Shown: positions 1-64,000 of the stretch, in pieces
How the letters are laid out: the number at the start of each line of letters is the position of its first letter
Numbering within the stretch: the stretch's first letter is position 1
NCBI GenBank assembly: GCA_003604995.1
Contig: QZJD01000025.1
Span: 1 to 64,000, forward strand
Direction: 5' to 3'
Length of the DNA stretch: 64,000 bases
Source of the DNA: Desulfobulbus sp.
Lineage (GTDB): Bacteria; Desulfobacterota; Desulfobulbia; Desulfobulbales; Desulfobulbaceae
Notes under the pieces: generated by a model
What the model was told of the DNA's origin: nothing
Databases searched by the model: none
What the model saw: only the letters and a program-made list of their open reading frames with translations
Program-made: the position numbers and the translations under genes

Positions 1-2
1 AG

Positions 3-248
3 ATCAGGCTCACGGCCGAACATCAGGCCGTCCTTGCCCAATTCGGAAAATCAGGTGACAAGCGCTTGTCTTCCGACGAGATCCAGAGGCAGACCAACAT
101 CGAGCCCATTAAAATCAGTGCAATACTGGCTGACCTGATGACCCACGACCTCATCCGTCATACCGAGTCCGATGAACCCGGCGGCTACTGGTTGTACCAC
201 CTGACCGAGGAGGGGGAACGACTGGTCTCTGGACAGAGGATACCATGA
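3..248 (+). CDS. C-terminal part of a winged-helix-like small protein (5' truncated by window)
   Basis: Open frame from the window start: IRLTAEHQAVLAQFGKSGDKRLSSDEIQRQTNIEPIKISAILADLMTHDLIRHTE...; helix-turn-helix-like pattern. Confidence 0.5.
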   Translation: MRLTAEHQAVLAQFGKSGDKRLSSDEIQRQTNIEPIKISAILADLMTHDLIRHTESDEPGGYWLYHLTEEGERLVSGQRIP

Positions 249-1369
249 AAAGATTCCGGGGGATGGAGGGTTCGCTGAAGTTCTTTTCTCAGCCGGGCGG
301 GCCAGTTGTTCTGTTTCTGTGCCTCGTTTGCATTTCCATCTTTTGTCGAGCCCCGGTGGCTGCCGCCGGCAATTTCAGCATCACCATGGAGAACGATTTT
401 TTCGGCAGCGCCGGTACTGACCGCTACTTTACCAACGGGCTCAACCTCACCTTTGTCGATGATCCCGCCTGGTGCTGGCTTGAGGATCTGACGCGCCTGA
501 GCCATGGACATGGCCTGAGCGCCTCGGTACCCAGGCTGGTCAGCACTACCCTTGGCCAGGACATCTATACCCCGCAGGACATAGAGACCCATGACCTCAT
601 CGTGGACGATCGCCCCTATGCCGGCTGGCTGTACCTTGGACTCGGCGTCCACGAACGGACGTTGTTGCCGGAGCCCGGGGCGGCAGAGGAAAATCAGGCG
701 TGGCAGATCCAGGACAGCACGGAAATCATCCTCGGGATGATCGGGCCGCAATCTTATGCCGGGGATGTCCAGTACTGGTGGCACGAGAAAGTTATCGGCT
801 TTAACAACACCCGCGAGCCCTCGGGCTGGGACAACCAGCTGGCCAACGAACCAGCCTTTGCCCTGCTCCGGGAGAGGAAATGGCGCCTCCGCAACAATCT
901 CCTGGATAGTCCATGGCTTGTCTTTGATTTTATCCCTCATCTGGGAGCGGCGGCAGGAACGGTAACCACCTACGCTTCCGCCGGCGGCGAGGCTCGGCTC
1001 GGCTGGTGGCTGCCTGATGATTTCGGCAGCGCCAAACACCGCGCCGGCCTTTCTCCCGTCCGGATCTCTTCACCTCACTGGACCACAAGAAACGGATGCG
1101 GTCGACGGTTCACCCCGGTTTCCTTCCACCTGTTCAGCAAGGTGGAGGGCAGGGGAGTACTGCGTGATATTTTTCTGGATGGCAATACCTTCACCGACAG
1201 TCACAGTGTGGACCGCAAGCCGCTGATTTTTTCGGTGCTGGCCGGGGCAAGCATCCTTTTCGGCCAGCGAATCGAGGCGATCTTTACCCATGTGTACCAG
1301 AGCAAAGAATTTGACGGCCAGGACTTGGCCCATGTCTTTGGGACCTTGACCATCAGTTTTTACTGGTGA
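245..1369 (+). CDS. Lipid A deacylase LpxR family protein (DUF2219)
   Basis: Motifs FSITMENDFFG..DRYFTNGLNLTF and DDRPYAGWLYLGLGVH typical of LpxR/DUF2219; N-terminal signal. Confidence 0.85.
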   Translation: MKRFRGMEGSLKFFSQPGGPVVLFLCLVCISIFCRAPVAAAGNFSITMENDFFGSAGTDRYFTNGLNLTFVDDPAWCWLEDLTRLSHGHGLSASVPRLVSTTLGQDIYTPQDIETHDLIVDDRPYAGWLYLGLGVHERTLLPEPGAAEENQAWQIQDSTEIILGMIGPQSYAGDVQYWWHEKVIGFNNTREPSGWDNQLANEPAFALLRERKWRLRNNLLDSPWLVFDFIPHLGAAAGTVTTYASAGGEARLGWWLPDDFGSAKHRAGLSPVRISSPHWTTRNGCGRRFTPVSFHLFSKVEGRGVLRDIFLDGNTFTDSHSVDRKPLIFSVLAGASILFGQRIEAIFTHVYQSKEFDGQDLAHVFGTLTISFYW

Positions 1370-1472
1370 AAACCTTGCAAAACACTGATAAACCAGAAGA
1401 CAGCATTCCGGAAAACACGGGGAACAATGAACGGCAAGCAAACAACCGGCTCACAACCCGAGAAAAGAAAAC

Positions 1473-2012
1473 ATGAACGAAGTCGTATATACAATTGACG
1501 CGGGCGACCGGTTATTTTCCGCCAACGATGCATGGGACCGGTTTGCCTCGGAAAATAGCAGCCCGCATCTCAACGCCAATACTGTTTGTCATAGATTGCT
1601 TTGGGATTTCATCCAGGATTCCGAGACCTGTCTCCTCCATGCGACACTTCTCGGCCGCGTGCGATCAGGCAGATCGATCCGCAATCTTCCCTTCAGGTGC
1701 GATTCCCCCGGCTTGCGCAGATTCATGGAAATGGACATTACGGATCTTGGCGACGGCATAATCGAGTACCGCTGTCGTCTCATCAAAACAGAAGTTCGTG
1801 AGCCCGTTCCACTGCTCGCCGATTCCGTGCGGGCGGACGAACGCCTGCTGAGAATGTGCAGCTGGTGCAAAAAAATAGATGCCGGCAACAATGTCTGGCT
1901 GGAGATCGAAGACTTCATTTTACGTCGCAACCTCTTTGCCGCGCAACCTATTCCCCGGATCACCCATACGATATGTGACACCTGCGTGAAGCTGCTGGAT
2001 GACCAGACATGA
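1473..2012 (+). CDS. PAS-like protein with C-terminal CxxCKKI...CxxC module
   Basis: PAS-like N-terminus; C-terminal MCSWCKKID..W.EIEDFI...ITHTICDTC resembles the CSxCKKIR..HGICPeC tail of deltaproteobacterial signalling proteins. Confidence 0.6.
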   Translation: MNEVVYTIDAGDRLFSANDAWDRFASENSSPHLNANTVCHRLLWDFIQDSETCLLHATLLGRVRSGRSIRNLPFRCDSPGLRRFMEMDITDLGDGIIEYRCRLIKTEVREPVPLLADSVRADERLLRMCSWCKKIDAGNNVWLEIEDFILRRNLFAAQPIPRITHTICDTCVKLLDDQT

Positions 2013-2062
2013 AGAGATGTCTTTTTTAAGAACAATGATGGACCGATTGAAGGAGGACACTT

Positions 2063-2593
2063 ATGCAGGCACGTGGACCGCTGATGATCGAACACCGGCT
2101 CATCGAACGGATGCTCGCGATAATCGGCAGATGTCTTGCTGATACGGAAAAAAATGGCAGAATCGATCCGCTCTTCGTCGACAGGGTGATCGATTTTATC
2201 AGCATCTATGCCGATCGCGTTCACCATGGCAAGGAAGAAGATATCCTGTTTCGCGATATGAAAAACCGAAATCTCTCGGATGCCGACCGGAAAATGATGG
2301 AAGAATTGATCGCGGAACACGCCTTCGGCAGGAAAACCAACCAAGCGCTGGCCAGGGCGAATGAACTCTACCGTGCCGGCGACTCCACCGCCCTGGAGGG
2401 GATCACCGCCTCCCTCCGCGCACTGGCGGAATTCTACCCCAAACATATCGAAAAGGAGGACAAGGTGTTCTTTCCCGCCGCCCGCGCATATTTTACCGAG
2501 GAGGAAGATCAGGCAATGCTGGCCGAGTTCATGGAGTTCGACCGCAACATGATCCATGAAAAATACAGGGCGGTGGTCGATGAACTGACCTGA
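2063..2593 (+). CDS. Hemerythrin domain-containing protein
   Basis: IEHRLIERML, HHGKEEDILF, AEHAFGR and HIEKEDKVFF give the hemerythrin H..HxxxE pattern. Confidence 0.85.
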   Translation: MQARGPLMIEHRLIERMLAIIGRCLADTEKNGRIDPLFVDRVIDFISIYADRVHHGKEEDILFRDMKNRNLSDADRKMMEELIAEHAFGRKTNQALARANELYRAGDSTALEGITASLRALAEFYPKHIEKEDKVFFPAARAYFTEEEDQAMLAEFMEFDRNMIHEKYRAVVDELT

Positions 2594-2692
2594 ATTGCCT
2601 CCCCCGGCCGACCGTAAAAAAACCGTCAACCAGCCGCCTCGGCGTGAGCTGCGCGGATATGTATTTCATCTCAAGAACAGAGGAGAAACGTC

Positions 2693-2995
2693 ATGCCGGA
2701 ATTTGGATCGCCTTTCTCGGGATTGGCAAACAACAGGAAGCTGACCAACGAGGAGCTGATCAGGGCTATCCGCTTCATGATCGCCGCGGAGTACGAAGCC
2801 ATTCAACTGTACATGCAGCTTGCCGAATCCACGGACAACAAGCTGGCCATCGAAGTCCTCAAGGATATAGCCGACGAAGAGCGCGTGCATGCCGGCGAGT
2901 TTCTCCGGCTGCTCCATGAGCTTGATCCGGAGGAAGGAAAATTTTATGCCGAGGGGGCAGTCGAGGTGGAAGAGGAAATCAACAGGATGAAATAA
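2693..2995 (+). CDS. Small ferritin-like / rubrerythrin-family protein (resembles encapsulin-associated ferritin-like domain)
   Basis: LTNEELIRAIRFMIAAEYEAIQLYMQLAESTDNKLAIEVLKDIADEERVHAGEFLRLLHELDPEE with ExxxI..Y and EExxHxxEF motifs. Confidence 0.8.
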   Translation: MPEFGSPFSGLANNRKLTNEELIRAIRFMIAAEYEAIQLYMQLAESTDNKLAIEVLKDIADEERVHAGEFLRLLHELDPEEGKFYAEGAVEVEEEINRMK

Positions 2996-3126
2996 CTATC
3001 GTCGCCTGTTCGGAAATTTCAGGGTTCGACTTTCCTCTGAGCAGGGCCGTTTTTCGAAGGTTGTTTTTTTCCATTCGTTGCCCATGAAGCAATAGGAAAG
3101 ACGCACTCACCCTTGAGGTTTTCTTG

Positions 3127-6100
3127 ATGGGGAACAACGAAGCGTCATCTGAAACGGCCGATAGGCGAACGACCTGGCGGCGGCTGAAGCGATGGATCGC
3201 GGCGACGGCCTTGATCCTCCTGGTTTACAGCCTGGCGGGCTTTGTCCTGGCGCCCTTGCTGCTCAAACGCTCTCTGCCCCGCTACGCGGCTGAGCAGCTC
3301 GGCCATCAGCTCGACCTGGGGCAGGTGCGGATCAATCCTTTTCTCTTTACCCTGGAGAGCAACGATTTTCAGCTCAAGGATGACCGAAATGAGCCGCTGT
3401 TGTCCTATACGCGACTCCATGTCGATTTTGAGCTGAAAAGCATTGTGCTGTGGACCTGGACCTTTGCCGACATCCTCATCGAAGGCCCGACCCTTAACCT
3501 GGTCATCGATGGAACCAACCGGCTCAACCTGGCCAAGCTGCTGGCGAGAATGTCCGCCGATGGCGAAAGCGCGGCCCCCGAAGCGACCGGGGAAGGGCAG
3601 CTGGTTCGCCTGCGCATCAACCGTTTTTCTCTCCATGAAGGGGCCTGCCGTTTGGACGATCGTTCCGGGACCCGCCCGGTCACCACCGTACTTACGCCAG
3701 TAACCCTGGAAGTTAACGAGCTTTCGACCCTGGCCGACGAAAAGGGAACCTTCGGAATCAGTGCCCTGCTTCCCGAAGGGGGGCGATTGACCTGGCAGGG
3801 CGAACTCACTCCGAACCCCCTGATTTCCCGTGGAAGCCTCAATATTGAAGGGTTTCAGCCGGCGATAATCTGGGATTTTTTTCAGGAACGTCTCAATCTG
3901 GCGCGTCCCGAAGGACTTGCCCGTCTGGCCTTTGCCTATCAGCTCGATTATTCACAGGGAAAATTAAACTTGCTGATTCACCCCCTCGTGTTTGGCCTGG
4001 AAAACCTTGTTCTGCGGGCAAAAGACCAGGAAGAACCCCTGCTTCAACTCACCTCCGTTGAGGCGGCGGAAGGCCGTTTCGATCTGGCCGGGCGGGAACT
4101 GCATCTGCCCTCGGTTACTCTCCGCCGGGGCAGGCTCAGCGCCGAGACGGCACAGGATGGGCGGCTGGACTGGCAGCGTCTGTTTCTGCCGCCCGGAACC
4201 ACGAAACCCCAGGGATCAGGGGAGGCCGCCGCTGATGCGGTCGCTGGCGGGACAACTCCCCCCGATCGGTCACCTCCCTGGCGGCTGCGGGTGGATACCT
4301 TCAGCCTGGCTGAACTGGCCGTGCGCTACCAGGATCAGAGTCGCGGCGCACCCTTTGACCTTGCCGTTGATGATCTCACCCTGAATCTGACTGCGGAAGC
4401 GGAAGCAGGCGCCAACCCGGCGCTGCGGCTGAGCAGTCTCGCTTTCCACCTGAAGGGGATCAGCAGCCGGGAGCCGGAGGGCGCAGCTCCCCTGTGGAGC
4501 CTGGCGGAAGCTCGCCTGACGGACGGCGACCTCGATCTGGTCGATCGGCTAATTCGTCTGGACTCCCTGATATTGACCGGGGGAGAGGCGCGGGTGCTGC
4601 GCAGTGAAGCCGGCAACATCCGGCAGGTTGAGGTGTACGCCCCAAAGGCGCCGGAGCCGGACCCTACGGATGAGCCGGCCGCCGGCGGCGCATCCCCTGA
4701 TTGGCGGGTGCAACTGACCCGGCTGGAACTTGCCGGTTTCGGGCTGGGCTATGTTGACCAGGCCTTTCAACCCGTCCTGGAATATGACCTGCACGATCTG
4801 TCCCTGGTGGCGGAGGGGCTTGATACGGCGGGAACCGATCCCATCGCTGTTTCCGCCCGCACCCTGCTTGCACAGGGCGGCGTAATCGAGGGCGAAGGCG
4901 CCCTGGCGCTCAACGGCGAAGCCGGCAACGGCCGGATCAGACTCGAGGGAGTGAACCTTCGACCCCTGCAATCTCTTCTGGGGCGGTATCTGCGGTTGCA
5001 CCTGGTCTCCGGCCAGGCGTCCCTGGACAGTCGCCTGCATTACCTGGCGAAGTCGGCATCCGAGGCCGGACCGACTCTCAAGGTCGAGGGACAGGTGGGC
5101 ATACAGGATCTGTTGCTTGAGGAAGCCGATGGCGGAAGGCGTTTTCTGTCCTGGCGGGAGGTGTCTGCCCGGGGCATTGATTTCAACTTGTCACCGGCCT
5201 CCCTGACCATTGCCGAAATCAAGGTGGATCACCCGGAAACGAAAATAGAGATCTTTGCGGACGGCAAAACCAATCTGGCCGGTATCGTCAGGGAACGACC
5301 GGCTCCTCCCTCAGTTGCAACAGAGGCGGCATCGGCCGAACTGCCGGAAGCAAAACCTTTTTCCATGAAGGTGGAGCGGGTGCGCCTGGATAACGGGGTG
5401 GTGGATTTTTCCGACCTGAGCGTGATCCTGCCTTTTTACGCCCGCATCGAAAAGGTGGCGGGCACGGTTCTGAATATCTCCAGCGACCCTGCCGCCAGGG
5501 CCACGCTCAAGTTCAGCGGTCAGGTCGATCAATACGGCCAGGCCGAGGCCGGCGGCACCCTGGCCCCCTTGGACCCCAAGCGGTTTGTGGATCTTCAGGT
5601 CAATTTCCGCAACGTGGAACTTGTTCCCGTCTCCCCCTACACCGCCACTTTCGCCGGTCGCCGGATCGCCGATGGTCGCCTGGACATGGATCTGAACTAC
5701 AAAATCGAGAACAGCGATCTGCTCGGAGATCACCGGGTAACACTGCGGAACTTCAGTCTGGGCGAGAGGGTGGAAAATCCCGACGCCCTGAGTCTGCCCC
5801 TTGACCTTGCCGTTGCCCTGCTCACCGATCAGGAGGGCAAGATCGACGTGGCGGTGCCGGTCCGCGGCAACCTTGACAATCCGGAATTTTCCTACGGGCA
5901 TGTCGTCTGGCAGGCGGTGCGCAACCTGCTGACCAAGATCGTAACCGCGCCTTTCAAGGCCCTGGGCTCCCTGTTTGACTCCGGCGCCGACCAGCCGGAC
6001 CGCATCCTCTTCCGCCCCGGGCAGGTCGAACTGGCGCCGCCGGAACGCGAAAAGCTTGCGCAAGTGGCCAAGGTGCTGAATCAGCGGCCCCAGCTGATCC

Positions 6101-6615
6101 TGACCGTGCACGGCACCTTTGCGCGGGCCCTTGACGGGCGGAGCCTTCGCGATCTGGCGGTTCGGAGATCCCTGGCCGCGCTTCTTGACACCTCCCTGCA
6201 ACCAGGCGAAGATCCTGGGCCGGTGGCCTTTGATCATGCCAAAACTCAGCGCGCCCTGGAGGAACTGGCCGGTGGCAATGGTCCGGTTGCCGAATTTCAG
6301 GCAACCTACGAAGCGACCGCCGGGGTCAGGGCGCAGCGGGTCAATCCAGCGCTGGCGCTCTTCGGCAAGGGCAGCGAAGACCATGCTTTCTACCGCGCCC
6401 TGTTCGAGCATCTGGTCGACAACGAGGCCCTGGCCGAGGAGGAGCTGCGAAATCTTGCCGCGGCAAGAAGCACCGCGGTTATCCGGGAACTGACCGAGGC
6501 TGCCGGCCTGGCACCGGAACGGCTCCAGGCAGGGCGTCTGGATGAAGCGGAACCAGTGGACCAATCGGTGGCGACGGTCCTGGAACTGGGGGTTGGCAAT
6601 GGCGGAAATAAATAA
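3127..6615 (+). CDS. DUF748 domain-containing (AsmA-like) envelope protein
   Basis: 1162 aa, N-terminal TM, long repeat-rich AsmA/DUF748-like body, DRILFRPGQVEL..EKLAQVAKVL near the C-terminus. Confidence 0.8.
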   Translation: MGNNEASSETADRRTTWRRLKRWIAATALILLVYSLAGFVLAPLLLKRSLPRYAAEQLGHQLDLGQVRINPFLFTLESNDFQLKDDRNEPLLSYTRLHVDFELKSIVLWTWTFADILIEGPTLNLVIDGTNRLNLAKLLARMSADGESAAPEATGEGQLVRLRINRFSLHEGACRLDDRSGTRPVTTVLTPVTLEVNELSTLADEKGTFGISALLPEGGRLTWQGELTPNPLISRGSLNIEGFQPAIIWDFFQERLNLARPEGLARLAFAYQLDYSQGKLNLLIHPLVFGLENLVLRAKDQEEPLLQLTSVEAAEGRFDLAGRELHLPSVTLRRGRLSAETAQDGRLDWQRLFLPPGTTKPQGSGEAAADAVAGGTTPPDRSPPWRLRVDTFSLAELAVRYQDQSRGAPFDLAVDDLTLNLTAEAEAGANPALRLSSLAFHLKGISSREPEGAAPLWSLAEARLTDGDLDLVDRLIRLDSLILTGGEARVLRSEAGNIRQVEVYAPKAPEPDPTDEPAAGGASPDWRVQLTRLELAGFGLGYVDQAFQPVLEYDLHDLSLVAEGLDTAGTDPIAVSARTLLAQGGVIEGEGALALNGEAGNGRIRLEGVNLRPLQSLLGRYLRLHLVSGQASLDSRLHYLAKSASEAGPTLKVEGQVGIQDLLLEEADGGRRFLSWREVSARGIDFNLSPASLTIAEIKVDHPETKIEIFADGKTNLAGIVRERPAPPSVATEAASAELPEAKPFSMKVERVRLDNGVVDFSDLSVILPFYARIEKVAGTVLNISSDPAARATLKFSGQVDQYGQAEAGGTLAPLDPKRFVDLQVNFRNVELVPVSPYTATFAGRRIADGRLDMDLNYKIENSDLLGDHRVTLRNFSLGERVENPDALSLPLDLAVALLTDQEGKIDVAVPVRGNLDNPEFSYGHVVWQAVRNLLTKIVTAPFKALGSLFDSGADQPDRILFRPGQVELAPPEREKLAQVAKVLNQRPQLILTVHGTFARALDGRSLRDLAVRRSLAALLDTSLQPGEDPGPVAFDHAKTQRALEELAGGNGPVAEFQATYEATAGVRAQRVNPALALFGKGSEDHAFYRALFEHLVDNEALAEEELRNLAAARSTAVIRELTEAAGLAPERLQAGRLDEAEPVDQSVATVLELGVGNGGNK

Positions 6616-6828
6616 CAACGGGCCGTCCGGCAACAATGATGCACCTCGGGAGATTTAGCCAAAACAGGCCTGCCCGCCGGTTCGCGAAATTTTTCCGGAA
6701 GACACCTGCCGTTTGCCTGCGATGAACGGACAATCGGGGCCAGGAGCAAATCACCTGTTGAATCCGGATACTTCCCCCGGTATCATGGGAACCCTGCACG
6801 AAAAAAAAGACCTTGCGATGAGCCGGAA

Positions 6829-7812
6829 ATGAAATACGTGGAGATAGTTGCTGAAAAGAGCAGTTCCGATATCATCCAGGCCATGGCGGAAAAGGATAAG
6901 GCCCTGGATTTTCGCCTTGGCGACACCGGCACGGACGGGATGCGCCAGATGCGGGTGCTGGTGAGCGACGACACGTTGCAGTCGCTCCTGGACCATCTGC
7001 AAAACATCCTTGGGGCGCAACCGACGGCCCGCATCACGGTCCTGCCGGTGGAAACTTCGCTGCCCGTCCCGGACGAGGAAAAACGCCAGAAGGAAGACGC
7101 GGCAACCGCGGCCCGTGAAAAGCTGTACGATGAGGTGGAAAAAGGCGTTCGGCTGGATGCCAATTTTATCGTGCTGGTCATGCTGTCGACGGTGGTCGCC
7201 TCAATCGGCCTCATGGAAAACAACGTCGCGGTGATTATCGGGGCAATGGTCATTGCGCCGCTTCTTGGCCCCAACCTGGCGTTGAGCCTGGGGACCGCGC
7301 TGGGGGACGTTGCCCTGATGCGAAAATCCATGCAAACCCTTCTCGCCGGTATAGTTCTGGCCGCGTTGTTTTCCGCCGGCCTTGGCCTGACTCTCCCTTC
7401 CGTTCCGCTGGCCGGAGAAATCCTCCTGCGCACCGAGATCAGCCTGGATGCCGTCGCCCTCGCCCTGGCTTCCGGTGCCGCCGCGGCCCTGTCACTGACA
7501 ACTGGCCTGTCCAGCGTCCTGGTCGGAGTGATGGTCGCGGTGGCCTTGCTGCCGCCGACCGCGACCATGGGCCTCATGCTGGGGACCGGCAACTTCCGCC
7601 TTGCCGTCAATGCAGGCCTGCTGCTGTTGATCAACATCGTGTGCGTCAACCTGGCCAGCAAAGTGGTGTTTCTCCTCAAAGGAATCCAACCGCGGACCTG
7701 GCTGGAAAAAGAAAAGGCGCGCCGGGCCATGGTCATCTACGTCCTGGTATGGCTGGTCACTTTGCTCATCCTGATCTTCATCATCTTTTCCCGTCGCACC
7801 TTGGGCAGTTAG
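6829..7812 (+). CDS. TIGR00341/DUF389 family membrane protein
   Basis: LDANFIVLVMLSTVVASIGLMENNVAVIIGAMVIAPLLGPNLALSLGTALGD signature plus multiple TM helices. Confidence 0.9.
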   Translation: MKYVEIVAEKSSSDIIQAMAEKDKALDFRLGDTGTDGMRQMRVLVSDDTLQSLLDHLQNILGAQPTARITVLPVETSLPVPDEEKRQKEDAATAAREKLYDEVEKGVRLDANFIVLVMLSTVVASIGLMENNVAVIIGAMVIAPLLGPNLALSLGTALGDVALMRKSMQTLLAGIVLAALFSAGLGLTLPSVPLAGEILLRTEISLDAVALALASGAAAALSLTTGLSSVLVGVMVAVALLPPTATMGLMLGTGNFRLAVNAGLLLLINIVCVNLASKVVFLLKGIQPRTWLEKEKARRAMVIYVLVWLVTLLILIFIIFSRRTLGS

Positions 7813-7842
7813 ATTCTGGACCCCGGCGGCAAAGGCACAAAT

Positions 7843-9312
7843 ATGAACAACCTGACCGGCACTATGCCACGAATCGGCCGGCGGACCAAGATCGTCGCCA
7901 CCCTGGGGCCTGCAAGCGAGACCCCTGAGCGAATCGAGCAGCTGATCCGCTCGGGGGTCAACGTCTTCCGCCTCAATTTTTCCCATGCCGACCACGCCTA
8001 TCATGGCCGCCTGATCGAGCGGGTGCGCACCTGCGCCGAACGGCTGGGCAAGGTGATCGCCATTCTCCAGGACATCTCCGGGCCGAAAATCAGGGTAGGG
8101 CCCATGCAACCCATGACCCTCAGGGAAGGGGATGATCTGCTGATTCAGCGGCACCGGGGGTCGGCCGACCTCCCGGGGATCACGCTGAATTATCCGGAAG
8201 TGCTTGATGCGCTTACTGAAGGCGACCAGATTTTTTTCGCGGACGGGACCATCCGCGTGGAAACGCTCCGGGTAAGTGAAATCGGGGTGCTGGTCCGGGT
8301 GCTTCAGGGCGGCGAACTCAGTTCACGCAAAGGGGTCAACCTGCCGGTCAAGCGACTGGCCATGGCTGCGCTGACCGAAAAAGACCGCGCCGACCTGCTT
8401 TTCGGGGTGCGGCAGGGAGTAGACCTGGTGGCGGTTTCCTTCGTGCGCACCGCCGACGATCTGCGCCAGGCCAGGCAGCTGCTCAACGAGGCCGGGGCGG
8501 ACACCCCGATCTTTGCCAAGATCGAAAAGGAGGAGGCCCTGGACAACCTGGAATCGGTCATTGACGCAGCGGACGGTATCCTGATCGCCCGCGGCGACCT
8601 GGGGGTGGAGATCGGGGTGCACCGGGTACCGATCGTCCAGAAGCAGATCATGCGGATGGCGAGCCACAAGGGGATTCCGGTGATCGTGGCCACCCAGATG
8701 CTCACCTCCATGGTTGCCTCGCCCTATCCGACCCGGGCAGAGGTTTCGGACGTGGCCAATGCCGTACTGGACGGAACCGACGCGGTCATGCTCTCGGAAG
8801 AAACCACGGTGGGGCAGTATCCCGTCGAGGTCGTCAAGGTACTGGATCTGACCATCCGCGAAACCGAGACCTGCTACCCCTGGTTCCGCGAGTTCCGCGA
8901 GCTGCGCGGACACCGGCGCGCCTTTGCCGCGGCGGCGGTAACCCTGCAACGCACCACCGGTGCCGCCGGGATCATCTCGTTCACCGAGAGCGGCTTGACC
9001 GCCCTGATGGTCGCCCGGCAACGGCCCCGGACCCGACTGATCGGCGTGACCGCCAGTCCGCGGACTCTGCGGAGGCTGGCCGTGGTATGGGGAGTCGAGC
9101 CGGTGCTGGTTTCTTCGGTTTATCCCACCAGCGACGAGGCGCTCTACCAGTTTTTCCGGCAGGCGGTGCAGGCGGAGCTGCTCTCCCTGGACCCCCATCA
9201 TTTTTATATCGCCACGATCGGCAGGCAGACTTCCCGCAGCGGCTCCACCAACCTCCTGGCCCTGATCGACGAGGCCAGCTTCAAGCAGCTGGCCGAAACC
9301 TATGACCACTGA
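7843..9312 (+). CDS. pyk: Pyruvate kinase
   Basis: RRTKIVATLGPASETPERIEQLIRSGVNVFRLNFSHAD, IFAKIEKEEALDNL, DGILIARGDLGVEIG, VIVATQMLTSMV. Confidence 0.97.
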   Translation: MNNLTGTMPRIGRRTKIVATLGPASETPERIEQLIRSGVNVFRLNFSHADHAYHGRLIERVRTCAERLGKVIAILQDISGPKIRVGPMQPMTLREGDDLLIQRHRGSADLPGITLNYPEVLDALTEGDQIFFADGTIRVETLRVSEIGVLVRVLQGGELSSRKGVNLPVKRLAMAALTEKDRADLLFGVRQGVDLVAVSFVRTADDLRQARQLLNEAGADTPIFAKIEKEEALDNLESVIDAADGILIARGDLGVEIGVHRVPIVQKQIMRMASHKGIPVIVATQMLTSMVASPYPTRAEVSDVANAVLDGTDAVMLSEETTVGQYPVEVVKVLDLTIRETETCYPWFREFRELRGHRRAFAAAAVTLQRTTGAAGIISFTESGLTALMVARQRPRTRLIGVTASPRTLRRLAVVWGVEPVLVSSVYPTSDEALYQFFRQAVQAELLSLDPHHFYIATIGRQTSRSGSTNLLALIDEASFKQLAETYDH

Positions 9313-9510
9313 ATTCTGATGGCGTCGCAAAAAGTCCGATCTACTGCGTTGTGGCGGGTTCGGCCAATGCTCGGCGTACCCTGTGTACGCCTGCGCATGA
9401 CCGACACCACCACGCCTCGGAGTCTCACTCCGTTCGCTTACCTGTATATCGAACTTTTGTGCTTAGCCATCGGCAGCGTATTTTTTATGTTTTTGCGGGT
9501 TCATCAATTC
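9311..9510. repeat. MITE-like palindromic intergenic element
   Basis: Imperfect terminal inverted repeats GAATTCTGATGGCGTCGCAAAAA (9311-9333) and TTTTTGCGGGTTCATCAATTC (9490-9510); internal hairpin GGCGTAC-cctgt-GTACGCC. Confidence 0.6.
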
Positions 9511-9533
9511 TGTACGGGAAAACCAAACAGGCC

Positions 9534-10031
9534 ATGCCGCAAATAGTTTTCCGCAGTCCGTCTTCCGTCGCGCTCGGAACCCTGGCCGCCGCGCTGCTGG
9601 CCATCCCCCGCAGCGTTCATGCCCTGCAGACCCATGGCGCTCCGGAGGGGCTGTTCGCCCACCAGGGCGCACACCTGTTTCTGATCATTTCCCTGGTGAT
9701 CTTTCTGGTCAACATCCGTCGCTCATCCCTTGACGAGCAAAAATCGTGGCGTTTGCTGTTCCGGGGGACACTGCTGCTCGCTCTCTGGAACCTCTGGGCC
9801 TTTTTCGGCCATCAGGCGGAAGTATATATGCCGGAATCCTCGGTCGTCCTCCTTCCCGGCCGCCACATCCCCTCCGTACTGGTCGCCTCGTGGCGTGAAG
9901 CCGCATTCTATGTGTTCAAGATGGATCATCTCATCTGCCTGCCGGCCCTGCTGTTTTTTTATGGCGGGCTCAGAAGGATCCGGACGGCGTTGACCGAAAA
10001 CGGCACACACCGGAAAGAGGGACGGCCATGA
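9534..10031 (+). CDS. Hypothetical multi-pass membrane protein upstream of a histidine kinase
   Basis: In-frame ATG at 9534 (MPQIVFRSP...); hydrophobic helices; 4-nt overlap with the next CDS; the longer ORF from 9351 runs into the repeat. Confidence 0.65.
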   Translation: MPQIVFRSPSSVALGTLAAALLAIPRSVHALQTHGAPEGLFAHQGAHLFLIISLVIFLVNIRRSSLDEQKSWRLLFRGTLLLALWNLWAFFGHQAEVYMPESSVVLLPGRHIPSVLVASWREAAFYVFKMDHLICLPALLFFYGGLRRIRTALTENGTHRKEGRP

Positions 10032-11146
10032 TTACCTGGTCCCTGGCCCCGGTCTGGCTTATCGATTTTACCGGCTCACTGGGCATGATCATCGTTTCCA
10101 CCATGTGCCTTATGACGACGAGGGCCATGGCGCGCAGCTTCCCGGAAAACGCCCTGGTCAACTATCTGCTTTGGTTCACCGCCGCGATTTTCGCCTTTTC
10201 CATCTCCAGATCCGCCGGTCACATCCTCCAGCATATCCTGTACTTCACCGGTCACAGTGCGGTGTGGAAAAAACTGTCGCCGTTCAGCGGCTCCATCAAT
10301 ACCATCACCTTTGTGGTGATCGGATCCGTTACCCTGTATTTCCGGCGGATGGAAACGATCATGAAGCGCATGGCCAGGGATCGGGACAAGATTTCCAACT
10401 TCAGCCGGGAACTGCTTGAGCTGAACAAGGATATCGAAACCATCGTCTCCGACCGCACCAGGCTGGAAATAGCCCTGCGGATCGCGCACGAGGTCAGGAA
10501 CCCGGCGATGATCATCGGCGGTCTGGTGCGGCGGATGAATAAAAACCTTGCCGATGACAGTCCGGAGTCAGCGCGGTTTAAACAGATCCAGGAACAGGTG
10601 GAAAACCTGGAAACCCTGGTCGGCAAGCTCGACCTACCTGCCAAAAAAGGGAGCGGATCCTTTTCTTCCCTGGACCTGAACGTCCTTGCCGAAGAGGCCG
10701 TCGATGCGGTCCAGGCGGAAGCTGACCGGAAAGGGGTTATCGTTTTCCTGGACAGGGCCGCGGCCCCGCTCATCTTTCAGGGCAGCAGGCACCTGGTCAA
10801 GATCGCCCTGATGCATATCCTACGCAACAGCATCGAAGCGTGCGACGGCGGAGATACCATCCAGGTCATCACCGAGGCGGGCGACAAATCGGTCCAGGTG
10901 CGCATTGAAGACAACGGACCGGGCATCCCGCAGGAAATGGTCACGCACATTTTTGAACCGTTTTTCAGCACGGAAGAGGGGACAACGGGCATCGGCCTGC
11001 CGTATGTGAAGCAGATCGTCGAAGATCACAAGGGAACCATTGCCCTTGCCGGCGGCAGGGAGGGGGGGACGGTGGTCGTCATCAACTTCCCCCCTCTCCT
11101 TGGCGAGCTGTCCAGAACGCAGACCGGAGATCGGGCCGGCGGCTAA
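10028..11146 (+). CDS. Membrane sensor histidine kinase
   Basis: TM N-terminus, RIAHEVRNPAMIIGG H-box, HILRNSIEA N-box, VRIEDNGPGIP and GTTGIGLPYVKQIV G-boxes. Confidence 0.9.
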   Translation: MITWSLAPVWLIDFTGSLGMIIVSTMCLMTTRAMARSFPENALVNYLLWFTAAIFAFSISRSAGHILQHILYFTGHSAVWKKLSPFSGSINTITFVVIGSVTLYFRRMETIMKRMARDRDKISNFSRELLELNKDIETIVSDRTRLEIALRIAHEVRNPAMIIGGLVRRMNKNLADDSPESARFKQIQEQVENLETLVGKLDLPAKKGSGSFSSLDLNVLAEEAVDAVQAEADRKGVIVFLDRAAAPLIFQGSRHLVKIALMHILRNSIEACDGGDTIQVITEAGDKSVQVRIEDNGPGIPQEMVTHIFEPFFSTEEGTTGIGLPYVKQIVEDHKGTIALAGGREGGTVVVINFPPLLGELSRTQTGDRAGG

Positions 11147-11862
11147 TCAAAGGCCATGGACGTCTTCCATTCCTTCCAGACATTGCCGACCAGGTCGGGT
11201 CCGGGCTTGAGAGTCATCTTGCCAGGCCGCCAGCCGGACGGCGTCGCCTGGCTGCCCTTGGATTCCCGTACCAGTTGAAAGGCCTGGACCTGCCGGAAGG
11301 TTTCGTTGACGTTTCTTCCCACCGGCGGGGTCAGGACTTCGTAACCCTGGACAATGCCGTCCGGGTCAATGATGAATCTGCCGCGGGTCTCCACCCCCGC
11401 ATCCTCGTCATAGACGCCGAAGACCCTGCCGACCCGGCCGCCGGCATCGGAAAGCATCGGGAACGGGACGCCGCTCTTCACCATTTTGGACAGTTCATGA
11501 TCATCCCACATCTTGTGGACGAACATGCTGTCGATGCTCATGGACAGAACCTCCACGCCCAATTTTTGAAAATCCGCGTATTTTTCAGCAACTGCTGAAA
11601 TTTCGGTTGCTCAGACAAAGGTAAAATCACCCGGGTAGAAGCAGAGGAGAACCCACTTTCCCAGATATTCGGACAGGGTGATATTGATGAACTTGCCCTT
11701 CTGGTACCCGGGCGCACTGAAATCCGGCGCCTTCCTGCCTACCTGAATCATGGGTGCAGCCTCCTTTTTTGCGATCTGTTTCTCATGAACTTCTTCCGAC
11801 ACCTTTTCGCCCACAGGCCCTCCCGTGGGTCGCGCACAGCCGGCCTTGACTTCTTCCGCCAT
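11143..11862 (-). CDS. prxU: Selenocysteine-containing peroxiredoxin; in-frame TGA (plus-strand 11611-11613) read as Sec
   Basis: ORF track splits it into 11611-11862 and 11143-11562 in the same frame. Read-through gives ...[41 protein letters not shown]..., with U at the Cys of the Prx motif FTFVCPTE. Strong SD (AAGGAGGT) before ATG at 11862. Confidence 0.9.
11583..11610 (-). promoter_or_regulatory. Candidate bacterial SECIS hairpin immediately 3' of the UGA
   Basis: UGA GCAACCGAAA UUUCAGC-AGUU-GCUGAAA: 7-bp perfect stem, GU in the apical loop, loop starting 18 nt after the UGA. Confidence 0.75.
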
Positions 11863-12291
11863 TGTACCTCCTTGCTAAAAAAGTGAATTTGCGGGTCCTG
11901 CGCCACAGCGTCTGTTGCAGAAACAGCAGGAAATCCGCCGACATCTCCATGGAGCTTCGAGTTTGCTTCAGCAGAGAGGCAAAGCGGATCACTTCGGCGC
12001 AATCCTTATTGACACACTTTCATTATATGAAGAAAATGGGGAGAGAGTCAAAAAAATGCAGTAAAATTCGGGAAATAGACCACGATGTAGCAGGCGACAG
12101 GAGCTGTATCAGGATGACGTTCGCCTGGAGAGACGCAGGAATATTTCAGCGGGAACCGCATCTCATAAAATGGCGGCGGGAAAAGGAAAAGAAACGTTGC
12201 ATCAACGATATGGTCCGCCAACCCCGGCCGGGGCGTTTATTACCTTGGCCAGTGCCACCTGCGGCGCATTGCTCAGCCCTGAAGCAGGACG

Positions 12292-12708
12292 TCAATTGGG
12301 CGGGAACTGGCAGGAGCCGATGGTGTACTCCTTGATCGGTTGCCCGTACTGGTCCAGAACAAACCTGCCGTACCCGTCGCGGATATAACGCTCCCAGCGG
12401 CACATGCCGGGCGGAACGTAGGGAGGATAATTGTAGATCACCTGGGGCTGCTGTTGATAGTACACCCGCTGTTCAGGAGGCGGCGGTTGCAGGACGGCGC
12501 TCAGGAAAAGCGTGCCGAGCAGTATTCCGCCGAACCAGAGCCAGGCGTCGTCATGGTGATGGCCGTGGCCATAATAGCGAGGATGGTCATACACCCGATA
12601 ATTGTAATAGGGTCCCGGCGGCCGGGAATACCATGCCAGGCTTAGGGCTGGGGCGCAGGTGGACCAGAGAAGGGCTGCGGCGAGAACAAGGGCTGTTTTT
12701 TTGAACAT
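12292..12708 (-). CDS. Secreted Tyr/Pro-rich hypothetical protein
   Basis: Signal peptide MFKKTALVLAAALLWSTCAPALSLA; YYNYRVYDHPRYYGHGHHHDD; C-terminal RYIRDGYGRFVLDQYGQPIKEY. Confidence 0.65.
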   Translation of the reverse strand: MFKKTALVLAAALLWSTCAPALSLAWYSRPPGPYYNYRVYDHPRYYGHGHHHDDAWLWFGGILLGTLFLSAVLQPPPPEQRVYYQQQPQVIYNYPPYVPPGMCRWERYIRDGYGRFVLDQYGQPIKEYTIGSCQFPPN

Positions 12709-12890
12709 TGCTTCACCTCCGAAGAGCTCGCTGCGAAATCAACGGCAAACAACGCCTTTTTCAGACTCTTTATAAAATATAATCACTTTCAGATCATTTG
12801 CAGAAAGAAATGCGCCCCCACTGATCCACAGTTTTTTCGATACCGACCCCGTTGGGTTGCCCTTGCCCCGACGAAACTGGAGGTCGTCGA

Positions 12891-14174
12891 TCACATCTTC
12901 TCGGGCTGGCCGGTGCAGGAAAGGACGTCCTCCCACATCCGGCCCCGGGGATCGATCTTTTTGCGCTTGTCGGCCACCAGGGGGATGGGGACATGGGTGA
13001 ACTGGTTGTTGCTGTGACCGATGAACATATTGGTCCGGCCGGTCATCCCGGCGTGCACCGCGTTGTAGCCGAGCAGCAGGCAGAAAGCCGAATCCCAGGC
13101 GTTGGCAGGCATGGAGCGGATGGTGTAGCTGGGGTCGATATATTTGAGGGTATGATCAATCTTCTCCGCGGATAAGAATTCGCAGATCTTTTCCCGAAGA
13201 AAATGGCCGATATTGCCCAGGCGCTGGTTGCCGGAGGCATCGGTACCGAGATCGGCGCGCATCAGATTCTGCCCCGCGCCCTCGCCGACCACAACTACGG
13301 CATAGCCGCGCCGGATGATCCGCTGTTGCAGGGCCTGGAGAAAACCTTCCAGGGTGAACTCCACCTCCGGGACCAGGCAAAAATTCACCACGTTGTTGGC
13401 CAAGGCGGCCGAGGCGGCGATGAAGCCTGATTCCCGGCCCATGAGTTTGACCAGGCCGATGCCGTTGCGGGCGCCGATCGCCTCGACATAGGCGGTGTAG
13501 GTCGAGGTCTTCGAGGCCTCCACCGCAGTGATATAGCCGAACGACATGTCAATGTAGGCGATATCGTTGTCAATGGTCTTGGGTATGCCGATGACGTTGA
13601 TCTTCAGCCCGCGCCTGTGGATCTCCTCGTGGATAGCCTTGACCCCGCGCATGGTCCCGTCGCCGCCGATGGCATAGAGGGTAGAAATATGCATCTGCTC
13701 CAGGGTATCGACCATGCAGCAGACATCCTGCGGGCCCCGCGATGAGCCGAGAATGGTGCCACCGGAATGGTGGATGTCCTTGACCACCTGCGGGGTAAGG
13801 GCGATGGGGGCATGACCGTGGTGCGGCGAGAGTCCTTCGTACCCATAGCGGAAGCCCCAGATGGACCGAACGCCGTAATGGTGGTAGAGGCTCATGACGA
13901 TGGACCGGATCACGTCGTTGATGCCGGGACACAGGCCGCCGCAGGTGACGATGCCGCAGCTGATCTTGGAAGGATCGAAATAGATCTTTTCCCGCGGCCC
14001 CGCCATCTCAAAACAGGGAATTTCGCCGCAGACCTCAATATACGGGCGCAGGTCGCGCAGGTTGGCGGAAAAGATGATCCGGTCTTCTTCATCGTCGATG
14101 AAGACCGATTGGTGCATGGGGGTATGGACTTTGCACTCGCCCAGTTTTTCTATGTTCAGGTCGGATTCATTCAT
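12891..14174 (-). CDS. 6-phosphofructokinase (PfkA superfamily, long form)
   Basis: ISCGIVTCGGLCPGINDVIR, YAIGGDGTMRG, GIPKTIDNDI, LVKLMGRESGFIA. Confidence 0.92.
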   Translation of the reverse strand: MNESDLNIEKLGECKVHTPMHQSVFIDDEEDRIIFSANLRDLRPYIEVCGEIPCFEMAGPREKIYFDPSKISCGIVTCGGLCPGINDVIRSIVMSLYHHYGVRSIWGFRYGYEGLSPHHGHAPIALTPQVVKDIHHSGGTILGSSRGPQDVCCMVDTLEQMHISTLYAIGGDGTMRGVKAIHEEIHRRGLKINVIGIPKTIDNDIAYIDMSFGYITAVEASKTSTYTAYVEAIGARNGIGLVKLMGRESGFIAASAALANNVVNFCLVPEVEFTLEGFLQALQQRIIRRGYAVVVVGEGAGQNLMRADLGTDASGNQRLGNIGHFLREKICEFLSAEKIDHTLKYIDPSYTIRSMPANAWDSAFCLLLGYNAVHAGMTGRTNMFIGHSNNQFTHVPIPLVADKRKKIDPRGRMWEDVLSCTGQPEKM

Positions 14175-16684
14175 ATCAGGTTGTGGATGTCTACGTCCAG
14201 AGGTTTAACCTGCCAGATGATGTTACAGTACTCTTCAATGGACCGGTCGGAGGTAAAATACCCCATCCGGGCCGTATTGATGATCGCCATCCGCGTCCAT
14301 CGGGCAGGATCGAGCCAGGTTCGGCCGACCCGTTCCTGGCATTGCAGATAGGCGTCATAATCAGCGAGCACGAAATATTCATCACTGTACATGAGGTGAT
14401 CGCAGAGAGGTTTGAACAACTCGAGATCCCCGTGCGAAAAAAAGCCGTCGCGCAGCAGATCGATGACCGCGCGCAACTCCTGGTTTTTCTCATAGATGGA
14501 GTAGGGGATGTAGCCGCCGTTGAAGAGCCGCTGCACCTTGTCCACGGTCAGGCCGAAAAGGAAGAAGTTTTCGGAACCGACCGCCTCGCGGATCTCGACG
14601 TTGGCACCGTCCAGGGTGCCGATGGTCAGCGCCCCGTTCAGGGAAAATTTCATGTTGCCGGTACCGGACGCCTCCTTGCCCGCGGTGGAGATCTGCTCGG
14701 AGAGGTCGGCGGCCGGGTAGATGCGCTGGCCGTTCTGCACGTTGAAGTTGGGAATGAACACCACCTTCATCCGGTCGTTCACGTCGCTGTCGTTGTTGAT
14801 GACCTCGGCCACCGAATTGATCAGCTTGATGATCAGTTTGGCCATGAAATAACCGGGTGCAGCCTTGCCGCCGAAAATGAAGGTGCGCGGGACCATGTCC
14901 AGGCCGGGATTATGCTTGAGACGATGGTACAGGGTCAGGATATGCAGGACGTTGAGGTGCTGCCGCTTGTACTCGTGGATACGCTTGACCTGGATGTCGA
15001 AGAGCGACGCCGGGTCCACCGCGACGCCGGTCTTGTCCAGGATATAGGCGGCCAGATTTTTTTTGTTTTCCAGCTTGACCTTTCGCCATTTTTCCTGAAA
15101 AGCGGGGTCGTTGGCCAGGGGTTCCAGATGGCTGAGCAACTCCAGATTGGTGCACCAGGCATGACCGATGGCGCCGTCGATCAGATTGCTCAGGCCGGGA
15201 TTGGCGCTCATGATCCAGCGGCGCGGGGTAACACCGTTGGTGATGTTGTGAAATTTGTCAGGATTCAGGTTGAAGAAATCGGCAAACAGGCTGGCCTTGA
15301 CCAGCCGGGTATGCATGGCAGCCACCCCGTTCACCGCATGGCTGCCGATGACCGCCAGATTGGCCATGCGCACGTAGCGCGGCCCGGTTTCCTCGATGAG
15401 GGACATGCGGGCCAAAATCTGATTGTCGCCGGGACGGCGGACCCGGACCGTATCCAGAAAGCGCCGGTTGATCTCAAAGATGATCTGCAGATGCCGGGGC
15501 AGCTCCTTTTCGAACAGGGGCACCGGCCATTTTTCCAAGGCTTCGGGCAACAGGGTATGGTTGGTATAGCTGAAGGTCCGGCGGGTGATATCCCAGGCCG
15601 TCTCCCAGGGGATTTCAAAGCGGTCCAATAACAGGCGCATAAGTTCCGCGACGGCGATGGCCGGATGGGTGTCGTTGAGCTGGCCTGCCCAGTAGTCGGG
15701 CAGGGACTCAATGCTTTTGCCGCGGCGCAGGTGCATGCGGATGATATCCTGGAGGGTGCAGGCGGTGAAAAAGTACTGCTGGGACAGGCGAAGCTGCTTC
15801 CCTTTGAATGCCTGGTCGTTGGGATAGAGGACCTTGGAGATGTTCTCGGCCACCACCTTGGCCTCCACCGCACCGTAGTAATCGCCCACATTGAAGGCAT
15901 GAAAATCGAAAGATTCGGGCGCCTCGGCCTTCCACAGGCGGAGCAGGCCGACGTTGTTCACATGATAGCCGGGAATGGGGGTGTCATACGGCACGCCGCT
16001 GACCATCAGATCCGGCAGCCAGCGGACCCGGTAGTTGCCGGCCGCATCGGTATAGCCTTCGGTACGGCCGCCGAATCCCACCCGGCAGGTGTCCTCCGGC
16101 CTGGCAATCTCCCAGGGGTTGCCGAAGCGCAGCCATTTGTCGGTGATCTCCTCCTGCCAGCCGTTGTTGATCACCTGATCAAAAATGCCGAATTCATAAC
16201 GGATGCCGTAACCGATGGCCGGCCGCCGCAGGGTGGCCAGGGAATCGAGGAAGCAGGCGGCCAGCCGTCCCAGGCCGCCGTTGCCCAGGCCGGGTTCCTC
16301 CTCCTGGTCGATGAGCTGGTCGATATCGATATCCAGCTCAGCCATGGCGGCGCGGACCGACGCATCAATATCCAGATTGAGCATGTTGTTGGCCAGGTGC
16401 GGTCCGGGCAGATATTCGGCGGAAAGATAGAACACGACCTTGACATCTTCTTCCTGGTAATGGCTGAGGGTATTGACCCAGCGAAGCAGGAGGCGATCTC
16501 TAACCGTATAGGCCAGGGCCATGTACAGATCGTTGTTGCTGGCGTTTTCCAGGGAGCGGCCCTGTACATAGAACAGGTTTTCCAGGAAGGCCTTTTTGAT
16601 CGAATCCTTGCTCGTCCCTGTCCGGATATCCGGACAGGTGGGGGGTAGGGTGATAAATTTGACCGGGGCGGGCTGGTTCGCCAT
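14171..16684 (-). CDS. glgP: Glycogen/starch/alpha-glucan phosphorylase
   Basis: EPGLGNGGLGRLAACFLDSLATL, QLNDTHPAIAVAELMRLL, EASGTGNMKFSLNGALTIGTLDGANVEI (PLP site); 4-nt overlap with pfk. Confidence 0.97.
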   Translation of the reverse strand: MANQPAPVKFITLPPTCPDIRTGTSKDSIKKAFLENLFYVQGRSLENASNNDLYMALAYTVRDRLLLRWVNTLSHYQEEDVKVVFYLSAEYLPGPHLANNMLNLDIDASVRAAMAELDIDIDQLIDQEEEPGLGNGGLGRLAACFLDSLATLRRPAIGYGIRYEFGIFDQVINNGWQEEITDKWLRFGNPWEIARPEDTCRVGFGGRTEGYTDAAGNYRVRWLPDLMVSGVPYDTPIPGYHVNNVGLLRLWKAEAPESFDFHAFNVGDYYGAVEAKVVAENISKVLYPNDQAFKGKQLRLSQQYFFTACTLQDIIRMHLRRGKSIESLPDYWAGQLNDTHPAIAVAELMRLLLDRFEIPWETAWDITRRTFSYTNHTLLPEALEKWPVPLFEKELPRHLQIIFEINRRFLDTVRVRRPGDNQILARMSLIEETGPRYVRMANLAVIGSHAVNGVAAMHTRLVKASLFADFFNLNPDKFHNITNGVTPRRWIMSANPGLSNLIDGAIGHAWCTNLELLSHLEPLANDPAFQEKWRKVKLENKKNLAAYILDKTGVAVDPASLFDIQVKRIHEYKRQHLNVLHILTLYHRLKHNPGLDMVPRTFIFGGKAAPGYFMAKLIIKLINSVAEVINNDSDVNDRMKVVFIPNFNVQNGQRIYPAADLSEQISTAGKEASGTGNMKFSLNGALTIGTLDGANVEIREAVGSENFFLFGLTVDKVQRLFNGGYIPYSIYEKNQELRAVIDLLRDGFFSHGDLELFKPLCDHLMYSDEYFVLADYDAYLQCQERVGRTWLDPARWTRMAIINTARMGYFTSDRSIEEYCNIIWQVKPLDVDIHNLI

Positions 16685-16824
16685 GCGTGCTCCATTGGAT
16701 GATACCCTTGCGAATCCTCAAAACGCGAGGCATCCGCCACCGCGATTTTCGCAAGTTGCAAGGAAGCGAATTCGGCCCCGTTCTTTGCGCGGAACCGGCA
16801 ACAGCTTAATCTCAAAACATATGA

Positions 16825-16999
16825 GCCTCTTTCAAAATGTCCACCTGCTCCGATCGGCTAAAAATCTCCTGGACGGCGTCTTTCTTGTGAAATCGTCCTC
16901 ACCGTAGCGCTGCTATGCTTCCGGGCGATTTCACAACTCATCCTTGCCCAGTGTATTTTTCTCTCGATTTCACAACGTCGCTCATTTTGAAAGAGGCTC
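16825..16999. mobile_element. MITE-like element, copy A
   Basis: GAGCCTCTTTCAAAATG ... CATTTTGAAAGAGGCTC, flanked by ATAT/ATAT; shares interior with the copies at 18139 and 52788. Confidence 0.85.
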
Positions 17000-17186
17000 A
17001 TATTGCTGATATATTATACGCTTGAAATGAATTTGAAGTAAACACGTTTTTGATCAACAGGTTACGTTTCCCCGGAAGATCAGGGTGGCCCCAAAAAAAA
17101 GGTTAACCGGTTCCGCATTGGGATTTTGGCGCGAATTCGACCTGATCTTCTCCGGACGCCGCAATTCCAAAAACGGAGAATGCAGA

Positions 17187-17939
17187 TTACTGGTCTGTAT
17201 GATCGAATTTTCCGTTAGCCAGAAAGAAAATAACCTGCCGGACAACCTCGTCGCTCTGCATGATAAAGGGGTGGGAATGGTGCACCACCAGGAAATCTTT
17301 CATTCCTTCGAGAACGGTGTCCGCCACCGCGACTTTGCCGTCATTGGGCTCATTGAAGGCGGTGGACAGGACCGGGTTGATGCTCCGATCCCCGGCGATG
17401 ATCCCGACTTCGAAATTCGCCGGCCCAAGTTGCAGGGGGACGCTGTCCGGGCCGGTTCCCAGTTGGAAGCCGGCCGGTCCGTTCAGCAGTTCGTACCCTG
17501 GAAAATCTGCAAATTCATCCACCACCCTGCTTCCCCGGTTGGGCGGGGCAAGCATCACCACTCTGCCCAGTTCAGGGATTGTGGTGGTGGCCAGGTAGGC
17601 CCGAACCAGGATGCCACCCAGGGAATGGGTGACGAAATGGATTCGCCGAGCCCCTTGCGCCCGGCAATGGGTCAACCCCTCGTTCACCGACAGGGGTGCC
17701 AGTTCGGCAATGGGCTTTTCCCGGGATGGATAGTCGATATTGCTGACGCGATAACCCGTTGCTTCCAGGGCATCGGCCATCTCGGCCATGGATGCGGAAG
17801 TCCTGGCCAGGCCGTGCAGCAGGACGACGCATTCCACCGCGGAGTCATTCGCTGCGTTCAACCGGAGCGGATTGACAAGAAACGCCGCAAGCAGGGGCAG
17901 ACAGAAAGAAATCAACAAGAAGTGTCTATTGGGGCACAT
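17187..17939 (-). CDS. Secreted alpha/beta-hydrolase, lipase-like
   Basis: ECVVLLHGLARTSASM oxyanion region, HFVTHSLGGILVRAYL nucleophile elbow; signal peptide; SD AAGGAG upstream of ATG 17939. Confidence 0.85.
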   Translation of the reverse strand: MCPNRHFLLISFCLPLLAAFLVNPLRLNAANDSAVECVVLLHGLARTSASMAEMADALEATGYRVSNIDYPSREKPIAELAPLSVNEGLTHCRAQGARRIHFVTHSLGGILVRAYLATTTIPELGRVVMLAPPNRGSRVVDEFADFPGYELLNGPAGFQLGTGPDSVPLQLGPANFEVGIIAGDRSINPVLSTAFNEPNDGKVAVADTVLEGMKDFLVVHHSHPFIMQSDEVVRQVIFFLANGKFDHTDQ

Positions 17940-18138
17940 GAAAATTTGCTCCTTATTCACCACATGGGGACGGTTTCTGCGATACCGAATCGGAGCGGCC
18001 CCCATGTTGTTCGTTTCTTCATATTGCATACAACGCAGAGATGGTGTGCGCAACCCGCGAGATCATCTTCGTCTTCCGGAAATACCTGGTGTTGCTGTTG
18101 ACATGCTCAAAAGTTTTCGCAATAATGCCATTATTAAC

Positions 18139-18315
18139 GAGCCTCTTTCAAAATGAGCGTCGTTGTGAAATCGAGAGAAAAATACACTGGGAAAGGATGA
18201 GATGGGAAATCGCCCGGAAGCGTAGCTGCGCTCCGTTGAGGACGGTTTCCCATTGAAGACGCCGCCCAGAGTATTTTTAGCCGATCGGAATAGATGTTCA
18301 TTTTGAAAGAAGCTC
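18139..18315. mobile_element. MITE-like element, copy B (inverted relative to A and C)
   Basis: GAGCCTCTTTCAAAATG ... CATTTTGAAAGAAGCTC, flanked by TAAC/TAAC direct repeats. Confidence 0.85.
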
Positions 18316-18397
18316 TAACAATTGAGCACGCTCGCCATGATACCAGATGGCGGGCAAGTGCCTCGCCATGGCTGGTTCCGGTTAAAGGAGAGAGAGA

Positions 18398-18973
18398 GTG
18401 AAGGTCGTCGCATTCAACGGCAGCGCACGCAAGGACGGCAATACCGCCCAGCTGGTCCGGTATGTCTTCGAGGAGCTGAACAGCCGGGGCATTGAAACCG
18501 AGCTGATCCAGCTTTCAGGAAAGCATCCGCACGGCTGCATCGCCTGCTACCAGTGTTTTGAACGAAAGAACCGGCGCTGCGCCGTGGACACGGACTGCAT
18601 CAACGAGTGCATCGAAAAGATGGAAACGGCGGACGGGATCATTCTGGCGTCGCCCACCTATTTCGCCGATGTCAGTACGGAAATGAAGGCCCTCATCGAC
18701 CGGTGCGGCATGACCTCCCGGGCCAACGGCGATATGTACAAGCGCAAGGTAGGGGCCGCGGTGGTCGCGCAGCGCCGTGGCGGAGCAATTCACGTTTTTG
18801 ATTCCATCAACCACTTTTTCACCATCGGCCAGATGATCATCGTCGGTTCCAGTTACTGGAATTTCGGGGTCGGCCGGGACAAGGGCGAGGTGGCCGGGGA
18901 CGAGGAGGGGATCAAAACCATGCGGGTCCTGGGTGAAAACATGGCCTGGCTGCTTCAAAAAATTCACGGCTGA
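18398..18973 (+). CDS. Flavodoxin-fold NADPH-dependent FMN reductase family protein
   Basis: MKVVAFNGSARKDGNTAQLVRYVFEEL, GCIACYQCFE, IILASPTYFADVS. Confidence 0.88.
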   Translation: MKVVAFNGSARKDGNTAQLVRYVFEELNSRGIETELIQLSGKHPHGCIACYQCFERKNRRCAVDTDCINECIEKMETADGIILASPTYFADVSTEMKALIDRCGMTSRANGDMYKRKVGAAVVAQRRGGAIHVFDSINHFFTIGQMIIVGSSYWNFGVGRDKGEVAGDEEGIKTMRVLGENMAWLLQKIHG

Positions 18974-19066
18974 ACCAGCCCCATCCTTTTTTCGAGCAGC
19001 GCGAAAAAGGCAGATAAGCCGCCTGAACCGCAGCGACGATCAGACAGGAGTTGACCTCCGATTTCT

Positions 19067-21214
19067 ATGAGCATCCCGGATATTGAAAAAAATATTCTGC
19101 AGACCATTGATAATCTGCAGCGTCTCAAGGACATCAACTCCATCCTGGACACCGTCCTGCTGGAGGCCAGAAAGCTGGCACGGGCCGATGCCGGGACCAT
19201 CTTCCTCACCACCCAGTCCGGCCTTACCTTCAACTACGTTCAAACCGATACCCTCTCGGTTAAAAACGATGTGATCGCCTCCCACTATCGCTACTACACC
19301 ATCCCCATCGACAAAACCTCCATTGTCGGCTATTGCGCGGCGACCGGCGAGCAGATCACCATTGACGATGCCTATCACCTGCCGGCGAACGTGCCGTTTT
19401 CCTTCAACTCCTTTTTCGACCGCAAGACCGGCTACCGGACCAGATCGGTCTTTGCCCTGCCGCTCAAGACATTGGGGAATACGCTGGTCGGGGTGATGGA
19501 GCTGATCAACGCCATGGACGAAAACCACGTCCCAATTCCGTTCACCCCGGAGCTGCAACGTTATGTCTCGCGATTCGCCGGCTATGCCGCCGCCGCCATT
19601 GAGCGAGGCAAATGGAACCAGGAGTTGATCCTGCGGATGATCCGCATGGCTGAGCTGCGCGACCCCGGTGAAACCGCGGCGCACGTCCAGCGGGTCAGCG
19701 GCATTTCCGCGGAGATCTACCAGCAATGGGCCCGTAACAATGATATCGATCCCTTCACGGTCAGGCAATACAGCGATCTGTTACGGACCGCGGCCATGCT
19801 GCACGATGTAGGCAAGATCGGCATTCCGGACGAAATTCTCAAAAAGCCTGGCAAACTGACCAATGACGAATTCGAGCTGATCAAGCTGCACACCATCTAC
19901 GGCGCCAACCTCTTTGAGAACACCACCTCCGAGCTGGACATGATGTGCCGGGAGATCGCTCTCAACCACCATGAGCGATGGGACGGCACCGGCTACCCCG
20001 GTCACTATACCGGCTGCGTCGTCCTGTACGACAAGAACAAAAAACCGAAAAAAGGTGAGGAAATCCCCTTTTTCGCCCGGATCGTCGCTCTGGCCGATGT
20101 CTTTGACGCCCTGGCCAGCAAGCGGGTCTATAAGACCGCCTGGCCCATGCAGGACATCTACGCCCTGATCCGCGAAGAATCCGGACGCCATTTCGATCCG
20201 CAACTGGTGGAAGCCCTGTTCCAGATCACCGATGTGATTGAGGCCATCCAGGAGCGCTACAAGGATATCCCCACCGCCAATAACATCAAGGCCCCCTCGA
20301 TGTCCGCCCTGCGCAATCCGAACATCGTGCGGGAACAGCAGTTGGCCTGCGGCTGCCCGGAAGACATCTTCAGGGAGATCAAGTATATCATCTCCCTGAT
20401 GGTCGATAATTTCGACTTTGACTTTCTCGACCTGGCCTTCGACAATGTCCAGCGGATCTTCACCGGACGCTTTCCGGGATACCAGGCCAGTAATACCGCC
20501 TATCACAACCACGACCATACCATGGCCGTCACGCTGGCCCTGGCCAGGCTTATCCACGGCTGTTTTCTCAGCAACAGGATGATTTTTTCTCCGGAACTCA
20601 TTGAATGCGGAGTGATTGCCGCTTTTTTCCATGACAGCGGGTTGATCCAGAAAAAAACCGACAATGAGGGGACCGGCGCCAAATACACGCAATTCCATGA
20701 AGAACGCTCCATCCTCTTTGTTCAGGAATACCTCACTTCCGTTGGCAGGAGCGAGGAGATGATCAATCGGTGCGGCCAGATGATTCAATGCACCAAGCTG
20801 ATCACCCCGCCCGATTCCCTGGAGTTTGAATCCGAGGAGGTTCGGCTGATGGGCTATATCCTGGGAACCGCAGACATCGTTGCCCAGATGGCGGATCGCG
20901 TTTATCTGGAACGATTGCCGCTCCTCTTTGATGAACTGAAAGAGGGGGGGGTGCCGGGCTATGAGTCCACGGTGGATATCTACTCCCAGACCGTCACTTT
21001 TTTCCGCAACGTGATCAAGAAACGACTCTTTGAGGATTTTCAGGGGATCGTCGAGGATATCCGCCATCATTTCCAGCAACGATGGAATATTGATCAAAAC
21101 CTCTATGTCACTGCCATTGAAAGCAATATCAACTATATAGAGTTCCTGAACAAAACCTGCCCCAGGGATAAGAACTGCTACCAGCAGTACCTGCGCCGCC
21201 AGATAAATTATTAA
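19067..21214 (+). CDS. GAF + HD-GYP phosphodiesterase-like protein with second C-terminal HD (PDEase-like) domain
   Basis: GAF-like N-terminus; LLRTAAMLHDVGKIGIPDEIL ... HHERWDGTGYP (HD-GYP); C-terminal YHNHDHTMAVTLALARL ... AAFFHDSGL. Confidence 0.88.
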   Translation: MSIPDIEKNILQTIDNLQRLKDINSILDTVLLEARKLARADAGTIFLTTQSGLTFNYVQTDTLSVKNDVIASHYRYYTIPIDKTSIVGYCAATGEQITIDDAYHLPANVPFSFNSFFDRKTGYRTRSVFALPLKTLGNTLVGVMELINAMDENHVPIPFTPELQRYVSRFAGYAAAAIERGKWNQELILRMIRMAELRDPGETAAHVQRVSGISAEIYQQWARNNDIDPFTVRQYSDLLRTAAMLHDVGKIGIPDEILKKPGKLTNDEFELIKLHTIYGANLFENTTSELDMMCREIALNHHERWDGTGYPGHYTGCVVLYDKNKKPKKGEEIPFFARIVALADVFDALASKRVYKTAWPMQDIYALIREESGRHFDPQLVEALFQITDVIEAIQERYKDIPTANNIKAPSMSALRNPNIVREQQLACGCPEDIFREIKYIISLMVDNFDFDFLDLAFDNVQRIFTGRFPGYQASNTAYHNHDHTMAVTLALARLIHGCFLSNRMIFSPELIECGVIAAFFHDSGLIQKKTDNEGTGAKYTQFHEERSILFVQEYLTSVGRSEEMINRCGQMIQCTKLITPPDSLEFESEEVRLMGYILGTADIVAQMADRVYLERLPLLFDELKEGGVPGYESTVDIYSQTVTFFRNVIKKRLFEDFQGIVEDIRHHFQQRWNIDQNLYVTAIESNINYIEFLNKTCPRDKNCYQQYLRRQINY

Positions 21215-21240
21215 TCTTCGCCCGTCGGGAGTCGCCTGCC

Positions 21241-21660
21241 ATGACAAAGACAATGAGCGTTCAGGTCAAGAAATGTCCGTTGCGCAACCAGCCCTCTTTT
21301 TTGGGAAAGGTGGTAAGCACTCTTGCCTACGGCGATCAGGTGAGCGTGCGGGAGGAGAGGGCGTCCTGGCTGCATGTGGCCACGGGGAAGGGAGAGGGGT
21401 GGACGCATTCCTCCGCCCTGACTCCGAAAAAGATCATCCTCAACCCCGACAGCAGAGAGGTCAGGGCTTCGACCTCCTCGGAGGAAATCGCCCTGGCCGG
21501 CAAGGGATTCAACAAGCAGGTGGAACAGGAATACCGACGCCAGAACCGAAATGTTGATTTTACCTGGGTGGACAAAATGGAGCAGATTGTTATTTCCCAG
21601 ACGGAGATCGGCTCCTTTCTCCGTGAAGGCGGCTTGACCGCTGAAGGAGGGAAGTCATGA
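21241..21660 (+). CDS. Small SH3-like (bacterial SH3) domain protein
   Basis: MSVQVKKCPLRNQPSFLGKVVSTLAYGDQVSVREERASWLHVATGKGEGWTHSSALT. Confidence 0.75.
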   Translation: MTKTMSVQVKKCPLRNQPSFLGKVVSTLAYGDQVSVREERASWLHVATGKGEGWTHSSALTPKKIILNPDSREVRASTSSEEIALAGKGFNKQVEQEYRRQNRNVDFTWVDKMEQIVISQTEIGSFLREGGLTAEGGKS

Positions 21661-22592
21661 GCAGGGGATACTCAAGACGCGCCTTCCTGCACCAGGCCGG
21701 CAGGGTCAGCCTGGCCGGCCTGACCTGCACCGTAGCCCAATCCGCATTCGGGGGTTGGCTGCCTTCCGGTATCTCGGACCTTCCCGGAACCGTCAACAAG
21801 CTCTCCGGGTATGCCGATTCAATCCAGAAAAGCGCCACCGCGATCCAGAAGGCCGCGGAAGAATTCACCCCGGAGCAGGAGTATTATATCGGCCGGACCG
21901 TCGGCGCGGTGGTTCTGAGCAAATACAGGGCATACGACAATCAGAAGGCAACGCACTATGTCAATGTGGTCGGCCAGACCCTGGCCCAGGCTTCAGACCT
22001 GCCGGAGACCTTCAACGGCTACCACTTCCTGATCCTGGATGCGGAGGATATCAACGCCTTTGCCACCCCCTCCGGGTTGATTTTCGTCACCAGGGGATTG
22101 CTCCGCTGTTGCAGCAATGAGGGCGAACTGGCGTCGGTCCTGGCCCATGAAGTGGGCCATGTTCAGCACAAGCACGGCATGCAGTCCATCGAAAAGGGCC
22201 GGGTGACCGAGGCGCTTACGGTCATCGGCCTTGAAGCCACCAAGACCTTTGCCCAGAGTGATGTCGCCAGCCTGACCAGAACATTCGAAGGGTCGATTAA
22301 TGATATCGCCACCACCATGATCAGCAGCGGCTATTCAAGGGCCTTCGAAGCCGAGGCGGACCAGGCGGCGGTGACTATTCTGCGTCGGGTGGGCTATGAT
22401 CCCGGCAATCTGATCAAAATGCTTGAGCAGATGGATGCCCGGCTCAAGCCCGGAGGGATCGATTTCGCCAAGACCCATCCATCGCCTAAATCGCGCATTC
22501 AGGGATTGGCCAAGCTTGTTGCTTCCGGTCCGGCTCTCCCTCCTCCCGCGGTCCGGGAAGGCCGTTTCAAGAAGGCCCTGCAAAATGTCTAG
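21657..22592 (+). CDS. M48 family metalloprotease
   Basis: LASVLAHEVGHVQHKHG (HExxH), RAFEAEADQAAVTIL, THPSPKSRI; ATGA overlap with the SH3 gene. Confidence 0.92.
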   Translation: MSRGYSRRAFLHQAGRVSLAGLTCTVAQSAFGGWLPSGISDLPGTVNKLSGYADSIQKSATAIQKAAEEFTPEQEYYIGRTVGAVVLSKYRAYDNQKATHYVNVVGQTLAQASDLPETFNGYHFLILDAEDINAFATPSGLIFVTRGLLRCCSNEGELASVLAHEVGHVQHKHGMQSIEKGRVTEALTVIGLEATKTFAQSDVASLTRTFEGSINDIATTMISSGYSRAFEAEADQAAVTILRRVGYDPGNLIKMLEQMDARLKPGGIDFAKTHPSPKSRIQGLAKLVASGPALPPPAVREGRFKKALQNV

Positions 22593-22631
22593 CCAACCGT
22601 TTTCTTCGCTGTTCCGCTGACGACCAAGGCG

Positions 22632-24761
22632 ATGGGCGCCCACCGCCTCCGCGCCACCTGGCTGCATGCCGTCCTGCATGGCGGCATCGCCGTGGCCCTT
22701 TCTCTGGTCCTCTGGTTTTCCGGACTGTTCCAGGGAATCGAGGCAACAACTTTTGACCTCCGGGCAAGATTGCTTGCTGAACCATCTCCGGCCGGCAGCG
22801 CCATCAGCCTGATCGCCGTTGACCAGGAAAGCCTGGACTGGGTAGCGGAAAACATGGGGATTGTCTGGCCCTGGCCGCGGGAACTGTTCGGCGCGGTCAT
22901 CGACAACTGCAAGCGCCGCGGGGCGCGGGCCATTGGCTTCGATGTCCTGTTCACCGAACCTTCCTCGTCCGGCGTCAGCGATGACCAGGCCCTGGTCCGG
23001 GCCATTGAACGGGCAGGGTCCTTTGCCCTGGGTTCGGTTTTTCCCACCCGCAACAACGCCAAATTTTCGGCTTGGCCGGACGCTCTTCCCCGGCCGCCTT
23101 ACGCTGCCCGGATGGGGCATGGCGCCACGGATATTCTGCCTCGCTATCCGATGGCCACCCTGCCGGTGCACGAAATCGCCCGGGCCGCAACGGTGTTGTG
23201 CAATGTCCACCACGGAGCAGATGCGGACGGTATTTACCGGCGCATCCATCCCTTTGTTCTTTTTGATGGGGTTCCGTTGCCCTCCCTGGGAATCGGTCTC
23301 TATCTGGCGGCCCACCCGAAGGCCCTAATCCAGGTCAACCGGCACGCGGTGATCATCGACGGCAACCGGATTCCCCTGGACAAGTACGGGGCGACCATTC
23401 CGCGCTACCGCGGACCGCACAAGACCCATATGATGCACAGCGCCGCCGCCTTTATCCGGCAGGAATTCCGCCTCATGAACGGCGAACTAGTCCCGGAGGA
23501 AATCGAGCATGATCTGACCGGCAAATATGTCCTTTTCGGTTATACCGCGCCCGGACTCTTTGACCTGCGGCCCTCGCCGACGGACGGGATGTTCTCGGGG
23601 ATGGAGATCAATGCCACCGTGCTCGACAACCTCCTGGCCGGCGATTTTATCCGGCCCATGTCCGCTGCCTGGACCGCGACCCTGGTGCTGCTCTTCACCT
23701 CCTTCGCCCTGGCCGCGCTGGCCCTGATCCCTTCGCTGCGCGGCCGGATCGCCGTCGCCCTTTGTTTCATGCTGCTGCCCGCCCTCATCGCCGTTCAATT
23801 TTACAAACAGGGGTTTGATTTTACCCTGGTTCCCGTGCAGTTCGCGGTGGCGGCCGCCCTGGCCATGTCCATCGTCCAGGAGTACTTCATGACTCTGCGC
23901 CAGGAACGCTTTATCCGCCATTCCTTCAAACACTATCTCAGTCCGGCGGTCATCGATCAACTGCTCGGCAATCCGGAACGGCTCAAGCTCGGTGGCGAGC
24001 GCAAGGAACTGACCATGTTCTTTTCCGATCTGGAAGGGTTCACCAGGATATCCGAAGGACTCGCCCCCGAGCAGTTGACGCAGCTTCTCAACGAATACCT
24101 GACGGCCATGACCGATATTATTCTCCAGGAAGAGGGGACGGTGGACAAATTTGAAGGGGATGCAATCATAGCCTTCTGGAACGCCCCGCTGGAAATCGCC
24201 GGCCACCCCGAGAAGGCGGTGCGGGCAGCCCTGCGCTGCCAGGCGCGGCTTGGTGCCATGCGCGACCACTTTCTTGCCGGTCATGGCGTGGAACTGGTGA
24301 TGCGCATCGGCATCAATACCGGGCACGCCATTGCCGGCAATATGGGATCCGCCAGCCGTTTCGATTATACGGTCCTGGGTGACGCTGTGAATCTGGCGGC
24401 GCGCCTGGAAGGGGCGAACAAATATTTCGGCACCCGCACCATGATCTCCCAGGCCACGTTCAACCAGCTGGGCAGCCAGTTCCATTGCCGGGAACTGGGA
24501 CGTCTCAAGGTGGTGGGCCGCCGGGAGCCGGTGACCGTTTACGAACCTCTTTCCCATGCCGGCGCCCCGGCAGTTGATTACTCTGCCTTTGCCGCGGGAC
24601 TGCAACACTACTATGCCGGCGAATTTGCCGAAGCCCAGGCTGCTTTTTCACGTCTTGCCGGACAGGATCCGGCCTCGGCAATGTATGCGAAGCTGTGCGC
24701 CAGGCTGATAAGCGCGCCGCCAATAACCTGGGACGGCGTTCTGATCCTTGACGCCAAATAA
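22632..24761 (+). CDS. CHASE2 domain-containing class III adenylate/guanylate cyclase
   Basis: N-terminal CHASE2-like region, TM helices, cyclase core ELTMFFSDLEGFTRISEGL ... FEGDAIIAFWNAP ... GINTGHAIAGNMGSASRFDYTVLGDAVNLAARLEG. Confidence 0.93.
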   Translation: MGAHRLRATWLHAVLHGGIAVALSLVLWFSGLFQGIEATTFDLRARLLAEPSPAGSAISLIAVDQESLDWVAENMGIVWPWPRELFGAVIDNCKRRGARAIGFDVLFTEPSSSGVSDDQALVRAIERAGSFALGSVFPTRNNAKFSAWPDALPRPPYAARMGHGATDILPRYPMATLPVHEIARAATVLCNVHHGADADGIYRRIHPFVLFDGVPLPSLGIGLYLAAHPKALIQVNRHAVIIDGNRIPLDKYGATIPRYRGPHKTHMMHSAAAFIRQEFRLMNGELVPEEIEHDLTGKYVLFGYTAPGLFDLRPSPTDGMFSGMEINATVLDNLLAGDFIRPMSAAWTATLVLLFTSFALAALALIPSLRGRIAVALCFMLLPALIAVQFYKQGFDFTLVPVQFAVAAALAMSIVQEYFMTLRQERFIRHSFKHYLSPAVIDQLLGNPERLKLGGERKELTMFFSDLEGFTRISEGLAPEQLTQLLNEYLTAMTDIILQEEGTVDKFEGDAIIAFWNAPLEIAGHPEKAVRAALRCQARLGAMRDHFLAGHGVELVMRIGINTGHAIAGNMGSASRFDYTVLGDAVNLAARLEGANKYFGTRTMISQATFNQLGSQFHCRELGRLKVVGRREPVTVYEPLSHAGAPAVDYSAFAAGLQHYYAGEFAEAQAAFSRLAGQDPASAMYAKLCARLISAPPITWDGVLILDAK

Positions 24762-24918
24762 GAGACCGGGCACCTTAAGGGCCTGGAAATCAGCAGGTCT
24801 TTTTCGTTGACCGGGCCTTCAGCAAAATGATACTCTATAATATTCGATATTCATGCTGCTCCAGCCCTTTCGTCCGTTCCATGGGATAACCTGACCGCAA
24901 AGAAGGAGGAACCGGTAC

Positions 24919-25599
24919 ATGCTGGTTATCTGCGAAGACTGCGCGAAAAAATATAACATCGATGAAACACGGATCAAGGGCAGGCGGGCGCGATTCACCT
25001 GCAACGCATGCGGTCACATCATCATTGTCGACAAAGACGACCTGACCAGATCGCTCCTCACCGGCAGAACGAGCCTGCACGAGCCCACCCTCGACCTGCT
25101 CAGGGAGATGGAGATTCCTCTCACCTCTGAAGAACCGGGCGATTTCGCCCAGGCTGGCGGGACACCGTCTGAAGCCTCGAACCAGGAGCAGGAGGAGAAA
25201 CTGGTCAAACGCCGGAACAGGGGCGTCCCGGTTTTTGTCTATTTCATCGTGATCATGCTGACCTTTCTCACCTGCGTCAGCCTGGTCTTCGGCTACCTCT
25301 ATTCCGGTCTCCTGCAGACCAGCTATCTTGCCGACATCCTCAACCAGCAACCCGGTTTGCGGACCAGGCTGTTGATCGAATCCTCGCTTATTTTCGGGGT
25401 CGCCGGGACGGTCATCCTGACGGTGTTCTGTCTGCTGGCCCGCTCCATCCATGCACAGTTCAAAAAGCAGGTGGACACTGCCAACCGGATCAGCATGGGC
25501 GAATTCGACATCCCCATCCACACCAAAGGCCCGCAGGAAATACGGGACCTGGCTTTTGCCCTGGAGCGGATCAGGGATTGCCTGAGGGGGGGGCGATGA
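24919..25599 (+). CDS. MJ0042-type zinc-ribbon protein with TM segments and HAMP-like C-terminus
   Basis: VICEDCAKKYNIDETRIKGRRARFTCNACGHII; two hydrophobic segments; QFKKQVDTANRISMGEFDIPIHTKGPQEIRDLAFALERI. Confidence 0.7.
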   Translation: MLVICEDCAKKYNIDETRIKGRRARFTCNACGHIIIVDKDDLTRSLLTGRTSLHEPTLDLLREMEIPLTSEEPGDFAQAGGTPSEASNQEQEEKLVKRRNRGVPVFVYFIVIMLTFLTCVSLVFGYLYSGLLQTSYLADILNQQPGLRTRLLIESSLIFGVAGTVILTVFCLLARSIHAQFKKQVDTANRISMGEFDIPIHTKGPQEIRDLAFALERIRDCLRGGR

Positions 25600-25669
25600 G
25601 GCTTCTCCGCCGTACCTTTCTCACCGGTGGGACGAACTGGAGAACCGACTGACCTGGTACTACGATACT

Positions 25670-26539
25670 GTGACAGAATGGAGGAGAGGAATGGTTTATC
25701 AGAATTTTTCGTGGTTTTTGCCGGCCCTTGTTCTTCTGCTTCTTTCCTGCGGTGCGCCTGCCGATGTGGCGGGCCAACCCGTCACCCTGGTGACCCTGGG
25801 CGACAGCCTGACCGCCGGTGACGGCGATGAGGCCGGCATCGGCGGTTATCCCCCCCGGTTGCTCCTCCAGCTTCAGGTTTCCCACCCCGGCTCGGTCCTG
25901 CAGCAGTTTGGCCAATCCGGTCACACCACCGGTGATCTGATCAATATCCAGCTCAATCCCGCGGTGGCCGCGCTAAACAACGCGCCGGCCGCCAACCTGA
26001 AAATTGCCCTGGTCTGGATCGGCAGCAACGATCTGTTCGGCTTTTACGAGTTTACCGCCCAGCAGGACTGGTGTATCGCCATGGGCATCGACGCCTGCGA
26101 GGCGTCTGAATTTCAGCAGTCCGCCGACAACGTCAACACCATCCTCGCCGCCCTGCAAGCCACCGGCGCGGCGGTTTACATCGCCCTGCTGGATGATCAG
26201 TCCCGGCGACCGGTCATCACCGACCCTGTTCTCCGGGCCGCCGCCTATCCAAACATCACCAACGAATATGCGGCCAGGATGTCCACCCAGGTCGGCGTGT
26301 ACAACGGCCGGGTCCAGGCCCATGCCGTCACCCATGGCGCCCGCACGGTGGACTTCTTCAATACGACCCTTTTTGAAAACTGGGCTACCCTCAGTCCGGA
26401 CGGCAATCATCCGAACGCAGCGGGCTATGACCTGATCACCGCCATCTGGTTCAAGGCGGTGAGCAACGCGCCGCCCGCATCCACCAGAAAATTTCTCACC
26501 GGGCCGACATCCCTCCTCCTCCTGAACGCCAATCCGTAA
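25670..26539 (+). CDS. SGNH/GDSL hydrolase family protein
   Basis: VTLGDSLTAGDG (GDSL block), IGSNDL, DGNHPNAAGYDLI (catalytic DxxH). Confidence 0.9.
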   Translation: MTEWRRGMVYQNFSWFLPALVLLLLSCGAPADVAGQPVTLVTLGDSLTAGDGDEAGIGGYPPRLLLQLQVSHPGSVLQQFGQSGHTTGDLINIQLNPAVAALNNAPAANLKIALVWIGSNDLFGFYEFTAQQDWCIAMGIDACEASEFQQSADNVNTILAALQATGAAVYIALLDDQSRRPVITDPVLRAAAYPNITNEYAARMSTQVGVYNGRVQAHAVTHGARTVDFFNTTLFENWATLSPDGNHPNAAGYDLITAIWFKAVSNAPPASTRKFLTGPTSLLLLNANP

Positions 26540-26607
26540 CCGGTGCATGCGAAAATAAAATTTCCACCAGGGCGGATATTTTTTCTGTAATGACGTCGTG
26601 AAATTCA

Positions 26608-26637
26608 TTGACACGTTTTATGCTGTTTGGCTAAATA
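26608..26637 (+). promoter_or_regulatory. Sigma70-like promoter for the microprotein unit
   Basis: TTGACA (26608-26613), 18-nt spacer, TAAATA (26632-26637). Confidence 0.55.
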
Positions 26638-26639
26638 TG

Positions 26640-26719
26640 AGGTGACCGGGGACAATGCGCAGGCGTTGCGAAAACATGCCTGGACAGTTGAATTAATGCA
26701 ACGTTAACGCCGGTCACCT
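26640..26719 (+). ncRNA. Structured 5' leader candidate upstream of the microprotein
   Basis: Perfect 10-bp closing stem AGGTGACCGG (26640-26649) / CCGGTCACCT (26710-26719) plus internal complementary segments. Confidence 0.45.
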
Positions 26720-26797
26720 TGAAACTTATCGAAATCACAGCGGCGAATATTTCAGAGTACACCAAAAATAAAAAAACAGTGTAAGGAGGGAGGGAAA

Positions 26798-26944
26798 ATG
26801 AAAAAAACGTTTTTCTTGTTGGCAGCGGTTTGTCTGCTGGTTGCCGGAGCAAGCTTCTCTGTTCAGGCTACCCCGGAAAAGGCGGAAATAACCGGGTTCT
26901 CGTGCGGATTTTGCCATTCGGGCGGTCGCCATCACGGCAATTAA
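26798..26944 (+). CDS. 48-aa secreted peptide with CxxCH (heme c-type) motif
   Basis: MKKTFFLLAAVCLLVAGASFSVQATPEKAEITGFSCGFCHSGGRHHGN*; strong SD TAAGGAGGGAGGG; signal peptide; below the ORF-track length cutoff. Confidence 0.75.
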   Translation: MKKTFFLLAAVCLLVAGASFSVQATPEKAEITGFSCGFCHSGGRHHGN

Positions 26945-26991
26945 ACGACGCACGCAAGCACCAGAGCCTCTGCCTGGGGAGGCTCACAAAC

Positions 26992-27022
26992 GGCGGTCTG
27001 CAATAATACCGCCTTTTTTTTT
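26992..27022 (+). terminator. Rho-independent terminator
   Basis: GGCGGT-ctgcaataat-ACCGCC followed by nine Ts (27014-27022). Confidence 0.85.
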
Positions 27023-27030
27023 GCAAGAAC

Positions 27031-27426
27031 TTACCGTTGCTGTTCAGCCAGGATGTCGGCGGCGATTTCCGCCACCTGGGGATCGGTATCGTGGAGGAGA
27101 GGCGCGACAGCCGCCAGAGCCTCGGGGGAGGCGATGATGCCGAGCAGGGTGGCGGCCTCGCCCCGAACATGGGCAACGGAGTCCCGGAGGAGGGGCCGCA
27201 GGACCGGAACGGCGAGCTGAATTTCGTCCGGGCGGGTTGCGGCGAGTTCCTCGAAAAGCACGGCCATGCCCACCCGAACCACGTACCGCTCGTCGCGGAG
27301 CAGGTCGCCGGTCAGGGCGTACAGCCTTGCGTCCTGGCGGAACATGGCCGCGATGTTTTCAACAAGACCCATCTCAATGAAACTGCCGATCAGCTCAAGC
27401 AGTTCGCGGCGTTCGTCCTGCTCCAT
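27031..27426 (-). CDS. HEAT-repeat domain-containing protein
   Basis: MEQDERRELLELIGSF...; repeats PVLRPLLRDSVAHVRGEAATLLGIIASPEALAAVAPLLHDTDPQVAEIAADIL. Confidence 0.8.
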   Translation of the reverse strand: MEQDERRELLELIGSFIEMGLVENIAAMFRQDARLYALTGDLLRDERYVVRVGMAVLFEELAATRPDEIQLAVPVLRPLLRDSVAHVRGEAATLLGIIASPEALAAVAPLLHDTDPQVAEIAADILAEQQR

Positions 27427-27479
27427 TACGCATTTCCACCGACATGAAAGACCGGGTTTGAGGGTAGATGGCCTGCGCC

Positions 27480-28556
27480 TCAGACGGAAGGGGTCCCCTG
27501 CACTCTGGCGGCGAGCTGTCCGCAGGCGGCCGAGATGTCTTCGCCACGGCTCTGGCGGATAAAGACGGCGTAACCGCGCCGCCTGAGAATTTCCTGAAAA
27601 CGGAGGATGTGCTCCCGCCCCGGGCTGCGGTGCGGGCATCCTTCGGTGGCGTTCACCACCAGGAGATTGATCTTGCAGGGAATGCCGCGCAGCAGCTCGG
27701 CCAGCTTCACCGCATCAGCGTCGGAATCGTTCACGCCCTCCAGCAGCACATATTCAAACATGATCCGCTGCCGTTTCTTCATCTGATATTCCTTGCACGC
27801 GGCCAGCAGTTCTTCCAGCGGATATTTCCTGTTGATCGGCATCAGCATGGAGCGGGTGGCGTTGTCCACCGCGTGCAGGGAAACGGCCAGATTGACCTCG
27901 CTCTTCCTGCCGAACTCGAGCATCTGCGGCACCAGGCCACTGGTGGACACGGTGATCCGCCGGCTGGAAAAATCAAGCCCCCGCTGTTCAGTAAGAATGG
28001 ACAGCGCAATCAGCAGATTGTCCAGATTGGCCAGGGGCTCACCCATACCCATGAAGACCAGGTTGGAGAGTTCACCCTTGATCTGATCTCCCCTGTTCTG
28101 TTCCAGCATCCAGTCACGGACCGCGCAGACCTGGTTGACGATTTCCGCGGGCTTCAGGTTGCGGGAAAAACCCATTTTGCCGGTAAGACAGAAGGTGCAG
28201 CCCATGGCGCAACCCACCTGGGTGGACACGCACAGGGTGTTGCGATCCTCCTCGGGGATCAGCACCGATTCGATCATCTTGCCGTCTTCCAGGGTAAAGC
28301 CGAATTTCACCGCTCCGTCTTCGGAAACTTCCACGACCGGATTTTCGAAGCGACTGATCCGGGCCCGCTGGGCGAGCAGCGCGCGCAGTTCCTTGGCCAG
28401 GTCGGTCATCTGAGAAAAATCGGTGATGCCGGGCCGGTAGAGCCAGGCCAGGAGCTGCTCGGCACGGAACGAGGGCTGGCCGAGCATTTCCACGTAGCGG
28501 ACCAGCTGCTGGCGGTTCATGTTTTTGAGGTCGGTTTTGCTCTGGGTGGTGATCAT
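27480..28556 (-). CDS. rlmN: 23S rRNA (adenine(2503)-C(2))-methyltransferase RlmN
   Basis: CVSTQVGCAMGCTFCLTGKMGFSRNL (radical SAM), NLVFMGMGEPLANLDN, RITVSTSGLVP. Confidence 0.96.
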   Translation of the reverse strand: MITTQSKTDLKNMNRQQLVRYVEMLGQPSFRAEQLLAWLYRPGITDFSQMTDLAKELRALLAQRARISRFENPVVEVSEDGAVKFGFTLEDGKMIESVLIPEEDRNTLCVSTQVGCAMGCTFCLTGKMGFSRNLKPAEIVNQVCAVRDWMLEQNRGDQIKGELSNLVFMGMGEPLANLDNLLIALSILTEQRGLDFSSRRITVSTSGLVPQMLEFGRKSEVNLAVSLHAVDNATRSMLMPINRKYPLEELLAACKEYQMKKRQRIMFEYVLLEGVNDSDADAVKLAELLRGIPCKINLLVVNATEGCPHRSPGREHILRFQEILRRRGYAVFIRQSRGEDISAACGQLAARVQGTPSV

Positions 28557-28573
28557 GATGTTCTTCGGCTGAA

Positions 28574-29443
28574 TTACAGGGCCCGGCGATACTCCGGCTT
28601 CAAGGCAACCGTACCGGCAAGGGCCTGGTCGACAAGGGCTATCATCTGTATTTTATCGCGGGACAGGCGACCGTCAAGTTCGAAATAGTTTGAGGCGTGG
28701 TTTGCCTGAAACTGAGCCCGTTCCAAGTCAAGATCGACAAGGAGGCTGCGCAGCTCCCGCAGCAGATCATGCCGGTCCGGCATTTCGAAGTTTCCCTGCC
28801 GCCAGGCATCGGCCAGCGGAGTGTTTACCAGGAGCATCAGGGTCAGGGCCGCCACCTGATTGGGCCTCATGGCATTGAGCACCGCGGCGGTGGCCCGGGC
28901 GTGCGCCTGGGAATCCCGGCGGCCGGCGATCCCGAGCAGCACGCTGACCGAGAGAAAAATGCCCGCCTCCCGCACCCGCTGACCGGCCGCGATCATCTCC
29001 CGGGAATCCGAACCCTTGGCTATGGCCGCAAGGGTCGGATCATGACCGGTTTCCAGGCCCATATACAGGCGCGACATGCCGAGTCCCTTAAGTTGCCGCA
29101 GTTCATCCACGCTCCGCCGCAGGATGTCCCGGGCGTTGGCATAGAGGCTGACCCGCCGCACCCAGGGCAGCCGCTCCCTGATCCGCGCAAGCAGCGAAAC
29201 CAGCCTAGCCTGGGGCATGGCCAGTCCGTTGCCGTCGGCCAGGAACAGGGTCTTCTGCCGCCGGCAGTATTCGGCGGCAAAGGCCAGGTCCGCCTCGACG
29301 GTCTCCTCCTCTTTGAGGCGGAAGGAGCGGTCCCGGTAGGCACCGCAAAAGGTGCACCGGTTGTGCGAGCAGCCCACCGTCGCCTGCAGGATGATGGAAA
29401 AGGCCTCACTGGGCGGCCGGATGATGTCGCCTTCGTAGTTCAC
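28574..29443 (-). CDS. Radical SAM protein
   Basis: ILQATVGCSHNRCTFCGAYRDRSFRLK (CxxxxxCxxC variant), GLGMSRLYMGLETGHDPTL. Confidence 0.85.
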   Translation of the reverse strand: MNYEGDIIRPPSEAFSIILQATVGCSHNRCTFCGAYRDRSFRLKEEETVEADLAFAAEYCRRQKTLFLADGNGLAMPQARLVSLLARIRERLPWVRRVSLYANARDILRRSVDELRQLKGLGMSRLYMGLETGHDPTLAAIAKGSDSREMIAAGQRVREAGIFLSVSVLLGIAGRRDSQAHARATAAVLNAMRPNQVAALTLMLLVNTPLADAWRQGNFEMPDRHDLLRELRSLLVDLDLERAQFQANHASNYFELDGRLSRDKIQMIALVDQALAGTVALKPEYRRAL

Positions 29444-29446
29444 TTG

Positions 29447-29525
29447 TTAGGGGTTTAGGGGATTAGGAGTTTAGGGGATTAGGGATTTAGCCTAAAAAGC
29501 TAAACCCCTAAAAACCTAATCCCCT
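29447..29525. repeat. Telomere-like TTTAGGGGATTAGG tandem/inverted repeat
   Basis: ttaggggtttaggggattaggagtttaggggattagggatttag ... ctaaacccctaaaaacctaatcccct. Confidence 0.7.
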
Positions 29526-29532
29526 CTCTGTC

Positions 29533-30618
29533 CTACCCGTTTTTCTTCGCGAACTCGGCCATGAACTCCACCAGCCGCACCACGCCCTCCCTGGGGAAGG
29601 CGTTGTAGATGGAGGCCCGGCAGCCGCCGATGGAGCGGTGGCCCTTCAGACCGTCCAGGCCGACCGCGGTGGCCTCGGCCACGAACTGCTTCTCCAGCTC
29701 CGGGGTGGGCAGGTTGAAGGAGATGTTCATCTTCGATCTGGACGCCTTCTCGGCATGGCCCCGGTAGAAGTCGGTGGCGTCGATGGCCTTGTAGAGCAGC
29801 TCCGCCTTCTCGTTGTTGATCTTCTCCATGGCAGCGACCCCGCCGTTCTCCTTGAGCCACTTCATCACCAGGCCCACGCAGTAAATCGCGAAGCAGGGTG
29901 GGGTGTTGAACATGGAGCCGTTGTCGCTGTGGGTCTTGTAGGAGAGCATGGTGGGGATGTTCGCCGGGCTGCGCTCCAGCAGGTCCTCGCGGATGATGAC
30001 CACCGTCACCCCGGCCGGGCCCATGTTCTTCTGCGCCCCGGCAAAGATGAGCCCGAAGCGGCTCACGTCCACGGGCCGGGACAAAATATCCGACGACATA
30101 TCCGAGATGAGCAGGGGGTGCTTGTCCACCGGGAAGCTCTGGAACTGGGTGCCGTAGATCGTATTGTTGGAGACGAAGTAGAGGTACTCGCTCCCCGGAT
30201 CAACGGAGTATTCACCGGCCTGCGGCACCCGATTGAACTTGACCTCCTCGCTGGAATAGGCCACCTCGATCTGGCCGAACAGCTTGGCCTCCTTGATCGC
30301 CTTCTTGGACCAGACGCCGGTGTTGAGGTAGGTCGCCTTCTTGCCCGGGCCGAGCAGGTTCATCGGCACCATGAAGAACTGGCTGGACGCACCGCCCTGG
30401 AGGAAGAGCACCTTGTAATTGGTCGGGATCCCCATGTTCTCGCGGATGAGTTGCTCGGTCTCCTCGGTGACCGCCATGAACTCCTTGCTGCGGTGGCTCA
30501 GCTCGATCAGGCCGATGCCCTTGTCGTTGAAATTGACGATATCCTTCGCCGCCTGCTGGAGGACGGGGTAGGGGAGGACCGAGGGTCCGGGGCTGAAGTT
30601 GTAGATGCGTTCGGGCAT
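29533..30618 (-). CDS. serC: 3-phosphoserine/phosphohydroxythreonine transaminase
   Basis: MPERIYNFSPGPSVLPYPVLQQA, FLQGGASSQFFMVPMNLL, IFAGAQKNMGPAGVTVVII. Confidence 0.96.
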   Translation of the reverse strand: MPERIYNFSPGPSVLPYPVLQQAAKDIVNFNDKGIGLIELSHRSKEFMAVTEETEQLIRENMGIPTNYKVLFLQGGASSQFFMVPMNLLGPGKKATYLNTGVWSKKAIKEAKLFGQIEVAYSSEEVKFNRVPQAGEYSVDPGSEYLYFVSNNTIYGTQFQSFPVDKHPLLISDMSSDILSRPVDVSRFGLIFAGAQKNMGPAGVTVVIIREDLLERSPANIPTMLSYKTHSDNGSMFNTPPCFAIYCVGLVMKWLKENGGVAAMEKINNEKAELLYKAIDATDFYRGHAEKASRSKMNISFNLPTPELEKQFVAEATAVGLDGLKGHRSIGGCRASIYNAFPREGVVRLVEFMAEFAKKNG

Positions 30619-30698
30619 GGAATGTTCTCCTTTTTGGTAAAATCTATTGATAATCAAAGTAAGTTCTATTTTAGCGAAACATTTGCACTGGAGCATTC

Positions 30699-30735
30699 TC
30701 GGGGTCGGGGTCGGTATCGGAATCGGGGTCGAAGA
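30699..30735. repeat. Hexanucleotide TCGGGG/TCGGTA/TCGGAA microsatellite-like tract
   Basis: tcgggg tcgggg tcggta tcggaa tcgggg tcgaag. Confidence 0.8.
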
Positions 30736-30809
30736 ATCAGAGTGTAATCACACAAATTATATTCCTTTATTTCGATACCGAATGCGATCCTTCCTTTTTC
30801 AATCACCAT

Positions 30810-30866
30810 TGTTCCTTTTCTTTGCTTGCCCAAAGAAAAGGAACCAAAAGAAACGGCGCCCTGCCA
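30810..30866. repeat. Degenerate dispersed intergenic repeat (CTTTGCTTGCCCAAAGAAAAGGAACCAAAAGAAACGGCGCCC type)
   Basis: Inverted TTTTCTTTG-cttgc-CCAAAGAAAA core and a sequence pattern commonly dispersed in proteobacterial intergenic regions. Confidence 0.5.
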
Positions 30867-31167
30867 CTCGCCGCTTCGCTGCTGGCCCTGCGGGCTGCCC
30901 GGCGCTCCTCGAAGCTGTCTGGATTTTGCGAACTCGCTTCGCTCAACGGAGGGGACCTTAGTTAGTGCAATATGGTTTGCGCATGCACGATGATGATCTC
31001 TCCTCTCCCTGTAACGGTGAAGCCGTCGGCGGAGCAACGCGAGGCCGACAAACAGCGCACGGAGTCTGCGCTTACCTAATCCTTTTCGGCAACTTCTCCG
31101 GTGCTCAGCACGTGGCAATGGGAATGTAAATGCGTTACCAACTCTACAGACTTATTAGCCGTTTTGG

Positions 31168-31902
31168 TCACTTTTTCCGCTTATCACGCAGATAAATGGC
31201 CTTTGAGTTGGTTTTGTCAATTTGCCTCTTCTCAATATCAAAAAGATTCGTTGCTGACACCAACTCACCAAGTTTTCCGTACCCATAGTTGCGAGGATCA
31301 AAATCCGGGGATTGTTTCGCGATGTTGCTGCCAACAGGAGCCAGATGAGCCCACCCGCTTTCATCCGACGATGCCTCTACTGCATTACGCAACAGGGTCA
31401 CCAGTTTTGCGTCTTGTTTTAATTCGTTGCTCGATTTCTTGACAATCTGTTTGTCTTCGTCAGTCTTCGCACGAAGGACCTCTGTGTAGATGAACTTGTC
31501 ACAAGCTGCAACAAAAGGGGAAGGCGTCTTTTGCTCGCCAAAGCCATAGACCAGCAAACCCGACTCTCTAATTCTTGATGCCAACTTGGTAAAATCGCTG
31601 TCACTAGATACTAGGCAGAATCCATCGAAGTGGCCAGTGTACAGCAGATCCATTGCGTCAATAATCAGCGCGCTGTCGGTCGCGTTTTTTCCTCGTGTAT
31701 ACAAAAATTGCTGCATGGGTTGTATTGAATGCTGCAACAAAACTTCCTTCCATCCTTTCAGGCTCGGTCCTGTCCAATCTCCATAGATTCTTTTGACGCT
31801 TGCGGTTCCGTAATTTGCAATTTCCGCCATTAAACCATCTACAATGCTTGGTTGAGCATTTTCTGCGTCTATAAGAACCGCCAACTTGTTGTTGTTATCC
31901 AT
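31168..31902 (-). CDS. NYN domain + OST-HTH/LOTUS domain protein
   Basis: KLAVLIDAENAQPSIVDGLMAEIANYG, DSALIIDAMDLLYTGHFDGFCLVSSDSDFTKLASRIRESG (NYN); C-terminal AHLAPVGSNIAKQSPDFDPRNYGYGKLGELV (LOTUS). Confidence 0.9.
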   Translation of the reverse strand: MDNNNKLAVLIDAENAQPSIVDGLMAEIANYGTASVKRIYGDWTGPSLKGWKEVLLQHSIQPMQQFLYTRGKNATDSALIIDAMDLLYTGHFDGFCLVSSDSDFTKLASRIRESGLLVYGFGEQKTPSPFVAACDKFIYTEVLRAKTDEDKQIVKKSSNELKQDAKLVTLLRNAVEASSDESGWAHLAPVGSNIAKQSPDFDPRNYGYGKLGELVSATNLFDIEKRQIDKTNSKAIYLRDKRKK

Positions 31903-31935
31903 TTTTACTTACTTGGTTACTACATAATCAATTCC

Positions 31936-32028
31936 GTAGGTCGGGTTAGGCCGATGGCCGTAACCCGACGCTGCATCATAATCAGAACGAATCTCATCGT
32001 CGGGTTACGCTGCGCTGACCCGACCTAC
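31936..32028. repeat. GTAGGTCGGGTTA-type palindromic intergenic repeat
   Basis: Terminal inverted GTAGGTCGGGT (31936-) / ACCCGACCTAC (-32028) with internal GTAACCCGAC / GTCGGGTTAC. Confidence 0.75.
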
Positions 32029-32068
32029 CATGCCGTGCGCCTTATCCGGGGCCAGCATCTCTATCACA

Positions 32069-32575
32069 TCACGCACTTGATGAACTTGATAAACTTGACA
32101 ACTTGACAAACTGGCCATCCGCCTGCTGGCGGATGGCCTCGTACAGCACAATCCCCGCGCACATGGCGAGGTTGATGCTCCGAATCTTCGGATTGACCAT
32201 CGGGATGGTATAACAATGCTCCTGATACAGCGCAAGAATTTCTTCCGGCAGGCCTTTGGTTTCCTTGCCGAAGACGAGAAAGCTGCCCGGCGCGAAGCGG
32301 GCCTGGAAATAAGGGCGATCGACCTTGGTGGTGAAAAAGTTGAGCAGTCGCTCGTCCGCGGCGGTGAGAAAGGCATCCAGGCTCTCCCAGTGGCGGATAT
32401 CCACATAGGGCCAGTAGTCGAGGCCGGCACGCTTCAGGTGCTTGTCATCAACCCGGAAGCCCAGCGGGTGCACCAGATGAAGCACCGCGCCGGTGGCGCC
32501 ACACAGGCGGGCGATGGAGCCGGTGTTCGGCGGAATCTCGGGTTCCACCAGCACTATGTGAAAGGGTTCAGTCAT
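32069..32575 (-). CDS. trmL: tRNA (cytidine(34)-2'-O)-methyltransferase
   Basis: FHIVLVEPEIPPNTGSIARLCGATGAVLHLVHPLGF, FLVFGKETKGLPEE, IPMVNPKIRSINLAMCAGIVLYEAIRQ (SPOUT knot). Confidence 0.94.
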   Translation of the reverse strand: MTEPFHIVLVEPEIPPNTGSIARLCGATGAVLHLVHPLGFRVDDKHLKRAGLDYWPYVDIRHWESLDAFLTAADERLLNFFTTKVDRPYFQARFAPGSFLVFGKETKGLPEEILALYQEHCYTIPMVNPKIRSINLAMCAGIVLYEAIRQQADGQFVKLSSLSSSSSA

Positions 32576-32701
32576 TATTCTGCCGTAACCTGCCAGACTT
32601 TTGAGGACCGGGTCGCAAATGCTCTTGAAAATTTTCAAAATTAGAATAAATTAAAAAATTTTGCGGTTCTCGTAAATATCATTCTTCTTTGACGTGATTT
32701 T

Positions 32702-33943
32702 ATGGCTCTCATTGTACAGAAATTCGGCGGCACCTCGGTGGGCAATACGGACAAGATCAAGGCCGTGGCCGAGCGGGTACTCAAGTCGCACAAGCAGGGC
32801 AACCGAATGGTGGTGGTCCTCTCGGCCATGTCCGGGGAGACCGACCGGCTGATCCGGTTGGCCAAGGACGTTCAGAAAATACCGGACCAGCGGGAACTGG
32901 ACATGATCGTCTCCACCGGCGAACAGGTCACCGTGGCGCTGTTTGCCATGGCGGTGAAGGAGGCCGGGTATGACGCGGTGTCGTTGCTCGGCGACCAAGT
33001 GCGCATCCTGACCAGCAACCTGCATACCAAGGCGCGGATCAAGCAGATCGACAGCGAACTGATCAGCAAACACCTGGATCAGGGCAAGGTGGTGGTCATC
33101 GCCGGCTTCCAGGGCGTGACCGAGGCCGGCGACATCACCACTCTGGGGCGCGGCGGCTCGGATACCACGGCGGTGGCCCTGGCCGCGGCGCTCAAGGCGG
33201 ACGCCTGCGAGATCTTCACCGACGTGGAGGGGGTCTACACCACCGATCCCAATGTCTGCAAGGCGGCCCGCAAGATCAACCGGATCACCTACGACGAGAT
33301 GCTGGAGTTGGCCAGCCTCGGCGCCAAGGTCCTGGACATCCGCTCCGTGGGCCTTGCCAAACGATACAAAGTACCTGTCCATGTCCGTTCCACTTTCACC
33401 GAGAACGAGGGGACATGGGTTGTCGAGGAGGACAAGAATATGGAATCCATGCTGGTTTCCGGCGTTACCTACAGCAAGAACGAAGCGCGCATCACCATCA
33501 ACAAGGTCCCGGATCAGCCCGGGGTGGCGGCGAAGATCTTCCTGCCGATCTCGGATGCCGGGATCATTGTGGATATGATCATCCAGAATACCCGGGCCGG
33601 CGCCATGACCGACCTCACCTTCACCGTGCTGCGCAGCGATTATGACCGGGCGATGAAACTCCTCAGGGAAGTTGCCAAGGAGATCAACGCCGAGTCGGTC
33701 ACCGGTTCCGAGGATATCGCCAAGGTTTCCATCGTCGGCGTGGGCATGCGCAACCATTCGGGCATCGCCTCCACCATGTTCCAGATCCTGGCCAAAGAGG
33801 GGATCAACATCCTGATGATTTCCACCTCGGAGATCAAGGTGTCCTGCGTCATCGAGGAAAAATACACCGAGCTTGCGGTCCGGGCGCTGCACGATGCCTT
33901 TGCTCTGGACAAGGACAACGTGCCCTCGGAAGAAGTTATCTGA
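32702..33943 (+). CDS. lysC: Aspartate kinase
   Basis: [44 protein letters not shown], two ACT regions. Confidence 0.96.
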
Positions 33944-34008
33944 CGGATTGAGCGGAACAGAAAAGTATCGTGCCGCCGGAATCACGTCATCAGGAAGAGA
34001 AGATTGCC

Positions 34009-35604
34009 ATGCCTATAGAAATCTACGATACCACCCTTCGGGATGGAACCCAGGCCGAAAACTTCAACCTGTCGGTGGACGACAAAATCCGCATCACTCG
34101 GCAGTTGGACCGGCTGGGCATCGACTTCATCGAAGGCGGCTGGCCGGGCTCCAACCCCATGTCGGTGGAATACTTCCAGAAAATCCGCGGCGTCACCCTG
34201 GAGCACGCCCGGGTGTCCGCCTTCGGCTCGACGCGCCATTTCAAGAATCCGCCGGACAAAGACCCCAACCTGCTGGCGCTCCTGGAGGCCGGAACCCCGG
34301 CGGTGACCATTTTCGGCAAGAGCTGGGACGTCCATGTCCACGACGCCCTGCGCATCGATCTGCAGGACAACCTGCTGATCATCCAGGACTCGCTCGCCTT
34401 CCTGCGGCCGCAGGTGGAGGTGCTGCTCTACGATGCCGAGCATTTTTTCGACGGCTTCAAGGCCAATCCGGAATATGCCCTGGAAACCCTGCGCAGTGCG
34501 GTGGTCGGCGGCGCCGAGACCCTGATCCTCTGCGACACCAACGGCGGTACCCTGCCGCACGAAATCATTCCGATCATCGAGCGGGTCAAGGCATATCTCA
34601 AGGAGACGGGCGCCAAGATCAAGCTGGGGATCCACGCCCACAACGACTCGGAGGCCGCGGTGGCCAACTCGCTGCTTGCGGTGTCGCTCGGGATCACCCA
34701 GGTACAGGGGACGATCAACGGCTACGGAGAGCGCTGCGGCAACGCCAACCTGACCTCGATCATTCCGGCCCTGGTCTTCAAGATGCGCCTGGAGTGCACG
34801 GTGGCCAGCCGGATCGACCGCCTGTATGAGACCTCGCGCCTGGTCAACGAACTGGCCAACCTGCCGCACAACCGCTACCAGCCCTATGTGGGCGAGTCGG
34901 CCTTTGCGCACAAGGGCGGCATCCATGTCAGCGCCGTGCAGCGCAACCCGCTCACCTACGAGCACATCGAGCCGGAACGGGTGGGCAATATCCGGCGGAT
35001 TCTGGTCTCCGACCAGGCGGGCAAGTCGAACATCCTGCACAAGGCCGAGCGCTACGGCCTGAACCTGGGTGCCGACGACCCGAAGGTGATCACCATCGTC
35101 AACGAGCTGAAAGAGCTGGAGAACCAGGGCTACCAGTATGAGGCGGCCGAGGCCAGCTTCGAGCTGCTCATGCGGCGGGCCATGGGCCTGCAAAAGGAAT
35201 ACTTCCGGCTGGAAGGGCTGCGGGTGATGAACAACAAATACCAGATGGACCGGCCGCCCCTCACCGAGGCGACCATCCGCCTCTACGTGGGCGACCAGGA
35301 GGTCCATACCGCCTCCATGGGCGACGGGCCGGTCAATGCCTTGGACCGCGCCCTGCGCAAGGCTCTGACCCGGTTCTACCCCCGCCTGGAGGAAATGGAC
35401 CTGGCCGACTACAAGGTCCGGGTCCTGTCCGGCGAGCACGGCACCGGCGCCAAGGTCCGGGTGCTCATCGAGAGCCGCGACCAGAACGCCAGCTGGGGCA
35501 CGGTGGGGGTCTCGCTCAATATCATCGAGGCAAGCTGGCAGGCCCTGGTGGACAGCATCAACTACAAACTGATGAAGGACGAGCGGGAAACAGGGCAGGG
35601 GTAA
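34009..35604 (+). CDS. cimA: Citramalate synthase
   Basis: MPIEIYDTTLRDGTQAENFNLSVDDKIRITRQLDRLGIDFIEGGWPGSNP, GIHAHNDSEAAVANSL, LeuA-like C-terminal regulatory region. Confidence 0.93.
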   Translation: MPIEIYDTTLRDGTQAENFNLSVDDKIRITRQLDRLGIDFIEGGWPGSNPMSVEYFQKIRGVTLEHARVSAFGSTRHFKNPPDKDPNLLALLEAGTPAVTIFGKSWDVHVHDALRIDLQDNLLIIQDSLAFLRPQVEVLLYDAEHFFDGFKANPEYALETLRSAVVGGAETLILCDTNGGTLPHEIIPIIERVKAYLKETGAKIKLGIHAHNDSEAAVANSLLAVSLGITQVQGTINGYGERCGNANLTSIIPALVFKMRLECTVASRIDRLYETSRLVNELANLPHNRYQPYVGESAFAHKGGIHVSAVQRNPLTYEHIEPERVGNIRRILVSDQAGKSNILHKAERYGLNLGADDPKVITIVNELKELENQGYQYEAAEASFELLMRRAMGLQKEYFRLEGLRVMNNKYQMDRPPLTEATIRLYVGDQEVHTASMGDGPVNALDRALRKALTRFYPRLEEMDLADYKVRVLSGEHGTGAKVRVLIESRDQNASWGTVGVSLNIIEASWQALVDSINYKLMKDERETGQG

Positions 35605-36066
35605 ATGGACCTTGACCTGCGGGAAGAAACCGGGAAGGACAAGCGCCTGCTTGTCCTTCTTGCGTTTGGGATCTTGCTTCTCCTGACACGGCTGCCGGCC
35701 CTGTTTCCGGATAGTGAGCCGCCGTCTCAATCCTGGGGCTGGCAGGAAGATGTTAGCCAGGGCGGCGGCCTCCGCCGGCTGGTGATCGATGGGAATGACC
35801 AGCCGAATCCGCCGCGGCCGGCAACTCCTGCTGAAACTTCACTTTCGCCCCGGCTTTCTTTTCTGCTGGGACGTCCGCTGGCGGTCAACCGAGCCACTGC
35901 CGAAGAACTCGCCCTGCTGGAGGGGATCGGCCCCAAACTTGCAGCGAAGATCATTGCCCACCGTGAGCTAACCGGCCGGATTGATACGCTTTCTGAGCTC
36001 CAGGAAATTCCGGGGATAGGGAGGCAGTTGACCAAACGGCTGGCGCCACTGCTCAGCTTTGATTGA
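35605..36066 (+). CDS. ComEA-like helix-hairpin-helix protein
   Basis: AVNRATAEELALLEGIGPKLAAKIIAHRELTGRIDTLSELQEIPGIGRQLTKRL; N-terminal TM segment. Confidence 0.85.
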   Translation: MDLDLREETGKDKRLLVLLAFGILLLLTRLPALFPDSEPPSQSWGWQEDVSQGGGLRRLVIDGNDQPNPPRPATPAETSLSPRLSFLLGRPLAVNRATAEELALLEGIGPKLAAKIIAHRELTGRIDTLSELQEIPGIGRQLTKRLAPLLSFD

Positions 36067-36069
36067 CCC

Positions 36070-37032
36070 ATGCAGGAAGATGCACCCCATGTCATCACCG
36101 CACCGGTCATGGTCCTGATCGGGCCGACGTCCATCGGCAAGACCAGCCTGTCCCTGCGCATGGCCGCGCAGTTCGGCTGCGAGATCGTCAGCGTCGACTC
36201 CATGCAGGTTTACCGCCACATGGACATCGGGACGGCCAAGGCGAGCCGGCAGGAAAGGGAAGCGGTTCCGCACCACCTGATCGACATCGCGGACCCTGAC
36301 GAGCAGTACGACGCAGCCCGCTTTGTCGCAGATGCCCTCGCGGCGATCCGAAAAATTACCGCTTCAGGCAAAATCCCTCTTCTTACCGGCGGCACCGGCC
36401 TGTACCTCAAAGCGCTGACCCGCGGGCTGTTTTCCATGGACGCCGGAGAAAAATCCACCGCGGTTCGCGAACAGCTGCAAAAACGGTTGCGGGAAGAGGG
36501 GAGTGACGCATTGTTCAGAGAGTTGGCCGAAAAAGACCCGGCCAGCGCCGCCCGGCTGCACGCAAATGACAGCCAGCGGCTGCTGCGGGCGCTGGAGATA
36601 TTATACGCAACCGGCATTCCCTGGTCCGAGCATCTGCGAAAGCAGCAGGAGTCTCTGGTACGGTTTGCCAGGCTCCTGCAGATCGGACTCACCTGCGAAC
36701 GTCCGCTCCTCTATGAACGGATTGAAGAGCGGTCGGATAAAATGCTGGCTCAGGGGCTGCTCGCCGAGGTGGCAAAACTCCGGGAAATGGGGTACAATTC
36801 AATGTTGCCGTCCATGCAGGCCATCGGCTATCGCCATGCCAACCTGTATCTGGATGGAGTTGTCGACCGTACGGAAATGCGCAGGCTCCTGATCCGCGAT
36901 ACCAGGCGCTATGCCAAACGGCAGTTCACCTGGTTCAGGGCGATGCCGGAATTACGCTGGCATGACCGGGAAGCAGGGGATGAAATTCTGTCAATCACTG
37001 AACAGTGGCTGAACAACGTTACAGGTTCATAA
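36070..37032 (+). CDS. miaA: tRNA dimethylallyltransferase
   Basis: VLIGPTSIGKTSLSLRMA, VSVDSMQVYRHMDIGTAK, LTGGTGLYLKAL, RDTRRYAKRQFTWFR. Confidence 0.96.
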   Translation: MQEDAPHVITAPVMVLIGPTSIGKTSLSLRMAAQFGCEIVSVDSMQVYRHMDIGTAKASRQEREAVPHHLIDIADPDEQYDAARFVADALAAIRKITASGKIPLLTGGTGLYLKALTRGLFSMDAGEKSTAVREQLQKRLREEGSDALFRELAEKDPASAARLHANDSQRLLRALEILYATGIPWSEHLRKQQESLVRFARLLQIGLTCERPLLYERIEERSDKMLAQGLLAEVAKLREMGYNSMLPSMQAIGYRHANLYLDGVVDRTEMRRLLIRDTRRYAKRQFTWFRAMPELRWHDREAGDEILSITEQWLNNVTGS

Positions 37033-37064
37033 CCTTTAGCAAGTTTATCAAGTGCGGTTTTTTT

Positions 37065-38837
37065 GTGAATACCACCATACAGAACAGTTGCTATCGATTG
37101 CGCCGGCGCTCAGCCGTTCCGGACGAGGAGGCCTGCGCCCGCCTGGCCGGAGAGCTGTGCATTCCCCGTCTGCTCTCGGTGCTGCTGTGGCAGCGGGGCA
37201 TAACCTCCGCGGGAGAGGCCGCGACCTTTCTCCAGCCGCGCCTGGCCGACCTGCCGTCACCTTTTGCCATGAAGGATATGGACAGGGCGGTCGCCCTGGT
37301 CGTCCAGGCAATACAGGAGCAGTGGCCTGTCTGCATCCACGGCGACTACGATGTGGACGGAGTGAGTAGTTCCGCGCTGCTGGCCCTTTTTTTTCAGAGC
37401 ATGGGCATTCAACCGGTCTGCTACCAGCCCGACCGGCTGCTGAACGGCTACGGAGTGCAGGAAGAGTTCATCAGGCAAAACGCGCCGCCGGCAGGAAGGC
37501 CGAGTCTCTTTATCACCGTTGATTGCGGAATATCCGCGGTGAACGAGGTACGGCTGGCCCGGGATCTCGGCTTCAGGGTGATCATTACCGATCATCACGA
37601 GACGCCGACGCGGTTGCCGGAAGCGGATGCAATCCTCAACCCCAAGCAGCAGGGTTGCAGATTCCCGTCCCAGGAATTGGCCGGGGTCGGCGTTGTTTTT
37701 TTCCTGACCCTGGGCATCCGCAGCCATCTGGTGGAGCAGGGGCTCATTGCCAAGGAAAAGGCTCCGAATCTCAAGCAGTTCATGGATCTGGTCGCCCTGG
37801 GCACGGTGGCGGACGTCATGCCGGTTACCGGCATCAACCGCATCCTGATCCGCGCCGGGCTCGAAGTGATGAACACCCGGCCCGGCCCATGGGTGTCCGC
37901 CTTGAAACAGCTGAACACCATGCATGAAGGGCCGCTGACCAGTGAAGACATTTCCTATCGGCTTGCGCCGCGAATCAATGCGCCGGGAAGGCTCGGCAAG
38001 CCGGAGGTCGCCTTCAGCCTGCTGATCTGTTCCGATGCAGATGAAGCACTCAGACTGGCCAGGGTGGTTGAGGAGATGAACCAGGAACGCCGCAGGATTG
38101 AAAACGAATCCCTGGAGTTTGTGACCGACGAGTGCGAACGGCAAACCGGCATCGGCATCCAGGGGATAGTCGTGTACGGCGATTTTCATCCCGGCGTTAT
38201 CGGCATCATTGCCTCCAGGGTCGCCGAGCGATACCAGCGCCCGGTCTTCATCCTGACCGATGACGGCTGCGAGATCAACCGGATCAAAGGGTCAGGGCGA
38301 TCCGTGGACGGCGTCAACCTCTATGAAGCGCTGGAGGGTTGCGCCGATACCCTGATCCAGTTCGGAGGCCACCGAATGGCGGCCGGGCTGACCCTCACCA
38401 GGGAAAACATCGCGGCCTTTGCTCAACGGTTCAACTACATTGTCGCCTTACAGATGACGGAACACAGGGAAGAGCACGAATTCATCGTGGATTGCAGTCC
38501 GACTGCCGAGGAAATGCTCGATGAAGGCTTTTTGACTCAGTACCCGAATCTTGAGCCGTTCGGCAACGGGAATCCGGAGCCGGTTTTTCTGCTGGAACGA
38601 TCCATGGTGCGCAACCCGGGGACCATCAAAAACCACCTGAAGTACAATCTGGAGGTCAACGGCCGGACCTTTCGGGCCATCGGCTTCGGCCTGGCGGACA
38701 AAATGGAGAAGATCATCCGTCATGAACCCGTGCATCTTGCGGTCAAAATAAAAAATTCCGTGTTCCGGGGCGTAAAGAGGACCGAACTGCACACCTTGGA
38801 GGTGTTCCAGGAGCAAGAACTTGCGGACCAGGAATAA
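37065..38837 (+). CDS. recJ: Single-stranded-DNA-specific exonuclease RecJ
   Basis: ICIHGDYDVDGVSSSALL-like DHH motif, FITVDCGISAVNEV, IITDHHETP, GSGRSVDGVNLYEAL, QFGGHRMAAGLTL; GTG start favoured over the ORF start inside miaA. Confidence 0.94.
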   Translation: MNTTIQNSCYRLRRRSAVPDEEACARLAGELCIPRLLSVLLWQRGITSAGEAATFLQPRLADLPSPFAMKDMDRAVALVVQAIQEQWPVCIHGDYDVDGVSSSALLALFFQSMGIQPVCYQPDRLLNGYGVQEEFIRQNAPPAGRPSLFITVDCGISAVNEVRLARDLGFRVIITDHHETPTRLPEADAILNPKQQGCRFPSQELAGVGVVFFLTLGIRSHLVEQGLIAKEKAPNLKQFMDLVALGTVADVMPVTGINRILIRAGLEVMNTRPGPWVSALKQLNTMHEGPLTSEDISYRLAPRINAPGRLGKPEVAFSLLICSDADEALRLARVVEEMNQERRRIENESLEFVTDECERQTGIGIQGIVVYGDFHPGVIGIIASRVAERYQRPVFILTDDGCEINRIKGSGRSVDGVNLYEALEGCADTLIQFGGHRMAAGLTLTRENIAAFAQRFNYIVALQMTEHREEHEFIVDCSPTAEEMLDEGFLTQYPNLEPFGNGNPEPVFLLERSMVRNPGTIKNHLKYNLEVNGRTFRAIGFGLADKMEKIIRHEPVHLAVKIKNSVFRGVKRTELHTLEVFQEQELADQE

Positions 38838-38843
38838 ATTTTA

Positions 38844-38859
38844 CATAATATATATTATG
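38844..38859. repeat. Perfect 16-bp AT palindrome in recJ-purB intergenic region
   Basis: CATAATATATATTATG equals its own reverse complement. Confidence 0.8.
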
Positions 38860-39045
38860 CGACATTAAATATGGGATGTCCCTGGAGGCGGCTGATAATT
38901 TCGAATTGCTTGGAAGTTTTGTTAGACCATCAGGGTCAGGATCATTTTCTTCCGATCCCGATACCGACCACAATACAAGATGGGTTTCGTTGCACTCCCC
39001 CCATCCTGCGATCACCATTGAGATAAATAAGGAAAAAACCACACC

Positions 39046-40491
39046 ATGATCGACCGCACCGTCTACCAGGAGCCGCTGGTCAGCCGTTATACCAGCCTGG
39101 AAATGCAGGAACTCTTTTCCGAACAGTTCAAGTTCACCCACTGGCGGCGCTGCTGGGTCGCCCTTGCCGAGGCCCAGCATGAACTCGGTCTGAAGCTGGT
39201 CACCAGGGAAATGGTTGAAGAACTGCGCGCCCATATTGACGACATCGACTACGAAGTCGCGGCGCAAAAAGAAAAAGAGATCCGCCACGACGTGATGGCC
39301 CATGTCTATGCCTACGGGCTCTGCTGCCCCAAGGCCGAGCCCATCATCCACCTGGGCGCAACCTCGCAGTTCGTGGTCTGTAACACCGACCTGCTCATCC
39401 AGAAACGAGCCCTGGCCCTGATTAAGAAGGCCCTGGTCAATGTTATCGCCAACCTGGCCGCTTTCTGCGCCAAACATGCCGGCCTGGCCACGCTCGGCTT
39501 CACCCACTACCAGCCGGCCCAGCCGACCACCGTGGGCAAGCGCAACACCCTCTACATCCAGGACCTGATCATGGATCTGGAATACATCGAGCACCTGGAG
39601 CAGCAGGTCAAGGCCCGGGGCGCCAAGGGCACCGTGGGCACCCAGGCGACCTTTATCGAGCTCTTTGAGGGTGACCATGAAAAGGTGCGCGAACTGGACC
39701 GCCGGGTCGCGGCCAAGCTCGGTTTTGACCAGGTCTTTGCGGTGACCGGCCAGACCTATCCGCGCAAGCTGGACATGAAGACCGCGGAGACCCTGGCAGG
39801 AATCGCCGAATCCGCACACAAGTTCGCAGTTGACCTGCGGCTGCTCTCCAACCTCAAGATGCAGGAAGAGCCCTTTGCCAAGAAGCAGGTGGGCAGCTCG
39901 GCCATGGCTTACAAGCGAAACCCCATGCGCTCGGAACGGATGACCGGCCTGGCCCGCAAACTCATGGGGCTGCCTGCCAACTTCAGCGCCACCGCCGCGA
40001 ATCAGTGGTTCGAGCGGACCCTGGACGATTCGGCAATCCGGCGCATGGACATGGCCCAGGCCTTTCTCCTGGCTGACGCCATCCTCAGATTATACGTGAA
40101 TATTACATCTGATATGGTTGTTTATCCGAATCAAATTGGAAAATATCTCCGCACGGAGCTCCCTTTTATGGCCACGGAAAAGATCCTCATGGCCTGCGTG
40201 GAGCGCGGCAAAAGCCGCCAGGAAATGCACGAGGTGATCCGGGACCATTCAGTGGCCGCCGGCCTGGCGGTCAAGGAGGACGGCGTTGACAACGACCTCC
40301 TGACGCGCCTTGCCCAGGACGCCCGAATCCCCTTCGCTCTGGAGGAACTGAATGCGATGATCACCGACTATACCGCCTTCACCGGTCGCGCCGAGGAGCA
40401 GACCCATGAGTACCTGCGGGAAGTGGTCACGCCACTACTGGGCAGGCACCGCGACCTGATCGGCGGGGTCGACGCAAGCCTCAAGGTCTAA
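39046..40491 (+). CDS. purB: Adenylosuccinate lyase
   Basis: FKFTHWRRCWVALAEAQHELG, KKQVGSSAMAYKRNPMRSERMTGLARKL signature. Confidence 0.95.
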   Translation: MIDRTVYQEPLVSRYTSLEMQELFSEQFKFTHWRRCWVALAEAQHELGLKLVTREMVEELRAHIDDIDYEVAAQKEKEIRHDVMAHVYAYGLCCPKAEPIIHLGATSQFVVCNTDLLIQKRALALIKKALVNVIANLAAFCAKHAGLATLGFTHYQPAQPTTVGKRNTLYIQDLIMDLEYIEHLEQQVKARGAKGTVGTQATFIELFEGDHEKVRELDRRVAAKLGFDQVFAVTGQTYPRKLDMKTAETLAGIAESAHKFAVDLRLLSNLKMQEEPFAKKQVGSSAMAYKRNPMRSERMTGLARKLMGLPANFSATAANQWFERTLDDSAIRRMDMAQAFLLADAILRLYVNITSDMVVYPNQIGKYLRTELPFMATEKILMACVERGKSRQEMHEVIRDHSVAAGLAVKEDGVDNDLLTRLAQDARIPFALEELNAMITDYTAFTGRAEEQTHEYLREVVTPLLGRHRDLIGGVDASLKV

Positions 40492-40619
40492 CCGGTTCAA
40501 AGGAGGCGGGGAGCCTGCTGTTTCGCGTCTCGACCGGGTCCAGGGCGCGCACTCCCCCCCCTCACGTTATCTTTTCCCGTCGGAAGGAGCGCCGCGGGAC
40601 ACGGGCCTCGGTAGAGAAC

Positions 40620-40835
40620 ATGCGTTGCGAACCTCTGTATCTCAGGATATCTCCGGCTCGGATCAGCCTGCTCAGATTCATGTTGGAAGGCTATGACGGC
40701 CTGGCCGTGCTGACCACCCTTGATCGTAAAACAGGTCTGGTTCGCCTGCTTTTTCCCGCTGCACGGTACTATGAACTCATGGCGCTGCTCAGAGCCATGA
40801 GTGAGGAATTACAGAACGCCAACCAAAACAAATAG
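40620..40835 (+). CDS. DUF4911-like small protein
   Basis: 71 aa: LYLRISPARISLLRFMLEGYDGLAVLTTLDRKTGLVRLLFPAARYYELMALLRAM. Confidence 0.7.
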   Translation: MRCEPLYLRISPARISLLRFMLEGYDGLAVLTTLDRKTGLVRLLFPAARYYELMALLRAMSEELQNANQNK

Positions 40836-40874
40836 CATCAATTCTATTATTCATCATGTTGAAATTCCGCTATA

Positions 40875-42245
40875 ATGAAGCAACGCAACCTCTATATTAA
40901 AACCTTTGGCTGCCAGATGAACGAAAGGGATTCGGAGATCATCGAGCAACTCCTTCTGCCCATGGGCTTTCTTCCCGTGGCGGACATGGGCAAAGCCGAC
41001 CTCATCCTGCTCAACACATGCAGCATCCGGGCCAAGGCAGAGCAGAAGGTATACAGTCTACTCGGACAGCTTAGACAGTATAAGTTGAGTAATCCCAGAT
41101 TGTTGATCGGGGTAGCCGGCTGCGTCGCCCAACAGGAAGGCATGCGGATTCAACAGAAGATGCCCCATGTGGACCTGGTCGTCGGCACCCAGCAGATGTA
41201 CAGCCTTCCCGAATTGATTGGCCGCCTTGACAACGGTCAATCCCTCAAGCCGAGGATCGACCTTGACCCCTGTTTCCGCATACCCGCGCTGCGGGAAATT
41301 TCAGCGGCCGGCAAACAGCCCCCCTCCCCTGCCCCGCGCTCTTTTAAAAAATTTGTCACCATTATGCAGGGGTGCAACAACTTTTGCAGCTACTGTGTGG
41401 TCCCGCACACCAGGGGCCGGGAGATAAGCCGTCCGGTTGCGGACATTCTGGACGAGGTGCGCAGCCGCGTCGAGGCCGGAGCAACCGACATTACCCTTCT
41501 CGGCCAGAACGTCAACTCCTACGGACAGACCAACCAGGTTGCCGATCACCCGGTCACCTTTGCCGACCTCCTGCGCCAGGTCGCGGAAATCCCCGGGATA
41601 CGACGCCTCAGATTCACCACCTCCAACCCCAAGGATCTGACCGATGAGCTGATGCGTTGCTTTGCCGAGATACCGATCCTCTGCCCCCATTTTCATCTGC
41701 CGGTCCAGTCGGGCTCCGATCGAATCCTTGCCGCCATGAACCGAAAATATACGGTCGCCGACTATCTGGACCGGGTTGCCGGCCTGCGTCGCTACAGGCC
41801 GGACCTGGCCCTGGGTACGGATATCATCGTCGGATTCCCCGGGGAGACTGACACGGATTTCGAGCAGACCATGGCGCTGCTGGAAGAGGTGCGTTTCCAC
41901 TCCTCGTTCTCCTTTAAATATTCCGACCGTCCCGGCGCCCGCTCCTCGTCCTTTGACAACAAGGTTTCCGAAAGGGTAAAATCAGAACGACTCACCCGTT
42001 TCCAGAAGCGCCAGGACGAAATAAGTCTTGCCCGCAATAAAGAGTATTTAGAGAGTACAGTTGAGACAATGGTTGAAGGCGAGGGCAAGAATGGTTTAGT
42101 GCAAGGCCGATCCGCCACCAACCACCTGGTGCACTTCCCGGGGACGGCTGAAAGAGCCCTGCGGCCGGGAGAGGTGGTTCTGGTCAGAATTGACGGCGCA
42201 GGCCAGCATTCGCTGACCGGCACACTTCTGAACGAGAAGATATGA
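40875..42245 (+). CDS. miaB: tRNA-2-methylthio-N6-dimethylallyladenosine synthase
   Basis: LYIKTFGCQMNERDSEII, IMQGCNNFCSYCVVPHTRGREISR (radical SAM), LLGQNVNSYG, TRAM tail. Confidence 0.97.
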   Translation: MKQRNLYIKTFGCQMNERDSEIIEQLLLPMGFLPVADMGKADLILLNTCSIRAKAEQKVYSLLGQLRQYKLSNPRLLIGVAGCVAQQEGMRIQQKMPHVDLVVGTQQMYSLPELIGRLDNGQSLKPRIDLDPCFRIPALREISAAGKQPPSPAPRSFKKFVTIMQGCNNFCSYCVVPHTRGREISRPVADILDEVRSRVEAGATDITLLGQNVNSYGQTNQVADHPVTFADLLRQVAEIPGIRRLRFTTSNPKDLTDELMRCFAEIPILCPHFHLPVQSGSDRILAAMNRKYTVADYLDRVAGLRRYRPDLALGTDIIVGFPGETDTDFEQTMALLEEVRFHSSFSFKYSDRPGARSSSFDNKVSERVKSERLTRFQKRQDEISLARNKEYLESTVETMVEGEGKNGLVQGRSATNHLVHFPGTAERALRPGEVVLVRIDGAGQHSLTGTLLNEKI

Positions 42246-42348
42246 TTGTCAGTTTCCGACAATCGGGAGATCACCCCACTTCTGCCTTGCCAAATGTTGA
42301 AAACATCATGGCGGACGCCATGCGAAATTCCTTTACCGGGAGGTTATC

Positions 42349-42993
42349 ATGATTGACCTGCACACCCATACCCTGTTCAGCGACGGGGTCCTGGTGCCGG
42401 CGGAACATCTTCGCCGATTCGAGGTGCTGGGGTATGAGGCGGTGGCGATCACCGATCACGCCGATTCATCAAACCTGGATTTTATCATACCCCGGATCGT
42501 CCAGGCTGCGGCCGATCTCAACCGTTACTCGCCAACCAGGCTGATCCCGGGCATCGAGCTGACCCATGTCCCGCCGGAGATGTTTAAAAGTCTCACCGCC
42601 CGCGCCCGCGATCTGGGCGCGCTTCTGGTGGTGGCGCACGGGGAGACCCCTGTGGAGCCGGTGATTCCCGGAACCAACCGCGCCGCCCTGGAAGCAGGGG
42701 TTGACCTCCTGGCCCATCCGGGCTTCATCTCAGAGGAAGAGGTGCGGCTGGCCGCTGAAAAAGGAATCTTTCTTGAGCTTTCCGGCCGCAAGGGGCATTG
42801 CCTGACCAACGGTCATGTGGCGCGGCTGGCCAGGGAGGCGGGGGCGCTCCTGGCGGTGAACGCCGACGCCCATGAGCCCGGGGATTTCATGTCGGCGATC
42901 CGCGCCGAATGCGTTGGTATGGGCGCGGGGCTCAGCGCGGTGGAATACGCGCAGTTGCGCGTCAATATGGCGAGCCTAGTCGCCCGCCTCTGA
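42349..42993 (+). CDS. PHP-domain histidinol-phosphatase-type protein
   Basis: MIDLHTHTLFSDGVLVPAEHLRR, VAITDHADSSNL, GIELTHVPPE, NADAHEPGDF. Confidence 0.9.
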   Translation: MIDLHTHTLFSDGVLVPAEHLRRFEVLGYEAVAITDHADSSNLDFIIPRIVQAAADLNRYSPTRLIPGIELTHVPPEMFKSLTARARDLGALLVVAHGETPVEPVIPGTNRAALEAGVDLLAHPGFISEEEVRLAAEKGIFLELSGRKGHCLTNGHVARLAREAGALLAVNADAHEPGDFMSAIRAECVGMGAGLSAVEYAQLRVNMASLVARL

Positions 42994-45009
42994 CGGGCCC
43001 TTTTCCCTGCCGGAAACGAAGCCCGGCAGGATGGGTGCCGCGGCCGGCTGGACCACCGGCTTGCCGGTGACGCTGACGATCTTGCGCACCACCCGCCCGG
43101 AGAGGCGTTTGCCGATGGAACTGGGCGACTTGATCAGATAGTCGTCCATGTTGAGCTCCAGGCTGTTGTACCTGGCCCGGGCCGACGGCACCAGACTGAC
43201 CCGCGCCCGTACCCCGTTCTCGCCCAGTTCCAGGAATTGGATGATCGAGCGCTTGTGCTCGGGAAAGAGGCGGTATTCGCGATTGAGAATGAATTTCGGG
43301 GTGCGGAACCGCTTGACGTACGAGGTATTCTCCAGGCCGTTGCGGTAGATCAGATTAAACACCAGCTCGTTGTCCACCACCCCCGCCCAGATCAGGTCAT
43401 GGCCGATGAACACCTTGTCGGATACGTGCACCACCTTGTACAAACCGGAATTGAAGATGAGCAGGAGCCGGTCCAGTTCCGAGCAGTTCACCTCCAGGTC
43501 CTGCTTTTCATCCTCAGCCTTGATCTTGGTGCCCAGAAAGCCGCTTTCCCGGTGATAGCCGACCACCAGATTGGAAAGGGCCGCGGCCCGGACATCCACC
43601 GCGTCGAAACGCTCAATGGTGCTGCGCCGGGGGTACTGTTCGCCGTACCTGGCCAGGAGTCCATCAATATAGGTGATCGTAAAACCGATCATATCCCGCA
43701 GGCTCTTCTCGATTCCCCGGATCTCTTTTTCAATGGTGGCGATCTCCTTCTTCTGACGGTTGATGTCGAAGCGGGTGATCTTCTTGATCCTGATCTCCAG
43801 AAGCTTTTCAATGTCGTCCCTGGTCACCTGTCGCGGCAGCTCGTCGGCAAAGGTTTTCAGGGCCTCGTCGATCGTGGCGATGACCTTGGGATAACTGGTG
43901 ATCTCTTCGATCTGCTTGTAGAGACGTTCCTCGATAAAAATCCGTTCCAGCTTGCGGGCGTGCAGTTTTTCGCGCAGGCGACCCAGTTCGATGCGCAACT
44001 CCTTTTCCAGGTCCGTGACCAGGCGGTCGGTATTGCGGCGCAGGACCTCCTCCACGGTCATCTGGCAGGGCATATTCTCCCTGATCACCACCAGGCTGGG
44101 CGAGATGGAGAGTTCGCAGTCGGTGAAGGCATAGAGCGCGTCAATGGTCTCCTCGGCATAGACGCCGCGGGCCAGCTTGATCTCCACCTCCACCGTTTCG
44201 GCGGTATAATCGTTGATCGAGGCGATCCGCAGCTTGTCGGCTTTGGCCGCCTTTTCCACGGAGTCGATCAACGACTGGGTGGTGATGGAGTAGGGCAGTT
44301 CCCGGATGACAATGGTTTTGTCGTCCACCTTTTCGATCTTTGCCCGGCAGCGCAACCGGCCGTTGCCGTTCTGGTACTCGCTGACATCGATGATCCCGCC
44401 CCGCTGGAAATCAGGGTAGAGCTCAAACTCCTCGCCCCGCAGGTACTTGATCTGCGCCTGGAGCAGCTCGTTGAAATTGTGGGACATGATCTTGGTCGCC
44501 ATGCCCACGGCGATACCCTCGGCGCCCAAGAGGAGCATGAGCGGCAGTTTCGCCGGCAGGGTGACCGGCTCCAGCATCCGGCCGTCGTATGACTCGACGA
44601 ACTCGGTGAGGTCTTTGTTGAACAGGGTCTCGCGGGCGAGCGGGGTCAGCCGGCACTCGATGTAGCGGGCCGCCGAGGCCTGGTCGCCGGTGAAAATATT
44701 GCCGAAGTTGCCCTGCCGCTCGATGAGATATTCCTTGTTGGCCAGGTTGACCAGGGCCGCGAAGATGGACTGGTCGCCGTGCGGGTGCAGCTTCATGGTT
44801 TCGCCGACCACATTGGCCACCTTGTGGAAACGGCCGTCATCCATGTTGTGCAGGGTCTGCAGGATGCGCCGCTGCACCGGCTTCAGGCCGTCGTCCACGT
44901 CCGGGATCGCCCGGTCACGGATGACATACGAGGTATAGTCGAGGAAATTCTCGTCAAAGAGGCGCTGAAGTTTGCCCATTTCCGGGATATGCACGGGGAG
45001 ATCGCTCAT
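42976..45009 (-). CDS. parC: DNA topoisomerase IV subunit A
   Basis: FLDYTSYVIRDRAIPDVDDGLKPVQRRILQTLH, LHPHGDQSIFAALVNLA, EGIAVGMATKIMSHNFNELL; 4-nt overlap after parE. Confidence 0.94.
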   Translation of the reverse strand: MSDLPVHIPEMGKLQRLFDENFLDYTSYVIRDRAIPDVDDGLKPVQRRILQTLHNMDDGRFHKVANVVGETMKLHPHGDQSIFAALVNLANKEYLIERQGNFGNIFTGDQASAARYIECRLTPLARETLFNKDLTEFVESYDGRMLEPVTLPAKLPLMLLLGAEGIAVGMATKIMSHNFNELLQAQIKYLRGEEFELYPDFQRGGIIDVSEYQNGNGRLRCRAKIEKVDDKTIVIRELPYSITTQSLIDSVEKAAKADKLRIASINDYTAETVEVEIKLARGVYAEETIDALYAFTDCELSISPSLVVIRENMPCQMTVEEVLRRNTDRLVTDLEKELRIELGRLREKLHARKLERIFIEERLYKQIEEITSYPKVIATIDEALKTFADELPRQVTRDDIEKLLEIRIKKITRFDINRQKKEIATIEKEIRGIEKSLRDMIGFTITYIDGLLARYGEQYPRRSTIERFDAVDVRAAALSNLVVGYHRESGFLGTKIKAEDEKQDLEVNCSELDRLLLIFNSGLYKVVHVSDKVFIGHDLIWAGVVDNELVFNLIYRNGLENTSYVKRFRTPKFILNREYRLFPEHKRSIIQFLELGENGVRARVSLVPSARARYNSLELNMDDYLIKSPSSIGKRLSGRVVRKIVSVTGKPVVQPAAAPILPGFVSGREKGPSEAGD

Positions 45010-46838
45010 TCCGGCCTCACCACCAGATGGTTCATGATATACTGCCGCCGCTCCGGCGTATTCTTGCCCATGTAGAAGGTCAGCACCCGGGAGGTTTCGC
45101 TGAGGGAATCGATCTGCACCTGCCGCAGCCGCATATCAGGTCCGATGAACTGTTTGAATTCCCGGGGCGAAATTTCGCCGAGCCCCTTGAAGCGGGTCAC
45201 CTCCACCTTTTTCTCTGAGGCCCCCCTCCCCTTCAGCCGGGAGATCGCCTGCTCCTTTTCCTTGTCGGAATAGCAGTAGACCGTCTCCTGGGTGTTGCGC
45301 ACCCGAAAGATCGGAGTCTCCAGGATGTAGACATAGCCCAGTTTGATCAGCGGCTCGAAATAGTGCAGGAAAAAGGTGAGGAGCAGGTTGCGGATATGCA
45401 GGCCATCCACATCGGCATCCGTGGCCATGATGATCCGGTCAAAGCGCAGGCTGCCCACCGATTCTTCGATGTCCAGGGCCTGCATCAGGCTGTACATCTC
45501 CTCGTTTTTGTAGAGTACATCCAAGCGCTGGCCGTAGACGTTCATCGGCTTGCCCTTGAGCGAAAAGACCGCCTGAGTCATGGGATCCCGGGAACTGACA
45601 ATGGACCCGGCCGCAGACTGGCCCTCGGTAATGAAAATCATGTTTTCCCGGCCCGGCTTGGAGGGATTGCCCCGGGAGGGATGATATTTACAGTCCTTGA
45701 GCTGGGGGATCTTGAGGGCGACTTTTTTCGCCTTGGCCTTGGCCTCACGGCGCACGGTCTGCAACTCGCGGCGGACCCGCTCGTTTCGCTGCACCTTGTC
45801 CAGGAGCAGCTCCGCGGTCTGCGGAAACTTGTAGAGGTGATCGGCCACCGCGTCCTTGACCGCGTTGACGATCCAGGAGCGCACTTCGGTATTGCCCAGT
45901 TTGTTCTTGGTCTGCGACTCGAATACCGGCTCCTGCACCTTCACTGCCAGGGTGCCGACGATGCCGTCGCGCACGTCCGTCCCCTCGAACTTCTTGTTGC
46001 TGAACTCATTGACCCCTTTCAGGATCCCTTCGCGGAAGGCGGACAGGTGGGTGCCGCCCTCGCTGGTGTAGGTGCCGTTGACAAAGGAGAAATAGGTGTC
46101 GCCGTAGTCGTCGGTGTGGGTGAAGGCGAACTCCAGTGCTTTGTCTTTGAAGTGGATCGGATCGTAGATCAGGTTGCCGTTCACCTCCACCGAGAGCAGG
46201 TCGAGCAGCCCGTTTTCCGAAAAGTAGCATTCGTTGTCGAAATAGAGCTTGAGGCCGGAGTTGAGATAGGCGTAGCGCCAGAGGCGTTTCCTGATATACT
46301 GGCGATCGAAGCGAAACTCCTCGAAGAGCTGAACGTCGGGCAGAAATTCGACCAGGGTGCCATCCTTTTCCCTGGTTTCTCCTTCTTCCTCACCCTGCAA
46401 TTCGCCGTAAGCGAACCACGCCTTTTTGAAACGGCCCTCGCGGAAGGCGCTCACCGTAAATTCCGAGGACAGGGCGTTGACCGCCTTGGTTCCCACGCCG
46501 TTCAGACCCACGGAGAACTGGAAAACCTCGGTGTTGTACTTGGCACCGGTGTTGATGGTGGACACGCATTCCACCACCTTGCCCAGGGGAATGCCTCGAC
46601 CGAAGTCCCGGACAGTGCATCGTCCCTGATCATCGATGGCGATGTCCACCCGCTTGCCCACCCCCATGATGAACTCGTCAACGCTGTTGTCGATGACCTC
46701 CTTGAGCAGGATATAAATCCCGTCGTCGGGATGCGACCCGTTGCCGAGCCTCCCGATATACATACCCGGACGCTTGCGGATATGCTCCAGGGAGCTCAGG
46801 GTCTTGATCTTTGATTCGTCGTACTGATGGAGAGCCAC
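45006..46838 (-). CDS. parE: DNA topoisomerase IV subunit B
   Basis: LEHIRKRPGMYIGRLG, DNSVDEFIMGVG, GLNGVGTKAVNALS, MIFITEGQSAAGSI, MATDADVDGLHIRNLLLTFF. Confidence 0.95.
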   Translation of the reverse strand: MALHQYDESKIKTLSSLEHIRKRPGMYIGRLGNGSHPDDGIYILLKEVIDNSVDEFIMGVGKRVDIAIDDQGRCTVRDFGRGIPLGKVVECVSTINTGAKYNTEVFQFSVGLNGVGTKAVNALSSEFTVSAFREGRFKKAWFAYGELQGEEEGETREKDGTLVEFLPDVQLFEEFRFDRQYIRKRLWRYAYLNSGLKLYFDNECYFSENGLLDLLSVEVNGNLIYDPIHFKDKALEFAFTHTDDYGDTYFSFVNGTYTSEGGTHLSAFREGILKGVNEFSNKKFEGTDVRDGIVGTLAVKVQEPVFESQTKNKLGNTEVRSWIVNAVKDAVADHLYKFPQTAELLLDKVQRNERVRRELQTVRREAKAKAKKVALKIPQLKDCKYHPSRGNPSKPGRENMIFITEGQSAAGSIVSSRDPMTQAVFSLKGKPMNVYGQRLDVLYKNEEMYSLMQALDIEESVGSLRFDRIIMATDADVDGLHIRNLLLTFFLHYFEPLIKLGYVYILETPIFRVRNTQETVYCYSDKEKEQAISRLKGRGASEKKVEVTRFKGLGEISPREFKQFIGPDMRLRQVQIDSLSETSRVLTFYMGKNTPERRQYIMNHLVVRPE

Positions 46839-46937
46839 GGGAAAAAATTCACTGAATAATTTTTTATACGGTATATATTGTGAACGAGCGGATAACGACT
46901 ATACTGAGTCCACCTGAACTTTACAAACCAAAAACCG

Positions 46938-47771
46938 ATGATCAAAACCGTTTTGACCATAGCCGGCTCCGACCCCACCGGCGGCGCAGGGATCCAGGCC
47001 GATCTAAAGACCATGACCGCCATCGGGGTCTACGGTGCGGCGGTGATCACCTGCGTCACCGTCCAGAACAGCCGCGGGGTAAGCAGGATCGAACCGCTGC
47101 ATCCGGAACTGGTCGCCGAACAGATCGAAGCGGTGCTGACCGATCACCGGGTGACCCACGTCAAAATAGGCATGATCGGCACGGCGGCCATTGCCAGGGC
47201 CATTGCCCGCAAGCTGCGGAATTTCAAAGGAGAGGTCATCTTCGATCCCGTCCTCCACTCCAGCACCGGCCACCCGCTTTTGCCGCCCGATGATCTGGAG
47301 AGCGTGCGCGCGGATCTCCTTGCCTTGACCACGGTGCTCACGCCCAACCTTCCTGAACTTGAGGTCTTGAGCGAAACCGCCGTCCAGGGCAACGGCGAGG
47401 TGCGTGCCGGTGTCGATGCGCTGATGCAAAAGTACAGCTCCCTGCGGGCCATCCTGGTCAAGGGCGGTCATGGCGACAGCACGGACTTGCTTACCGATTG
47501 CCTGTTCTTCGCGGATAACGGAAAGATCGAACGCGAGACGCTTTCCCATCCTTTCCTCCAGACATGCAATTCGCACGGGACAGGCTGCACGCTCGCCTCG
47601 GCATTCGCATCCTACCACGCCCTGGGCGGCGATTATTCATCGGCCTTTCTCCAGGCGGTCTTTTTCGTACAGGAGCTCCTCAAGGAAAGCGCATCCCTCA
47701 AGATCGTGACCAATCCCAAGGGGAAGGGGGGATTACTGCACCATCTCGCCTGCGCCGCGATGGCCGAATGA
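46938..47771 (+). CDS. thiD: Hydroxymethylpyrimidine/phosphomethylpyrimidine kinase
   Basis: TVLTIAGSDPTGGAGIQADLKTMTAIGVYGAAVITCVTVQNSRGV, VLTPNLPEL, HGTGCTLASAFASY. Confidence 0.97.
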   Translation: MIKTVLTIAGSDPTGGAGIQADLKTMTAIGVYGAAVITCVTVQNSRGVSRIEPLHPELVAEQIEAVLTDHRVTHVKIGMIGTAAIARAIARKLRNFKGEVIFDPVLHSSTGHPLLPPDDLESVRADLLALTTVLTPNLPELEVLSETAVQGNGEVRAGVDALMQKYSSLRAILVKGGHGDSTDLLTDCLFFADNGKIERETLSHPFLQTCNSHGTGCTLASAFASYHALGGDYSSAFLQAVFFVQELLKESASLKIVTNPKGKGGLLHHLACAAMAE

Positions 47772-47920
47772 CCGTTTTCGGCGACAGGCCGCTCTTTTTT
47801 CCCGAGCAGCTATTTTCATTTTCCAGCTTCAGGATATAATAAGAACAAGATTACGAACAGCCCACCCTTGAGAAGGATCGACCCTGATCAGGAAATGATG
47901 GGCCGGAAACGGAGCCAACC

Positions 47921-48310
47921 ATGAAAACATCCATCCTGTGCGGAGCCGCCGCGATTGCTTTCGGTATCTCTCTTTTCGTTGTGCAGCCGGTTTTCAGTCA
48001 GCACGACTGTCCCGGCAACTTTCAGCAGATCCCTAACTACCACCCCTCCATGGGTCACCCCTGCCAATATCTGGGTCTGAATTCCAGGCAGGGCACCTGC
48101 CGGCCCGGCGACGTCTATGAAACCCTCTGCGACGATGCCAGCGGCGGCAGGTACAAAATCTGCCAGGGGCCGAGATTATGCAATGCTCAGGTTGAGCGAG
48201 CAGGGGATTGCCGGCAGTGGGATTTTGTCAACAACCAGCCCTGCCCGCCGGGATATGTCAATGTGGACTGCCAGGGATACTGCGAGCCCGCCGCCTTTCC
48301 CGGCAGGTGA
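47921..48310 (+). CDS. Secreted cysteine-rich hypothetical protein
   Basis: Signal peptide MKTSILCGAAAIAFGISLFVVQPVFS; many Cys in ~100-aa mature part (DCPGNF..HPCQYLG..GTCRPGD..LCDD..KICQGPRLC..DCRQW..PCPPGY..DCQGYC). Confidence 0.7.
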   Translation: MKTSILCGAAAIAFGISLFVVQPVFSQHDCPGNFQQIPNYHPSMGHPCQYLGLNSRQGTCRPGDVYETLCDDASGGRYKICQGPRLCNAQVERAGDCRQWDFVNNQPCPPGYVNVDCQGYCEPAAFPGR

Positions 48311-48377
48311 TCCCCCCCAGCTGGTTTGTGATCCCCGGGGGCAAGCGGTTGAGCCGGGACCGGTCCGCCAGGCTTGT

Positions 48378-48404
48378 CGGTTCCGCACAAAAAATGCGGA
48401 ACCG
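48378..48404. other. Strong hairpin between convergent genes
   Basis: CGGTTCCGCA-caaaaaa-TGCGGAACCG, 10-bp perfect stem. Confidence 0.8.
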
Positions 48405-48496
48405 CGACCGGCGGGCCATGCAATTTGTTGAAAGCTTAGCGGCGGATGCGCAGTGTCTTGACTTTCGAAAATTTCCTGTTTGAGGCGGGCCGGTTT

Positions 48497-48925
48497 TCAG
48501 GAAATATCAACCAGCTCAATGGCGAAATTCAGGTCTTTGCCGGCCAGGGGCGGGTTGGCATCCAGGACGACGTGTTCGTCGGTCACCTCGGTAACCGTAA
48601 CGATGAGGGGCATGTTGTTCGGCCCCTGCATCTGCAGCCGCTGGCCGATCTCGGGGCTGATTTCCGGCGGCACCTGGCCGCGTGGAATGTTGATGACCAG
48701 CTCCTCTCTTCGCGGACCATAGGCCTTGTCCACCGGGATGGTGACGTTTTTCTTTTCGCTCCTGGCCATGCCCATGACCGCCTCTTCAAAGCCCGGGATC
48801 ACCTGGCCGCCGCCGATGGTGAACGAAAGCGGGTCCCGGCCCTCCGATGAGTCGAAAACCGTGCCGTCCGCCAGGGTGCCTGTATAATGAATCGCAACCG
48901 TATCGCCGTTTTTTGCCTGTGTCAT
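48497..48925 (-). CDS. FKBP-type peptidyl-prolyl cis-trans isomerase (SlyD-like)
   Basis: MTQAKNGDTVAIHYTGTLADGTVFDSSEGRDPLSFTIGGGQVIPGFEEAVMGM; HVVLDANPPLAGKDLNFAIEL. Confidence 0.95.
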   Translation of the reverse strand: MTQAKNGDTVAIHYTGTLADGTVFDSSEGRDPLSFTIGGGQVIPGFEEAVMGMARSEKKNVTIPVDKAYGPRREELVINIPRGQVPPEISPEIGQRLQMQGPNNMPLIVTVTEVTDEHVVLDANPPLAGKDLNFAIELVDIS

Positions 48926-49033
48926 GTCATTCTCCGGGGTGAGGTGATAATAGGTCCTGCCAAGGACAATGTCCGCGGAACATAGCACACAAGCGCCCCG
49001 GCCGCCAGCCTTCTTCAGTTTTTTTTGACCGTA

Positions 49034-49591
49034 TCAACTCGTTTCCGGCCGGGTTGTTGTGATAGCAGGAAGCAGGGGAATCAGCCCCCTGCAGACGGAC
49101 TCGATGTCCTGATCCGCGCAGTCATAGACAAGATCAGCATATTTCCGGTACAGGGGAAAACGCTCGGCGTAGAGTTGGGCAAAGGTCTGTTCCGGCCGCC
49201 TGACCAGCCCCCGGGTGGCGGCGGATCCCACCCGCGCCGCCAGGATGGCCAGCTCGACCTGGAGCAGGACGACCAGGCCGATGTTTCGCAGGTGAGCCAT
49301 GCCGGCTGCACTGTAGACAGTGCTGCCGCCGGTGGCAATGACATGTCCTCGAACGTCGAGCGCCAGCAGGATTTTTTCCTCGATCCGGCGAAAACCCGCC
49401 GGGCCCAGCCGGTCGAGGATTACCTGCAGGGGGCTGCCCTGAGCCTTGACGATCAGGTCATCGGTATCGACAAAGGCGAGATGGAGCATTTCGGCCAACC
49501 TGCGGCCCACCGCGCTTTTGCCCGATCCGGCCATGCCGATCAGGATGATGTTCGTTTTATCGCCGGCCATGGCCGGAGGAACCGCGCTCAT
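49034..49591 (-). CDS. Shikimate kinase
   Basis: NIILIGMAGSGKSAVGRRLAEMLHLAFVDTDDLI, VIATGGSTVY, RPEQTFAQLYAERFPLYRKYADL. Confidence 0.92.
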   Translation of the reverse strand: MSAVPPAMAGDKTNIILIGMAGSGKSAVGRRLAEMLHLAFVDTDDLIVKAQGSPLQVILDRLGPAGFRRIEEKILLALDVRGHVIATGGSTVYSAAGMAHLRNIGLVVLLQVELAILAARVGSAATRGLVRRPEQTFAQLYAERFPLYRKYADLVYDCADQDIESVCRGLIPLLPAITTTRPETS

Positions 49592-49797
49592 TCCATCAAG
49601 TGCACCCGCTCACAGTCGGGGCAGATCCAGGTCGGGCCGTTGCTGATCCCCCACCGGTTCTCGGCAAAACAGTCCGGGCAGATGGCAAAGCCGCAGGGGC
49701 AGCTCCAACAGAAGGGTTTCGGCTCTTTGCAGCAGTGGCAAACATATCCTTTTGCTTTTCGCCGTTGATAGCCGCTCTTTTTGGGCGAGTCGGTCAT
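49588..49797 (-). CDS. Small zinc-ribbon protein
   Basis: 69 aa: YVCHCCKEPKPFCWSCPCGFAICPDCFAENRWGISNGPTWICPDCERVH; 4-nt overlaps with both neighbours. Confidence 0.75.
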   Translation of the reverse strand: MTDSPKKSGYQRRKAKGYVCHCCKEPKPFCWSCPCGFAICPDCFAENRWGISNGPTWICPDCERVHLME

Positions 49798-50126
49798 CGT
49801 TCCTCCTTGCCGGGACGCAGTTCCTGTTCGAGCCAGGCCAGATAGGACGCGGCGCCGGCCGCCACCTCGCTGGCCAGTATCTCAGGCACCTCGTAAGGAT
49901 GGAGCCTCCGGATCGCCTCTTCCAGTTCGCCGTAAAGGTCCGCCCTGCTCTTCATGGTGCAGCGGTACTCGTCGGCCTGTTCCACCCTGCCCTGCCAGCG
50001 GTACCAGCTCCGGCACTGGCTGATCTGTACGCAGGCGGCCAGGCGATCGGCCAGGACCGCCTGAGCGATGGTTTCTGCCGACGTTTGGCTGTCCGTGGTG
50101 GTGACGACCTGAATATATTTTTTCAT
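49794..50126 (-). CDS. cutA: Divalent cation tolerance protein CutA
   Basis: VVTTTDSQTSAETIAQAVLADRLAACVQISQCRSWYRWQGRVEQADEYRCTMKSR, HPYEVPEILA. Confidence 0.95.
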   Translation of the reverse strand: MKKYIQVVTTTDSQTSAETIAQAVLADRLAACVQISQCRSWYRWQGRVEQADEYRCTMKSRADLYGELEEAIRRLHPYEVPEILASEVAAGAASYLAWLEQELRPGKEER

Positions 50127-50356
50127 TTCTTTTGCTGTCGGCGGTCGCATGAATAATTGGCCAGACTGATGAGCTTGTTTTCCTGGTTGGGGAAGAGTAT
50201 TATACCCACAAGGTAAGGCAATCATGATGAAATCGCAACCAATGAAAAACCCGCCCCCCCCTGCTGATTCAACCCTGGGGATCGACCGGCAATGCGAAAA
50301 GCACCGTTGCCGGTCATGATCCTACCGGAAAACGCAACCATGCCCAGAGATTTGCC

Positions 50357-51157
50357 ATGCTCCTAGCCATCGATGTCGGGAACTCCCATACGGTCAGCGG
50401 GGTATTCGACGGCGACAGACTTGTTGCCGAATGGCGCCTGAAATCCGACCGCGACCGGACCGGTGACGAGCTGGCCATTCGCTACCATTCCCTGTTTCAA
50501 ATCATGGGGATCGACCCGATGGCGATCACCGGCTTCATCGTCGCCAGCGTGGTGCCGACCCTGGAAACCGCCTGGCTGGCTTACGCAGACAGATACCTTG
50601 CCGGTCGCCTGCGGGCGGAACCCCTGGCGGTCAACCACACGACCCGCACCGGCATCAGCGTGGCCACCGACAACCCCTCCGAAGTGGGGGCCGATCGGAT
50701 CGTCAATTCCGTGGCGGCCTGGCAGCGCTTTGCCGCACCGCTGATCGTCATTGATTTCGGGACAGCCATCACCTTTGACTGCGTAAACGCGCACCGGGAA
50801 TATGTCGGCGGCGCCATCCTGCCCGGCCTGGGTATCTCCCTGGACGCCCTGGCAGCCAGAACCGCGAAACTGCCCCGGGTTGATATAGACCGCCCGCCCG
50901 CCTCCGCAATCGGCAGGAACACCGTGGATGCAATCCGGTCCGGACTTATGATCGGCACCGGCGGGATGGTTGACCGCATGACCGAGCGCCTGGCCGTCGA
51001 GCTGGCCGTTGATCCTGAATCGGTCCACCTGATCGGCACCGGCGGGATGGCCCATTTGATCGCCCCCTACAGCAACAGCCTTGCCGTTGTCGATCCGCAC
51101 CTGACCCTCAGGGGGCTGCGGATCATCTATGAGATGAACAGGGGCCATGCAGGGTAG
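50357..51157 (+). CDS. coaX: Type III pantothenate kinase
   Basis: MLLAIDVGNSHTVSGVFDGDRLVAEWRL, EVGADRIVNSVAAW, IVIDFGTAITFDCV, GGAILPGLGISLDALAARTAKLPRV. Confidence 0.97.
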   Translation: MLLAIDVGNSHTVSGVFDGDRLVAEWRLKSDRDRTGDELAIRYHSLFQIMGIDPMAITGFIVASVVPTLETAWLAYADRYLAGRLRAEPLAVNHTTRTGISVATDNPSEVGADRIVNSVAAWQRFAAPLIVIDFGTAITFDCVNAHREYVGGAILPGLGISLDALAARTAKLPRVDIDRPPASAIGRNTVDAIRSGLMIGTGGMVDRMTERLAVELAVDPESVHLIGTGGMAHLIAPYSNSLAVVDPHLTLRGLRIIYEMNRGHAG

Positions 51158-52064
51158 TTCGCCCATCCTGCCGCCGCCTCTGCGCCGAGGCGATTGCATT
51201 GGCATTTTTTCGCCGGCCGGACCGGTGCGTGATGAGGGGCGCCTCGCAGCGGGTATCCGCCTGCTGCACGAACTCGGCTTCCGGACCAGGCTCCCGCAAG
51301 GAACAGGGGGAAATTGTGACTATCTGGCGGCGGACGACCAAAGCCGCGCCGCGGAACTCCACGCTCTGTGGGCGGATAACGATGTTCAGGGGCTGATGGC
51401 GGTCCGGGGCGGCTATGGCTGCCTGCGGATCCTTGACCACCTGGATTTTTCCCTGCTTCGCGCACGGCCCAAACTCCTGATCGGCTTCAGCGATCTCACC
51501 GTCCTGCTCAACGCGATCAGTGCCCGGACCGGACTGGTCACCGTTCACGGACCCATGGTCTCCACCCTCGCCGATTCTGATCGCGAATCGCTTCAGGCCT
51601 TGACCGCTCTTTTCGAGGGCCAACTGCACGAATATCCTTTGTCCGGGCAGGTTGAAGTGCTTCGCCGCGGCAAGGGCACCGGCGTCCTGCGCGGCGGCAA
51701 CCTCGCCACCCTGGCGCACCTGCTCGGAACACCATGGGAAATCGACTGGCACCGTGCCCTGCTCTTCCTCGAAGATACGGGCGAGCCAATGTATAAAATC
51801 GACCGGATGCTGACCCAGTTGCACCTTGCCGGTCGGCTGAATACTTTGGCGGGATTGGTCCTCGGCAGTTTTGACTGTGGAGAAGAGACAGGTACCGCAA
51901 GCCTGCAGGAGCAGGTCTGGGGCCGGGTGCTGGAACTCACCGCCGGGAGTGATTATCCCATCGTGGGCGGATTTCCGTTGGGACACCTGCGGATGAATCA
52001 CCCTCTGCCCATTGGCATCCCAGCCACCCTGGACTGCGAACGGGGCCGCCTGATCATGCCGTGA
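51147..52064 (+). CDS. LD-carboxypeptidase (S66 family)
   Basis: LRRGDCIGIFSPAGPV, VRGGYGCLRILDHLD, LIGFSDLTVLLNAI, TVHGPMVSTL, LFLEDTGEPMYKIDRML. Confidence 0.94.
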   Translation: MQGSSPILPPPLRRGDCIGIFSPAGPVRDEGRLAAGIRLLHELGFRTRLPQGTGGNCDYLAADDQSRAAELHALWADNDVQGLMAVRGGYGCLRILDHLDFSLLRARPKLLIGFSDLTVLLNAISARTGLVTVHGPMVSTLADSDRESLQALTALFEGQLHEYPLSGQVEVLRRGKGTGVLRGGNLATLAHLLGTPWEIDWHRALLFLEDTGEPMYKIDRMLTQLHLAGRLNTLAGLVLGSFDCGEETGTASLQEQVWGRVLELTAGSDYPIVGGFPLGHLRMNHPLPIGIPATLDCERGRLIMP

Positions 52065-52105
52065 CCACGCTGGTAAATAACAATATATCAAATGGATAAA
52101 TAACA

Positions 52106-52759
52106 TTGCTCAAGCGCTACCTGTACACTCTGTTCGGATTGATCTGCCTGCTGGGGCTGTACCTGATGACCCTGCTGCCGATCCTTGCGGTCAGGCCGGG
52201 CCTGGAGAGCACACAATACGGCCTGGCCCTTCTCGTTTGGGCATTGCTGGCCATCCTCCTTTTTCCTCTCGGGCTGGCCTTCATCGTAAAAAAGGTCTGG
52301 TTTTTCCGCGGGCAGGGCGAACCGGTGGTCCTGGAGCTCCTGGTGGAGCTGCTGCTCAAGGTAAATGAGCTTGATGCCCCGGTCACGATCAATAGGCAGG
52401 GAAAAAAAATAATGGCCGGCTGGCGGTATCAGGAGCCGCACTGGTCGGAGCGCATGGAAAAAAGCGGGATGAACCGCCTCTATGAATTGTGGCTCAGCTT
52501 TGACAACCATACCAAAACAGTGACCATGACCGACCGCGCGCGCAAGGTGAACTGGGATTTGAGTCCCATCAAGATCAGAACCGGCTGGCGTTTTCCCCGC
52601 CTTCCCTCCTGCAACATACATCTCGGCGACGAATGGGGCGTGGAAAATTATGAAGACACGATCCCTCAGGACTACACCTTCCGCGAACATGAAATCAAAT
52701 CGCCGATCCTGAACACCGTTCGCAAAAACGGCTGGAACGTCCGTTTCAGCCTCTTTTAG
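52106..52759 (+). CDS. Hypothetical membrane protein
   Basis: Two N-terminal TM helices then a ~140-aa soluble domain. Confidence 0.65.
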   Translation: MLKRYLYTLFGLICLLGLYLMTLLPILAVRPGLESTQYGLALLVWALLAILLFPLGLAFIVKKVWFFRGQGEPVVLELLVELLLKVNELDAPVTINRQGKKIMAGWRYQEPHWSERMEKSGMNRLYELWLSFDNHTKTVTMTDRARKVNWDLSPIKIRTGWRFPRLPSCNIHLGDEWGVENYEDTIPQDYTFREHEIKSPILNTVRKNGWNVRFSLF

Positions 52760-52787
52760 GAGTGGTTCGCCCTTCCTGATACATCCT

Positions 52788-52964
52788 GAGCCTCTTTCAA
52801 AATGACCACCTGCTCCGATCGGCTAAAAATCTCCTGGCCGGCGTCTTCCTTGTGAAATCGTCCTCACCGTAGCGCTGCTACGCTTCCGGGCGATTTAAAA
52901 ATTCATCCTTGCCCAAAAAATTTTTTGCTCGATCTCGCGACGTCGTTCATTTTGAAAGAGGCTC
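52788..52964. mobile_element. MITE-like element, copy C
   Basis: GAGCCTCTTTCAAAATG ... CATTTTGAAAGAGGCTC flanked by ATCCT/ATCCT; interior nearly identical to copy A. Confidence 0.88.
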
Positions 52965-53029
52965 ATCCTGAAAAAAAACATTGATTTTCACCTGCTCTTT
53001 CGATGTACAATAAAAAAGAGAGGTGAATC

Positions 53030-54010
53030 GTGAGCAAGCCAACGACGCTGACCAAAGAGGAGATCAAGGCCCTGATCGCCCGGCAGGCAGGCATTGATCG
53101 AGTCCCTGAAAAATTCAACATCATCACCGACACCACGGATTTTTTTCGCCTGGAGTATGGCGACGTCCTGGTCCTGGATGACCGGTATTACTGGATCAAG
53201 CGTTACGAAAAGGAAGGCCGCTTCGGGCTGGATGATGAACCCAAATACTGGGTCAGACGCGCCGTCGATCTTTCCGATAATTCCCTCAAGATCATCAAAC
53301 TCGTTTTCCACGAGGAATTTGAAACCAATGTCGCCGGGGTGAAGATCAAATGCTTCCGCAGTCCCAAAAAGGAAGCGAGGATCCTGGATCTGGTGGCGGA
53401 GCATCCCCGTTTCATGCACGGTTTTTCCCTGAACGACTCCGCCGGCAACAATATCCGGATACTGGAATTCATCCCAGGGCCCCGCTTCGACAGCATTGTC
53501 GAACAGTCCGGAGACAGCCATGAAGAGTATTTCCATAGCCATTTTCCGACGGTCCTGGAACAGTTCATCGACCTGGTGAAGGCCATCAAGTTTCTGCACG
53601 ACCATGGCGAGAAGCACGGAGACATCCGGCGCGACCATATCCTTTTCGACCGGGAACGCCAGATCAACCGCTGGATAGATTTCGACTACAATTATCTGCA
53701 CGGCGAATCCATGTGGAGTTTCGACCTGGTGGGACTCGGCAATATCATCATTTTCCTTGCCGGTCGCGGAGACGTTCTGGTGGGGGACCTGCATCGCGAT
53801 CAACGGGCGCTCTTCGACACCCTGTGGGGTGAAGACCTGAGCATCTCCTACCGGAACCGGGTGGCCAATCTGAAAAAGATCTACCCCTATATCCCTGATT
53901 CCTTGAATCGCGTCCTCCTGCACTTTTCGCAGGGAGCAGAGATATATTACGAAAATACGTCCCAGATGCTGGATGACCTTGCCTCGGCCAGGGCCGATTT
54001 GGCAGTGTGA
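53030..54010 (+). CDS. Atypical Ser/Thr protein-kinase-like protein
   Basis: LKIIKLVFHEEFE, GEKHGDIRRDHILFDRERQINRWIDFDYNY resembles the HxD catalytic loop and DFG region with substitutions. Confidence 0.65.
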   Translation: MSKPTTLTKEEIKALIARQAGIDRVPEKFNIITDTTDFFRLEYGDVLVLDDRYYWIKRYEKEGRFGLDDEPKYWVRRAVDLSDNSLKIIKLVFHEEFETNVAGVKIKCFRSPKKEARILDLVAEHPRFMHGFSLNDSAGNNIRILEFIPGPRFDSIVEQSGDSHEEYFHSHFPTVLEQFIDLVKAIKFLHDHGEKHGDIRRDHILFDRERQINRWIDFDYNYLHGESMWSFDLVGLGNIIIFLAGRGDVLVGDLHRDQRALFDTLWGEDLSISYRNRVANLKKIYPYIPDSLNRVLLHFSQGAEIYYENTSQMLDDLASARADLAV

Positions 54011-54024
54011 CAGGGAGGGAAAAC

Positions 54025-54513
54025 ATGAGCGAGAATTCCTTTACCGATCTTGCCCGCCGGGATGCCGAACGGCATATCCTGGCGGCCGTCGACGAGTCCG
54101 ACAACTCAAGACGGGCAATCATGTATCTTGCTGATTTTTTCGGCAACGACAAGGATGTGTTCATCACCGTCCTCTCCATTATCCCGGAACCGTCCGAGGA
54201 CTTTTTCCCCACCGATGTGGACCGGGAGAAATGGAAAACCGAAAAAAAAGCAGAGATGGAGAAGGTTCTGGCCGGGTACCGGGACATCCTGCTCGGCGCG
54301 GGTTTTGCCGAAAGCCAGATCGAAGTGCGCCTGATCATCCGGCCGTGCACCTCCATTGCCGATGCCATTCTGGAAGAACAGGCCAAACTCCGCTGCTGCA
54401 TCGTCGTGGTGGGCCGCCGGGGCATCTCGCATAAAGAGGAGTTCATCTTCGGCTCAACCTCCAACAAGATCCTCCATCACGCTACACACTGCGCGGTCAT
54501 GGTGGTGGAATAG
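54025..54513 (+). CDS. Universal stress protein (UspA family)
   Basis: RHILAAVDESDNSRRAIMYLADFF, CCIVVVGRRGISHKEEFIFGSTSNKILHHATHCAVMVVE; SD GGGAGGGA before ATG 54025. Confidence 0.93.
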   Translation: MSENSFTDLARRDAERHILAAVDESDNSRRAIMYLADFFGNDKDVFITVLSIIPEPSEDFFPTDVDREKWKTEKKAEMEKVLAGYRDILLGAGFAESQIEVRLIIRPCTSIADAILEEQAKLRCCIVVVGRRGISHKEEFIFGSTSNKILHHATHCAVMVVE

Positions 54514-54712
54514 GTGTTTAAAGGTCTGCTTGGCAGACATCCTCAGCACGTCAAAAATCCGTCGGGAAGACTTGCAAGACAGGCCGGCAACGCCCCTCCC
54601 GCTCCCTGCTCGACCGTCAAAAATGCTTGTCAGGCATGCTATTGGCGGCTACATTTAACAAGAATGATTCGTTTTCCCAAATTTGAACATAAGGATATGC
54701 TAGAGCTGTACC

Positions 54713-56155
54713 ATGGCTACTCAAAATCCAGAGGCTGAATCCTTCTACCGCCAAGGTCTCGAACTGCTGCACGCCGAAAAATACACCGAGGCCATAGAGT
54801 ACTTTTCCAAGGCCATCGCTCTGAATCCGGAGTGCGCCGAGGCCTATCACATGCGGGGCGAGCTCCTGACCATGAGCGGATCAATTGTTGAAGGCAATAC
54901 CGACTTGCAGCGTGCCAAAACGCTTCGCTCCGGAGGAATGCTCTCGGGCGGCAGAAAAAAACCGGCAAAAATCGGCAAGATCAATCTCCGGGAAGCGGAA
55001 AGCATCTATGACCAGCTTTCAGCGAAGGATGACTTCTCAGGGAACGATTCCGTAGAATTTTCCGATGAATTGTTCGACCATGCCTTTGTCGACGACAGGG
55101 TGGAAACAAAGCAGCTGTGGGACGGATTCATCGACCCGTCCTGCCCGGAAGCAACATCCCCGGCTATTCTCGAATTCGTCGGCGGCGGCCGGGAAGAGGT
55201 GTTCAGGGCGCAGCTCTTTCAACCCTCCGAAGATGAAATCACCATTCTGCCGGCCGATGCCGAGGGGAGCAGGCGGATCGTGCCGCTGCGCGAGCTGTCT
55301 TGCATCCGCCTGAGCCGTCTGCCGGCCGATTGCGAACAAAAAATGGATTCATCCTGTCAGGTGGAAATCATCGAAACCACGGACGGCAACATATACCACG
55401 AGTACATCAGTTCCCAGCAGCCGATGAAAAACGGTCTCCTCGCCTTCTCCACCAAGGAGGCCACGCTCTTTCCCTACACGTTTTTTCCGGAGTCCAGCAT
55501 CAAGCTGCGCTATCAGGAGCGCTTTTTAGGCGATATCCTCCTGGAAAAACGCTTTATCGCCGACGAAATCCTGAAAAAGGCCCTGGAAGAGCACCAGATG
55601 CTGCGCAGCATGCAGCTTGGCAAAATCATCGCCCGCCAGGCCAATCTCCTTTGCTCGGTGGTAGAGACGGCGATCAGCAGTGCGCACGCAAAAGGGTTGC
55701 AGGGGTTGCGAATCGGAGAAATCCTTCTGGATGCTGGCCTGGTCAACGAGGAACAGGTGATGGACGCCCTGGATTTTCAGGAAAAGTTGCAGGGCCGGAA
55801 ACTCGGCGAATTTCTGATCGAAAAAGGGATTCTCAGGGAAAAAGAGCTGTACATCGCCCTTGCCGAAAAATTCAGGATGCCGTTCATCGACCTCCGGCAG
55901 CAGAAGGTTTCAAGGAAAGTATTGACCATCCTGCCCAGGGAACTGGTTCTTGAGCATACCGCCCTGCCCCTTCGCATCGAGGACGCCACCCTGGTAGTGG
56001 CGACCCCGTCGCCGAATGTCGGCGAACTGCGGGAGGCAATTCGGGCATATTGCGACCTGCCCGATATTGCATTTGTCCTTGCGCAGCCCACCCACCTGAA
56101 AAACGTGGTCGGCATCCTGTATCAGGACCGCCGACGCCACGACAGCGACAACTAG
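54713..56155 (+). CDS. TPR protein with two C-terminal MshEN/GspE N-terminal-like domains
   Basis: TPR AESFYRQGLELLHAEKYTEAIEYFSKAIALNPECAEAYHMRGE; RIGEILLDAGLVNEEQVMDALDFQEKLQGRKLGEFLIEKGILREKELYIALAEKFRMPFIDL. Confidence 0.8.
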   Translation: MATQNPEAESFYRQGLELLHAEKYTEAIEYFSKAIALNPECAEAYHMRGELLTMSGSIVEGNTDLQRAKTLRSGGMLSGGRKKPAKIGKINLREAESIYDQLSAKDDFSGNDSVEFSDELFDHAFVDDRVETKQLWDGFIDPSCPEATSPAILEFVGGGREEVFRAQLFQPSEDEITILPADAEGSRRIVPLRELSCIRLSRLPADCEQKMDSSCQVEIIETTDGNIYHEYISSQQPMKNGLLAFSTKEATLFPYTFFPESSIKLRYQERFLGDILLEKRFIADEILKKALEEHQMLRSMQLGKIIARQANLLCSVVETAISSAHAKGLQGLRIGEILLDAGLVNEEQVMDALDFQEKLQGRKLGEFLIEKGILREKELYIALAEKFRMPFIDLRQQKVSRKVLTILPRELVLEHTALPLRIEDATLVVATPSPNVGELREAIRAYCDLPDIAFVLAQPTHLKNVVGILYQDRRRHDSDN

Positions 56156-56739
56156 CCGACCAGACGGGGAAGAATCCAGCGCACCGCCGCCAGAAGGTTC
56201 TCGGCAACGTGGGCGGGCTGGAGTTCCCGTGACGGCCCGATATACTGATAATCTCCCCGACCGTAGCCGGTCAGCACCAGCACCGGTGTACAGCCGACCC
56301 GCGCTGCGCAGGTGATGTCCGACCAGCGGTCGCCCACCAGATAGGAGCGGGCCAGATCCAGATTCAGCTCGGCGGCCGCCTGATCCAGAAGCCCTGTCTT
56401 CGGTTTACGGCAGGCGCACTCTTGCCGGTACTCTTCCACCTTGGCTTCGGGATGGTGCGGACAGACATAGAGACCGTCGATCCGGGCACCCTCGGCGGCC
56501 AACAGATCCTTCATCATCCGGTGTACTTCGTCCAGCAGGGATTTGGGAAAATAGCCACGGGCCAGCCCCGACTGGTTGGTCACCACCACCACCGGAATCC
56601 GGTGCGCATTGAGCAGCCTGATCGCCTCCGCCGCGCCGGGCAGGAGGTGAAACCGGCTGAGATGATTGATATAGCCCATCTGCTCGTTGATGGTCCCGTC
56701 GCGGTCGAGAAAGACCGCCGGTCGCGCACCCTGCTTCAT
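56152..56739 (-). CDS. gmhB: D-glycero-beta-D-manno-heptose 1,7-bisphosphate 7-phosphatase
   Basis: AVFLDRDGTINEQMGYI, VVVVTNQSGLARGYF, CPHHPEA...CACRKPKTGLL, YLVGDRWSDI. Confidence 0.94.
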   Translation of the reverse strand: MKQGARPAVFLDRDGTINEQMGYINHLSRFHLLPGAAEAIRLLNAHRIPVVVVTNQSGLARGYFPKSLLDEVHRMMKDLLAAEGARIDGLYVCPHHPEAKVEEYRQECACRKPKTGLLDQAAAELNLDLARSYLVGDRWSDITCAARVGCTPVLVLTGYGRGDYQYIGPSRELQPAHVAENLLAAVRWILPRLVG

Positions 56740-57794
56740 TAATCGACCTGCCCGGCAAGATTGTGCTGCACGGCGTGGAAGACGTCAGCCACCGCAATGT
56801 CCTCCATGCACTGGAAATGCTTCTTCGGGCAATGGGTCTCCAGGCAGGGACTGCAAGCAAGATCGGTGCGGACGACCGTGGCACGGCTGGAGAACGGCCC
56901 GGTGGTTACCGGGTTGGTGGATCCGAAGATGGCCACCGTCGGCGTGTCAAGGGCGGCGGCCACGTGCATCAGCCCGGAGTCGTTGGTCACGAAGGCGTGG
57001 CAGCGGCTGATCAGGCCCATGGCCTGGGCCAGAGAGGTGCGGCCGGTCAGGTCCCGGACCCGGCACCGGTCACCGCAGGCCGAGATGATCTCTGTCGCGG
57101 CCGACCGGTCGGCGTCGGTGCCGAAAACAAGCAGCACGGTGTCGGAAAACTCCTGCAGCCGCGCGGCCAGAGCCGAAAATTTATCGGCAGGCCAGCGTTT
57201 GGCCGGGCCGTAGGAGGCGCCCGGATTGAGACCGATGATCTTGCCGCCGGCCGGTATCTCCGTCCGCAGAAAATCAGCGGCCCACGCGTCCCCTTCCGGG
57301 GGCACCACCAGTTCCAGATCGTCGGGACCGGACTCGCAGCCGAGTCCCCGTACCATTTCCTGGTAATAGTGAACCTGGTGGACGACCTTAATCTCCGCAG
57401 TTCGCTTGACCCCGTGGGTCAGCAGCAGGCCGCGGCCGTCGCTGGTGTAGCCCGCCCTGACCGGTATGCCGGCGAGCAGGGTGATAAAGGCCGCCTCAAA
57501 GGCATTCTGCAACAGGATCGCCGCGTCAAACCTCTCCCGCTTCAGCTCGGCGGCAAGGACGAATTTGCCCCGGAGTCCGGCATGGCGGCCGTTTCGTTCA
57601 TACGGCAGGATCCGGTCCACCCGCGGGCTGGCTCGGAATACGTCCGCAACCCAAGGCAGGGCCAGCAAGGTGATTTCCGCCTCGGGAAAGCACTGCCGGA
57701 TGGACCGGACCGCCGGGGTGGTCATCACCGCGTCGCCGATCCAGTTGGTGGAGCGGATCAGTATCCTGCGCAGACTGTGGGACAAAAAGGCCAT
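56739..57794 (-). CDS. waaF: Lipopolysaccharide heptosyltransferase II
   Basis: RILIRSTNWIGDAVMTTPAVRSIRQCFPEAEITLLA, GLNPGASYGPAKRWPADKFSALA, FVTNDSGLMHVAAALDTPTVAIFGSTNPV. Confidence 0.95.
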   Translation of the reverse strand: MAFLSHSLRRILIRSTNWIGDAVMTTPAVRSIRQCFPEAEITLLALPWVADVFRASPRVDRILPYERNGRHAGLRGKFVLAAELKRERFDAAILLQNAFEAAFITLLAGIPVRAGYTSDGRGLLLTHGVKRTAEIKVVHQVHYYQEMVRGLGCESGPDDLELVVPPEGDAWAADFLRTEIPAGGKIIGLNPGASYGPAKRWPADKFSALAARLQEFSDTVLLVFGTDADRSAATEIISACGDRCRVRDLTGRTSLAQAMGLISRCHAFVTNDSGLMHVAAALDTPTVAIFGSTNPVTTGPFSSRATVVRTDLACSPCLETHCPKKHFQCMEDIAVADVFHAVQHNLAGQVD

Positions 57795-57799
57795 ATTGT

Positions 57800-59551
57800 T
57801 TATTCGGCGTGTTGGAGCAGCAGCTCGGCCAGCCCCTTGCGGGCGAATTCTATATCCGGATCCATGGACAGGGCCACCTGATAGTTGTGCATGGCCTCCT
57901 CAATATTACCCAGATGCTGGAGATTTATCGCCAGGTTCGCGTAATCGATGGCCGAGACCGGATTCAACTCGACAGCCCGCCGGAAGTGGTGCGCCGCCTC
58001 CTCAAAGCGCTGGCCCTTGAAATGGCAGACGCCCAGCATGTTGTGAATATCGGGCCGCTCGTCGTCATGCCGGCGACCCTCCTCCAGGACGCTGATCGCC
58101 TCGTCGAAACGGGCCAGATCCCTGAGACAGCACCCCTTGTAGGAGTACAGATAGGGGATATCCTCCTCGGCGGGCCGCAGGGTGAGGGCCCGGTCGAAAT
58201 GGCCCAGGGCCTCAGCGACCAGCCCCTGGTCGTAGAGATTCTTGCCCCGGTAGAATTCCAGGTAGTAGGCGTCCGGCAGCTGCTGCTGCATCTCGGTGAG
58301 CTTGGCCTCCAGGGCGGCGGGGTCAAGGAGCTGGGCGGCCAGCTTGGCCGCGAACAGCGCTGCGTCGCCCCCGGCGGCCCGTTCCCGGAAATGGGCGCCC
58401 GGGACAATGGTGTAGAAGGTCGGGATCCTGAGTTCGGGGTGCATGGTATCCAGGACAAACACCTCCATGTTGATCCGCTCCAGCGCCCGGATGCAGTTCT
58501 CCAGCTCCCGGCGGAAATCTGCGTCCCCCACGTTGACCATCTCGTCGATGTGGATCATCCGTTCCGGCCGGACCACATAATCCACTTCTTCCAGACTGAG
58601 GGGCTTGGGCAGGCCGCTGGCCACATAGTTGGCCGAGGTATGGAAATCGCCGGCCAGCTGGGCCACCTCGGTGAGGGCGCGGATCAGGGCCTTGTTCGGA
58701 TCAGGGGTGGTGCCGGCGGTATAGACGATCTCGCTCTTGACCGGAAAGGTGGACGGATCCCAGCACAGGGCACCCACGGTGGGAATGCCCGTGTCCAGTG
58801 AGAAATCGTTCAGATAGACCTTGATGCCGCAGCGCTCGAATTTGTCGAGGAGCTGGCGGGCCACCGGAACCTTGATTGACTCCGGGTCGATGCCCGGGGT
58901 GCGCAACCGCTCCCGGGTGATCACCGCGCAGACATGACGTTCAACGATCTCGCAGACCCCCTGCAGAATCCCTTCTTCCGTAGTGTTGCCGGCCGAGGGC
59001 CCGTTGAACTCGTTGATCGCGAAAAACCAGCTGAAGGGCACCATGACCTCGCCGCCTCTGGTCAGGTTGGTCGCCCAGGTCCACTGCATGGGCAGACCTT
59101 TGAGCAGTTCGGCGAGCATCTCGGGGCTGAGGTTTCTGTCGTGCACCGAGGTGAGCAGAAAATCGATATCCAGGACCGGATAGCCTGCCTGCCGCATCCG
59201 TTCATAGTCACCCACCACGAAGTTGGCGGGATTCCTGATGAAGCTGAAAAAACTGAAGCGTTCCCCGAGCTCCATGCAGGCACTGGCCCGCGATTGAACC
59301 GGGGTGGACCCCTTGCCCATCTGCTTCTTATTGCCGATGGTGTTCAGGGCATCCTTGCCGCACATGCTGAAATAGACGGGGATGTCAAGTCGGCCGGTAT
59401 CGATGCGCCGCACTTCCTTGAGAATGTCCAGGTTGACCTCCGCAAGCCGTTGCATGAACCGGTCGATGGTCTCCTGCGGGGTGCAGGCCTTGTCCTGGTC
59501 ATAGGTGTACTGCTTGCGACAATCCGCCAGCCTGATAGTTTTCTTCTCCAT
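57800..59551 (-). CDS. YcaO-like protein with C-terminal TPR repeats
   Basis: KGSTPVQSRASACMELGERFSFF, NGPSAGNTTEEGILQGVCEIVERHVCAVI, ALIRALTEVAQL; C-terminal TPR IDYANLAINLQHLGNIEEAMHNYQVALSMDP. Confidence 0.88.
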   Translation of the reverse strand: MEKKTIRLADCRKQYTYDQDKACTPQETIDRFMQRLAEVNLDILKEVRRIDTGRLDIPVYFSMCGKDALNTIGNKKQMGKGSTPVQSRASACMELGERFSFFSFIRNPANFVVGDYERMRQAGYPVLDIDFLLTSVHDRNLSPEMLAELLKGLPMQWTWATNLTRGGEVMVPFSWFFAINEFNGPSAGNTTEEGILQGVCEIVERHVCAVITRERLRTPGIDPESIKVPVARQLLDKFERCGIKVYLNDFSLDTGIPTVGALCWDPSTFPVKSEIVYTAGTTPDPNKALIRALTEVAQLAGDFHTSANYVASGLPKPLSLEEVDYVVRPERMIHIDEMVNVGDADFRRELENCIRALERINMEVFVLDTMHPELRIPTFYTIVPGAHFRERAAGGDAALFAAKLAAQLLDPAALEAKLTEMQQQLPDAYYLEFYRGKNLYDQGLVAEALGHFDRALTLRPAEEDIPYLYSYKGCCLRDLARFDEAISVLEEGRRHDDERPDIHNMLGVCHFKGQRFEEAAHHFRRAVELNPVSAIDYANLAINLQHLGNIEEAMHNYQVALSMDPDIEFARKGLAELLLQHAE

Positions 59552-59562
59552 TGCAACCTCTC

Positions 59563-60066
59563 TCACGATTCATCAATCCTTGCAATCAGGGATGCGGCGA
59601 TGCATGCCTGGTGCAGGTCAGCCAACCGCTCCCGCCATTGTTGGCCGTGCGGGACAAGCCGTACGTTTCTTGCCCCGTCGCCGGCATCGCTGAGCGTTAT
59701 TTCCAGACGGTCCGGCGGCGTCAGTCTGCCCAGCCGGTCGGGCCACTCCACCACCGTCACCCCATCTGCCACAATGTAGTCCATCAAGCCGGATCCTTCA
59801 ACATCATCTTCACCGCCGAGACGGTAGCAATCGATGTGGTAGAGAGGAAGCCGCCCCGGATATTCCAGCAGCAGACTGAATGAGGGGCTGATAACATAGC
59901 ATTCGGGCGGAACATCCAGGCCGGCCGCGATGAACTGGGTCAGGGTGGTCTTGCCGGCACCCAGGTTTCCGGAAAGCAGCAATAGATCGCCGGCCCTGGC
60001 GCCCCGGCCGAGAATCCGGCCCAAGGCCTCTGTATCGGTCAGACTGTGGAGGACGAGTTCAAGCAT
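59563..60066 (-). CDS. tsaE: tRNA threonylcarbamoyladenosine biosynthesis ATPase TsaE
   Basis: LLLLSGNLGAGKTTLTQFIAAGLDV, VISPSFSLLLEYPGRLPLYHIDCYRL, VTVVEWPDRLG. Confidence 0.94.
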   Translation of the reverse strand: MLELVLHSLTDTEALGRILGRGARAGDLLLLSGNLGAGKTTLTQFIAAGLDVPPECYVISPSFSLLLEYPGRLPLYHIDCYRLGGEDDVEGSGLMDYIVADGVTVVEWPDRLGRLTPPDRLEITLSDAGDGARNVRLVPHGQQWRERLADLHQACIAASLIARIDES

Positions 60067-60080
60067 CGAAGCAGTCCCGC

Positions 60081-61910
60081 CTATTTGACAGTTCCATCCC
60101 ACCAGGTCATGAGCAACTGGTCCGGCGAGTAGTACAGGGGCAGGATTTCTGGCTGCCTGAACCGACTTGAATAGGCGAGCCGATGGCTGGCCAGGTACCA
60201 GTGGGGCACCACGTAATAGCCGAACCAGAGCACCCGGTCCAGGGCGCGGCAGGCGGCGGTCAGCTCTTCCTGGGTGGTGGCGTAGATGATCGCGTCAACC
60301 AAATGGTCCACCACCGGGCTTTTGATCCCGGCATAATTGCGGGAGCCGCTCCGATCAGCGGCTGCGGAATGCCAGTAATCCCGCTGTTCATTGCCCGGAG
60401 ATTGGGACTGGCCGAAGACATTGACGATCATGTCGAAATCAAAGTTTTTGACCCGGTCAGTGAACAGGGCCTGGTCAATGGTGCGGTACTGGGCACGAAT
60501 CCCCAGTTTCTCGAGGTTCTTGACATACGGGGCCAGGACTCGCTCAAAGGAGGGTTCGCCCAGCAGAATCTCAAATTTGAATTCCTCACCCTTGGCGTTG
60601 CGCAGCGCGCCACCCCGCACCTCCCAGCCGGCCTGGGCCAGGAGTTTCTTTGCCTCGAGCAGATTGGCCCGCAGGCTGTCCGGCGGCCTGGTGCTCGGCG
60701 GAATCAGCTCGGCAGTGAAGACCTCGGGGGGCAGCTCGTCGCGGAAAGGCTCGAGCAAGGCGAGTTCAGCCCCTTGCGGCAGGCCGGTTGCAGCCAGCCC
60801 TGAGTTGCTGAAAAAGCTGTTATTGCGGGTATACTGGTCAAAAAACAGCGAAGTGTTGATCCACTCGAAATCCAGCGCAAGCCCCAGGGCCTTGCGGACA
60901 AGCCGGTCCTGAAAAAGAGGCCGGCGGGTGTTGAAGACAAATCCCTGCATGCCGGCGTTATTTTTATGCGGGAAAAGCTTTTTCACCAGGACCCCGCTGT
61001 CAAAGGGGCGCCCCACCAGATCCCGCTGCCACTGCTTGGCGATATTCATCGCCATGAAATCAAACTCCCCGGCCTTGAATGCCTCCACCGCCACCACCTG
61101 GTCCTTGTAGTACCGAACCGTGATCCGGTCAAAATTGAACATGCCCTTGCGGGCCGGATGATCCTGCGCCCAATAGTCGGGATTGCGGCGATAGGAAATG
61201 GCTTTGCCTGGATCAATCTTGTCGACGAGGTAAGGGCCGGAAGCCACGGGCGGGACCATGGACTTTTCCCCTTGGGCGTCAAAGGGATTTTTTTCATAAA
61301 AAGCCTTGGACATGACCGGCAGTTGAGCGGCGATCATGTGCAGTTCCCGGTTGACCCGTTGAAAATGGAACCGGATCCGCGCCGGCCCCAGGATTTCGGC
61401 TTCCCTGATATCCTGGAGATAGATCTGATAAAAAGGATGGGCCTTGTCGCTTTTCAGGGTCTCGAGGGAAAATTTCACATCCTCCGCGGTGACCGGCGAG
61501 CCGTCAGAGAAACGGGCGCGCTCGTCAAGGGTAAAGGTAACCGATAAGCGGTCCTGGGCCAGCTCGATATCCTTGGCGATCAGGCCGTATTCGGCAAAGG
61601 GTTCGTCCAGGCTCGGCACGGCCAGGGTCTCGAAAATCAGGCTTTCCAGACCGTAAGGGGACGCGCCTCTAAGGGTGAAGGGATTCATTTTGTCAAAGGT
61701 GGTGCCCAGATCATGCAGGGTCAGACTGCCCCCTTTTTTCGCATCCGGCGCAACATAGTCAAAACGGCTGAAGCCGTCCGGGTACTTGAGTTTTCCGTCA
61801 ATGCTGATCCCGTGAGCGGCCTGGAGCGGCAACGGCATGAGCAGGGCCAGGAGGATGACCAGCCACACGGATAAACTGGTCAATGTTTTCAGTCTGTACG
61901 AATCCATCAT
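60081..61910 (-). CDS. Extracellular solute-binding protein (peptide ABC transporter, YejA-like)
   Basis: Signal peptide; FSRFDYVAPDAKKGGSLTLHDLGTTFDKMNPFTLRG, LTFTLDERARFSDGSPVTAEDVKFSLE-type SBP family 5 motif, YVVPHWYLASHRLAYSSRFRQP. Confidence 0.93.
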   Translation of the reverse strand: MMDSYRLKTLTSLSVWLVILLALLMPLPLQAAHGISIDGKLKYPDGFSRFDYVAPDAKKGGSLTLHDLGTTFDKMNPFTLRGASPYGLESLIFETLAVPSLDEPFAEYGLIAKDIELAQDRLSVTFTLDERARFSDGSPVTAEDVKFSLETLKSDKAHPFYQIYLQDIREAEILGPARIRFHFQRVNRELHMIAAQLPVMSKAFYEKNPFDAQGEKSMVPPVASGPYLVDKIDPGKAISYRRNPDYWAQDHPARKGMFNFDRITVRYYKDQVVAVEAFKAGEFDFMAMNIAKQWQRDLVGRPFDSGVLVKKLFPHKNNAGMQGFVFNTRRPLFQDRLVRKALGLALDFEWINTSLFFDQYTRNNSFFSNSGLAATGLPQGAELALLEPFRDELPPEVFTAELIPPSTRPPDSLRANLLEAKKLLAQAGWEVRGGALRNAKGEEFKFEILLGEPSFERVLAPYVKNLEKLGIRAQYRTIDQALFTDRVKNFDFDMIVNVFGQSQSPGNEQRDYWHSAAADRSGSRNYAGIKSPVVDHLVDAIIYATTQEELTAACRALDRVLWFGYYVVPHWYLASHRLAYSSRFRQPEILPLYYSPDQLLMTWWDGTVK

Positions 61911-62284
61911 ATTTCGCTCTGTTTGGATGGGTAGCGGGAAAAACGCGGAAGAGTCACTTATAGCCGATAATTTATTCTCCGACAACCTTGATGACCACGC
62001 AAAAGAAGCCAAAACACCGCGCATCCCCCACCGTAATTTCAGCAACTTATAAGACCCGTCAGCTTCGGCAAAGCACTTTTCGCGGGACCGCCGATCCCCA
62101 AAAAAACCTGATCTTATACCCCGAGGGTCAGGCGCTGAAAGACCGTGAGGGCGACTTCCCCTCACCGACCGCGATAGCGCATGAAAAAATTGACTGATCC
62201 GGCCGGGCGGTGTAAAAAATAAAGTTTACCTGTAAACATGCCGGGCTTGCCGGTTTCCAATTTTTCTAAGACAAAGGATCAGTT

Positions 62285-63571
62285 ATGGGCAAGACCATCG
62301 CGGAAAAGATCTTTGCCGCGCACCTGCGGGACACACCGACACCGGACAATATGGTCCTGGACATCGACGTGGTCATGTGCCACGAGATTACCACCCCCAT
62401 CGCCATCATGGACCTGATGGAAAAGGGCATGGATCGGGTTTTCAACCCCGACCGGATCAAGGCGGTCATCGACCATGTCACCCCGCCCAAGGACTCCAAG
62501 ACCGCGACGCAGGCCAAAATCATGCGAGAGTGGGCAAGGCGGCATAATATCAAAGATTTCTTCGATATCGGCCGCAACGGTGTCTGCCACGCCCTGTTCC
62601 CGGAAAAAGGCTTTATCCGGCCCGGCTACACCGTGATTATGGGGGACTCCCACACCTGCACCCACGGGGCCTTCGGCGCATTTGCCGCCGGCGTCGGCAC
62701 CACGGACCTGGAGGTGGGCATCCTCAAAGGGGTCTGTGCCTTCCGGGCACCGAAAACCATGCGCATCGAGGTCAGCGGGATTGTTCCCCGTGGTGTTTTT
62801 GCCAAGGATATCATTCTCCATATCATCAAGGAGTTGACGGTTAACGGCGCCACCGATCAGGTCATGGAATTTCGCGGGCCGGTGGTGGACGCCATGGACA
62901 TGTCCTCCCGGATGACCCTTTGCAACATGGCGGTGGAGGCTGGCGCCACCAGCGGCATCTGTCTGCCGGACCGGATCACCGCTGAATATCTGTGGCCGTT
63001 CATCCAGAACAACTATCCCTCCCTGGAGGCGGCGGTGGAGGATTTTCGCAAGTGGCACTCGGATCCGGACGCATTCTATACCCGGACCCTTACCGTGGAT
63101 GTCAGCGGCCTGGAGCCCCAAATCACCTTCGGCTTCAAACCCGATCAGGTCAAGGACATTAAGGAACTGGCCGGCACTCGGGTGGATCAGATCTATATCG
63201 GCTCGTGCACCAACGGGCGGATCGAGGATATCCGCGCCGCGGCGTCCGTCCTCAAAGGCCGCAGGATTGCCGACCATGTGCGCGGCATCCTGACCCCGGC
63301 TACCCCGGCCATTTACTCCATGGCCCTGGACGAGGGGCTTATCAAAATTTTCATGGACAGCGGCTTCTGCGTGCTCAACCCGACCTGTGGTGCCTGCCTG
63401 GGAATGAGCAGCGGCGTCCTGGCCGAGGGCGAGGTTTGCGCCTCCACCACCAATCGCAATTTTAACGGGCGGATGGGCAAAGGCGGCATGGTTCACCTGA
63501 TGAGCCCGCTGAGCGCAGCGGCGGCGGCGATCACCGGCGAGATCACCGACCCCCGACAGTTTCTCGACTGA
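62285..63571 (+). CDS. leuC: 3-isopropylmalate dehydratase large subunit
   Basis: GKTIAEKIFAAHLRDTP, VIMGDSHTCTHGAFGAFAAGVGTTDLEV, YIGSCTNGRIEDIRAAASVLKGR, NPTCGACLGMSSGVLAEGE. Confidence 0.94.
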   Translation: MGKTIAEKIFAAHLRDTPTPDNMVLDIDVVMCHEITTPIAIMDLMEKGMDRVFNPDRIKAVIDHVTPPKDSKTATQAKIMREWARRHNIKDFFDIGRNGVCHALFPEKGFIRPGYTVIMGDSHTCTHGAFGAFAAGVGTTDLEVGILKGVCAFRAPKTMRIEVSGIVPRGVFAKDIILHIIKELTVNGATDQVMEFRGPVVDAMDMSSRMTLCNMAVEAGATSGICLPDRITAEYLWPFIQNNYPSLEAAVEDFRKWHSDPDAFYTRTLTVDVSGLEPQITFGFKPDQVKDIKELAGTRVDQIYIGSCTNGRIEDIRAAASVLKGRRIADHVRGILTPATPAIYSMALDEGLIKIFMDSGFCVLNPTCGACLGMSSGVLAEGEVCASTTNRNFNGRMGKGGMVHLMSPLSAAAAAITGEITDPRQFLD

Positions 63572-63608
63572 GAATCGAGTAATTCATACAATTGCATCAG
63601 GAGACAAG

Positions 63609-64000
63609 ATGAAACAGTTCGGCGGCCCTGCATACTTTATCGACAGAGGCGACATCAATACCGATGAAATCATTCCGGCGAAATATCTGACCGAGATCTC
63701 CAAGCAGGCCCTCAAGCCACATCTGCTGGAAGACCTGCACCTGGAAGGCCAGGAATTCGATCCTCTTTCCCAGCAGTTCCAGCGGGCGAAAGTCCTGGTC
63801 ACCCGCTCCAACTTCGGTTGCGGTTCATCCCGCGAGCATGCGGTCTGGGCACTGGAGGTCAATGACATCAACCTGGTGATCGCCGAGAGCTTTGCCCGAA
63901 TCTTCCGGCAGAACATGTTCAACTGCGGCATCCTGGCGATTACTCTTGATCCGGCCGACCTCAACCGCCTCTTTGCGTTGCGGGAGGGGTGCGAGATCAG
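63609..64000 (+). CDS. leuD: 3-isopropylmalate dehydratase small subunit (3' truncated by window)
   Basis: FIDRGDINTDEIIPAKYL, VTRSNFGCGSSREHAVWAL, VIAESFARIFRQNMFNCGIL. Confidence 0.92.
   Translation, partial: MKQFGGPAYFIDRGDINTDEIIPAKYLTEISKQALKPHLLEDLHLEGQEFDPLSQQFQRAKVLVTRSNFGCGSSREHAVWALEVNDINLVIAESFARIFRQNMFNCGILAITLDPADLNRLFALREGCEI

Follow-up and report, generated by a model that had tools for sequence, protein, structure and literature searches.

The microperoxidases MP-8 and MP-11 are proteolytic heme peptides of cytochrome c that carry a CxxCH motif. A 48-codon reading frame from Desulfobulbus sp., located in the window analysed here (the whole stretch of 64,000 nucleotides), specifies a predicted peptide of the same length class, with a single CxxCH and little else, in which His would likewise be the proximal ligand if heme were attached. 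Unlike the microperoxidases, which are laboratory digests, this peptide would be genetically encoded and exported. It also resembles Class I and other monoheme c-type cytochromes in its predicted Sec export and its one CxxCH, but differs from them in having no Pfam cytochrome match, no room for a fold, and no Met or other distal ligand domain. A further comparison is offered by the synthetic substrates of CcsBA. In vitro, the purified bacterial enzyme adds heme to CxxCH peptides with lengths of 20, 16, 11, and 9 residues, differing in this from the human synthase, and it requires little beyond the motif itself (PMC8112865). These 9- to 20-residue substrates are designed fragments of cytochrome c (PMC8112865), whereas the peptide considered here, which shares their CxxCH, would be a natural gene product.

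The leader of this gene contains a degenerate copy of a dispersed element that can be compared with the MITEs ERIC and Chunjie (PMC10969869). Like these, the element is short, intergenic, and present in high copy, with target-site duplications and, as read by eye, imperfect inverted ends. Unlike them, it is about 108 nt long, combines a conserved core that is unpaired with a hairpin at one end that covaries, is spread over an order, and belongs to no Rfam family. This dispersed element is the firmer new fact at the locus and is better supported than the function of the peptide.

The probable peptide gene and its expression signals

The original prediction described a self-contained unit encoding a 48-residue secreted-type CxxCH peptide, with a strong Shine-Dalgarno sequence and a Rho-independent terminator. 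The reading frame obtained directly from the sequence is the same as the one claimed, and both the Shine-Dalgarno sequence and a GC-rich stem followed by nine T are found where they would be needed. The features of the locus are as follows:

26608-26637 (+), putative promoter: TTGACA at 26608-26613, an 18-nt spacer, and TAAATA at 26632-26637
26638-26722 (+), strong hairpin specific to this copy of the element, with arms AGGTGACCGG (26640-26649) and CCGGTCACCT (26710-26719)
26700-26767 (+), degenerate copy of the MITE-like element (covariance model, 28 bits, E 6.4e-6 in the window)
26782-26789 (+), Shine-Dalgarno sequence TAAGGAGG, read from the sequence, with the ATG 8 nt downstream
26798-26944 (+), peptide reading frame of 48 codons, read from the sequence: MKKTFFLLAAVCLLVAGASFSVQA before and TPEKAEITGFSCGFCHSGGRHHGN after the predicted cleavage
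Residues 1-24 (+), predicted Sec-like signal peptide, with cleavage predicted between VQA and TP
Predicted mature peptide (+), TPEKAEITGFSCGFCHSGGRHHGN, 24 aa, with CGFCH codons at 26903-26917 and an RHHGN tail
26964-26985 (+), hairpin GAGCCT...AGGCTC in the 3' untranslated region of the reading frame
26992-27022 (+), intrinsic terminator: 6-bp G+C-rich stem, 10-nt loop, and nine T

The terminator begins 47 nt after the stop codon, with arms GGCGGT (26992-26997) and ACCGCC (27008-27013) and a run of T extending to 27022. It was missed by a consensus scan because the loop limit of that scan is 8 nt and the loop here has 10. The promoter proposed earlier stands in part: TTGACA is perfect and the 18-nt spacing holds, but TAAATA shares only 3 of 6 positions with TATAAT. 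A consensus scan of 26000-27600 reported no promoter-like site. A transcript starting near 26644, as predicted, would lack part of the hairpin's 5' strand (26640-26649), so the promoter assignment is tentative. The 258 nt that follow the upstream GDSL gene showed no terminator, so co-transcription with the peptide reading frame is possible. With this possibility, the weak -10 element, and a leader that is partly a decayed mobile repeat, the description as a self-contained unit is not supported.

The prediction of a secreted peptide is retained as a prediction, as the signal-like N-terminus (KK, a hydrophobic core, and VQA) passes a rule-based filter. A lipoprotein signal was considered at AAVC and is unlikely by our own reasoning, given the Val before the Cys and the position of that Cys inside the hydrophobic core. 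Export of the peptide is probable.

A reading frame of this design is more than chance. Random sequence was generated as an order-2 Markov chain with the trinucleotide statistics of the window, and reading frames of up to 70 aa were counted. In 240 Mb of such sequence, a small reading frame with a signal-like N-terminus and CxxCH occurred once, for a random expectation of 0.02 per genome of this size on both strands, and the same design including a Shine-Dalgarno sequence did not occur at all (the real window has one). The filter is post hoc, designed with the peptide reading frame in view, and the figure is thus generous to it, though the margin is large. Codon usage is not gene-like (log-odds of -4.9 bits against the long genes of the window), a weak test on 48 codons for which short signal-peptide reading frames are poor material. 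The reading frame is probably a real gene.

A dispersed MITE-like element in the leader

The fold of 26638-26722, a stretch picked after the fact, is stronger than those of all 200 of 200 shuffles (z -4.16). A riboswitch, with the c-di-GMP type among those considered, was rejected as the explanation, as the leader has no Rfam match even at E 5 and the core that it shares with other loci is a dispersed repeat. The best-kept part of the leader copy is this core at 26718-26748 (CTTGAAACTTATCGAAATCACAGCGGCGAAT), with 0 mismatches to the search pattern. The remainder has decayed: the 5' hairpin of the family is lost or replaced, the 3' end is eroded, and a separate 10-bp stem specific to this copy now closes the region.

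The element was discovered through a 32-nt blast match elsewhere in the genome, which led to a pattern search that returned ten copies here and nine in one congener. Aligned copies show a 5' hairpin whose sequence varies and whose loop is A-rich (TGTCAGTCCCGC-AAAAA-GTGCGGGACTGACG), and a conserved unpaired core (GCCGGCA..CCTTGTAACTTGTTGAAATCACAGTGGCGGATGCTCAGTG), with TTTTTGCGAGGTYATCA as the end. A covariance model, R1, was built from 15 copies with the leader copy of the window left out, and it places the element at five positions in the window:

16697-16802 (-), element copy
26700-26767 (+), the degenerate leader copy
42245-42352 (+), element copy
48373-48479 (+), element copy
61986-62095 (-), element copy

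The genome contains at least 124 matches, and two congeners contain 101 and 61, while the other four have few or none. In a wider set the distribution is patchy, with matches in 33 of 116 genomes of the order. The hairpin covaries: double-changed cells number 121, compared with 52 in shuffled alignments, and the covariation score is 0.328 against 0.195, a value that none of 500 shuffles reached. As judged by eye, distant copies show joint changes of the loop CGTAAAAA and the 3' TTTTTACG.

For 92 copies, the surrounding genes were assigned with a simple codon-based caller. Only one of these copies lies within a called gene; 34 lie between divergent genes and seven between convergent genes, and of those between tandem genes 26 run along the gene direction and 20 against it. 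The repeat was considered as a regulatory leader, as the first copies seemed to lie upstream of genes, but this was abandoned for want of an orientation bias. The 9-mers flanking the element on either side are alike far more often within a copy than between copies: over 96 copies there are 404 matching positions, compared with 321 +/- 10 in permutations, none of 2000 of which scored as high. This agreement covers some 8-9 positions, the pattern expected of target-site duplications. The absence of orientation bias and these duplications argue that the element is a mobile repeat rather than a regulatory RNA. Its ends read TCAGNNNCGCAAAAA, and its apparent terminal inverted repeats are imperfect (5' TGTCAGTCCCGCAAAAA against the reverse complement of the 3' end, TGATAACCTCGCAAAAA, by eye). 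For two copies the model gives a match on the reverse strand as well. Rfam holds no family matching the element or the leader, phage records gave no match to the element, and plasmid records gave only one weak match (30 nt, E 0.3). The element resembles a bacterial MITE and is apparently an unnamed mobile repeat. Present in the leaders of many genes, and at more than 100 copies per genome in some members of the order, it will mislead searches for promoters and riboswitches in that group.

Some dozen copies (L252, L265, L212, L273, L224, L231, L236, L279, and L272 among them) have a neighbouring gene on the opposite strand that ends exactly at the 3' border of the element. The reverse complement of this border begins with TGATAA or TGATGA, so that the stop codon of the gene coincides with the element or with its preferred target (TCA...ATT). 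Another copy, at about 29325-29431 (-) of G000:C24 (L160/L201), is followed about 10 nt beyond its end by AGGAGG and a small reading frame starting MSSSNNKKDVTRPAYTAPQVIRLDSV, which resembles the precursor of a short modified peptide.

Homologues and genomic context

Homology searches of its own genome, where the peptide has no paralogue, of 195 further genomes from the order, of 84,980 species of bacteria and archaea, and of viral contigs returned no relative. Among sub-threshold matches in relatives (E 0.001-0.1), all those translated were larger proteins or chance frames, and the larger proteins share with the peptide no more than a signal peptide or one CxxCH. One close-looking candidate, L004 (TPESANIYGFTCAFCGS), was rejected, as it has no start codon and overlies a different coding frame. 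A pattern of KK-start, early CxxCH, and nearby TAA was applied to 74 genomes of the family, and among the loci read there was no second short secreted CxxCH gene. Pfam contains no family for the peptide up to E 1, NCBIfam gave no match above cut-off, and the best cytochrome match in the PDB reached only E 0.34. A truncated cytochrome was rejected on account of the terminator directly after the reading frame and the absence of a paralogue.

The downstream HEAT gene is present in only one congener, G002, at 78% identity, and the corresponding side of that gene holds unrelated genes and no such reading frame. The upstream GDSL gene is absent from all other congeners, and no congener preserves synteny of the flanking genes. 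Judged by these comparisons, the peptide reading frame is an orphan at a synteny break. As no search returned a homologue or paralogue, there is no evidence of selection on it, which counts against the best explanation, a lineage-specific gene. Four neighbours were scanned: a CHASE2 cyclase, a Zn-ribbon/HAMP protein, the GDSL hydrolase, and the HEAT protein. Among these there is no cytochrome gene adjoining the reading frame and no modifying enzyme of the MNIO type (bufferin-like RiPP). The missing cytochrome neighbour, the codon usage, and the weak -10 element likewise count against the proposed heme c gene. The first of the four, at 22632-24761 (+) of the same window, combines a CHASE2 domain with a class III nucleotidyl cyclase.

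Heme attachment in the host and readings of the gene

That the host makes many c-type hemes is supported: in the incomplete 2.64-Mb assembly on which the count was made, the CxxCH codon pattern occurs 497 times, compared with 88 for a reversed control pattern. Three Cytochrom_C_asm proteins score above cut-off in the genome, and one of them is encoded directly 3' of a ResB-family gene, which is the layout of System II (ResB-CcsA). As CcsBA accepts short CxxCH peptides, an exported CGFCH peptide should be a substrate.

In the proposed pathway, the strong Shine-Dalgarno sequence would direct translation, Sec would export the product, and cleavage after VQA would release the 24-residue TPEKAEITGFSCGFCHSGGRHHGN. 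In the periplasm, the resident ResB-CcsA would most likely link one heme c to Cys36 and Cys39, with His40 as the proximal ligand, to yield a minimal peptide of the monoheme c type. The iron's sixth coordination site could be open or taken by His45 or His46 of another peptide molecule. The likeliest use would be as a small periplasmic electron carrier or as a heme- or metal-binding partner of the many multiheme cytochromes. A monoheme c peptide is plausible on these grounds and, given export, heme attachment is slightly favoured, while confidence in any particular function is low. The account as a whole, namely a lineage-specific gene, Sec export, one heme c, and a periplasmic redox, heme, or metal partner, is given an even chance of being right. 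It starts from what the sequence shows, from how improbable this is by chance, and from the presence of heme-attachment genes, and it presumes expression, cleavage, heme attachment, and function.

Other readings divide over whether the peptide carries heme, whether it has any lasting role, and whether it is the main product at all. An exported peptide may function without heme, with CxxC and three His binding Zn, Cu, or Ni, or with the Cys pair acting as a redox thiol/disulfide. In the mature part, C36, C39, H40, H45, and H46 lie within 11 residues, enough for a small metal site; however, a periplasmic CxxCH in a System II cell is expected to be heme-attached (PMC8112865), no metal-handling or MNIO-type gene occurs among the scanned neighbours, and this reading is unlikely. 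The reading frame may instead be a young or decaying orphan that has no lasting function, either a proto-gene or what is left of a longer gene, and that survives by chance amid mobile elements. The empty searches of 196 genomes and 84,980 species, the break in synteny on both sides (GDSL in no congener, HEAT in G002 only), the decayed repeat in the leader, and the codon usage are consistent with such an origin. It is considered somewhat unlikely, as decay would not leave a Shine-Dalgarno sequence, a signal peptide, CxxCH, and a terminator all in register, and the terminator directly after the reading frame and the lack of a paralogue further oppose the remnant variant.

It is very improbable that 26608-27022 is mainly a riboswitch-like regulatory leader with a secondary reading frame. 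The strong fold at 26638-26722 and the covarying hairpin of the element family would suit this role, but that hairpin is lost in the leader copy of the window, Rfam offers no match, and the family shows no orientation bias to downstream genes (26 same and 20 opposite among tandem genes) and, with its target-site duplications, behaves as a mobile repeat.

The heme c reading retains part of the earlier suggestion of a minimal secreted heme- or metal-binding peptide: a real-looking, exported-type microprotein with a single CxxCH in a host with System II. The accompanying comparison with a microperoxidase found no specific support, and the peptide could work as one only if it carries heme. The idea of a natural heme c peptide, genetically encoded and some 24 residues long, a stand-alone product of System II acting as a genomic microperoxidase or minimal electron shuttle, is offered tentatively as a possibility. 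If true, it would be far smaller than any cytochrome family to which it can be matched. Heme attachment would mean that heme peptides as small as microperoxidases are made by cells as products in their own right, and that in vivo System II can do without a folded cytochrome. Gene callers apply length cut-offs that exclude genes this short, which could therefore be widely overlooked.

Two closely similar CcsA-type proteins are encoded in the genome (G000:C16, L085, and G000:C18, L086), one of them adjoining ResB, which suggests that System II is partly duplicated. Large multiheme cytochromes are encoded elsewhere in the genome, away from the peptide reading frame. Just beyond the window, at about 64558-67245 (+) of the same contig, C3 (L149:4558-7245), lies the gene for one of them, a secreted protein of 895 aa with about 30 or more CxxCH motifs.
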